Shown here: positions 1 through 29,627 of the stretch, in pieces
How positions within the stretch are numbered: position 1 is the first letter of the stretch
Layout of the letters: the number at the start of each line of letters is the position of its first letter
Translations under genes and position numbers: made by a program
Notes under the pieces: generated by a model
The model's input: only the letters and a program-made list of their open reading frames with translations
What the model was told of the DNA's origin: nothing
Database searches by the model: none
IMG/VR virus record: IMGVR_UViG_3300024327_001041
Span: 1 to 29,627 of that record
From: a virus
Length of the DNA stretch: 29,627 nucleotides
Strand: one strand, 5' to 3'

Positions 1-57
1 TCAGAGAACATCAACGGATTTCAAGTCCGCCGCCTTCGACCGCTCAGCCATCTCTCT
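1..57 (-). tRNA. tRNA-Ser (anticodon UGA), 3' part cut by window edge
   Basis: On the minus strand the sequence from 57 downward reads as the 5' two thirds of a serine tRNA. It has a 7-nt acceptor strand AGAGAGA, then TG and a D-arm starting GCTGAG. The anticodon stem GCGGA/TCCGT (one G-T pair) closes the loop CTTGAAA, giving anticodon TGA at 23-21. The start of a long class-II variable arm follows. The T arm and 3' acceptor strand lie outside the window, so closure cannot be checked. The acceptor begins with A rather than the usual G. A phage tRNA-Ser(UGA) would help decode UCA codons in an AT-rich genome. Confidence 0.85.
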
Positions 58-225
58 ATTTTTTCTTCTTGTTTCCAAACCTTTTTTATAACTTTCTGGT
101 GATTTTCTACCACAGCTACCATTTTTTCTTATATTGTCTCTATGTTCTTGAGTAAGTTTTCTACCTGTCAATTTATCACTAAGCTTCTTTTTTTGCTCCT
201 CACTCAATGGTTTAGCTTGCATCAT
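1..225 (-). CDS. NUMOD3-like DNA-binding fragment overlapping a tRNA
   Basis: A 74-residue ORF whose residues 6-36 resemble the NUMOD3 DNA-binding repeats of phage homing endonucleases (LSEEQKKKLSDKLTGRKL, then TQEHRDNI). No GIY-YIG or HNH catalytic part is visible, so it is either a stand-alone NUMOD protein or an endonuclease remnant. Its start overlaps the stop of the upstream gene (ATGA) and has an AGGGGG ribosome site. The last 16-19 codons lie inside the tRNA-Ser gene, and the C-terminal MAERSKAADLKSVDVL is simply translated tRNA. The original gene probably ended elsewhere and was fused to the tRNA by recombination, or the tRNA supplies the stop codon. Confidence 0.5.
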   Translation of the reverse strand: MMQAKPLSEEQKKKLSDKLTGRKLTQEHRDNIRKNGSCGRKSPESYKKGLETRRKNREMAERSKAADLKSVDVL

Positions 226-422
226 TCCCCCTTGTATTTGTAAGGTGCTATTCTTCTTTCCTTTGTTATATGGTCTTTAATGAAATCTAAAATATATTCG
301 TTCTGCTCCACCCGCCTGTCAGGAATAACGATTAGATTCTCCATGTCTTTACGGTCAACGTGCATACACTCCGGTTCAATATGTTCTTTCCACCACTCAC
401 TCAACGGCATTGATTTATTCAT
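222..422 (-). CDS. small hypothetical protein, 66 aa
   Basis: Unrecognised small soluble phage protein. The start is placed at the ATG at 422, preceded by TTGGAGAAAGA (good Shine-Dalgarno spacing), not at the in-frame TTG eight codons upstream. It is rich in charged residues (HVDRKDMENLIVIPDRRVEQ) with no membrane segment or metal motif. The stop overlaps the next start by 4 bp, so the two are probably translationally coupled. Position at the 3' end of the early operon beside a tRNA suggests an accessory role. Confidence 0.6.
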   Translation of the reverse strand: MNKSMPLSEWWKEHIEPECMHVDRKDMENLIVIPDRRVEQNEYILDFIKDHITKERRIAPYKYKGE

Positions 423-451
423 TCTTTCTCCAAGTAGTAACAGCAACTGTT

Positions 452-598
452 TTATTCATTTTTTAGACTCCAGCCGCATTTATCACATTCATATTTAATA
501 AGGATATGGTATTGAGCATGGCAATGAGTTAATTCCCATACCGCTGTCACGCGATTCCAGCATACAAGCCCATGCCACCAAGCCTTTACTAGATTCAT
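452..598 (-). CDS. small Cys/His-rich protein, 48 aa
   Basis: A 48-residue ORF starting at ATG 598 behind the strong ribosome site TTGGAGGTG and overlapping the preceding ORF's stop (TGATG). Tryptophan-rich N-terminus (MNLVKAWWHGLVCW) and a C-terminal half with LTHCHAQYH followed by YECDKCGW, compatible with a small zinc knuckle (C/H...C-x2-C). Not recognised as a named family. The strong ribosome site and coupling make it more likely real than chance. Confidence 0.55.
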   Translation of the reverse strand: MNLVKAWWHGLVCWNRVTAVWELTHCHAQYHILIKYECDKCGWSLKNE

Positions 599-699
599 CA
601 CAACACCTCCAATGCTTTTAATCCTGCTTTGAGTTGGGCCAGCCCCTTAGCCGTTTCAGCTTCCAAGTATTCTGTGATTTCTATATCTTTATCATTCAT
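598..699 (-). CDS. small ORF, 33 aa
   Basis: A 33-residue ORF (starts MNDKDIEITEYLEAETAK) filling the gap between the 169-aa gene and the 48-aa ORF, coupled to the latter by a TGATG overlap. Predicted helical and mixed-charge. The ribosome site is weak (GGGA 12-16 nt upstream, within the end of the previous gene). Support is positional only: dense packing and coupling. It could be a leader peptide for the next ORF rather than a functional protein. Confidence 0.35.
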   Translation of the reverse strand: MNDKDIEITEYLEAETAKGLAQLKAGLKALEVL

Positions 700-707
700 A
701 TCATTTT

Positions 708-1217
708 TTAATCCCATAAACTTGAATAATATTTACCAAAAAACTCTAAATTTTCCTGAATAAATTTGCCTCTTATTTTTGTAATCCTTAACCATTTTGT
801 TGTTTCTTCTTCTGACATTTTCCCTTTCCAATGGTCAGCTGCGTCAATCCAATCTTTATTTTCATCTGCAAGTTTCTCAAAGGCGAATGCAAGTTTCTTT
901 AAATCTCGTTTCCAATGCATGAACCCCCCACTGGTATTTTCCATTCCATATTTTTCTGCATAATCACAAGGGCAACCATGTAATGGGTAATCTGCCAATG
1001 CTCTTAATCTTGGTGCAATGTGTTCTGATAAGTGACGATCAAGATTCCACAAATGATGCTCTGGAAAACCTCTAGTAAGGTGTTGCCATATAAAATATGG
1101 TTTAAATCTCCAAATACTGCTGAGTCTACTCCAATGGTAAAAACTCCACCATGCGGTTTCTATTTTATCACAGAATGTTTCTAGCTCTTTATTTAAATCA
1201 TCTAAGTTATAAATCAT
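708..1217 (-). CDS. conserved phage hypothetical protein, 169 aa
   Basis: Tryptophan- and histidine-rich soluble protein. The segment around residues 50-80 (HLWNLDRHLSEHIAPRLRAL) matches a pattern I associate with a phage family of unknown function, in which a W-x-LD-x-x-(I/L) helix precedes a PRL motif. ATG at 1217 has GAGGGA at good distance. It directly follows the Fe-S carrier gene with a few bases between. No catalytic motif can be named; function unknown. Confidence 0.75.
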   Translation of the reverse strand: MIYNLDDLNKELETFCDKIETAWWSFYHWSRLSSIWRFKPYFIWQHLTRGFPEHHLWNLDRHLSEHIAPRLRALADYPLHGCPCDYAEKYGMENTSGGFMHWKRDLKKLAFAFEKLADENKDWIDAADHWKGKMSEEETTKWLRITKIRGKFIQENLEFFGKYYSSLWD

Positions 1218-1224
1218 TATTCCC

Positions 1225-1551
1225 TCAATTCATTGAAAAGCTTTCTCCGCAGCCACAAGTTGATGTAGCGTTAGGATTGATAAACTGAAAACCCTTTCCT
1301 TGTAATCCATCTTGAAAATCTAATGCCATACCTTTTAGGTATATCATACTCTTTGCATCCATAAATATTTTATACCCGTCATTCTCAAAAATTGTATCTT
1401 TCTCTTCCCCTGATGTAAAATCTAAATCATAGGAAAGTCCAGAACATCCACCACCTTTTACTGCTAATCTTAAACCAATATCACTAGGCAATTCACTAAT
1501 CAAAAACTTTACTTGTGCTGATGCTTTTTCTGTAATAGTAATGAAATCCAT
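1225..1551 (-). CDS. A-type iron-sulfur cluster carrier (IscA/ErpA/SufA-like)
   Basis: A 108-residue protein with the full A-type carrier signature: GGGCSGLSY with Cys36, and the C-terminal TCGCGESF with Cys99 and Cys101. These three Cys hold an Fe-S cluster for delivery to apoproteins. Length is normal for the family (105-120). Start ATG 1551 is preceded by AAGGGA. In cells these proteins work with the Isc or Suf scaffold in the cytoplasm. In a phage it could support host Fe-S enzymes during infection or load phage Fe-S proteins. IscA, ErpA and SufA cannot be told apart here, so no symbol is given. Its start overlaps the upstream 68-aa ORF by 43 bp, and its first ten codons are imperfectly duplicated there. 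Confidence 0.93.
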   Translation of the reverse strand: MDFITITEKASAQVKFLISELPSDIGLRLAVKGGGCSGLSYDLDFTSGEEKDTIFENDGYKIFMDAKSMIYLKGMALDFQDGLQGKGFQFINPNATSTCGCGESFSMN

Positions 1552-1715
1552 AATAGTTCCCTTGCTTTGGATGTGATAGTTACAAAATCCATTCCAGTAC
1601 TTATTTCACATTTAGCTACTTTAGGTATTTTATTAATCAAATATTGTTCCCGTACTGCTTTTGAATAAACCAAATATTGTTTGGCTACTTGATGTGAAGT
1701 AATCTCAAAGTTCAT
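1509..1715 (-). CDS. small protein with duplicated Fe-S-carrier N-terminus, 68 aa
   Basis: ORF with a good ribosome site (AAGGAG just before ATG 1715). Residues 1-40 (MNFEITSHQVAKQYLVYSKA...) are unrecognised. Residues 42-51 (MDFVTITSKA) closely copy the first ten residues of the downstream Fe-S carrier (MDFITITEKA). After the copy the frame runs on over the true carrier start in another frame, giving an unconvincing tail ending KKHQHK. The gene probably once ended differently, and its 3' end was rewritten by a short duplication or recombination at the carrier's start. Confidence 0.55.
   Translation of the reverse strand: MNFEITSHQVAKQYLVYSKAVREQYLINKIPKVAKCEISTGMDFVTITSKARELLWISLLLQKKHQHK
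1522..1592 (-). repeat. imperfect direct repeat of the Fe-S carrier start
   Basis: Minus-strand bases 1592-1563 and 1551-1522 are an imperfect direct repeat: 23 of 30 positions identical, 41-bp period. Both copies begin ATGGATTT and end AAAGCA. One encodes MDFVTITSKA, the other the true carrier start MDFITITEKA. It suggests a local duplication or a displaced second carrier-like N-terminus. Confidence 0.7.
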
Positions 1716-1716
1716 T

Positions 1717-1803
1717 TTAACTCCTTAAAAGTAGAATCAATATAATTTCCCCATATGTATAAACAACATATACTAAAAAACCAAATATTATCCACTTAAC
1801 CAT
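1717..1803 (-). CDS. single-pass mini membrane protein, 28 aa
   Basis: A 28-residue ORF starting at ATG 1803 with AAGGAGCTAAT just before it. It is almost entirely hydrophobic (MVKWIIFGFLVYVVYTYGEI then ILILLLRS) and would form one transmembrane helix. It fits exactly between its neighbours and its stop lies 1 bp from the next start. Function unknown; small phage membrane peptides of this kind include lysis inhibitors and envelope modulators, but nothing here decides that. Confidence 0.6.
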   Translation of the reverse strand: MVKWIIFGFLVYVVYTYGEIILILLLRS

Positions 1804-1804
1804 A

Positions 1805-2170
1805 TTAGCTCCTTGTGATAGCAACTATTTTCTTTATCTGTTTATCTATAACCTCTTTACGATTAGGCCATTTGATATAAATATCATCTGGATTCTTTTG
1901 TAAGTTCTTTAACAGAGGCATGATGATTTTCTCAAGCTTTAATAAATCTTCTTTTCTCTTTTTCTCTAATTCCTCTACTCTACCTGTATCACCTTCTCTA
2001 GCTTTCAACAACTCATTGATCTTATCTTCTAATCCAGAAGATACATTAGCTGTTGTTTCTGCTACCTTTGCTTGAACTTTTGTTTCAAAATCTTTGACTT
2101 CATCTTCATCAACCGTACTAAATCCAAAATCAAATTCATCGTACTCATCTAAGCTTATATCTCCACTCAT
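1805..2170 (-). CDS. conserved T4-like phage protein, 121 aa
   Basis: Acidic N-terminus (SLDEYDEFDFGFSTVDEDEV), then a predicted coiled coil (about residues 28-80), then a C-terminal block IIMPLLKNLQKNPDDIYIKW followed by PNRKEVIDKQI. The 'PLL-x-NL-x-x-NP-x-x-x-YI-x-WPNR' pattern is one I associate with a conserved hypothetical protein of marine T4-like phages, usually near recombination and replication genes. No enzymatic motif. It may be a small oligomeric partner protein. It precedes the membrane mini-protein and follows the PD-(D/E)XK exonuclease gene. Confidence 0.75.
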   Translation of the reverse strand: MSGDISLDEYDEFDFGFSTVDEDEVKDFETKVQAKVAETTANVSSGLEDKINELLKAREGDTGRVEELEKKRKEDLLKLEKIIMPLLKNLQKNPDDIYIKWPNRKEVIDKQIKKIVAITRS

Positions 2171-2179
2171 ATTGTTCTC

Positions 2180-2863
2180 CTAATATTGTTGAATAACTTG
2201 TGGATTCTTTTTCATAATCTCTATTAGCTTTCCAATATATGTATCCATTTCCTTAAAAGGTTTTCTGAATACTTGTACCTCAAAACTATTCCTAACAGCA
2301 ACCAGTATCACAATCTGCTCTGGTAATGCACCTGTCATTTCAAAGAATGCTGCGGAATAAAAAAAGGCTTGGATGAAATAATCTTCAATCCAATCCTCTC
2401 GTTTTGCTTTCCTAGATGTCTTGAAATCTATAACAGATAATACACCGTTATACTCAGCAATACAATCTGCTGTTCCAGCAACTTTTAGAATGTCACTGTG
2501 CAATGGTGCTTCAATGCATTGAATGTTATCAATGTTTCCTAATAGAAAACGTAGTCTATTGAATACACTAATAGCTTCTTTGTCATCACATTGTAAATCC
2601 TCATTGTATAGATAATCTTCACAAAGACCATGAACCATAGTCCCAAGTGCTGCTGATTCTTTCATAATCTTATTTGCTTCTTGGTATCCTACTTTTTCCT
2701 TCCATGCCTCAATTCCTGGCTTTGGTTGTCGGCCAAGAATTGAGGTAATGGATGGATAGATATTACCTTGAGGAGTTACATACACCCGCTGCCCATTAAC
2801 CTCATCACGGACTCCCATTTCAATATCATCACAATCTGTCGAGTGTACGAACTGTTTTCTCAT
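2180..2863 (-). CDS. PD-(D/E)XK exonuclease (RecB/Cas4-like)
   Basis: A 227-residue protein with RecB-family nuclease motifs in order: GTMVHGL (His78), a conserved Glu near 119, GTADCI (Asp133), VIDFKTS (Asp146-x-Lys148) and QAFFY (Gln165...Tyr169). These residues form a Mg2+-dependent DNA nuclease active site. T4-like marine phages commonly carry such a protein, presumably for recombination, repair or host DNA degradation. ATG 2863 follows AAAGGATAAT, the tail of the preceding protease gene (1-bp gap). No Cas4-type cysteine cluster is visible, so Cas4 itself is unlikely. Confidence 0.88.
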   Translation of the reverse strand: MRKQFVHSTDCDDIEMGVRDEVNGQRVYVTPQGNIYPSITSILGRQPKPGIEAWKEKVGYQEANKIMKESAALGTMVHGLCEDYLYNEDLQCDDKEAISVFNRLRFLLGNIDNIQCIEAPLHSDILKVAGTADCIAEYNGVLSVIDFKTSRKAKREDWIEDYFIQAFFYSAAFFEMTGALPEQIVILVAVRNSFEVQVFRKPFKEMDTYIGKLIEIMKKNPQVIQQY

Positions 2864-2864
2864 A

Positions 2865-3965
2865 TTATCCTTTCATCTTGTCCATAATAAATGTTAATGA
2901 AGTTAATTCTCCATCTCTCAAAATTACAAAATATGCTTTATCGCCTATTTTTTTAGATTTTACTTTTGTAGCTAGAAGTTTCCATTTGATATCAACAAAA
3001 TCCATCTTTATAATAATATCACCAATTTTTAGAATACCTTCAGCTGGACTTCCTGGCACAACTTCTTGTACATAAGCACCATAACCATATTTAAATAAAC
3101 CTATTTTATCTTCCAAGTCTAGTTTTTTTACTGGACGGAAAACGATACCCATATATGGTCGAGTAATTCTTTCATCAGTTGGAAGTGCTAACAATTGTTT
3201 AACTGTTGACTGAACATAATCTCCGTCAATAGCAAAACCAAGTCCAACACTACCTCTGCTATTACCACCCGTAATTATCATAGTATTTATACCAACTACA
3301 TGACCATGTGAATCTAGTAGTGGGCCACCAGAGTTGCCGGGATTAATAGCTGCATCAGTCTGGATGTATGGTACGAATGGTGCTGACTTAGGTATAAACC
3401 TATTCAGTGACGATACGTTACCAAATGTAATACTAAATGATTGTCCCATCGGAGAACCAATAGCAATAACATCTTGACCTAGCTCTGGAGTTTCACCCCA
3501 TGTTAAAAAATCAAAAACTTTTCCTTCTTCAGCATTATTAATTTTCAACAATGCTATATCAGAGTCTTCATCATAATTAACTAAATCTGCTTCGTATGTT
3601 ATATCAGATTGAAAAATAACTATTATTTTTCCACCATCAATAATATTGTTTATAACGTGTGCATTAGTTAAAACATATCCATCTTCACTAATAACAAAAC
3701 CAGAACCAACGTGTTGTGGGTCTTGTTTAGGATTCATCCTCTCTTTTGGTTGTCCTTGAGGTTCACGAAACTTAAACCCACCACGTTCTTGTGGTTGCAT
3801 ACCGGCACTCACATTGCCTCTTTCTGCGTGTATCTCTACTACAGCGGGAAGTACTTTCTTTACAATACTTGTTTTATAAGTGTGGTCAGCATTGACGATT
3901 GTACTTACTCCCAATAACAGAAATGATATAAAAAAACATAATATATTTTTTTTATAGTGCAACAT
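2865..3965 (-). CDS. DegP/HtrA-like periplasmic serine protease
   Basis: A 366-residue exported protease. Residues 1-26 are a Sec signal peptide (basic MLHYKK, hydrophobic core, VNA/D cleavage site). Residues about 30-262 are a trypsin-fold protease with the full triad: His103 (TNAHV), Asp136 (DSDIALL) and Ser212 (GNSGGP). Residues about 270-362 form a single PDZ domain. Cellular DegP has two PDZ domains and DegS one plus a membrane anchor, so this is a compact one-PDZ form. A glycine/glutamine/proline-rich stretch (53-85) resembles the LA loop. In the periplasm it could degrade or refold envelope proteins, protect the infected cell or remodel receptors. Ribosome site AAGGAGCACAAG. Confidence 0.93.
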   Translation of the reverse strand: MLHYKKNILCFFISFLLLGVSTIVNADHTYKTSIVKKVLPAVVEIHAERGNVSAGMQPQERGGFKFREPQGQPKERMNPKQDPQHVGSGFVISEDGYVLTNAHVINNIIDGGKIIVIFQSDITYEADLVNYDEDSDIALLKINNAEEGKVFDFLTWGETPELGQDVIAIGSPMGQSFSITFGNVSSLNRFIPKSAPFVPYIQTDAAINPGNSGGPLLDSHGHVVGINTMIITGGNSRGSVGLGFAIDGDYVQSTVKQLLALPTDERITRPYMGIVFRPVKKLDLEDKIGLFKYGYGAYVQEVVPGSPAEGILKIGDIIIKMDFVDIKWKLLATKVKSKKIGDKAYFVILRDGELTSLTFIMDKMKG

Positions 3966-3991
3966 CTTGTGCTCCTTGCGTTTTGTTAAAT

Positions 3992-4327
3992 TTAGTTTTT
4001 TGGATTAAATAGTTTTATATGATTCCCTCCGATAATACATGAAAGGTTTCCCTTAGCATAGTTAAAAATGATAGCCCACTGTTTATTTCTTGGATTAATC
4101 AGTAATTCCATAGAAAGTAGCATTCTATGTCTGTCATCATTGATGACACCACTTGCAGCTAACCCCAACATATAATCGTTTTCCGCCATATTCTTTACAA
4201 ATTCTGGTGTATTACAATACAATAGAATTTCAGATAATGGAACTGTTGTCTCTTGCGGTGTTTCTGTAACTGGTTTATTACCGAGAATAAATAATAAACA
4301 CAAGCCGATTAATAATAGTTGTTTCAT
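3992..4327 (-). CDS. exported small protein, 111 aa
   Basis: N-terminal signal or anchor (MKQLLLIGLCLLFILG) followed by a soluble domain. The segments LLSMELLINPRNKQWAIIF and GNLSCIIGGNHI match a family of small exported proteins I associate with marine T4-like phages, of unknown function. No lipobox in the right place. It immediately follows the FmdB-like gene and precedes the periplasmic protease gene, so both products may act in the periplasm of the same cell. Confidence 0.75.
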   Translation of the reverse strand: MKQLLLIGLCLLFILGNKPVTETPQETTVPLSEILLYCNTPEFVKNMAENDYMLGLAASGVINDDRHRMLLSMELLINPRNKQWAIIFNYAKGNLSCIIGGNHIKLFNPKN

Positions 4328-4328
4328 T

Positions 4329-4595
4329 TTACCTTACCTCAAATTTTGATGCTGGATGTTTTTTCTTTATCCGCGTCATTACTTCCGTAAATTCCTTAGT
4401 TGGTTTTAATCTACCTTTAGTAGATTCTAACCGAGCTGAGTCTCCTATTCCTGCGGAGCCAACAATACGGATGACGTTACCCGTTTCTTTACAAAACGGA
4501 CAAGGCTTTGATAAAGGGATATCCATATCAGCAATTGTATGGAATTCTTCATATTTGTGATTACATTTCTCACACTCAAAATCGTATAATGGCAT
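4329..4595 (-). CDS. FmdB-like zinc-ribbon protein
   Basis: An 88-residue protein opening MPLYDFECEKC, the typical start of the FmdB/CxxC zinc-ribbon family. Four Zn ligands are Cys8, Cys11, Cys32 and Cys35 (CPFC). The rest is basic, low-complexity and without motifs. The family is found in bacteria and in several T4-like marine phages and is thought to be regulatory, but no mechanism is established. Start overlaps the SprT-like stop by one base (TAATG). Confidence 0.85.
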   Translation of the reverse strand: MPLYDFECEKCNHKYEEFHTIADMDIPLSKPCPFCKETGNVIRIVGSAGIGDSARLESTKGRLKPTKEFTEVMTRIKKKHPASKFEVR

Positions 4596-4996
4596 TATAT
4601 TGATACTCCTAACGGTATTTCAAATTTGTTTAACTTACTTTTCCACTTCATAAATGACCTACCATGATCTGTCTTATTCAATTGCATCCATTGCCACTGA
4701 TGTATCATCTCGTGGGCTAATGTATAAATGAAATATGATTTGTTTATGAAACGGCTATCTATGGAGAGTTCCCCGAAAACATATTCCCCATAAGTCCAAC
4801 CAATATGTTCTGCATGGCAATCATGTTTTCTACTTATTGATATATCATAAAAAGGATGTATAATATTATTAAAGATTTCCTCATTCAAGATATTTGTCCA
4901 TCGTGTTATCAAATGTTTTGATGGTACAAATATTCTATTTTTATCCTTGTTTTCTCTAACGGTTCTAATAACAATATTATCTTTTTTGATATACAT
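4595..4996 (-). CDS. SprT-like metalloprotease
   Basis: A 133-residue protein with the zincin motif AHEMIHQWQ: His95 and His99 ligands, Glu96 catalytic. A likely third ligand is His111 in the DHGRSF block, the SprT/Spartan arrangement HExxH...HGxxF. Family members cleave DNA-bound or chromosomal proteins, so a role in clearing protein-DNA adducts during replication is plausible. The usual C-terminal zinc ribbon is missing, but the next gene encodes a separate zinc-ribbon protein that might supply it. Confidence 0.85.
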   Translation of the reverse strand: MYIKKDNIVIRTVRENKDKNRIFVPSKHLITRWTNILNEEIFNNIIHPFYDISISRKHDCHAEHIGWTYGEYVFGELSIDSRFINKSYFIYTLAHEMIHQWQWMQLNKTDHGRSFMKWKSKLNKFEIPLGVSI

Positions 4997-4999
4997 GGC

Positions 5000-5359
5000 T
5001 TAACCTATAGTAGTAAGAAACACTGAAACTAATGCAATAAACGCAGTGTTAGTCATGCTTGCAGGCCTTCCACTTCTACTACGTCTTACGACTGTTGCTT
5101 TTTGACCTGTTCCATGAGTTGTTTTAACAGCTGAAAATTCCCGCACAACATTATATAGACAAGTCATAGACATATCCAACATTTTACCTTCAAACATAAA
5201 TCCATTCCACTTCAATTCAAAGATATGGTCATCTTCATCAACCAAGTCTACCTTAATATATTTTTCTTTAAATGCTTCTATCACTATGGCTTCTTTAGTT
5301 ACTTTTTTTCTTTTATTTACTTGAATAATAACTTCTGTATTCATGTTTACTAAACTCAT
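5000..5359 (-). CDS. hypothetical protein with C-terminal hydrophobic tail, 119 aa
   Basis: Unrecognised. Residues 1-70 look like a small beta-rich soluble domain (VIIQVNKRKKVTKEAIVIEA, DDHIFELKWNGFMFEGK). A basic linker (VVRRSRSGRP) leads to a hydrophobic C-terminal segment (TAFIALVSVFLTTIG) that could be a tail anchor. Start overlaps the upstream stop (ATGA). It is probably attached to the inner membrane with its domain in the cytoplasm, but that is inference. Confidence 0.65.
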   Translation of the reverse strand: MSLVNMNTEVIIQVNKRKKVTKEAIVIEAFKEKYIKVDLVDEDDHIFELKWNGFMFEGKMLDMSMTCLYNVVREFSAVKTTHGTGQKATVVRRSRSGRPASMTNTAFIALVSVFLTTIG

Positions 5360-5796
5360 TTTTCTACCTTTCTATATAGATCAGGGAAAACCTCAAGCAC
5401 TAGCTTTTCTGTTAGTCCCTTTACTTTGAGTTTCTTTTTTACCATCTGTTCAAAAATAAGTGATTCATCAGGATGCATTGATTCTAGCATCTGAATCAAT
5501 AATTCTTTAATTCTTTTTTCTTTTAAATTAATAGACTTTGGATGCCCCTTAACAAATATTGAACACTTTGGCATTACTGTGAATAATGATATCTCACTCA
5601 AGCCAATCGGTGCATCATCTTTTTTATACTTCGGCATTTTATTTGGAACATTCCATACAATAGATGGATCAAAAGTTCCCTGCAATACAAACTTAAAAAT
5701 ATTATTTGTCTTGTATTGTTCCAATAATTTTTTCTTCTCTGCTCTCGTTTTTGCTTTAGCTATACCCTTCAATAGCTCAGAAATGTAAACTGTCAT
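5356..5796 (-). CDS. conserved T4-like phage protein (DUF6433-type), 146 aa
   Basis: Contains FKFVLQGTFDPSIVW (about 34-48), YKKDDAPIG (about 57-65), a helical block ending LLIQMLESMHPDESLI, and a C-terminal KGLTEKLVLEVFPDL. This arrangement matches a widely conserved small protein of T4-like phages that I remember as DUF6433; the DUF number is from memory. Function unknown. Coupled by ATGA overlaps to RNase H upstream and to the 119-aa gene downstream, which suggests a replication- or repair-linked role. Confidence 0.75.
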   Translation of the reverse strand: MTVYISELLKGIAKAKTRAEKKKLLEQYKTNNIFKFVLQGTFDPSIVWNVPNKMPKYKKDDAPIGLSEISLFTVMPKCSIFVKGHPKSINLKEKRIKELLIQMLESMHPDESLIFEQMVKKKLKVKGLTEKLVLEVFPDLYRKVEK

Positions 5797-6650
5797 TTTG
5801 TAAAATCTCCTATGTGTTCCATTAAGAATTTCAATTTCTTACTAATAAAATAATTCAATAACTGCCCCTGCTTAGGAGTTTTTTCTTTTGCATATTCACT
5901 CACAATAGCATCTGTTATTTCTTTAGGGATACAATCAAAGTCAATCAACTTTTTGTTGCGTTCCCACTTTTCAGACATACCATTTTCACAAAAGTCCTCA
6001 GGCTTCTCATTCATCCAAGTTGCTACTTTTTTCTTGGATATAGGTCTTTGCCTCACACCTTCCACAATACAGTCATCAGCTGATAATATATTGGGTATTC
6101 CGTCACCCTTATCACCACGAATTATATGTTCCTTCAAGTATTTATAAGGGTCAGGAACAGTCAACATTTTTTTCTGAATGGGTGAAAACTGCTTAATATT
6201 CTTATATTTCTGTAATTGGGTGAAATCCTTGTCGCTAGAGATAATAATACTCTTTTCTGGTAGAGTTCTGGCCAATACAGCAATAACATCGTCACCTTCA
6301 GCATGGGGTACTCTAATCACCTTGTATGGGAAAAACTCATCTATTTCAAGGATAATAGTATTTATAGTCTGGAATAAGTCACTCCAATTCATACCTTCTG
6401 ATTTCTGCTTTTCACGTTTAATCTTACGGTGAGCTTTGTAATACTGATATTCCTGTTTTCTCCAGCTGGAGTGCATATCAGTACATATCACCAATTCACC
6501 ATACTTATCTTTATGTTTTATTCGATAGTTTCTAATACTATTCAGTACTAAGTGCCTGATGAAATCCTCAGACGTTCTTTCTTCGTTAGGAATTCTATGG
6601 GCTACCATAATACTCCCAACAATTATATTTGAGAAATCTAATAATATCAT
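5793..6650 (-). CDS. rnh: RNase H (T4 Rnh-type 5'-3' exonuclease, FEN family)
   Basis: A 285-residue protein with the FEN/5'-nuclease acidic residues in order: LLDFSN (Asp5), the AEGDD motif (Asp120/Asp121), SSDKDF (Asp140, Asp142) and RGDKGDGIPN (Asp180, Asp183). T4 RNase H (about 305 aa) removes RNA primers and some adjacent DNA from lagging-strand fragments. Length and motif spacing fit. It works at the fork with gp41 and gp61, also encoded here. Start at 6650 overlaps the upstream stop (ATGA). Confidence 0.92.
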   Translation of the reverse strand: MILLDFSNIIVGSIMVAHRIPNEERTSEDFIRHLVLNSIRNYRIKHKDKYGELVICTDMHSSWRKQEYQYYKAHRKIKREKQKSEGMNWSDLFQTINTIILEIDEFFPYKVIRVPHAEGDDVIAVLARTLPEKSIIISSDKDFTQLQKYKNIKQFSPIQKKMLTVPDPYKYLKEHIIRGDKGDGIPNILSADDCIVEGVRQRPISKKKVATWMNEKPEDFCENGMSEKWERNKKLIDFDCIPKEITDAIVSEYAKEKTPKQGQLLNYFISKKLKFLMEHIGDFTK

Positions 6651-6913
6651 ATCAGCTCCTTCACAGCTTCAACTACCTTTACTTCTTTAATAGAATCTAT
6701 ACGAAAACTTCTCCAACCATTGTTATCAATATCCCAAACAGATATGGTATCTGGATTTACTTTTTTCGTAGATTCTGTTATAGTAGGCTCGGGTAAAACA
6801 GAATCATGTAAGGTACAATTCATAATTCTTTCTTCACCATTAGCTTTAGTAAAAACTACTTTCATCAAATTACGTTTTAGTCCTTCAACCAAGATTTCCC
6901 GCTTCTTCATCAT
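6647..6913 (-). CDS. WYL_2/Sm-like SH3-fold protein (formerly DUF2693)
   Basis: An 88-residue protein with KVVFTKANGEERIMNCTL and SVWDIDNNGWRSFRIDSI, the signature of the phage SH3-fold family I know as DUF2693/WYL_2. Function is unsettled; it may bind nucleic acid or a ligand. I start it at ATG 6913, behind GGAGGAAAAAGGTT, instead of eight codons upstream. Even so it overlaps the dCMP deaminase end by 29 bp. Confidence 0.8.
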   Translation of the reverse strand: MMKKREILVEGLKRNLMKVVFTKANGEERIMNCTLHDSVLPEPTITESTKKVNPDTISVWDIDNNGWRSFRIDSIKEVKVVEAVKELI

Positions 6914-7358
6914 AACCTTTTTCCTCCATATATTCAATAAAACTCACTTCACGTTGATGTTTGAAAATATCCACATTGGAATATTTCTTTAACAAATCTA
7001 TACCATACTCATTTTTATAACTCTCTTCATAATGAAATTCTTTTATGCCTGATTGCAGAATTAACTTAGCACAATCAACACAAGGAGCATAAGTACAAAA
7101 CATATATGCATCCTGTCCTGATTCAGTAGACTTAGCTAACTTAGTTATTGCATTAGCTTCTGCATGAAGAACTTCTGGTTTTGTATGACCATCTTCTTCA
7201 CAAATATTAGAACCACCAGAAGGCATACCATTGTATCCGATAGAAATAATTCTATCATCCTTTACAATGATACACCCAACTTGTAGTCGAGTTGCTGTAG
7301 ATAGTTTTCCATATACCCTAGCAACTTCTAAGTGTGCGTCTATATATTTACTTTTCAT
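6885..7358 (-). CDS. dCMP deaminase
   Basis: A 157-residue zinc-dependent deoxycytidylate deaminase: HAE motif (His65, Glu67) and APCVDC (Cys93, Cys96), plus QVGCIIV and the GYNGMPSGG loop typical of dCMP deaminases. It makes dUMP, the substrate of ThyX encoded at 13565-14449, so phage dTTP synthesis can start from dCMP. Start set at ATG 7358 from family alignment (MKSKYIDAHLEVA). The ATG 27 bp upstream lacks a better ribosome site and adds only a basic tail. Confidence 0.92.
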   Translation of the reverse strand: MKSKYIDAHLEVARVYGKLSTATRLQVGCIIVKDDRIISIGYNGMPSGGSNICEEDGHTKPEVLHAEANAITKLAKSTESGQDAYMFCTYAPCVDCAKLILQSGIKEFHYEESYKNEYGIDLLKKYSNVDIFKHQREVSFIEYMEEKGYDEEAGNLG

Positions 7359-7617
7359 CTTTTTCTTTGAACCAAGTTTCAACATCTATTTGCTCAACAG
7401 GACTTTCTGCAGCTTTGTTTTGTTCAAACTCTTCAATCTTTTCTTCTACAGCAGAAAACTCTTTGTTGAATGTTTTCTTAATATACTCTGTACCATCAAC
7501 AACCATGTCCTTTGAGGTAGCCAAATCTTTTACAAGTATATCTACATTTTCTGGTTTCTGTGTCATCAAAGAAAACAATAGGAAAAATTGAAATACAATA
7601 ATAATATTCTTAATCAT
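7348..7617 (-). CDS. membrane-anchored/exported small protein, 89 aa
   Basis: N-terminal hydrophobic segment (MIKNIIIVFQFFLLFSL) acting as signal or anchor, then a charged helical region (about 40-70, EFSAVEEKIEEFEQNK) likely to form a short coiled coil. No lipobox. Not recognised. It overlaps the deaminase start by 11 bp and the previous stop by one base. It is one of several exported small proteins of this early operon. Confidence 0.65.
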   Translation of the reverse strand: MIKNIIIVFQFFLLFSLMTQKPENVDILVKDLATSKDMVVDGTEYIKKTFNKEFSAVEEKIEEFEQNKAAESPVEQIDVETWFKEKDEK

Positions 7618-8489
7618 TAGAACGCTCCTAGTAAAATGGTTTGTGCGTTAATTCTTCCAGTAACGGATTGATCTTTGGTTTTCATAGATTTCATTTTCTT
7701 ACGCAAAGATTGTTTCGTTAATTTACTTAATGTATCTTCTGGTTTTCTAGCTGTCTTTTGCGTGGATGCTTCATTGTCAAAGTTCTGAATAGTACAACCC
7801 TTGACACTAAATCCTCTCACACTATTCTCAGCATAATATACACCCAATCGGTTATATTTGGTGTTATACACCCATAACTCACTAGCACCGACAATCTTTT
7901 CTGGATTGATACTTACCAGTTTAAGGTCTGGATGTTCTGATTGATATTTAAGATTCTTAATCAACTTAGAAGCTGATTTCTGTTTTGTCTTTCTAGGTTT
8001 TCTTTGAGCTGATGCGTTCTTAATAATACGGTCAAGATCATCAACGATAATACCAAAGAAATCGGTATATCTTTGCACCTCTTTAGGTTTCAAATTTCCC
8101 CATGCTTCTTTGAGGTATTCATCTTCACCGTTATACAACTCAACCAACGCATTGTATTCATCCAGATAATGTTCTTTCAACTTTCGGGCATGAACACTTT
8201 TACATCCTTTATCAATAAGGATAGTATAGAAATCATATTTATCTTTATAGTCACTTTCAACAAAATCGTCAACCATACCTTCGATATTAGCAATGAGAGT
8301 ATAAACCTGCTCACGGATTCTATCTTGTATAGTAACCTTTGGCTTACTTTTTTGTTTTTCTTTTTCCTTTTGTCGTTCTTCCTCAGCCTGTTTCTTTTCA
8401 TAACCAATAGAAGGGTCTTCCATAACTCCATTGATAATAGGAACAGCTCTTGTAACACCATCTTCACACAACATTAGATCATAACCCAT
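7617..8489 (-). CDS. conserved marine T4-like phage protein, 290 aa
   Basis: Start at ATG 8489 (MGYDLMLCEDGVTRAVPIIN) behind AAGGAG, rather than 17 codons upstream. A Lys/Glu/Gln-rich linker (about 35-52) is followed by a helical domain. A C-terminal domain contains ELWVYNTKYNRLGVYYAE and GFSVKGCTIQNF, blocks I associate with a conserved hypothetical protein of cyanophages and relatives. No enzymatic motif. The basic C-terminus (SLRKKMKSMKTK) could bind nucleic acid. Function unknown. Confidence 0.78.
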   Translation of the reverse strand: MGYDLMLCEDGVTRAVPIINGVMEDPSIGYEKKQAEEERQKEKEKQKSKPKVTIQDRIREQVYTLIANIEGMVDDFVESDYKDKYDFYTILIDKGCKSVHARKLKEHYLDEYNALVELYNGEDEYLKEAWGNLKPKEVQRYTDFFGIIVDDLDRIIKNASAQRKPRKTKQKSASKLIKNLKYQSEHPDLKLVSINPEKIVGASELWVYNTKYNRLGVYYAENSVRGFSVKGCTIQNFDNEASTQKTARKPEDTLSKLTKQSLRKKMKSMKTKDQSVTGRINAQTILLGAF

Positions 8490-8502
8490 AATATAATACT
8501 CC

Positions 8503-8772
8503 TTATAATAAATGCATTTTTCCCAATCCAAATAACGCAATCAGGATAACAATACTATTCAATAATATTAAATTCACACTACTTCTTAGATAGGCATTAA
8601 TAATATGTAATGATGAACCTACCAACTGAATTAAAAATATAGTGGTAATGCAAACATCGTCACCATAATAGGCCATCAATAAATATATCATAATGAAACA
8701 TAATGAACCAACTGTTTCACAAAACAAACGAAACCTATTATTTTTCCAATCATCTATCAACCAATTTTTCAT
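8503..8772 (-). CDS. small membrane protein, about three TM helices, 89 aa
   Basis: Three predicted membrane helices (about 16-35, 42-60, 66-84) after a charged N-terminus (MKNWLIDDWKNNRFR). The NAYLRSS...LLNS pattern between helices 2 and 3 recalls small PnuC/SWEET-like half-transporter proteins, but the match is too weak to name it. It lies in the early operon just after the acidic 72-aa protein. The ribosome site of the next gene lies inside its 3' end. Confidence 0.65.
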   Translation of the reverse strand: MKNWLIDDWKNNRFRLFCETVGSLCFIMIYLLMAYYGDDVCITTIFLIQLVGSSLHIINAYLRSSVNLILLNSIVILIALFGLGKMHLL

Positions 8773-8781
8773 TTTCTAACC

Positions 8782-9000
8782 TCAATTATTCGATACTGTC
8801 ATTATATAATCTTTACCCTTTACCATCCATTCTGGCCAAACTGCCTGATTCATCATTTCATATTCTGCATCAGCTTGTTTGTCCATTTCACGGTTATATT
8901 TTTCTTCATCAGTTCCTTCGCCTTCTAAAGAATCCAACCATGCTTCAAAATCGTGTTTATCGTCTTCGTAATTTTCCCATTCTTCGTCCCAAATGCTCAT
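8782..9000 (-). CDS. acidic small protein, 72 aa, first gene of early operon
   Basis: Highly acidic (MSIWDEEWENYEDDKHDFEA...), predicted soluble, with a tryptophan-containing C-terminus (AVWPEWMVKGKDY). It is the first gene after a near-consensus sigma70-like promoter and has ribosome site CGGAG. First genes of phage early operons are often small host-takeover proteins, and acidic ones often mimic DNA or bind host proteins. That is inference from position and charge only. Confidence 0.65.
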   Translation of the reverse strand: MSIWDEEWENYEDDKHDFEAWLDSLEGEGTDEEKYNREMDKQADAEYEMMNQAVWPEWMVKGKDYIMTVSNN

Positions 9001-9043
9001 TTGATTAACTCCGTTTTAAAGTTATTTCTTAATTGTTATATAT

Positions 9044-9071
9044 ATTATATCATATTTAGGGAATGAGTCAA
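9044..9071 (-). promoter_or_regulatory. sigma70-like early promoter
   Basis: Minus strand: -35 TTGACT (9071-9066), 16-bp spacer, extended -10 TGA-TATAAT (9052-9044). Transcription would start near 9037, giving a leader of roughly 37 nt before ATG 9000 with its CGGAG ribosome site. It is the best match to a host vegetative promoter seen in the window and would drive the early operon toward position 222. Confidence 0.8.
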
Positions 9072-9095
9072 GGAAAAAGTGAAGAAATATTGGAT

Positions 9096-9195
9096 TTTAA
9101 GCCCTTTGTTTACAAAGACTTACAAAGTTTCTCAAAAAACCCTGTAAACCCTTATAAAACAAGGACTTATAAACCCTTTATTTATGAGGACTTAG
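9096..9195 (-). repeat. degenerate AT-rich repeats downstream of GAPDH
   Basis: Between the GAPDH stop and the early promoter are degenerate short repeats. On the plus strand these include AGGACTTA twice, AAACCCTT or close variants several times, ACTTACAAAG/ACTTATAAA, and the palindrome CTTTGTTTACAAAG (9105-9118). A near-late-promoter CATAAATA overlaps the GAPDH stop on the minus strand. No clear terminator hairpin with a U tract. The stretch may be regulatory or iteron-like. Confidence 0.5.
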
Positions 9196-10213
9196 GGGGA
9201 TTCTTCTTTTTTGTGAGAAAATCGAGTAAATCTATCACCCGACAGCAGTATCCATGCTCATTATCATACCAAGCGAGGAGCTTGAGAAATCTCTTATTTA
9301 GCACGTTTGTAGAAAGGCAGTCAATAACAGAAGAATATTCACTACCAATATAGTCCACGGAAACCAGTGGCTCACATGATACATTGATAATACCTTTCAT
9401 TTTACCTTTTGCTTCTTTTTCAAATACTGTGTGAATATCTTCAACATCTGTATCTGCCAATAACTCTATTGACATATCCAACAATGAAACATTTGGAACT
9501 GGAACTCTGATAGATGAGCCATCAAGTTTTCCTTCCAACTCTGGTAATACTACACCCACATTTTTAGCTGCACCAGTACTTGTAGGTATCATTGAAATTG
9601 TAGCAGCTCTTGCTCTTCGTAAATCAGGATGGGAAGAGTCCAATAATGTTTGTCCCATTGTAAATGAATGGACAGTTGTAATAAATCCTTGTTTGATTCC
9701 ATATTGTTTTTGTAATACTTTAAGCAATGGTGTCAAACAGGTAGTAGTACAAGAGGATGCTGATACAATATTATTCTCCTGCAACTTATAATCTGTTTCA
9801 TTTACTCCGTAGATTAATGTAGCATCTACATCTGAAGCTGGTGAACATACAATAACATTCTTTGCACCTGCTTCTATATGTTGAGACAGAGAATGTTTAT
9901 CAGTAAACTTACCCGTTGAGTCTATAACATAATCAACTTCCAACTCTCCCCAAGGTAATTTTGCTGGAGTGTTTCTATCAAAGTTCGGTATCAAATGTCC
10001 ATCAATGATTAAGTTATCTAACTCATATGAAATCTCACCATCAAAGTGACCGTGAATAGAATCATACTTAAACAAGTGAGCTCTAACATCAACCGTAGTT
10101 CTTGCGTTAATAGCAACAATGTTATACTTTGAATCTTTAATAAGTGTACGAATTAAATTTCTACCAATCCTACCAAAACCATTAAATGCTATGTTTATCT
10201 TTTTCTCTGCCAC
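9182..10213 (-). CDS. gap: glyceraldehyde-3-phosphate dehydrogenase
   Basis: A 343-residue, full-length GAPDH. It has the NAD(P)-binding Rossmann motif FNGFGRIGR (10-18), catalytic Cys155 in SASSCTTTC and His182 in VHSF. The phosphate-binding block DLRRARAATISMIPTSTGAA runs from about 197, and AWYDNEHGY is at about 314-322. It interconverts glyceraldehyde-3-P and 1,3-bisphosphoglycerate. The Asp that normally follows the second beta strand (AIND) is Ala (AINAR), so NADP use or relaxed specificity is possible. SCTTNC is SCTTTC and VHAYTNDQ is VHSFTMGQ. Starts at GTG 10213 behind GAGGTGGAAGA and overlaps the nuclease gene by 32 bp. A phage GAPDH is unusual; the gene looks intact. Confidence 0.95.
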   Translation of the reverse strand: MAEKKINIAFNGFGRIGRNLIRTLIKDSKYNIVAINARTTVDVRAHLFKYDSIHGHFDGEISYELDNLIIDGHLIPNFDRNTPAKLPWGELEVDYVIDSTGKFTDKHSLSQHIEAGAKNVIVCSPASDVDATLIYGVNETDYKLQENNIVSASSCTTTCLTPLLKVLQKQYGIKQGFITTVHSFTMGQTLLDSSHPDLRRARAATISMIPTSTGAAKNVGVVLPELEGKLDGSSIRVPVPNVSLLDMSIELLADTDVEDIHTVFEKEAKGKMKGIINVSCEPLVSVDYIGSEYSSVIDCLSTNVLNKRFLKLLAWYDNEHGYCCRVIDLLDFLTKKKNPPKSS

Positions 10214-10709
10214 TCTTCCACCTCATCTCAAGTTTATCTTTATAACAATCAAAAAAATATTTCATATCACATAACCAATATTTTTTATACTTTACACCAT
10301 GACCTAAAGAATCAATATCCTTTGTATCATACAAAACATATGTTCCTTTTCTGGTAATCTTAATAAACAATAGCCATAAATCATTTTCATCTGTTACATC
10401 ATGTTCCACTTGGTCTATCCAAGTATTTAAGAGAGCTATACTATTATTTGCAATCAATAGATGAAAAGGAAACTCTGCATAGTTCTTACACTCAGCTAAG
10501 AAATATGGATAGTGTTCGGGTGGAATAATATCACCACGCGATAACTTTATCTGCTCCTCAGAAAGTGTCTCCTTTCTGAACTGATTTGAACCACCTATAA
10601 ATGCACCAGAACCTGGCACTCTAATAAATGATTGATTATACAATTCTGATAGAAACAAACAAACATCTCTCTCCCAACTCTTACCTTTATTCTTAGACTT
10701 ACTACTCAT
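10182..10709 (-). CDS. Hjc-like PD-(D/E)XK nuclease
   Basis: A 175-residue protein with KGKSWERD (Glu near 13), VPGSGAFIGG, RGDI (Asp near 60) and LAECKNY (Glu-x-Lys, near 73-75). This order of E, GSGA, GD and ECK is that of archaeal Hjc-type Holliday-junction resolvases and related phage nucleases. A role in resolving branched replication or recombination DNA is likely but not proven. It overlaps the upstream zinc-ribbon gene (ATGA) and the GAPDH start (32 bp). Confidence 0.7.
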   Translation of the reverse strand: MSSKSKNKGKSWERDVCLFLSELYNQSFIRVPGSGAFIGGSNQFRKETLSEEQIKLSRGDIIPPEHYPYFLAECKNYAEFPFHLLIANNSIALLNTWIDQVEHDVTDENDLWLLFIKITRKGTYVLYDTKDIDSLGHGVKYKKYWLCDMKYFFDCYKDKLEMRWKSGREKDKHSI

Positions 10710-10906
10710 AGATGAAATCCAGTTTCATCCTGTTCGTCATATTCATCATCTTCATCTACATCCCTAATATAAACAGGTGATGCACAAAAAGGACAAAACT
10801 TTGGAATCATATCAGGTGTCTCACAATCCATAGCAAACGAATGTCCACACTCAGGACAACCAAACCTCTTTATTATTTCTCCCTCTTCTTCAAATTCCTC
10901 TTCCAT
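10706..10906 (-). CDS. small zinc-ribbon protein, 66 aa
   Basis: Starts at ATG 10906 behind TAGGAGCTAAA; the longer in-frame version through the divergent intergenic region has no ribosome site and is rejected. Acidic N-terminus (MEEEFEEEGE), then a zinc ribbon FGCPECGHSF...KFCPFCASP with four Cys, and an acidic tail. Function unknown; it is coupled to the Hjc-like nuclease by an ATGA overlap and may be an accessory factor. Confidence 0.75.
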   Translation of the reverse strand: MEEEFEEEGEIIKRFGCPECGHSFAMDCETPDMIPKFCPFCASPVYIRDVDEDDEYDEQDETGFHL

Positions 10907-10947
10907 TTTAGCTCCTATTTCAATATATATATACACTTTCTCAATCT

Positions 10948-10955
10948 TATAAATA
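10948..10955 (+). promoter_or_regulatory. T4-type late promoter
   Basis: Exact TATAAATA on the plus strand, the consensus -10 element of T4 late promoters recognised by the gp55 sigma factor. It lies 66 bp before the ATG of the GIY-YIG gene at 11022, the only plus-strand gene, and nothing else lies downstream for it to serve. T4 endonuclease genes also have their own late promoters. Confidence 0.65.
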
Positions 10956-10964
10956 ACGGTATAA

Positions 10965-10985
10965 GGGGAAATTACGAGTTTCCCC
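10965..10985 (+). other. perfect hairpin at 5' end of late transcript
   Basis: A perfect 7-bp stem GGGGAAA/TTTCCCC with loop TTACGAG, starting about 10 bases after the TATAAATA element, so it would cap the 5' end of the endonuclease mRNA. It does not cover the ribosome site near 11010. It could stabilise the transcript or act as a weak terminator for read-through on either strand. Confidence 0.6.
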
Positions 10986-11021
10986 AAATACCTAAACACA
11001 ATAACTATCGGAGTAGCTATC

Positions 11022-11621
11022 ATGTCTAAGAATACTTATACTCACTATATATACCTTCTAGTGGACGAAAACCATAAGAAATATGGTGGCGTTCGTTCCT
11101 GTAAATACATACCAGAAAAAGACCCTTATATGGGAACATCAAACCCTGTAGATACAGCTATGTCAGTTGGTGTATCCTTCACTAAGCACATCATAAAAAC
11201 CTTTGATACAAGAGATGAAGCTAATGTATACGAATCAGATTGGTTAGTAAGGGTAAAAGCAGCTCAAAGTGCCGACTGGTATAATCAGATGAATACTTAT
11301 CCGAACTTTTGTGCTCTAGGACGAGTGCCTTGGAATAAAGGCATCCCTAATCCATCTGTAAGAAAAAGAATGTTACACAATAATCCAATGAAAGACCATA
11401 AAATTGTTACTAAAGTATTAGAAACTAAAAAGAAAAATGGTAGTAATTCCAATATAACAAGATATAAACATCTTAAAGTTGAATATGCTAAAAGTCCAAA
11501 AGTATGTCCTACCTGTAATACAATAATGCCTTATGAAAGACGCCATAGGATATTCTGTAATAAATCTTGTTCAGCAGTTTATACCAATACTCATAGAATA
11601 CTTAAAAAATCTAAGAGTTAA
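11022..11621 (+). CDS. GIY-YIG homing-type endonuclease with NUMOD3 and zinc finger
   Basis: A 199-residue protein: GIY-YIG-like catalytic part (Tyr9-Ile-Tyr, Tyr21-Gly-Gly, Arg25, YMGTS at about 36-40, likely catalytic Glu71). NUMOD3-like blocks follow (VPWNKG, then NNPMKDHK at about 118-125), and a C-terminal zinc finger (CPTCN...FCNKSCSA). This architecture belongs to free-standing homing endonucleases of T4-like phages. It is the only plus-strand gene, placed between the zinc-ribbon gene and nrdJ with its own late promoter, and it overlaps the nrdJ 3' end by 11 bp tail to tail. Ribosome site CGGAG. Confidence 0.85.
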   Translation: MSKNTYTHYIYLLVDENHKKYGGVRSCKYIPEKDPYMGTSNPVDTAMSVGVSFTKHIIKTFDTRDEANVYESDWLVRVKAAQSADWYNQMNTYPNFCALGRVPWNKGIPNPSVRKRMLHNNPMKDHKIVTKVLETKKKNGSNSNITRYKHLKVEYAKSPKVCPTCNTIMPYERRHRIFCNKSCSAVYTNTHRILKKSKS

Positions 11622-13563
11622 GATCTACTAATTCACAACCCTTATCTCCCGTGCAAGCGTAAGATTGTGAACCCCTCGTATTATCTTCTAATTCATATTT
11701 AGACAACTCTTCCCAATCAATCTCGGTTGGCATAAGTTTAAGCATTTCGGAATATTCATTTTCTGAACATTCTTGATAAGGAGCTTGTTTGTATGAATGA
11801 TCCGAATAAGGTAAAAATGAGATTCCAGAAATCATATCAAAGTTTCTGAACACCCATGCACCAACATCAATCCATTCGTCTTCCTTAACAGTAATGGTAA
11901 CAGACGGTTTATGTTCACACCAATGTTCCTGATATAATTTCCAGAACTCTAATTGTTCTATAGCTGATTTATCATTTCTACATATTGCATTTTCTGCTGT
12001 TCTAATAGGAAATGAAAACACCCAAGTATGTTCTGGTTTTGTTACATCAGATTCATGTGGAATACCTTTCTCCACTAAGAATTGACACAACGGGTCTTTC
12101 TTATCACCTCTTACAGTTCTAATGTAATGTGGTGAATGTCTTGCGTGAATACCAGACGATGCATCAACTAACTGTGATACAGTACCAGAAGGTTTCACAC
12201 AAGTAATAGCTGCAGATGGATTGATACCCAATTGTTTTGCAACTTTCTTATTTGTATCAACTGCAGCTTCTTTTAACATATTTAATAATGCTGGTAGTTG
12301 ATCTTGAACAGCATAAACATCTCCTGTATCAGTACTAAATCTATCATCATAAGTTCCATTAGTATATTCATTATCCATGATACCCGTTAATGATACACCC
12401 AACAAAGCTTCCTCTTCACAATTTGTTTTCCACTCTTTTGACAAGTAACGGAAATCTGTTAGAGTTGCTTGCCATGTACCAAGTATAGATGCAAGTCTTA
12501 CTTTTTCAAATAATGTTTCTGGTGTATCCTCTGGACGAACAACAACCTCAGTCAAGTTACAAAACTCTTTGTCCCTTAATATAATTTCGGAACAAGGGTT
12601 AGTACCAAAATTGTGATTAGAATCTCTACGATCACCAAGTTTCTCAACCTGTTTCTTTGCAGCTTGTCTATTAAATATTCCACGTTCCCCCGATTTCGAT
12701 GCAATCAACGACTGCCACTCTTTTAGAAAAATACCTACATCTGGTTTCTCTGTATATGCTACAGAGTTGTTTGACAATGCACGTTGAGTTTCAGCTAACC
12801 ACCACTGTCCCGTCTTTGCATTTCTCATTCTTTCATCTGTAAGATTTGAAAGTGAAATCAATGCCGACCTACGAACACCACCGACCACAACAATCTCTGC
12901 TATCTTACACATTATATCATGGCACTCAATAGATGATAATTTTCTATCTCTTGCATTTTGGAAAATCTCTACTGTAAAACGAAAAAGATTATCCAATGGT
13001 TCTTTACCAGACGAACGCCCACCAAAAGTTTTTAGACGTTCACCTGCTGGTCTAATCTTTGACATATCCCATTTAGGTATTTGTCCAGCATATAACATCT
13101 GAATCAATTCTTTATATGCCTTTGCCCAACCAATCTTTGAATCAGCTACATGAATAGTAGTATCTGTATCAAATAACTCTTCTGGTACTTCGGGTAGTTT
13201 TTCAACTTCTCTGCGTTCTACAGAAAACCCTACACCAGTTCCACACATTAGAATAAACAAACACTCATCAAATGATCTTGTTTTGTTTACTGCGAGATAT
13301 GCACAATTATATCCTGCTACATTATCCCTTTCCAATGCATCACCAGCTGTCATCAATGACCTCATTGACGGCATGATTTCCATGTTGACTACTGCTTGTT
13401 CTAATTCTTTTCTCTGTGCCTTAATTCCTTTATGTTCTTCTAAGTGTTTCTCAAAGAAATCAAAATATCTCTTTACTGTTTCTTCCCATGTTTCTCTTCG
13501 GTTCTCATTATCGAGCCATCGGGCATATCGACTTTTGTGTATAAATTGTTGGTATATATCCAT
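11611..13563 (-). CDS. nrdJ: adenosylcobalamin-dependent (class II) ribonucleotide reductase
   Basis: A 650-residue monomeric class II reductase close in layout to Lactobacillus leichmannii RTPR. Active-site block TNPCSEI has Cys324 as the expected thiyl-radical site with Asn322 and Glu326. Cys87 (GYNCAY) and Cys335 (FCNLTE) form the reducing pair. CGTGVGF is at 107-113, and a C-terminal shuttle pair sits at Cys637/Cys643. It makes deoxynucleotides using vitamin B12 and works without the oxygen-dependent small subunit of NrdAB, so it needs B12 in the host. It directly follows thyX (1-bp gap), forming a DNA-precursor module. AAGGAG lies 13 nt before the ATG. Confidence 0.95.
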   Translation of the reverse strand: MDIYQQFIHKSRYARWLDNENRRETWEETVKRYFDFFEKHLEEHKGIKAQRKELEQAVVNMEIMPSMRSLMTAGDALERDNVAGYNCAYLAVNKTRSFDECLFILMCGTGVGFSVERREVEKLPEVPEELFDTDTTIHVADSKIGWAKAYKELIQMLYAGQIPKWDMSKIRPAGERLKTFGGRSSGKEPLDNLFRFTVEIFQNARDRKLSSIECHDIMCKIAEIVVVGGVRRSALISLSNLTDERMRNAKTGQWWLAETQRALSNNSVAYTEKPDVGIFLKEWQSLIASKSGERGIFNRQAAKKQVEKLGDRRDSNHNFGTNPCSEIILRDKEFCNLTEVVVRPEDTPETLFEKVRLASILGTWQATLTDFRYLSKEWKTNCEEEALLGVSLTGIMDNEYTNGTYDDRFSTDTGDVYAVQDQLPALLNMLKEAAVDTNKKVAKQLGINPSAAITCVKPSGTVSQLVDASSGIHARHSPHYIRTVRGDKKDPLCQFLVEKGIPHESDVTKPEHTWVFSFPIRTAENAICRNDKSAIEQLEFWKLYQEHWCEHKPSVTITVKEDEWIDVGAWVFRNFDMISGISFLPYSDHSYKQAPYQECSENEYSEMLKLMPTEIDWEELSKYELEDNTRGSQSYACTGDKGCELVDLNS

Positions 13564-13564
13564 C

Positions 13565-14449
13565 TTATTTAAATTTCTCCTTTAACTCATTCCATTCACG
13601 TTTACCTAATCCAAAATCCAAATCTTCTGACTTACTAATGTCATCTATGTAACTTGTAATATTCTGACAAAATCCTGATGATTGTTGCATCAAAGGAAAA
13701 TGTTCAAATACATAATTCAATACATTCATTTCCATTCTACTTAAATTTATACTACCTAAACTATAGTCCTCAAATGCTTCAGTTGCAATAGGAAAATGAG
13801 GCTTTACCATTTCATACATTGGCTTTGCATAATCTTGTATTTCCTGCTGTGCATGACTATCCATTCTTAGCTTACAAAAATGAAAAAAGTTGTGCAAGTC
13901 AATTTTCCAGTAACACTCCGTATAGTTTGAAACTGGTAAAACTGTTCTAGCCAACTCTCTTGATAACCCACCATGTTCTAGTGTTTCATTACCAATCAAA
14001 ACTTTGTATGCACATAAAGCTTTAGTGGTAACACCAGAAATGATTTCTTTATATTTCTGTTTCCAACTATCAGAAAGTTCTCCGTCCCTACCCTGTTTGT
14101 TACTAAGGGATTGTGGTTGGATATATTCTGATTCTGGAATATAACAATCATCTGACATTACAGAATATCTGCCAGAGTATTCGTTAAGTTTTGCTGTGCG
14201 GTGTCTCACAAGTTGTCGCATAACAAAAATAGGAAGTTTCAAATGAAACTTTACTGAAGCCATTTCAAGTGGGCTAGTGTGTTTATGTCTTAACAAATAA
14301 CGAATGAGATTTCTGTTGTCCGACACCGCCCGAGTTCCCTTCCCATAGGAAACCCGAGCAGCATCAGCAATATCACCGTCACTACCCATAATGTCTACTA
14401 GTCTAACAAAACCATGCTCGTGTACTTTTTGTTCCTGTATCTCCATCAT
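13565..14449 (-). CDS. thyX: FAD-dependent thymidylate synthase
   Basis: A 294-residue flavin-dependent ThyX. The family signature RHR-x7-S is seen as Arg82-His-Arg TAKLNEY Ser92, and SRELARTVLPV is the second conserved block. It methylates dUMP to dTMP using methylene-THF and NADPH. It is longer than most bacterial enzymes (220-250 aa), as often in phages. Ribosome site GTGAGGATTTAG. It complements the dCMP deaminase at 6885 and precedes nrdJ. Confidence 0.95.
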   Translation of the reverse strand: MMEIQEQKVHEHGFVRLVDIMGSDGDIADAARVSYGKGTRAVSDNRNLIRYLLRHKHTSPLEMASVKFHLKLPIFVMRQLVRHRTAKLNEYSGRYSVMSDDCYIPESEYIQPQSLSNKQGRDGELSDSWKQKYKEIISGVTTKALCAYKVLIGNETLEHGGLSRELARTVLPVSNYTECYWKIDLHNFFHFCKLRMDSHAQQEIQDYAKPMYEMVKPHFPIATEAFEDYSLGSINLSRMEMNVLNYVFEHFPLMQQSSGFCQNITSYIDDISKSEDLDFGLGKREWNELKEKFK

Positions 14450-14603
14450 CTAAATCCTCACCAAATAATGCTATTTTAATGTCTTTATAAGTTTTTCTTC
14501 TCTCTGCTAAAACTGGACTACTTGTATATCTATAATACTCAATCATTTCTTCAAGATACTCTTTTACTTCCAAATAATCTTCTACTGGTGTTCTGTTTAA
14601 CAT
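14403..14603 (-). CDS. small helical protein, 66 aa
   Basis: Strong ribosome site TTAGGAGGCTATC before ATG 14603. Helical and charged (VEDYLEVKEYLEEMIEYYRY...), then an acidic stretch LFGEDLDDGDTG. The last 15 codons overlap the start of thyX by 47 bp in another frame, and the tail (TKSTRAWFC) is probably a by-product of that overlap. Not recognised. It lies between gp61 and thyX. Confidence 0.55.
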   Translation of the reverse strand: MLNRTPVEDYLEVKEYLEEMIEYYRYTSSPVLAERRKTYKDIKIALFGEDLDDGDTGTKSTRAWFC

Positions 14604-14612
14604 GATAGCCTC

Positions 14613-15608
14613 CTAACATTTTCTCCACCGAGAAAGTGCAAAATTGGCTTGTAAACCAGAATAGGTATTAGTATCTATAACACTTATAATCTCTTCACTA
14701 GTCATTCCATTTAATATCATGTCATTGATATCCTTACCATCAATACCATCTGGCCATATACAAACCTTATAACCATTAGTAATAAACTTCTCTATCGAAT
14801 GAACAATCTCTTTATTGCGTCTTTCATTGTCGAGAACTATGATAGTTTCAAGATCAAACACATTAAACTTTATACCTGCCATTGCCATACAGTTAGGTAG
14901 GAATAAACTATCAAATGGGCCCTCTACGCAATACTTCCTTTTCCTTTCGTTGATTCGTTCTTGGCCATATATTAAGTCTTCAACTCCTTTCATTTTAATT
15001 GTTATATATTTACAAGCATCCTTCGGGTCAAATGACCTTCCTTGAAACCCGATAATATTATTCTTCTTATCAAAGAATGGTATAACTAATCTAGGCGTGT
15101 CTCCTTTTAATGTAGGGAATTTATTTGGTGATACTTTATTAGTCCACTTTTTGAATTCAGTGCAAAAATAAAGTTTGCTGAAATATCGCTCTGGTATTAA
15201 TCTCCTTTCCAAGTATTGTCTTGCTGGGTGATTCTTTTCCAATGAAGATATTGTTTGAAGTCCTTGAAGAACATTATTAAACTCTGGAACAAAATTAAAC
15301 TTAGAAGTACTAACAGTTGGTTTGACAAGTTTTTTCTCCTTATATTGTTCAGTAACATATTCCCTGTGTAAAGATGGATTTATCTTTTCAAGAAATTTAC
15401 TGAAGCTCGTTCCAAACTCACAATTATGACATCGGTAAAAATACTTATTCTGCTTTTCGTAAATAAAACCTCTAGCCTTACTCTTATTCTTTTGGGAATC
15501 TCCACAAATAGGACATCGGAAATTCCACAAACTACTTGTTTTCTGCTTAAACTTTTCCAGTATACTGGAACACATACTAATATATTTTATGTCGATATAG
15601 GTACACAT
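14613..15608 (-). CDS. 61: DNA primase (T4 gp61-type)
   Basis: A 331-residue primase: zinc-binding domain with Cys32, Cys35, Cys60 and Cys63 (RCPICGDS...YRCHNC), then a TOPRIM domain with Glu229 (YCVEGPFDSL) and the acidic VLDNE block (Asp260, Glu262), as in T4 gp61. It makes pentaribonucleotide primers with gp41 helicase, encoded at the right edge. Start taken at ATG 15608; a GTG one codon upstream sits at slightly better distance from GAGGAG and is possible. In T4, 61 and 41 are neighbours; here about 12.7 kb lies between them. Confidence 0.9.
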   Translation of the reverse strand: MCTYIDIKYISMCSSILEKFKQKTSSLWNFRCPICGDSQKNKSKARGFIYEKQNKYFYRCHNCEFGTSFSKFLEKINPSLHREYVTEQYKEKKLVKPTVSTSKFNFVPEFNNVLQGLQTISSLEKNHPARQYLERRLIPERYFSKLYFCTEFKKWTNKVSPNKFPTLKGDTPRLVIPFFDKKNNIIGFQGRSFDPKDACKYITIKMKGVEDLIYGQERINERKRKYCVEGPFDSLFLPNCMAMAGIKFNVFDLETIIVLDNERRNKEIVHSIEKFITNGYKVCIWPDGIDGKDINDMILNGMTSEEIISVIDTNTYSGLQANFALSRWRKC

Positions 15609-15617
15609 CACAATTCT

Positions 15618-16715
15618 TTACTCCTCTATTCTATATATACTCCCAAATGTAGTACTTGTCGCATCCTTCCACGAAACATCTTCCTGTCTCACATATCCTT
15701 CCTGTGGTATTTTTTCTGTTAAGTATAACTCCATCATCGTCAATAATCCGATAGCAGTTGTATATTCAATAGCTGTCAAATGTCTACCATTGATATCTCT
15801 TGGACGAAAGATTTTAAGATAACTACGTTCATCATCCATACCCTTACCACTAGCTGATGCATAAAGTATTACTGCATCCTTTCTGGTTTTTGGAATCTTA
15901 CTGAATATCCCTGTTAAAACTGTTTGTGGAATTTTTAAGTCATTAAAAAGAAAATCAACATAATCATGGTGTCCAATTCTTCTTAATGTTTTGTAGTTAA
16001 GACTTAATAATTTATGTTTACCATCCATTGATTTAGCAAATGTTCCTAAACCACCAGAAGTATTAAAAGCCTCATACTCTCTACCGTCAAGTGTAATCTT
16101 TTCGTATCCTGTCAATGCATCTACTGTATTGTATTTTCCATTTTCTAATACTTGACAGTCACCAAGATACTCATTGACTAAACCTTCACCACTCCATGAA
16201 GTATAATATCTTAGTTTGTTTGAAGCATTCTGTGATAATGCTCCAACACGAATTTTTACACTTGTAGGATTTTCTATATCTTTGAGTAAGTCATTTGCTA
16301 CAACAGTAGACATTCCTGGCGCAAGTCCACAATGTGGCATAGTGAAAGGAATCTTATCTGATTTAAGGGAATCTATAAACTTATCAAGTGCATCATCCTC
16401 TGACAAATCAAAGTATGGTACACCCAACTCAAAACAAGCTTTGTATAAGTTTATATTTTGATGAAACGGAAGTGCGTTAACGATAAGAGTTTTACCATTA
16501 ACGAATTGATTGAATTGAGTACAATGACCATCGTAAGTTGGTTTTGTAATATCCAACTTATAATAATCATCATCATTGATGAAAATATTGTGTTTTTCAA
16601 TCTGATCAGCTATAGATATTTTGTATCCACAGCCGGTACTATTGAGTAGTTGATATATTGTGGAGCCAATAGTTCCAGCTCCAACTATTCCGATATGTAT
16701 ATTCTCAGTTTTCAT
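15618..16715 (-). CDS. saccharopine dehydrogenase-like oxidoreductase
   Basis: A 365-residue protein with an N-terminal Rossmann fold (IGIVGAGTIGSTI, about 8-20), VNALPFH (about 80) and PYFDLSED (about 98). Next comes PHCGLAPGMSTVVA (about 129-142), the blocks of the saccharopine/lysine dehydrogenase family. NTSGGLGTF and TAIEYTTAIG fit the C-terminal domain. Members reduce or oxidise amino-acid imines (saccharopine, lysine, carboxynorspermidine), so substrate cannot be set from the sequence. An unusual metabolic gene for a phage. No Shine-Dalgarno is seen; a promoter lies immediately upstream, so the mRNA may be leaderless. Confidence 0.85.
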   Translation of the reverse strand: MKTENIHIGIVGAGTIGSTIYQLLNSTGCGYKISIADQIEKHNIFINDDDYYKLDITKPTYDGHCTQFNQFVNGKTLIVNALPFHQNINLYKACFELGVPYFDLSEDDALDKFIDSLKSDKIPFTMPHCGLAPGMSTVVANDLLKDIENPTSVKIRVGALSQNASNKLRYYTSWSGEGLVNEYLGDCQVLENGKYNTVDALTGYEKITLDGREYEAFNTSGGLGTFAKSMDGKHKLLSLNYKTLRRIGHHDYVDFLFNDLKIPQTVLTGIFSKIPKTRKDAVILYASASGKGMDDERSYLKIFRPRDINGRHLTAIEYTTAIGLLTMMELYLTEKIPQEGYVRQEDVSWKDATSTTFGSIYRIEE

Positions 16716-16721
16716 ACTATA

Positions 16722-16750
16722 ATAATAACATATAAAAAGTTAATAAACAA
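16722..16750 (-). promoter_or_regulatory. candidate promoter for dehydrogenase/primase genes
   Basis: Minus strand TTGTTT (16750-16745), 17-bp spacer, TATTAT (16727-16722), with the ATG beginning 7 bases later at 16715. If used, the transcript would start at or next to the ATG. It sits exactly at the border between the late island and the metabolism genes. The region is very AT-rich, so chance is a real alternative. Confidence 0.4.
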
Positions 16751-16758
16751 GGAAGAAC

Positions 16759-17127
16759 TTACCCGCCAAATAAGCTGCTAAATACTCCCTTTCCCATTAA
16801 AGCACTGATTACCGTGATGCCACCAAAAAATATCCATATCCAGCGTTCTGCTTGGCTTATTCTTTTATGAATAGAAGCGTGTTCAGTTGTAGCTTTATCT
16901 CTGACACCTTGATGATAAGTCAATTCAGTCTGAATATGCTTATCTAGCCTAGTGTGAATCTTAGCAATATCTTCTTGTCTTTGCGTATTCTTTAATGTAA
17001 AATGTTCTTTTAAAAATTCTTTATCTTTTTCAAGTTCCTTCAATACATATTCTAAATGTTCAATATCCTTCTGTATTTCTAATATTTGTGCTGCTGACTC
17101 TCTGGATTGTTTTTCGTTATCGTCCAC
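16759..17127 (-). CDS. coiled-coil protein with C-terminal TM (XhlA-like)
   Basis: A 122-residue protein: a long charged coiled coil (about 1-95), then one membrane helix (WIWIFFGGITVISALMG) and a short tail. This layout resembles hemolysin XhlA-type phage proteins that act beside holins, and is the reverse of an Rz i-spanin (TM at the N-terminus). It overlaps a small lipoprotein gene by 11 bp, suggesting they work together, perhaps in lysis. No endolysin is visible in the window. Confidence 0.6.
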   Translation of the reverse strand: MDDNEKQSRESAAQILEIQKDIEHLEYVLKELEKDKEFLKEHFTLKNTQRQEDIAKIHTRLDKHIQTELTYHQGVRDKATTEHASIHKRISQAERWIWIFFGGITVISALMGKGVFSSLFGG

Positions 17128-17335
17128 CTTCTCGACAGTCCTCTAGTTGTTTTACCATTGAATTTTCTGCATTAAATCTATCTTTAATCCAGCGTGGTGT
17201 TACTTCGTAATTTCCATTAGGCAACTTTGTCATTTGAGCTTCACCGACAATCCTAACAGATGGTTTTTGATATGCATTACTAGTACCACATCCAATCAAA
17301 ACAATTAAACAAAATCCTAACATGACATTTTTCAT
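17117..17335 (-). CDS. small lipoprotein, 72 aa
   Basis: Signal peptide with lipobox: MKNVMLGFCLIVLIGCGTSN, lipidation at Cys16 after LIG. A short mature domain follows (NYEVTPRWIKDRFNAENS). Probably outer-membrane anchored. Pairing with the adjacent coiled-coil membrane protein recalls an o-spanin with an inner-membrane partner, but the partner's topology is not Rz-like, so the lysis role is only a hypothesis. Confidence 0.7.
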   Translation of the reverse strand: MKNVMLGFCLIVLIGCGTSNAYQKPSVRIVGEAQMTKLPNGNYEVTPRWIKDRFNAENSMVKQLEDCREGGR

Positions 17336-17337
17336 TA

Positions 17338-17550
17338 TTATCCCTTTCGACCAGTACTCCCGCCTCTGGATCGTTCAGCTAAATATTCAAACATTGAGTC
17401 GATACCTTCAACATCAGCATCGGCCAACGAATTATCCATTTCCTTTTTTCTATTTTTGAATTCTTCAAAACTTGCTTTATCAGAATTCTTATCAATCTTA
17501 TCCATAATCTTCAAACCAAGACCTAAAGCGTTTCCAATAAGATTTAACAT
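17338..17550 (-). CDS. small phage protein, 70 aa
   Basis: N-terminal amphipathic/hydrophobic segment (MLNLIGNALGLGLKIMDKI) and a charged remainder ending in a Gly/Arg-rich tail (SRGGSTGRKG). Not recognised. It stands between the HNH gene and the lipoprotein, with 1-2 bp spacing on either side, so it is co-expressed with the presumed late genes. Confidence 0.6.
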   Translation of the reverse strand: MLNLIGNALGLGLKIMDKIDKNSDKASFEEFKNRKKEMDNSLADADVEGIDSMFEYLAERSRGGSTGRKG

Positions 17551-17551
17551 T

Positions 17552-18364
17552 TTATTTCTCCAGTTGTGAATATTTTTTTAAGTATACCATATGCCCTGTC
17601 TTATCATCCTGTACTATGATAGACTGTTTAGGATTCTTCTTTGCATAACCATGAATCTTTTTCCCGTAGTCTGATTCTGTATCAATATGTTTATTCCAAT
17701 GTGCGTGTTTCTTTTTACCATCTTGACATCTTGAAAAATCATCTTGATTAACTTTAAACACTGGCATACTTGCAAATGTTGTATCAGGTGTAAAATCAGG
17801 CATAGGAGTTTGTTCTCCCTCTTCCCTCAATCGTGGCTCTGTCCTGTTGTATTTCTGTGTTACTACTGAAAGATTCTTTGTATCATTATTTAATGGATTA
17901 TTATCTTTATGATGTACATCCATCTTATCGTTCTTTTTCACTTTTCCTTTTTTCACCATTAGTCTCCTCGCTCTCAAACGAGCTGCGTTCTTTTCACGCT
18001 GCTCTGGTTGTGCATGATAATTATCATACTCTTTACGATAGTTACGTTCCGTCAATCCCATTTTTTTTCTTAATGCATCAATCTCTTTTTTAATTTCTTT
18101 TTGTTTTGGTGAACCAGAAAAACTTTTAAAAGCTTTGTTATATAATTTGAGAAGTTTTTCTCTATCAGCTGGACTACCCTTTTCTTCTTTCTTTATCACT
18201 AAATTCTTATCTGGTTTTCTACCAACTTCATAAGTAGCCTTTAATCGTTTGACGATCTTACTTTTCTTTTTCTTTCTTTTCCAAGTTGTCTTATCGTCAC
18301 CAGTACCAACTACAGCAGAACCTGTAGCATTTGTTGGTGCATCTTCTTTATGTATTTTTTTCAT
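17552..18364 (-). CDS. HNH endonuclease-domain protein, 270 aa
   Basis: N-terminal leader MKKIHKEDAPTNATGSAVVG followed by a Lys-rich region. A central HNH motif at about 149-170 (DVHHKDNNPLNN with His151/His152, then NLSVVTQKYN) is an ββα-metal nuclease fold. The C-terminal domain has FKVNQDDFSRC and SIIVQDDKTGHMVYLKK. The leader (E-DAPTNATG) looks like a phage-specific N-terminal tag and might be another head-processing site, though it does not match the F-x-x-F leader of the other island proteins. Position among structural genes suggests a virion or packaging role rather than homing. Confidence 0.75.
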   Translation of the reverse strand: MKKIHKEDAPTNATGSAVVGTGDDKTTWKRKKKKSKIVKRLKATYEVGRKPDKNLVIKKEEKGSPADREKLLKLYNKAFKSFSGSPKQKEIKKEIDALRKKMGLTERNYRKEYDNYHAQPEQREKNAARLRARRLMVKKGKVKKNDKMDVHHKDNNPLNNDTKNLSVVTQKYNRTEPRLREEGEQTPMPDFTPDTTFASMPVFKVNQDDFSRCQDGKKKHAHWNKHIDTESDYGKKIHGYAKKNPKQSIIVQDDKTGHMVYLKKYSQLEK

Positions 18365-18819
18365 TCTAAGGTATCCAATAAGTTTGTAAGTGCAAGTGTA
18401 AATCTCTGCCTCTCTTCACCCGAAAAACCTTTTATCTTCTGAGCATATCCACCGTTGATTAGTTTTTTTAATACTGGTGCAGAGTTTGGAATCAATCTAT
18501 TTGCTGGTAATATTGGTCTTTCTATAAGCTGTTCTTTTTCATTTTCTTCTTTCAATAATAAAATAGCAGCTGCAGCATAAGAACCAAACTTACTTCTTCC
18601 GCCAGGAACTTGATTTAAAATTCGTTTAAGGTTAAAAACAAATCTAATCAAAACAGTATAAGAATTTTTCTCTTTACTGTCTTTTAATTCTTTATACTTT
18701 CTAAGAACCTTTCCCTTGTCATCAATAATACCATACTTATAGGCATCTTGCTCATCCCATGGCGTTACTAATGTTTTTATGATTCTATATGTTATATAGG
18801 TATCTACAATTGCTGACAT
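18361..18819 (-). CDS. conserved phage hypothetical protein, 152 aa
   Basis: Contains IKTLVTPWDEQDAYKYGIID, then SYTVLIRFVFNLKRIL, SYAAAAILLL and a C-terminal helical block. The 'DAYKxGIID-x-x-GKVLxKY' start is a pattern I associate with a T4-like marine phage family that occurs next to the following gene. Function unknown. ATGA overlap with the HNH gene; adjacent to the 121-aa gene with no spacer. Confidence 0.7.
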   Translation of the reverse strand: MSAIVDTYITYRIIKTLVTPWDEQDAYKYGIIDDKGKVLRKYKELKDSKEKNSYTVLIRFVFNLKRILNQVPGGRSKFGSYAAAAILLLKEENEKEQLIERPILPANRLIPNSAPVLKKLINGGYAQKIKGFSGEERQRFTLALTNLLDTLE

Positions 18820-19185
18820 TTATTTTATATTCCTTAAAACTTTTATGACTCCATCATCCAGATTTATATCTTCATCATCATCTGGCATTTTATTAATATA
18901 AATTAAAAATGTTTTCAATGCTGGATGAAAACTTTTTTCTACTCTAAAAAATAATATTCTTGTAGCAGCTGTTGCTTCAAAAACATTATAAAAAGTAATT
19001 AGATGATTAAGAACTAATCTTTCTTTAAGAATATCTTCTGAATAATATCTTTTCAGTAACCTACGAATATAATGTATTCGTTTGATATCCTCAAAAAACT
19101 CTTTTATATCTTTACAATGTGGGTTATCATAATGAAGTAATGCATACATCATATAATTACCATTCGTCAACTTATTAAATCTCAT
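18820..19185 (-). CDS. conserved phage hypothetical protein, 121 aa
   Basis: Helical soluble protein: YMMYALLHYDNPHCKDIKEF, RIHYIRRLLKRYYSEDILKE and RLVLNHLITFYNVFEATAAT, an arrangement I associate with a small protein of cyanophages and other marine T4-like phages. Function unknown. Starts at ATG 19185 behind GAGGGAAT. Forms a pair with the 152-aa gene. Confidence 0.72.
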   Translation of the reverse strand: MRFNKLTNGNYMMYALLHYDNPHCKDIKEFFEDIKRIHYIRRLLKRYYSEDILKERLVLNHLITFYNVFEATAATRILFFRVEKSFHPALKTFLIYINKMPDDDEDINLDDGVIKVLRNIK

Positions 19186-19209
19186 ATTCCCTCTTACATA
19201 AATACTGCT

Positions 19210-19217
19210 AATTTATA
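19210..19217 (-). promoter_or_regulatory. possible T4-type late promoter
   Basis: Minus strand TATAAATT, one base off the T4 late consensus TATAAATA, 24 bp before ATG 19185. It overlaps the end of the 20-aa ORF. Position is right for a late start of the 121-aa and downstream genes, but a single mismatch in AT-rich DNA makes it uncertain. Confidence 0.35.
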
Positions 19218-19275
19218 CCTGTGCATCATAATAATCTTTAGACAATTCACCACTTGTTATAGGAGTCCAAGCCAT
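19213..19275 (-). CDS. mini-ORF, 20 aa
   Basis: ATG 19275 (MAWTPITSGELSKDYYDAQV, then stop) behind AAAAGGAAAAT. The peptide reads like the start of a normal phage protein, so it may be the remaining N-terminus of a lost gene or a genuine micro-peptide. It fills the only gap in this stretch. Confidence 0.4.
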   Translation of the reverse strand: MAWTPITSGELSKDYYDAQV

Positions 19276-19276
19276 T

Positions 19277-19723
19277 TTATTTTCCTTTTTTTGGATACAT
19301 TTTTAAAAATCTTTTCTCATACCATTCATCATGGTCTTTATACTTATAAACAGATGCAGTAGACTTATTTACACTTCTCCAATCTTCTTTTTCTGTCAAT
19401 TTCCACATAGACCATCGTTTAACAATATAATAACTATAAGGATTTTCACCTATAGCTGAAACTAAAATCCAATGGTCAGCATTATCCGTAACCTCAATGG
19501 TACACCTCTCCTTACAAGCATAAGCTTCAATTAAGAAATATGCAATAATGATATCGTATACACCATCCCCATCAGTATCAAAATAAAGTGATACTGTACG
19601 GGGGATTTGTTCTGGAATCCACTCTACTAATTTATCAATAGTGGGCTCCTCAAATTGTTTGTTTTCCTCAGCAGAAACAAAACCTGTTAATAACAAAAAT
19701 AATAAACAGGCTAACCTAAACAT
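19277..19723 (-). CDS. exported protein with DxDxDG loop, 148 aa
   Basis: Sec signal peptide (MFRLACLLFLLLTGFVSA/E) and a soluble domain holding FDTDGDGVYDI (about 48-58), a Ca2+-binding-loop pattern of dockerin or thrombospondin-repeat type. Two Cys (ACKERC) could form a disulfide in the periplasm. Not recognised as a named family. It lies next to a structural gene, so it may be either virion-associated or periplasmic. Confidence 0.68.
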   Translation of the reverse strand: MFRLACLLFLLLTGFVSAEENKQFEEPTIDKLVEWIPEQIPRTVSLYFDTDGDGVYDIIIAYFLIEAYACKERCTIEVTDNADHWILVSAIGENPYSYYIVKRWSMWKLTEKEDWRSVNKSTASVYKYKDHDEWYEKRFLKMYPKKGK

Positions 19724-20289
19724 TAGGCAGCGACTGTAATATTAGTTGTAGCAGCCTGTGCTGAATGTGTGCGTGCTGAATCAGTATTTGTACCAGCATC
19801 CTTGATCGTTCCAGCTGCAGTAACAGCATCAGCACCAACTGAAAGTACATCACCAACAGTAGTTGCATCAGCAGCAACAGTTGCTGTGAATGTCAAACGG
19901 TTTGTACCAGTTCCACTTGCATATGAAAGTGTTACGTTTCTTGAAGGAGTGTCATTTGTTACAGTTAACAATGGTGTACCAGTAACATCTACTTTTTCAT
20001 TATAAATTACTTCAGCACTAAATGCACCACCAGCAGCAGCACCCAATGAAGTTGTAATAAAACGTGTAGAACTAATCGTACCAGCTGCAAGTTTAGCTGT
20101 TCCTGCTGTACCACCAGACAAATCACCAATAGCTACAAGTATTTCTTCATGTACTCGACCAGCACGACCACCAGTTCCAGCAGTTCGTTTTACCCATCCT
20201 TCTTTAGTTGCATAAACATCTCGTTTTTCAGCGTCTGTTAAATGCTTTGGTTTACTTTCATCCGTTGTTGAAGCTCCCCATAAACTCAT
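19723..20289 (-). CDS. virion structural protein, Ala/Thr-rich, 188 aa
   Basis: Starts MSLWGASTTDESKPKHLTDA and DVYATKEGWVKRTAGTGGRA, the opening of a family of T4-like marine phage structural proteins. The rest is an Ala/Thr/Gly/Ser-rich beta domain (VDVTGTPLLTVTND, RLTFTATVAADATTVGD), likely Ig-like or head/fibre decoration. No catalytic motif. Its base composition is visibly less AT-rich than its neighbours. Confidence 0.75.
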   Translation of the reverse strand: MSLWGASTTDESKPKHLTDAEKRDVYATKEGWVKRTAGTGGRAGRVHEEILVAIGDLSGGTAGTAKLAAGTISSTRFITTSLGAAAGGAFSAEVIYNEKVDVTGTPLLTVTNDTPSRNVTLSYASGTGTNRLTFTATVAADATTVGDVLSVGADAVTAAGTIKDAGTNTDSARTHSAQAATTNITVAA

Positions 20290-20290
20290 C

Positions 20291-20590
20291 TTATTTCTCC
20301 TCTGTTAAAAAATCTCTATTATCTACAAGTTTACTTGGTGACGAACTTGTAATATTTTCTTTTTTATTTTGTTTTTGTTTTTGTTTTGGTACAGGTGCCT
20401 TTGTTGGTTTTGTTGCACCTGTTCCATAAATAACTTTTATTCTATCACCTGTTTCATCAAGTTCAAATTCTATTTCTTGACAGTTTTTTAATCCACCATC
20501 AACAATATTAATATTAAAATTATATGTATTACCCTCACTTAAAACTTGTCCTGTATCACCATGTAAACCACCAATTGTTCCTTTAGGCAT
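20291..20590 (-). CDS. small structural-region protein, 99 aa
   Basis: Start placed at ATG 20590 (MPKGTIGGLHGDTGQVLSEG) behind AAAGGAATATT; the longer in-frame version runs through the rRNA-like hairpin and is not credible. N-terminal beta-rich domain, then a Lys/Gln/Pro-rich linker (APVPKQKQKQNKK) and a short tail. Not recognised. It follows the hairpin leader directly, so that element could control it. Confidence 0.65.
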   Translation of the reverse strand: MPKGTIGGLHGDTGQVLSEGNTYNFNINIVDGGLKNCQEIEFELDETGDRIKVIYGTGATKPTKAPVPKQKQKQNKKENITSSSPSKLVDNRDFLTEEK

Positions 20591-20605
20591 AATATTCCTT
20601 TCAGT

Positions 20606-20697
20606 AATTATTGCCACTAACAAGTCCTTGTCGGGTAAGTTCAGTCCCACACGAATGGCGTAGTTTAGAAATTATCCACCTGTTAGTGGCAATTATT
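20606..20697 (-). ncRNA. inverted repeat enclosing a 23S rRNA-like segment (antisense)
   Basis: Arms 20606-20621 and 20682-20697 pair over 16 positions with one mismatch (12 bp perfect: ATTGCCACTAAC/GTTAGTGGCAAT), enclosing 60 nt. Within the loop, plus-strand 20625-20662 aligns without gaps to E. coli 23S rRNA domain IV (about 1940-1977). It has TCCTTGTCGGGTAAGTTC (18 identical), seven bases with three matches, then CACGAATGGCGTA (13 identical): 34 of 38. The local transcripts are minus-strand, so the leader RNA would display an antisense copy in the loop of a long hairpin, ending just before the ribosome site of the 99-aa gene. Whether it is transcribed, and in which sense, is unknown. The alignment is from memory of the conserved E. 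coli sequence. Confidence 0.75.
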
Positions 20698-20701
20698 ATA
20701 A

Positions 20702-20893
20702 TTATTTATTTTTGTTGTGATGTACGTTCAGTGCCAACCAATTCATAATAGGCCAAATTTTTCCCAAAATAGGAAGTTTTTCAGCATACTCATCTTTCAG
20801 TGCCATCGTAAGTGCATTTGCAATTACAACGATTGAACAAGCTGTACCCCACCATGCCTGAGATGATCCCCAAGCTACCATTAATGATTCCAT
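20702..20893 (-). CDS. small membrane protein, holin candidate, 63 aa
   Basis: MESLMVAWGSSQAWWGTACS opens one clear membrane segment (about 13-30); a second weaker one may lie near 42-56 (LGKIWPIMNWLALNV). Short basic tail (HHNKNK). Strong ribosome site AAAGGAGGATATCTG. Size, topology and late position suit a holin or accessory membrane protein, but no family is recognised. Confidence 0.6.
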   Translation of the reverse strand: MESLMVAWGSSQAWWGTACSIVVIANALTMALKDEYAEKLPILGKIWPIMNWLALNVHHNKNK

Positions 20894-20927
20894 CAGATAT
20901 CCTCCTTTATTGTTTAGTTAGAGTAAA

Positions 20928-20999
20928 TTAGTGATACAGATAACCAGCAACTGCCCAACCCGCCAAAAAGATAAGGGCTTTACATAGATATGGATGCAT
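20928..20999 (-). CDS. single-pass mini membrane protein, 23 aa
   Basis: MHPYLCKALIFLAGWAVAGY plus LYH: a 23-residue hydrophobic peptide with ribosome site AAAAAGGAGAACTATA. It overlaps the end of the nucleotidyltransferase gene by 20 bp and precedes the holin candidate. Likely a membrane peptide; function unknown. Confidence 0.55.
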   Translation of the reverse strand: MHPYLCKALIFLAGWAVAGYLYH

Positions 21000-21597
21000 T
21001 ATAGTTCTCCTTTTTAATTTTTAGTTTCTTACCAATTTCTTTGAAAACGTCTTTTGCCAGTCTAGCATTTTTCGTCATAAGTCCTTCCTTGAACTTGCCA
21101 AACCTGTCTTTAATAACAAACTCACGCATCTTAGAACCAGACATACCAGAAACACCCTCAGCGTCTGGGTCACGATCTCCTGCGGAGACAACTGAAAAAT
21201 CTTTTATATTATCAAGGTCACTATCAACATATTTACTCATATTCTTTTTGAATTCGTTTACCCGATCACTACCAACTACGAAAACAACTTTCTCAAACTT
21301 ATCATTATTTAATTTATCTAATACATCAAAGGGTGTCTTTATAGATGTATCAGTATTTATAACATTGCCAAAAACATCTTTCAATACTTTCACTTTCATT
21401 TTGAATGACAAAGGATTCTTTTTACTATCTTCGGTCTTTGAAGGAAATATCATAGCTGTTGCTTTTTCTTTCTTTGCAACACTAACGACTTTAGCAATAA
21501 GTTTGCCGTGTCCAACAGTAGGGGGATTCATCCTACCGAAAGAGAATACAGCTGTATTACCTTTTGCTTCGTTTATGAATTTCCTGTATGTTTTCAT
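20980..21597 (-). CDS. capsid-targeted nucleotidyltransferase (NMNAT/cytidylyltransferase superfamily)
   Basis: Residues 1-11 (MKTYRKFINE/A) match the T4 internal-protein capsid-targeting leader, with gp21-type cleavage expected after Glu10. The mature part is a nucleotidylyltransferase: FGRMNPPTVGHGKL carries the (T/H)xGH motif (Thr27-Val-Gly-His30), and MSGSKMRE (152-159) is the SxTxxR-like motif. The superfamily adenylates NMN or similar substrates. The protein would be packaged in the head and enter the host with DNA, perhaps altering NAD or nucleotide pools from the first minute. Length 205. ATGA overlap with the gene upstream. Confidence 0.85.
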   Translation of the reverse strand: MKTYRKFINEAKGNTAVFSFGRMNPPTVGHGKLIAKVVSVAKKEKATAMIFPSKTEDSKKNPLSFKMKVKVLKDVFGNVINTDTSIKTPFDVLDKLNNDKFEKVVFVVGSDRVNEFKKNMSKYVDSDLDNIKDFSVVSAGDRDPDAEGVSGMSGSKMREFVIKDRFGKFKEGLMTKNARLAKDVFKEIGKKLKIKKENYNASISM

Positions 21598-21956
21598 TTT
21601 ACTTTTTTAATCCAATCGTTTATTTTCTTAACTACATCCTTTGCGGATTTAATCTTTGACTTGCGTAATCTTTTTGTGTCAAACTTATAACTCATCTGAA
21701 ACATTTCCAGAGTACCATCACGGTCAACTCTCAAGTTTGCGTGACGGGAGTTATGCCATTCAGTACCACCTTTACTTGCTTCTTTGTCCATAGAAAATTT
21801 AACCATCAATGAAACTCTATCTTCACCACCAAGAGTCGATATCTGGATATGGACAACAGGAGCTTTAATACCCTTCTCAATTTCTTTCTTCCAATCCTCT
21901 ATATCACTCATATCAAAATATGAGGCTTCTGTCATCAACTCTTTGTATGTTTTCAT
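21594..21956 (-). CDS. capsid-targeted internal protein, 120 aa
   Basis: Leader MKTYKELMTE/A (cleavage expected after Glu10). Mature domain: VVHIQISTLGGEDRVSLMVK, EWHNSRHANLRVDRDGTLEM, then a basic helical tail (RLRKSKIKSAKDVVKK). Looks like a compact alpha/beta protein; no family recognised. Small, basic and packaged proteins of this kind in T4 (IPI) protect phage DNA by blocking host restriction enzymes. Coupled to both neighbours by ATGA overlaps. Confidence 0.7.
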   Translation of the reverse strand: MKTYKELMTEASYFDMSDIEDWKKEIEKGIKAPVVHIQISTLGGEDRVSLMVKFSMDKEASKGGTEWHNSRHANLRVDRDGTLEMFQMSYKFDTKRLRKSKIKSAKDVVKKINDWIKKVK

Positions 21957-22204
21957 TTTTTTATAACCTTTGATTTCTTGAGATTTTTGCCTGCCATTTT
22001 AGAAACTGCAATCGCCGTTGCGTTTTTCTCATTAGTTACTTCCCATTTTCCACTTTTGTCTGTAACATAATTGAAGACATATTCTTTACCATCAACCTTA
22101 GAAACAATCTGTGCTCCACCATGCATTGATGAATGTCTACCACCAACTATATCATCAAAGGTAGCTTCCTTTTTAGCTTCTAAGAATGTTATAAAGTTTT
22201 TCAT
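21953..22204 (-). CDS. capsid-targeted internal protein, 83 aa
   Basis: Leader MKNFITFLE/A, the short-spacing form with Glu at residue 9. Mature domain contains GGRHSSMHGGAQIVSKVDGK and YVFNYVTDKSGKWEV, beta-rich, and ends in a basic KNLKKSKVIKK tail. No family recognised. About 8 kDa after cleavage, a size typical of T4 internal proteins. ATGA overlaps on both sides. Confidence 0.68.
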   Translation of the reverse strand: MKNFITFLEAKKEATFDDIVGGRHSSMHGGAQIVSKVDGKEYVFNYVTDKSGKWEVTNEKNATAIAVSKMAGKNLKKSKVIKK

Positions 22205-22467
22205 TTTAGTTTCTTATAGTATTTGTTAATATTCTTGTACATCCAATCCATATCCTTTTGGGATGTACTGGATTTACTACGTTTCATAATCTTTTTAACT
22301 TCATCAACTTCATCTTCTGTACCAAAGAACTTAGCTAACATAAGATAATTTTCTGTATGAGCATTATTGTCTTCATTCTCTTTGTACTTCTTCATCAATT
22401 TTTTCTTATCTATCTTATCAGAGTACTTACCAAAACCTGCTTCCATAAAGGTTTTATAACTTTTCAT
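22201..22467 (-). CDS. capsid-targeted internal protein, 88 aa
   Basis: Leader MKSYKTFME/A (short form, Glu9). The mature part is basic and helical: KKLMKKYKENEDNNAHTENY, LMLAKFFGTEDEVDEVKKIM, WMYKNINKYYKKLK. No family recognised. ATGA overlap with the next gene; a one-base overlap with the previous one. Confidence 0.68.
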   Translation of the reverse strand: MKSYKTFMEAGFGKYSDKIDKKKLMKKYKENEDNNAHTENYLMLAKFFGTEDEVDEVKKIMKRSKSSTSQKDMDWMYKNINKYYKKLK

Positions 22468-22790
22468 TAGAACATCTCTCCATCTTGTGCTTCGATTTCG
22501 TCTTTGTATTCGTCAGCAAATTCCTGTGCAACTGCTTCCTTTTCCTGTTTGTTAAACTTAACGCCAGGAAATTCTTTTGCATATTTCTTTGCACCATCAT
22601 CTACAAGATACTTCCAAAGTTTAGGAGCTTTCTTATGGTCATACTTTCCAGACTTCATTTTCTTCTGGATGTTCTTGACAATAGGAATAAGCCTTTGTTT
22701 ATATAGTTGTGCATCATTGTCAATAAACAACTTGAGTTCAATGACCATATCTTTATCTACTGCTTCTATAAATGTCTTAAAGTTTTTCAT
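22467..22790 (-). CDS. capsid-targeted internal protein, 107 aa
   Basis: Leader MKNFKTFIE/A (short form, Glu9). Mature domain IELKLFIDNDAQLYKQRLIP, MKSGKYDHKKAPKLWKYLVD and DGAKKYAKEFPGVKF is a pattern I recognise as a small domain found alone in many phages, of unknown function; here it is fused to a head-targeting leader. Acidic C-terminus (DEIEAQDGEMF). Confidence 0.72.
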   Translation of the reverse strand: MKNFKTFIEAVDKDMVIELKLFIDNDAQLYKQRLIPIVKNIQKKMKSGKYDHKKAPKLWKYLVDDGAKKYAKEFPGVKFNKQEKEAVAQEFADEYKDEIEAQDGEMF

Positions 22791-23086
22791 TCTTCTTCCT
22801 CTTCTTCGGATTCATCTTCCTCTGTCTTAACTTTTTTACTTTTGCGACCATCACCACCAGCACATCGGCGTCTTTCTCCACCCTTCTTAATAAATTCTTT
22901 AACTAGTTCTTCTGCTTTCTCGTTATCACCCTTCCACTCTTTGTCAATCTCATTGAAAAACTTTTTCTTTTCTTCGTCTGACAAATCTTCTGGACTATCA
23001 ACTTTATACTTAGCTAACTTCTTATCAAAGAACTTTTGATACTCTTCTTTACTGCCTTCCGACATAAAACTTTTAAAAGCTTTCAT
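22787..23086 (-). CDS. capsid-targeted internal protein, 99 aa
   Basis: Leader MKAFKSFMSE/G (Glu10, Gly at P1'). The mature domain EEYQKFFDKKLAKYKVDSPE then DLSDEEKKKFFNEIDKEW is a small helical module I associate with marine T4-like phages. The tail is unusual: a Gly/Arg/Lys stretch (GGERRRCAGGDGRKSKKVK) followed by a pure acidic run of Glu with Asp and Ser. The opposite charges side by side could bind nucleic acid and then be displaced. Confidence 0.7.
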   Translation of the reverse strand: MKAFKSFMSEGSKEEYQKFFDKKLAKYKVDSPEDLSDEEKKKFFNEIDKEWKGDNEKAEELVKEFIKKGGERRRCAGGDGRKSKKVKTEEDESEEEEEE

Positions 23087-23313
23087 TTTGAATCCCCTTT
23101 ATATTCAGTATTATGAACTTTTTCCCAAGCATCTTTACCCTTATATCGTTTGCCCATATGAAATACATTTCGTCTTTGCCAAGCCATCGCACTCCGTGGA
23201 TTACACTTACATTGATACCTTACTTGTGCATCACACTTTCTACAAAATCTGGATTTAATAGATGTCGTTTCCTCTCCATTCTGTTGGACTTCCTTGTTCT
23301 CCACTTCCGTCAT
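23083..23313 (-). CDS. small zinc-binding protein, 76 aa
   Basis: Cys cluster FCRKCDAQVRYQCKC gives four Cys ligands for one zinc (CxxC...CxC). The remainder is basic (AWQRRNVFHMGKRYKGKDAW). Ribosome site AAGGAAAGTA before ATG 23313. It overlaps the preceding 84-aa gene by 59 bp in another frame and the next one by ATGA. No capsid leader. Function unknown. Confidence 0.65.
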   Translation of the reverse strand: MTEVENKEVQQNGEETTSIKSRFCRKCDAQVRYQCKCNPRSAMAWQRRNVFHMGKRYKGKDAWEKVHNTEYKGDSK

Positions 23314-23509
23314 TACTTTCCTTTTCTTTAAGTTTTAATAATTCTTTTCCTATATCTGTTAATCTATCATCACCATTAATAGTGAAATCTCTATCTCTTA
23401 TATCTTCAACTATTCTAGGATCATGTTCAAAACGATATTGGTCTTGTGTTTGATACTTGGCAATAAATCTATCTAGTATTCTTCTTAGCTCTAATAAATC
23501 TTCTAACAT
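23255..23509 (-). CDS. small helical protein, 84 aa
   Basis: Start set at ATG 23509 (MLEDLLELRRILDRFIAKYQ) behind TAAGGAGAATATT instead of 18 codons upstream. N-terminal amphipathic helix, then RIVEDIRDRDFTINGDDRLT and a C-terminal disordered acidic/Gly/Ser tail. The tail coincides with the 59-bp overlap into the zinc protein. Not recognised. Confidence 0.6.
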   Translation of the reverse strand: MLEDLLELRRILDRFIAKYQTQDQYRFEHDPRIVEDIRDRDFTINGDDRLTDIGKELLKLKEKESNDGSGEQGSPTEWRGNDIY

Positions 23510-23519
23510 AATATTCTCC

Positions 23520-24746
23520 TTACCAGTCCTTTTCGATGGTAAAATTTGCATGAGAAAACTCAAGTCTGTCTACTAACTTGACAGCACTACCGTCTTTAGC
23601 ATCAATTGCAACAAATCCTTCTGGAGCTGTTACTTTGAAACCATCAGGTGTTTTCAAAAATGTTCCAATACCTTTAATTGTTTCCAACTTTCTAATAACC
23701 ATTTCTTTTGCATCAAGGATACCCAAGTAAGTAGCCATAGTGAAATACAATTCGTCTTTGAATTTCTTTAAAGTCTTTTTAGATTCTTTCTGAATATCTT
23801 GATATACTTTTTTACCTTTATCTGATTTCTTTGAATCAATTTCCTTTGTCATCCTATCCATGTAATATGTTTCAAATTCTTTAACAAGTTTTTTCGTATC
23901 AGCAATCTTTGCACCAGCACGAATCTTAGTATTAAAAAAGATTTTCATAAATGGTGCTAGACCATGTTTAGAATTATCAGCAGTTTCTTTTGCCAACAGG
24001 TTTAAGAACTTCCCTGCTTTAGAAACTGCACCTTTAATTTGATTTATTTTTCCTTCAAGTTTCTTTGTTTCACTTGAAGTAAATGTAGCTGCGTTTGCAG
24101 TATTCAAGTATGCATCGTCAAACCAAACATTTTTGGTTTTCTTAAAATCACTTGCTGATACTCCAAATGAAGCAGATAATGAATCAATGCTGTTTCCTGT
24201 ATACTTCGTGTGCCATACAACTCCAAGATGTGCTTTTCTCATTTGAGAAGCTAAGTCACTATCTTCGGGTACAGCATAGGTGATAGTATTAGGCCCAAAA
24301 GTCAACATACTTTGTCCATCAATAGTTTGTTTCTTCAAATCACCTTTAGAAAACATAATGTCACCCTGATAGACTCCATCAGTTATTCCGAGTTCGGGTA
24401 AGTATTTCAATGCAAGTTTTATTTTATCTGAAGGCCCACCCGATCCGTGATTCGCACTTATATCTGCGTCTGTATAATTAATTTTGGGGGTCTTGTTAAA
24501 GAGTGATTTTATTGCAACGAAAAACTTTCCGTTCTCTGGATTGATACCAGCAAATATTGCTGGGGCTCCATCCCACTTTACAGTGATATTAGTTTTACTC
24601 TTTCCACCTGCCAACATATCGTTGAGTGAATTTAAAAACTCTATCGCTGTTTTCGCACCCTTAACACCATTGTTGATGATTTCATCTTCAAGGTGCTCCA
24701 TGTGCGTATTCTTTGCTTCGTTTATTATTTTTTTAAAAGATAACAT
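23520..24746 (-). CDS. capsid-targeted ligase-like protein (DUF6267-type), 408 aa
   Basis: Leader MLSFKKIINE/A (Glu10) indicates packaging. The mature protein holds NITVKWDGAPAIFAG: K57-W-D-G60 has the form of motif I (KxDG) of ATP-dependent ligases and cappers. EGFV (376-379) and VKLVDRLEF (Lys390) near the C-terminus resemble motifs IV and V. I remember the family as DUF6267, common in marine T4-like phages; the number is from memory. The long central helical region is unlike standard ligases. It could be a nucleic-acid ligase that seals DNA or RNA on entry, or a nucleotidyltransferase-fold protein of other function. Weak ribosome site; start overlaps the methyltransferase by 22 bp. Confidence 0.7.
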   Translation of the reverse strand: MLSFKKIINEAKNTHMEHLEDEIINNGVKGAKTAIEFLNSLNDMLAGGKSKTNITVKWDGAPAIFAGINPENGKFFVAIKSLFNKTPKINYTDADISANHGSGGPSDKIKLALKYLPELGITDGVYQGDIMFSKGDLKKQTIDGQSMLTFGPNTITYAVPEDSDLASQMRKAHLGVVWHTKYTGNSIDSLSASFGVSASDFKKTKNVWFDDAYLNTANAATFTSSETKKLEGKINQIKGAVSKAGKFLNLLAKETADNSKHGLAPFMKIFFNTKIRAGAKIADTKKLVKEFETYYMDRMTKEIDSKKSDKGKKVYQDIQKESKKTLKKFKDELYFTMATYLGILDAKEMVIRKLETIKGIGTFLKTPDGFKVTAPEGFVAIDAKDGSAVKLVDRLEFSHANFTIEKDW

Positions 24747-25864
24747 ATTTCATATTTTTCAAGGTGCATATTGTTTTTAGTAATTTCTTTAGGAGGCATG
24801 ATCTTAATTTCGTCAATAAGGTTAAATTTTTCCTGAGCAATATTTCTCATATCATTACCCATCTCATAACCTCTACAAAGTCTACCCATTACAAAACAAA
24901 ACAATCCGCCAGATTTTAAAACACTATTACATTCATTAACAGTTTTTCTCCAATACAAATCAAGCCATTCTTCGTATGTTTCATATAAAGAAGTTGACTG
25001 TAATTCACTTCCACCGTACAACTCTAAATCATAATACGGGGGACAAAAGAAAACTTTATCATATTCTTTATCTATAACATCCGTCATTTTTTCTGACGGT
25101 GTACAGAATGTTTTTAGTTCATAAGGTGAGCCATCAAACAAACCACCAGTATGAATATGTTTAAAAAGTTCTTCCGATGTTTTTAACACTTCTGGTTGAA
25201 CATCAACTATATGCAATGATGAATAATTTGTATTATCCTTTGTAGCTAATATAGGTGTTGCCCAAGATGCAGATGGAATAAGAACTTTTTGTTTTTTATT
25301 TTCTATATATTTATCAGTCTCATTTAATAAAGTTTTATATATAACAGGACTAAAAATTGACATCTGCCCTGTTATAGTTTTCATTGTTACAGTAAATGCC
25401 TCATAATCATATTTATATGAGTCTTTAAATACTGACGGCATTGTAAAAAACCGACACATCTTACCTTTTTCTAAAGCATCCTTATATGCTACTTTGATAC
25501 TCATTCCATCAAATGCTTTACAATCAAGAATACTCTCAAGATTTATATTTCTTATCAACCTAACATTATTAGGCTTCTGTTTAACTGAATTATTTTCAAT
25601 CTCTACAATATCAACAGGTTTAATTTCTTTATAAGACAATCTTTTATTAAAGTAATATTTCAATGGCTCATCATTATGAATAAAATCATAACACCATTTA
25701 TAAAAATTGTCTTTGGACTTTAAACTTATTACTCTAATATCATCAGATTTGAATTTATCCCATAAAATACCTATTTGCTTTGTTTGAAGAAAATCCTCAA
25801 AGGTTAATGGGTTTAAATCCTTTCTAATTATTTCAATAAAATCCTGCTCATTATATATTTTCAT
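24725..25864 (-). CDS. SAM-dependent DNA methyltransferase-like protein
   Basis: A 379-residue protein with FFCPPYYDLELYGG (Cys274-Pro-Pro-Tyr277), the motif IV of amino-methyltransferases with Cys in place of the usual Asp, Asn or Ser. LIPSASWATPILA (about 195-207) stands where the SAM-binding motif I is expected, and HIVDVQPEV (about 218) fits motif II. The PPY core is that of N6-adenine or N4-cytosine enzymes, but the changed first residue and divergent motif I leave activity uncertain. It starts MKIYNEQDFIEI without an E-A/G site, so it lacks the head leader although it sits inside the packaged-protein cluster. Confidence 0.75.
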   Translation of the reverse strand: MKIYNEQDFIEIIRKDLNPLTFEDFLQTKQIGILWDKFKSDDIRVISLKSKDNFYKWCYDFIHNDEPLKYYFNKRLSYKEIKPVDIVEIENNSVKQKPNNVRLIRNINLESILDCKAFDGMSIKVAYKDALEKGKMCRFFTMPSVFKDSYKYDYEAFTVTMKTITGQMSIFSPVIYKTLLNETDKYIENKKQKVLIPSASWATPILATKDNTNYSSLHIVDVQPEVLKTSEELFKHIHTGGLFDGSPYELKTFCTPSEKMTDVIDKEYDKVFFCPPYYDLELYGGSELQSTSLYETYEEWLDLYWRKTVNECNSVLKSGGLFCFVMGRLCRGYEMGNDMRNIAQEKFNLIDEIKIMPPKEITKNNMHLEKYEICYLLKK

Positions 25865-25880
25865 CTAAATCCTCAAATAA

Positions 25881-27233
25881 TTATTTTTCTTTTTTTGTAT
25901 GGCTGAAAATATGCCCGAACATTTCTTTCTTTTCTATATAGTTTCTAGCATAAAAAAGACCTTTTTTCTTCTTATCGGCTTTTGAACGAATTTGCAAAAA
26001 TTCTTTTCCATCCATTAAAATCCTAATTCTTGGTAACACAAAACCACCATCTCTAGGCTTAGAATCAATAAGTTCTGCTGTAAAATTATGTGCTTTTGCC
26101 AAAGATATAAGTTTTGCTTTTGTTTGTTTGAACGTATATGATTCAAATGTACCCTTATTCAAATGAACCATTTCTATATTTTCACCTAAAGTAGCATGAT
26201 TGATGATAGCTTTAAATAAGTTTGTTATAGAACTCATATCTTCTGTTTTAGTTGAAAAATCATTCTTAAATTGTTTAAGAGCAGTTTTATATACTAAATT
26301 AATAGCACCAGTAACATTACCTTTTTTTACAAGGTTTTCGTATTTTGTCTTTATTCCTGATATATCAATTCCAAAAGTGTCCCAAAGTTCAACAAAATTT
26401 GAAAACTTAGAACCACTAACTTGTCCGAATTGTCCAACTGCTCCGAATTTAAGTGACAAATTTAGTTTTCTAACAACAGTACTTCCATCAATTAAAGTTT
26501 TGACTTCAACATATATATCAGTCTTGGTTTTCTTTTGATCAGACAATCCATCAGCAACAACTTTTATCTCATCCAAAATACCATTAGATTTAAAATACTT
26601 TTCCCATTTCTCTACATTTTTTGACTTAGTATACGCATTAGCTGAAAGAAACATTTCATTTCTCAGTTCTTCAAGTTCTGGGTTAATCAAATCTGCAAAT
26701 GGTCTTTTGCCCATATTAATAGAAAGTTTAATTATATCTTTTACTTTATTATCAGTAGTTGTTGCCTTAATTTCTTTATTTAATTTTAGTTTATATAAGA
26801 TTTTGTTTAATGTTTTTTCTGTCATTGACTTGTCTGCAAACTTCATAAATATCATCGCTGCAAAAACTCCTTCAGCAACATCTCCCTGTTTGTCTATTTT
26901 TTTTTCACCCTTATTTGACACGCCAGGACTACCATCACCTGTATCTACAATATTACCTTTAATCTTATTTGCTTTTTTCCATCTATCAACTATTTTTTCA
27001 ATACGTTTCTGAATGTCTTGTCTTTTCTTTGGCCCACCAGAAAATCTTGCTTTAACATAGCCTTTTTCATTTCCAACCATAGGAAGTGGAAGTTTATTTG
27101 GCATATCTTTAAGTAACTTTAATAATTTTTTTAAAGCGTTCTTATCTAATTTACTCTTAAACTTATCAATTTCCTTGTTTGTAGTTAAAGGAACATCATA
27201 TGCTTCAGCAATAAATTTCTTAAACGGTTTCAT
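25881..27233 (-). CDS. capsid-targeted PD-(D/E)XK-like protein, 450 aa
   Basis: I start it at ATG 27233 so that it opens with the head-targeting leader MKPFKKFIAE/A; an in-frame ATG three codons upstream overlaps the previous stop and is equally possible. Middle region GDVAEGVFAAMIF (Glu121) followed by KTDIYVEV (Asp239) and LNLSLKFGAVGQFGQ (Lys262) has the order of a restriction-endonuclease-fold site, with Ser in place of the second acidic residue of (D/E)xK. It may be a nuclease delivered with the DNA, for example to attack the host chromosome or competitors, or an inactive DNA-binding relative. Very basic throughout. Confidence 0.65.
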   Translation of the reverse strand: MKPFKKFIAEAYDVPLTTNKEIDKFKSKLDKNALKKLLKLLKDMPNKLPLPMVGNEKGYVKARFSGGPKKRQDIQKRIEKIVDRWKKANKIKGNIVDTGDGSPGVSNKGEKKIDKQGDVAEGVFAAMIFMKFADKSMTEKTLNKILYKLKLNKEIKATTTDNKVKDIIKLSINMGKRPFADLINPELEELRNEMFLSANAYTKSKNVEKWEKYFKSNGILDEIKVVADGLSDQKKTKTDIYVEVKTLIDGSTVVRKLNLSLKFGAVGQFGQVSGSKFSNFVELWDTFGIDISGIKTKYENLVKKGNVTGAINLVYKTALKQFKNDFSTKTEDMSSITNLFKAIINHATLGENIEMVHLNKGTFESYTFKQTKAKLISLAKAHNFTAELIDSKPRDGGFVLPRIRILMDGKEFLQIRSKADKKKKGLFYARNYIEKKEMFGHIFSHTKKEK

Positions 27234-27238
27234 AGTTC

Positions 27239-27421
27239 TCATTTTCCAATTTTACACAATGGGCAATCATCCACGTTCAATGAACGAAACGGACACAATT
27301 TATAATGGTCAATATTTGTAGCTAATACTCTACTCAATAGAGAATATTCTCCAACCTCTTTATCTTCCTTTACTGCTTTCTCTGCTACTTCCGCAAACAT
27401 CTCTTTTATATCTTTACTCAT
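27239..27421 (-). CDS. small zinc-binding protein, 60 aa
   Basis: Helical acidic N-terminus (MSKDIKEMFAEVAEKAVKED) and a C-terminal Cys pattern LCPFRSLNVDDCPLCKIGK, which could bind zinc, possibly as a dimer. No ribosome site stronger than chance. It stands between the fibre-like gene and the packaged nuclease-like gene. Function unknown. Confidence 0.6.
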   Translation of the reverse strand: MSKDIKEMFAEVAEKAVKEDKEVGEYSLLSRVLATNIDHYKLCPFRSLNVDDCPLCKIGK

Positions 27422-27428
27422 ATAATAA

Positions 27429-27983
27429 TTAAATCTCTGTTAAATTAATCTTGTACTTCTTTCCTGATACATTATTCAAAAGATACATATCTTCAGCACC
27501 TTCTTGAAATGTCCAAGAACCTTTTGTACCATCAACACTATTACCATCACGCTTTGTATTGTCTAAATGTAAATCACCCGTTTTCAAATCTTGAACAACA
27601 ATAGCAGTTCCTTCAGCTTTGATAGTTGCACTATCACCCATGTAAATTGTATTGTCAGCAACATACATATCCCTAATCTTAAATTCAGCTGAACCTATAT
27701 CATAAGTATCATTTGCTGATGGTAAAATATGATTAGTGAATTTCTGATTATTCCAATCTAATGTGCCACCGAGCTGTGGGGTAGTATCTTCTACCAAATT
27801 ACTAATTCCACTTCCAGTAACACCAGTTAAATTACTACCGTCCAATGCTGGTAATGTAGCTGGAAATCTAGCGTCAGCAATTGTACCAGATAATTTACTA
27901 GCTGAAACACCAGAAATCATACCATCTGTAATCATAGTATTGTTTTTTACATATGAAAAAATATCTGCAACTTTTTTACTCAT
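27429..27983 (-). CDS. tail-fibre-like structural protein, 184 aa
   Basis: Contains fibre-type modules: LSGTIADARFPATLPALDGS, NLTGV, a PQLGGTLDWNNQKF block, and YDIGSAEFKIRDMYVADNT with IYMGDSATI, all seen in marine phage tail-fibre or other host-recognition proteins. It is short for a fibre and may be an accessory or tip-attached subunit. An exact TATAAATA late promoter lies 35 bp upstream, as expected for a structural gene. Confidence 0.78.
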   Translation of the reverse strand: MSKKVADIFSYVKNNTMITDGMISGVSASKLSGTIADARFPATLPALDGSNLTGVTGSGISNLVEDTTPQLGGTLDWNNQKFTNHILPSANDTYDIGSAEFKIRDMYVADNTIYMGDSATIKAEGTAIVVQDLKTGDLHLDNTKRDGNSVDGTKGSWTFQEGAEDMYLLNNVSGKKYKINLTEI

Positions 27984-28017
27984 TTATTTAACCTTTATTA
28001 TAATTAACTATTCTCTA

Positions 28018-28025
28018 TATTTATA
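28018..28025 (-). promoter_or_regulatory. T4-type late promoter
   Basis: Minus strand exact TATAAATA (28025-28018), 34 bp before the ATG of the fibre-like gene at 27983. Its position in the short intergenic gap and the structural nature of the gene support function. It could drive the whole packaged-protein island downstream. Confidence 0.75.
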
Positions 28026-28037
28026 AGACTTTTAAGG

Positions 28038-28259
28038 TTAGTTATAATTTTGTTTTACCAGAAATTCGGGTAATTTCCACTCAACCTTGTCTTTATCCAC
28101 ACTATAATGCCCTAAAGCACCACAAAAATTGCAATATTCAATACCTACATCATAATCCAAAGTAGTAGTATTTGCACGATGTTCACATAATGTCTTCATT
28201 ACAGGTTTTTCCTTAGTATCTTTATCAAACCAGCCATCTGAAATCGTTAAATCTTGCAT
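28038..28259 (-). CDS. small zinc-ribbon protein, 73 aa
   Basis: Cys/His ligands in LCEHRAN (Cys-x-His) and YCNFCGALGH (Cys-x2-Cys, with His), likely one zinc site. N-terminal MQDLTISDGWFDKDTKEKP and C-terminal VEWKLPEFLVKQNYN. Good ribosome site (AAGGAGAACTATT) and an exact late promoter 27 bp upstream. Function unknown. Confidence 0.7.
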   Translation of the reverse strand: MQDLTISDGWFDKDTKEKPVMKTLCEHRANTTTLDYDVGIEYCNFCGALGHYSVDKDKVEWKLPEFLVKQNYN

Positions 28260-28286
28260 AATAGTTCTCCTTGTGAGTTATAATAC

Positions 28287-28294
28287 TATTTATA
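28287..28294 (-). promoter_or_regulatory. T4-type late promoter overlapping gp41 stop
   Basis: Minus strand exact TATAAATA (28294-28287). It overlaps the gp41 stop codon and lies 27 bp before ATG 28259. With the copy at 28018-28025 it marks the switch from early replication genes to the late island. Confidence 0.72.
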
Positions 28295-29627
28295 TATTCC
28301 AATCATCATAGGACTTTTCAAGTCTTTTTGATGGTTTTATCTTCAAAGTATAGGGATTTGAGCTTGTATTGGCATCTGATTTTTTCTCATAGAATTTGTT
28401 ACTTCCATCATTTGCCAGAGCAGGTTGGTCATCTTCCTCAATGTCATATAGTTTCATTTTCTTCTTAACGACATTCACCAAGAATTTTGAATTCAACGAA
28501 ATATCACTATAACGATTTTTCAACTGTTTGAATAAGATTTGATTGTTAGTACCAACTCCATCATCTTTTGCGATAATAGCCATCATTAAATCTGCTGTTG
28601 CTGGTAAACCAAATGATTCAGATGTATTAGACAAATCAGGATCAGAACTAGAAAATCCTTCCCGATTCAATTGTGAACTTGTAATGATAGGAACATTACA
28701 CTCTACTGCCAACCCACGAATTTCCTCAGCAATAGACTTAATGTAAATATAGGTATTCATATTTGCAGCCCACTTAACTCTACTGGACGCACAAATATTT
28801 AGATAATCTAAAATAATAACCTGTGATGTAAAATCTTTTTTGATTTTCAACTCTCTAATCAAAGCACGAAAGTTTCCGACATGAGCTCCAGCTGTTGGAT
28901 ATTCCTTAACAACCAATTTCCCAATTTTCATTTCCTTGAGATTTTTCTCAAAGGTATCTTTAGGCATCAGGTGTAAATCATTCAGTTCAACATCCATTAA
29001 GTTTGCATCAACTCTTTCAGCAATTCTCTCTGCTGCCATTTCCATAGTAATATATAAAACATTCATTCCTTGTCTTAGATATTGACTAGCCAAATGAGTT
29101 TTAACTAATGTTTTACCGACTCCTGTTCCACCCAATAATACTGTAAGAGTTTTTGGTGAGATGCCACCATTAGTAATCTTATCAAGCATAATCATTTTGA
29201 AAGGAATTTTAGATTCCTTTTTATGATAGAATTCCCACCTATCATCACCATCTTCCAAATAGTCATGCCCTACACTTTTATCTAATGAAATAGCTAATGC
29301 TTCTGTAAGAATTTCTGGTATTGAATCCTTAGAAGTTTTATCGTCTTTACCTTCTAAGATTGAAATACTTTTTACAATACCATTGTATACTGCTTGGTCT
29401 TTTGCCCACTTCTCTGTTTCTTTTGTTAACCATTCTTCATCATCAGTTTTACCATTAAGAGTTTGCAAAACTTCATTACATTTACTAAATGCAACTTCAT
29501 TCAAATCTTCTCTATTGTTTAGCTTGACTGATAGTACTTCTTTTGTTGGAGCTTTGTTAAACTCCGAAATGTGTTTTTGTATTTCTATGAAGATTTGCTT
29601 CTCAGCGTTCTCCTTGAAATAATCTGG
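28290..29627 (-). CDS. 41: replicative DNA helicase (T4 gp41, DnaB family), 5' end outside window
   Basis: The frame is open from the right edge (codons PDYFKENAEKQIFIEIQKHI...) to the stop at 28290, so the N-terminus is missing; the internal TTG at 29504 is not the start. About 445 residues are present; T4 gp41 has 475. The RecA-type motor has Walker A GGTGVGKT (about 163-170 of the visible part) and Walker B VIILDYL. SQLNREG and the Q/R-rich LFKQLKNRYSD follow, as in DnaB-like helicases. It moves on the lagging strand 5'-3' and binds the gp61 primase encoded at 14613-15608. Confidence 0.93.
   Translation of the reverse strand, partial: PDYFKENAEKQIFIEIQKHISEFNKAPTKEVLSVKLNNREDLNEVAFSKCNEVLQTLNGKTDDEEWLTKETEKWAKDQAVYNGIVKSISILEGKDDKTSKDSIPEILTEALAISLDKSVGHDYLEDGDDRWEFYHKKESKIPFKMIMLDKITNGGISPKTLTVLLGGTGVGKTLVKTHLASQYLRQGMNVLYITMEMAAERIAERVDANLMDVELNDLHLMPKDTFEKNLKEMKIGKLVVKEYPTAGAHVGNFRALIRELKIKKDFTSQVIILDYLNICASSRVKWAANMNTYIYIKSIAEEIRGLAVECNVPIITSSQLNREGFSSSDPDLSNTSESFGLPATADLMMAIIAKDDGVGTNNQILFKQLKNRYSDISLNSKFLVNVVKKKMKLYDIEEDDQPALANDGSNKFYEKKSDANTSSNPYTLKIKPSKRLEKSYDDWNI

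Follow-up and report, generated by a model that had tools for sequence, protein, structure and literature searches.

The locus analysed here raises the question of why a phage should hold a near-copy of 23S rRNA within a hairpin between two of its genes, and whether such a hairpin acts on the ribosome, on the message of which it would form part, or on neither. The window, i.e. the whole stretch of 29,627 nucleotides under analysis (IMG/VR record IMGVR_UViG_3300024327_001041), and the other contigs with the element belong to uncultured marine T4-like phages. The features at the locus are:

20291..20590, minus strand: 99-aa downstream gene, whose predicted product is a cold-shock-domain/OB-like five-stranded barrel with a disordered tail
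20597..20602, minus strand: GAAAGG, the ribosome binding site of the 99-aa gene, recognised from sequence and kept in relatives
20605..20625, plus strand: left arm of the inverted repeat (repeat search), the 3' arm of the minus-strand RNA stem
20609..20694, minus strand: conserved 86-nt hairpin element, with the RNA 5' end at 20694 and the same length across four phage lineages
20622..20662, plus strand: 41-nt near-copy of 23S rRNA (E. coli about 1937-1977, H71 region), from blastn
20678..20698, plus strand: right arm of the inverted repeat (repeat search), the 5' arm of the minus-strand RNA stem
20702..20893, minus strand: 63-aa upstream gene, conserved (94% in aligned relatives)
20703..20710, minus strand: AATAAATA, a weak T4-late-promoter-like motif just upstream of the stem

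A 23S rRNA-like segment in an intercistronic hairpin

The two arms are complementary at 19 of 21 positions with 52 nt between them and constitute the strongest hairpin-type repeat of the whole window; the inverted repeat of 16 bp with one mismatch described in the sequence-only reading is thus confirmed, with longer arms. The neighbouring genes lie on the minus strand, on which the 63-aa gene is followed by the element and then by the Shine-Dalgarno sequence of the 99-aa gene. The position just upstream of that Shine-Dalgarno sequence, and with it the leader position and the orientation antisense to local transcription that had been proposed, accordingly hold. The rRNA-like 41 nt extend into the left arm and make up the 3' half of the minus-strand hairpin. 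The T4 late promoter has the consensus TATAAATA, and motifs resembling it are no more frequent in the window than expected by chance, which weakens the call at AATAAATA.

In blastn comparisons, window positions 20622-20662 align without gaps to E. coli 23S rRNA, with 36/41 positions identical (E-values of 4e-5 for the phage collection, 5e-4 for the E. coli collection and 1e-6 for the window against the rRNA operon), which upholds the near-copy first delimited as 38 nt with 34 identities and refines it to 41 nt. The versions of three sister phage lineages reach 37/41 against the same rRNA, and the 23S of Tistrella and Neisseria, the closest found, match one sister-phage version at 38/41, though these may not be the 23S of the host. 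A chance match is ruled out because the top ungapped score against E. coli 23S is 31 for the window, as against 13-18 when the window is reversed or other marine phage DNA is taken. A real or fragmented 23S rRNA gene is likewise ruled out, since an A-to-T change common to all lineages disrupts the H71 stem (GUCGG/CCGUC); in the stretches searched there are no other significant rRNA segments. The exact phage core variants GTAAGTTCAGTCCCACACGAATGG and GGTAAGTTCCGTCCNACACGAA occur in none of the GTDB species genomes searched, and hence neither a provirus nor an identical host 23S was found there. A match in Paenibacillus phage Pd_22F was set aside, as that record holds a long ordinary 23S stretch and no comparable hairpin.

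Distribution among phages and exchange at the slot

Scans of IMG/VR with the window's own record excluded recovered seven further viral contigs carrying an 86-nt version at the same place, the same seven being returned by each of four scans, two with the rRNA-like core, one with the left arm and one with the non-rRNA right side. Given that these contigs have seven different IMG/VR record numbers, an assembly chimera is ruled out; absence from all related phages, which the sequence-only reading had named, together with random decay of the match, as telling against itself, is contradicted by the same seven carriers. They resolve into four lineages: the window with L002 and L003 (almost identical at the site), L006 with L008, L007 with L010, and L009. 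In all carriers the element occupies the same slot, after the 63-aa gene and ahead of the next gene's ribosome binding site, and no second full copy was detected in the records searched, there being one slot only.

Pairwise, the four lineages differ at 2-5 of the 86 bases, with the length being exactly 86 nt throughout. Between carrier lineages the upstream gene has diverged at 20-50% of its fourfold sites, and the 99-aa protein of the window is 40-70% identical to its counterparts in the three other lineages. About seven positions vary within the 86 nt, only one of them in the 41-nt rRNA-like part, and the non-rRNA part of the element is likewise nearly invariant. A change in the rRNA-like part that is specific to the window's lineage removes one pair with the rRNA. 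A coding role is rejected on account of indels between lineages in the left flank, some of which do not keep to multiples of three. A further difference was seen near 19249-19253, where about 176 nt present in L002, L003 and L009 are missing from the window.

The element replaces a hairpin, given that relatives without it (L034-L037, L039, L057 and L058) hold a short GC-rich hairpin with a G-rich stem at the same position, several of them with a T run. L028 also has the short hairpin, its contig being cut off inside it; in L058 an additional gene precedes the short hairpin, and L059 has no clear hairpin at the slot. As the upstream sequence of L028 agrees at about 99% with that of L027, which bears the element, the two alleles swap, and the tree built from the upstream flank requires the site to have switched between element and short hairpin at least three times. 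In view of these two observations, the conservation cannot be attributed entirely to selection on four long-separated lineages; the low divergence of the element may partly stem from recent exchange between phages. The contigs L028, L038, L040, L009 and L007 break off within or close to the 63-aa gene and the hairpin slot, a pattern to be expected where several alleles of a site coexist in the population. With respect to the idea of an attachment site, no integrase was noticed among the minority of the window's ORFs that were scanned.

The strand of the folded RNA

The minus-strand RNA is predicted to fold stably in all lineages, with a minimum free energy of -33 to -38 kcal/mol, whereas the plus-strand fold is weaker, at about -20 to -22 in two of the four. 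The minus-strand consensus fold comprises a 16-bp stem, a 7-nt bulge, an inner stem and an apical hairpin. At all three variable pairs (3/3) the minus strand has C-G/U-G where the plus strand would have A.C, save for a broken C.U in the window's lineage, and the fixed G-U pairs of the minus strand are similarly A.C on the plus strand. Compensatory double changes, the covariation that the sequence-only reading had asked for, were found at no pair across the four lineages, and hence the minus-strand fold rests on the G-U evidence together with the energy. Thus, fold prediction and pair counts support the minus strand as the folded strand of the element.

We also reverted in silico the four fixed phage-specific bases to their rRNA counterparts in a post hoc test on three related sequences. 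The native pairing of the minus strand fell from 0.85-0.92 to 0.46-0.50, a drop lying in the 2-5% tail of random four-base changes, whereas the plus strand showed no drop beyond random in two of the three sequences; the same reversion was not unusual when judged by total folding energy. We read this pattern as an adaptation of the rRNA-derived sequence to the minus-strand fold.

A candidate cis-acting hairpin and its rivals

The rRNA match of the element, its conservation, its constant slot and its allele exchange are matters of observation. We consider their best explanation, at about an even chance, to be a cis-acting intercistronic or leader hairpin on the minus strand, with a 3' half taken over from antisense 23S sequence. 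An antisense copy of 23S rDNA would have given rise to that half, or supplied it by recruitment, before its adaptation to fold with the 5' half. The hairpin would act in cis on the mRNA through processing, stabilisation or leader control of the downstream gene, possibly with a bound protein recognising the invariant internal loop and apical part, and the complementarity to rRNA would reflect where the sequence came from, not how it works. A structured leader ahead of a cold-shock-like gene would also suit autoregulation. A pure cis role nevertheless leaves the near-perfect retention of rRNA complementarity without explanation.

A first rival, raised in the sequence-only reading, is a trans-acting antisense RNA, in which the minus-strand hairpin would pair with 23S positions ~1937-1977 in the free or assembling 50S subunit, with the effect of blocking assembly, shutting off host translation or tethering phage mRNA, perhaps following trimming of the 16-bp stem by RNase III. 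The predicted duplex with 23S comprises 17 + 20 pairs with one mismatch (37/38, wobbles counted) at -78 to -88 kcal/mol, as compared with about -32 to -34 for self-folding. Moreover, one of the fixed departures, a plus-strand change of G to A relative to rRNA, still lets the minus strand form a U-G pair with rRNA, and the rRNA-like part has a single variable position. However, the complementary segment is locked inside the hairpin, its 23S target is buried in the folded ribosome core, and no precedent was found in the open-licence papers searched. The cis-acting hairpin is further favoured over an anti-ribosome role because the part unrelated to rRNA is nearly invariant too, because the window's lineage has one mismatch more against rRNA than the others and so loses a pair, and because sister phages use an ordinary hairpin in the same slot. 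We hold the trans-acting reading to be unlikely, and more doubtful still its specific form, in which an antisense RNA released from or presented by the mRNA leader would pair with H71 of the host 23S and interfere with 50S assembly or function.

A neutral or selfish allele, i.e. an rRNA-derived palindrome spreading by recombination at a tolerant intergenic site and little diverged owing to its recent spread, would fit the three or more state changes on the flank tree, the near-identity of L028 and L027 upstream and the several contigs that end near the slot; we regard it as rather unlikely, in view of the constant 86-nt length, differences that spare nearly all pairs, departures from rRNA that favour the minus-strand fold, and a copy number of one full element in the records searched. 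An element working as DNA, be it a recombination or a protein-binding palindrome for which the RNA is irrelevant, could likewise draw on the strong inverted repeat and the allele exchange at the site, but the strand asymmetry of the pair evidence makes it improbable. The converse possibility, that a plus-strand transcript mimics H71 as a decoy for an rRNA-binding protein or modification enzyme, had been entertained in the sequence-only reading. In its favour, the plus strand carries the rRNA sequence in sense orientation. Since the pair evidence places the folded RNA on the minus strand, where the neighbouring genes also lie, and since the broken H71 stem, the A.C mispairs of the variable positions and the poor plus-strand fold of two of the four lineages all weigh against it, such a decoy is very improbable.

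Comparison with known RNAs and the gene neighbourhood

No match to any of 4227 Rfam families was obtained at 20605-20698 above the gathering threshold or with E below 1, nor at gathering scores for L057, L008, L047 and L046. The statement of the sequence-only reading that it knew of no phage element of this kind therefore stands for Rfam and for the open-licence papers covered. Elsewhere in the window, Rfam gave a sub-threshold match to the SymR antitoxin RNA at 10955-11027 on the minus strand (31.1 bits, E = 0.029), which overlaps the start of a plus-strand 199-aa ORF at 11022. The window holds no tRNA or tmRNA. The element does not qualify as an intrinsic terminator, its stem being followed by AAUAAUUACUGAAAGG with no T run, and the terminator scan picked up merely a small alternative stem within it. 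The terminator-like hairpins of the sister phages share its position immediately before GAAAGG, but their G-rich stem is short and in several comes with a T run, in contrast to the long stem of the element with its rRNA-derived half.

Among known leaders, those of cspA and the r-proteins resemble the element in being structured RNAs directly before a Shine-Dalgarno sequence, and the product downstream of the element resembles an RNA-binding cold-shock barrel. The r-protein leaders also borrow features of rRNA; however, the transcribed strand of the element carries the borrowed rRNA in antisense orientation, and no known leader family matches it. T4-like phages produce further small RNAs of unclear function, the stable RNAs C and D of T4, to which the element can be likened by description and not by sequence; to our knowledge they have no rRNA complementarity. 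A regulatory RNA is also present in related marine myophages of the Melnitz type in the form of a glutamine riboswitch (PMC9004378), but there is no riboswitch match at the element. What sets the element apart is a nearly invariant phage hairpin with 41 nt antisense to the subunit-interface region of 23S rRNA. Contact with the ribosome, if it occurs, would represent a new phage route to acting on translation; a cis role would make the element a case of rRNA sequence taken into a regulatory hairpin of a virus, in competition with simple hairpins at a single exchangeable locus.

The AlphaFold model of the 99-aa protein has five strands, with a pLDDT of about 80-90 over the first 50 residues, and its best PDB matches are cold-shock domains, although weak (TM 0.41-0.46, E about 0.03). 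Pfam returned no family for this protein of the window and no cold-shock family among eight members; accordingly, its likeness to a cold-shock-like barrel is a structural prediction. The 63-aa upstream protein belongs to no known family.

As for the phage itself, the helicase is nearest to those of Methylophilales phage Melnitz and cyanophages, and a DUF6267 protein matches Melnitz, cyanophages and Pelagibacter phage HTVC008M. Other minus-strand genes of the window code for an HtrA/DegP-like trypsin-PDZ protease with an apparent signal peptide (2865-3965), a full glyceraldehyde-3-phosphate dehydrogenase with Gp_dh_N and Gp_dh_C (9182-10213), possibly an auxiliary metabolic gene, a B12-dependent (class II) ribonucleotide reductase with about 60% identity to those of Roseobacter, Rhizobium and SAR116 phages (11611-13563), and a saccharopine-dehydrogenase-like protein (15618-16715). 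An HNH endonuclease gene is found at 17552-18364 on the same strand, and within it the alignment with relatives is interrupted at about 18049-18183, in the manner of a variable or homing-type insertion.

What the first reader, a model, noticed from the sequence alone, without database searches (positions are those of the whole stretch)
23520..24746. Ligase-like protein predicted to be packaged in the head
The 408-aa protein combines the capsid leader with a KWDG motif and C-terminal EGFV and VKLV motifs reminiscent of covalent nucleotidyltransferases. A ligase that enters with the DNA could seal genome ends or nicks, or act on host RNA before any phage gene is expressed.
Basis: partly seen in the sequence, partly recalled or inferred. 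Interest (0 to 1): 0.7.

Follow-up and report, generated by a model that had tools for sequence, protein, structure and literature searches.

The report
Ligase-fold enzyme with head-packaging tag
This marine virus of bacteria (a T4-like phage) encodes an uncharacterised protein whose predicted shape and invariant residues match RNA and DNA ligases, and whose first ten amino acids match the tag T4 uses to load proteins into its head, so it is probably injected into the host together with the viral DNA.

Summary
The ORF is real: 408 aa, minus strand, 23520-24746. It is Pfam DUF6267 (E 5e-118), a family of unknown function with relatives in about 467 phage records.

(1) Fold. AlphaFold2 with 89 relatives (pLDDT 88.7, pTM 0.86) gives a covalent-nucleotidyltransferase core: the first 22 structural matches are RNA/DNA-type ligases (Naegleria RNA ligase Z 9.0). 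K57-D59-G60, D129, E376-G377 and K390 are invariant in 89/89 sequences. No ligase is recognised by sequence, a helical insert splits motifs IIIa and IV, and there is no OB domain.

(2) Packaging. Residues 1-10 (MLSFKKIINE|A) match the T4 IPIII capsid-targeting sequence in exact register; 8 of 51 window genes carry such leaders (shuffles: mean 0.3). In published virion proteomes, S-CREM2 and S-SM1 enzymes with this leader are in the particle. Cyanophage DUF6267 lacks the leader and starts about where cleavage would leave the mature protein.

Enzymatic activity and substrate are untested. The most likely reading is a virion-delivered RNA-ligase-like enzyme; some relatives carry adjacent, similarly tagged polynucleotide-kinase-like phosphatases and kinases.

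The parts
23520..24746 (-). DUF6267 gene, 408 aa: predicted ligase-fold covalent nucleotidyltransferase with N-terminal capsid-targeting leader
24717..24746 (-). Leader codons 1-10 (MLSFKKIINE); F4, I7, I8, E10 in the register of the T4 IPIII CTS; predicted prohead-protease cut E10|A11 (motif I-N-E|A)
   Evidence: disordered (pLDDT below 50 over residues 1-14)
24684..24710 (-). Invariant mature N-terminal block, residues 13-21 (NTHMEHLED); the leaderless cyanophage homologues begin here
24567..24578 (-). Motif I K57-W-D-G60 (predicted nucleophile K57), invariant K, D and G
24360..24368 (-). Motif III-like Q127-G-D129 (Asp where ligases have Glu)
24198..24227 (-). Motif IIIa-like strand, residues 174-183 (LGVVWHTKYT), H179 invariant
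23685..24077 (-). Helical insert, residues 224-354 (five helices) between motifs IIIa and IV; much reduced in the ~298 aa cyanophage homologues
23610..23621 (-). Motif IV E376-G-F-V379, E and G invariant
23571..23582 (-). Motif V V389-K390-L-V392, K390 invariant
20980..21597 (-). Cytidylyltransferase/NMNAT-like protein with leader MKTYRKFINE|A; genetic partner of DUF6267 (adjacent or fused in cyanophages)
25881..27242 (-). 453-aa protein (PHROG_3560, unknown) with leader MRTMKPFKKFIAE|A
21594..23086 (-). Five small leader-bearing genes (21594-21956, 21953-22204, 22201-22467, 22467-22790, 22787-23086): predicted further head cargo

Best explanation
The protein is a virion-packaged covalent nucleotidyltransferase with an RNA-ligase-like fold. 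Inferred path: the 10-residue leader docks it on the scaffolding core of the prohead; the T4-gp21-type protease cuts after E10; the mature enzyme (from A11) stays in the filled head and is ejected with the DNA. Inside the cell K57 would attack ATP (or NAD+) to form lysyl-AMP, helped by D129, E376 and K390, and AMP would be passed to a nucleic-acid end, most likely to seal broken RNA (for example tRNA cut by host defence nucleases) before any phage gene is expressed. Supported by data here: gene, family, invariant motifs, predicted fold, leader register, virion presence of leader-bearing proteins in related phages. Inferred: packaging of this protein itself, cleavage, adenylation, RNA as substrate, the defence role.
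For: Fold: AF2 pLDDT 88.7, pTM 0.86; VIA-align rows 1-22 are all RNA, tRNA or DNA-type ligases, best Naegleria RNA ligase Z 9.0, rmsd 3.5 A, 187 aligned; T4 Rnl2 Z 7.2; an independent shallower model gave 50 of 50 ligases. Invariant catalytic set; E376-K390 spacing of 14 equals E312-K326 of Naegleria ligase (residues named in the entry titles). Leader: exact T4 IPIII register in 82 of 90 distinct DUF6267 leaders, E10 in 88 of 90, positions 4, 7, 8 and 10 being those shown to matter in T4 (PMC9026906). S-CREM2: 4 of 21 virion-detected non-structural proteins versus 1 of 162 undetected ORFs carry the exact leader, p 0.0006. S-SM1 GC190, detected in virions (PMC3037559), starts MKKFSAFLNE|A. A relative 81% identical has gp21 and a gp23 with FLNE|A in the same contig. 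PNK-like HAD phosphatases, mostly leader-tagged, lie directly upstream of, and P-loop kinases directly beside, DUF6267 in some relatives. No OB domain, as in Rnl-type RNA ligases.
Against: No sequence-level ligase signal: hhalign and Pfam on 89 members negative; Foldseek PDB has no significant hit; Z 9 is only moderate. Motif III is D, not E; motif V lacks the second lysine. End-healing genes are found in few relatives and not in the window. DUF6267 of cyanophages has no leader, so packaging is not essential to its function everywhere. No virion proteome was found for a phage with a leader-bearing DUF6267.
Confidence: 0.55

Rival explanations
1. A packaged DNA ligase-like enzyme: it enters with the genome and seals nicks or the genome ends in the injected DNA, or repairs DNA cut by host restriction.
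For: DNA ligases (human LIG1, LIG3, archaeal) are also among the structural matches, Z 6.0-6.5 and 6-7.3; possible nuclease-like proteins are among the neighbours (by eye).
Against: Matches to RNA ligases are consistently higher (Z 7-9); no OB-fold domain, a general feature of DNA ligases (established knowledge); the protein ends 18 residues after motif V.
Confidence: 0.2
2. A nucleotidyltransferase that is not a nucleic-acid ligase: it works with the NMNAT-like cytidylyltransferase partner, for example adenylating a protein or small molecule, or using NAD+ while the partner regenerates NAD+ from NMN.
For: A cytidylyltransferase gene lies in 74 of 83 cyanophage-clade loci, overlaps DUF6267 in Syn1 and is fused in an S-PM2 record; PHROG_455 joins both; weak Foldseek hits of model 2 include NAD+-ligase adenylation domains; unusual invariant H15-x-x-H18-x-E-D21 block at the mature N-terminus.
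Against: Top structural neighbours are ATP-dependent RNA ligases; the weak Foldseek hits are above E 0.8; NAD+ ligases need an Ia domain not seen here.
Confidence: 0.2
3. A packaged but catalytically inactive internal head protein that kept the fold.
For: Motif III Asp and single-lysine motif V.
Against: Complete invariance of K57, D59, G60, D129, E376 and K390 across 89 divergent sequences is what an active site shows.
Confidence: 0.1
4. The leader is an ordinary N-terminal helix, and the enzyme acts only after expression in the infected cell, as presumably in cyanophages whose homologue has no leader.
For: Cyanophage DUF6267 lacks the leader (0 of 30 distinct N-termini) and T4-GC71 is not named as virion-detected in the text of PMC3037559.
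Against: Exact T4 CTS register with E10 in 88 of 90, clustering of leader genes next to DUF6267 (44/148 upstream, 26/137 downstream versus 43/707 further away), and virion detection of proteins with the same leader in S-CREM2 and S-SM1.
Confidence: 0.15

Closest known systems
Naegleria gruberi RNA ligase / T4 RNA ligase 2 (Rnl2-type RNA ligases) and trypanosome REL1
   Same: Predicted nucleotidyltransferase core, order of motifs I, III, IIIa, IV, V, E-to-K spacing of 14 between motifs IV and V as in Naegleria ligase, no OB domain after motif V.
   Different: No detectable sequence homology; ~130-residue helical insert between IIIa and IV; Asp in motif III; K-x-V motif V; no C-terminal domain; virion leader.
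T4 internal head proteins IPI-IPIII and Alt (CTS-targeted, gp21-processed, ejected)
   Same: 10-residue leader in exact register; window neighbour MKTYRKFINEA versus T4 IPII/IPIII MKTYQEFIAEA.
   Different: T4 IPI is a small inhibitor and Alt an ADP-ribosyltransferase; no ligase-fold protein is known to me among T4 internal proteins.
Pfam DUF6267 / T4-GC 71 of cyanophages
   Same: Direct member, E 5e-118.
   Different: No function assigned (no paper names it); cyanophage members examined have no leader, and one clade has a shorter insert.
T4 Pnkp plus Rnl1 RNA repair system
   Same: Ligase-fold gene with adjacent PNK-like phosphatase or kinase in some relatives.
   Different: Here the healing enzymes are often leader-tagged too; the window itself has none; no substrate shown.

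Membership tests
DUF6267 (PF19782) | Match above the curated cut-off over the whole profile | tested here: met
   395 bits against cut-off 27, profile 1-376 of 376
Covalent nucleotidyltransferase (ligase/capping) superfamily | Fold of the adenylation domain | tested here: met
   On predicted models only: Z up to 9.0 to RNA ligases, ligases fill the list; Foldseek alone not significant
Covalent nucleotidyltransferase (ligase/capping) superfamily | Motif I KxDG with invariant Lys | tested here: met
   K57, D59, G60 in 89 of 89
Covalent nucleotidyltransferase (ligase/capping) superfamily | Motif III acidic residue (Glu) | tested here: inconclusive
   Asp129 in 89 of 89, not Glu; residue-level superposition not available
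Covalent nucleotidyltransferase (ligase/capping) superfamily | Motif IV EG and motif V Lys | tested here: met
   E376, G377 and K390 in 89 of 89; the place of the second motif V lysine is V392
Covalent nucleotidyltransferase (ligase/capping) superfamily | Lysyl-nucleotide intermediate | not testable with these tools
   needs biochemistry
Rnl1/Rnl2 RNA ligase families | Sequence-profile similarity | tested here: inconclusive
   hhalign against Rnl2 and another phage RNA ligase family, and Pfam on 89 members: no signal; the phage-only profiles were shallow
ATP-dependent DNA ligases | C-terminal OB-fold domain after motif V | tested here: not met
   Protein ends 18 residues after K390, the model shows only a helix there
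T4-type capsid-targeted internal proteins | 10-residue N-terminal CTS, hydrophobic at 4, 7, 8, Glu at 10, cut after L/I-x-E | tested here: met
   MLSFKKIINE|A; register in 82 of 90 leaders
T4-type capsid-targeted internal proteins | gp21-type prohead protease in the same phage | tested here: inconclusive
   Present in 6 of 12 leader-clade records, one with an 81% identical DUF6267 in the same contig; the window itself is a fragment without head genes
T4-type capsid-targeted internal proteins | Presence in the virion and processing | not testable with these tools
   No virion proteome found for a leader-bearing DUF6267 phage; supported only for other leader proteins

The most novel reading that the evidence does not exclude
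These phages carry in their heads a ready-made nucleic-acid repair kit (ligase-fold DUF6267, PNK-like 3'-phosphatase, P-loop kinase, NMNAT-like enzyme), each loaded by its own capsid-targeting tag, that heals and seals cut tRNA or DNA in the first moments of infection, before transcription, against host nuclease defences.
Probability: 0.15. Interest if true: 0.85.

Novelty: new variant of a known kind. Interest (0 to 1): 0.62.

Why it matters
DUF6267 is carried by hundreds of T4-like phages and had no function. Assigning it to the ligase-fold superfamily gives a concrete, testable enzyme. The link between a simple 10-residue leader and published virion proteomes means that injected protein cargo of uncultured marine T4-like phages may be readable from sequence alone; the paper reporting the S-CREM2 virion enzymes left open whether they were contaminants, and the shared leader argues that several were packaged on purpose.

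Tried and rejected
Single-sequence search against PDB sequences and profile search: only coiled-coil noise. Foldseek on both models: carbonic-anhydrase rows with rmsd about 18 A are artefacts; clear ligase rows appeared only with VIA-align, and weakly in BFVD. hhalign with Rnl2 and S-CREM1-type RNA ligase alignments, with and without the insert, scored no better than a reversed profile. Pfam and NCBIfam: no ligase family. Search for DUF6267 in the literature: no paper. A regex for DUF6267-cytidylyltransferase fusions in 247 loci found none; the S-PM2 fusion is seen only as a BFVD record. Kinase/phosphatase neighbours were considered as proof of an RNA repair operon and rejected as proof: only 10 P-loop and 7 HAD genes among 164 leader-clade loci. 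DnaK rows match only the helical insert.

Full report
WHAT IS THERE. The finding is an intact minus-strand ORF, 23520-24746, 408 aa, in a 29.6-kb IMG/VR fragment of a T4-like phage; its gp41-like helicase is closest to Methylophilales phage Melnitz and cyanophages at about 53%. The product is Pfam DUF6267 (E 5.3e-118) and PHROG_455. tblastn finds relatives in 467 phage records, mostly cyanophages, plus pelagiphage HTVC008M, Melnitz and Stenotrophomonas phage DLP6. Scans of viral contigs gave 240 further loci in three main clades: the window's clade, a DLP6-like clade, and a short cyanophage clade.

THE LIGASE-LIKE PART. In an alignment of 89 members (30-81% identity to the window) the residues K57, D59, G60, Q127, D129, H179, E376, G377, K390 and R394 never vary. 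They fall in the order of motifs I, III, IIIa, IV and V of the covalent nucleotidyltransferases, except for a helical insert (residues 224-354) between IIIa and IV, which is about 50 residues shorter in the 298-aa cyanophage form. A first AF2 model (47 sequences) had pLDDT 80; the second (89 sequences) had pLDDT 88.7 and pTM 0.86, with only residues 1-14 below 50. The few non-ligase rows are DnaK lids that match helices. Plain Foldseek gave nothing significant, and sequence profiles do not connect the family to any ligase family. I therefore claim the fold and a superfamily-type active site, not membership of a named ligase family. The motif IV-V spacing (E376 to K390, 14) equals that of Naegleria ligase (E312 to K326, residues named in the entry titles). 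Two departures, D129 for Glu and V392 for the second motif V lysine, leave catalytic competence open. There is no OB domain, which argues against a canonical DNA ligase.

THE HEAD-PACKAGING PART. In T4 the first 10 residues of IPIII suffice for packaging, residues 4 and 7 matter for targeting and 8 and 10 for processing, and gp21 cuts after L/I-x-E (PMC9026906). T4 IPII and IPIII begin MKTYQEFIAE|A. The window protein begins MLSFKKIINE|A and its neighbour, the cytidylyltransferase-like protein, MKTYRKFINE|A. Eight of 51 window genes match the pattern against 0.30 expected. In leader-bearing DUF6267 clades 82 of 90 distinct leaders keep the exact register while other positions vary, with Glu at 10 in 88. 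The cyanophage homologues have no leader and start just before the invariant HxEHxED block, that is, about where cleavage would leave the mature protein.

AN OUTSIDE TEST. The published virion proteome of cyanophage S-CREM2 (PMC10665884) lists enzymes that the authors could not tell from contaminants. I translated 198 of its ORFs: the exact leader is present in SAM hydrolase ORF6 (MKDFDSFLEE), ORF13 (MKDLHSFLTE), APH-like kinase ORF14 (MKRFDAFLTE) and cytidylyltransferase ORF154 (MKNFSSFLTE), all detected in virions, and in 1 of 162 undetected ORFs (Fisher p 0.0006; a looser pattern gave p 0.007). The exact-register form of the test was chosen after seeing the loose one. The Cas9-like ORF12 has FASFMAEA after about 17 residues. 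In S-SM1, T4-GC190 was detected in virions (PMC3037559) and begins MKKFSAFLNE|A, while its DUF6267 neighbour has no leader and is not named in the text as detected; the supplementary table could not be read. A gp21-type protease occurs in 6 of 12 leader-clade records, including the contig of an 81% identical DUF6267, whose gp23 has the site FLNE|A.

CONTEXT AND MECHANISM. Leader-bearing genes cluster beside DUF6267 (44 of 148 immediate upstream and 26 of 137 downstream genes, 43 of 707 further off). In the cyanophage clade a cytidylyltransferase gene lies in 74 of 83 loci, and the two are fused in one S-PM2 record. In a minority of relatives the neighbour is a HAD protein, mostly leader-tagged, matching PHROG_415 'polynucleotide kinase' (L095/L096, L114, L124 abutting or overlapping; L131 nearby) or a P-loop kinase weakly matching PHROG_505. 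Healing (phosphatase, kinase) plus sealing (ligase) is the logic of T4 Pnkp and Rnl1, which makes RNA repair against host nucleases the best guess for the substrate, at roughly 40%. Shown here: family, motifs, predicted fold, leader statistics, correlation of the leader with virion presence. Inferred: packaging and cleavage of this protein, adenylation, substrate, role.

VERDICT. It is a new variant of known kinds (ligase-fold nucleotidyltransferase; T4-type packaged internal protein), and the combination was not found in the papers searched.

Noticed in passing
S-CREM2 OR473000 (L248, L250): Odd virion-detected enzymes of S-CREM2 (SAM hydrolase, APH-like kinase, cytidylyltransferase, ORF13; Cas9-like ORF12 with an offset leader) carry T4-type capsid-targeting leaders; a search of the proteome paper for 'leader' and 'internal protein' found neither word.
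   Followed up: yes
window 20980-27242, minus strand: A cargo island: eight genes with T4-like capsid-targeting leaders; most encode small proteins with no known family.
   Followed up: partly
L095:4396-5001, L096, L114, L124, L131: HAD phosphatase genes matching PHROG_415 polynucleotide kinase, mostly leader-tagged, sit directly upstream of or near DUF6267.
   Followed up: partly
L036, L037, L038, L082, L065, L149: P-loop kinases of the zeta-toxin/PSTK/PNK type, some with leaders, next to or near DUF6267.
   Followed up: partly
L118:4204-5001, L151:3452-4228: Leader-bearing proteins with PD-(D/E)xK-like motifs by eye (possible packaged nucleases); no Pfam hit.
   Followed up: no
window 9182-10213, minus strand: Phage-encoded glyceraldehyde-3-phosphate dehydrogenase (Pfam Gp_dh_N and Gp_dh_C), an unusual auxiliary metabolic gene.
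   Followed up: no
window 15618-16715 and 1225-1551, minus strand: Saccharopine-dehydrogenase-like protein and an A-type iron-sulphur carrier protein (Fe-S_biosyn).
   Followed up: no
window 24725-25864, minus strand: 379-aa protein with weak DNA-methyltransferase similarity (PHROG_498 E 2e-6), overlapping the DUF6267 start, no leader.
   Followed up: no
window 2865-3965, minus strand: DegP/HtrA-like trypsin plus PDZ protease with a signal-peptide-like N-terminus.
   Followed up: no
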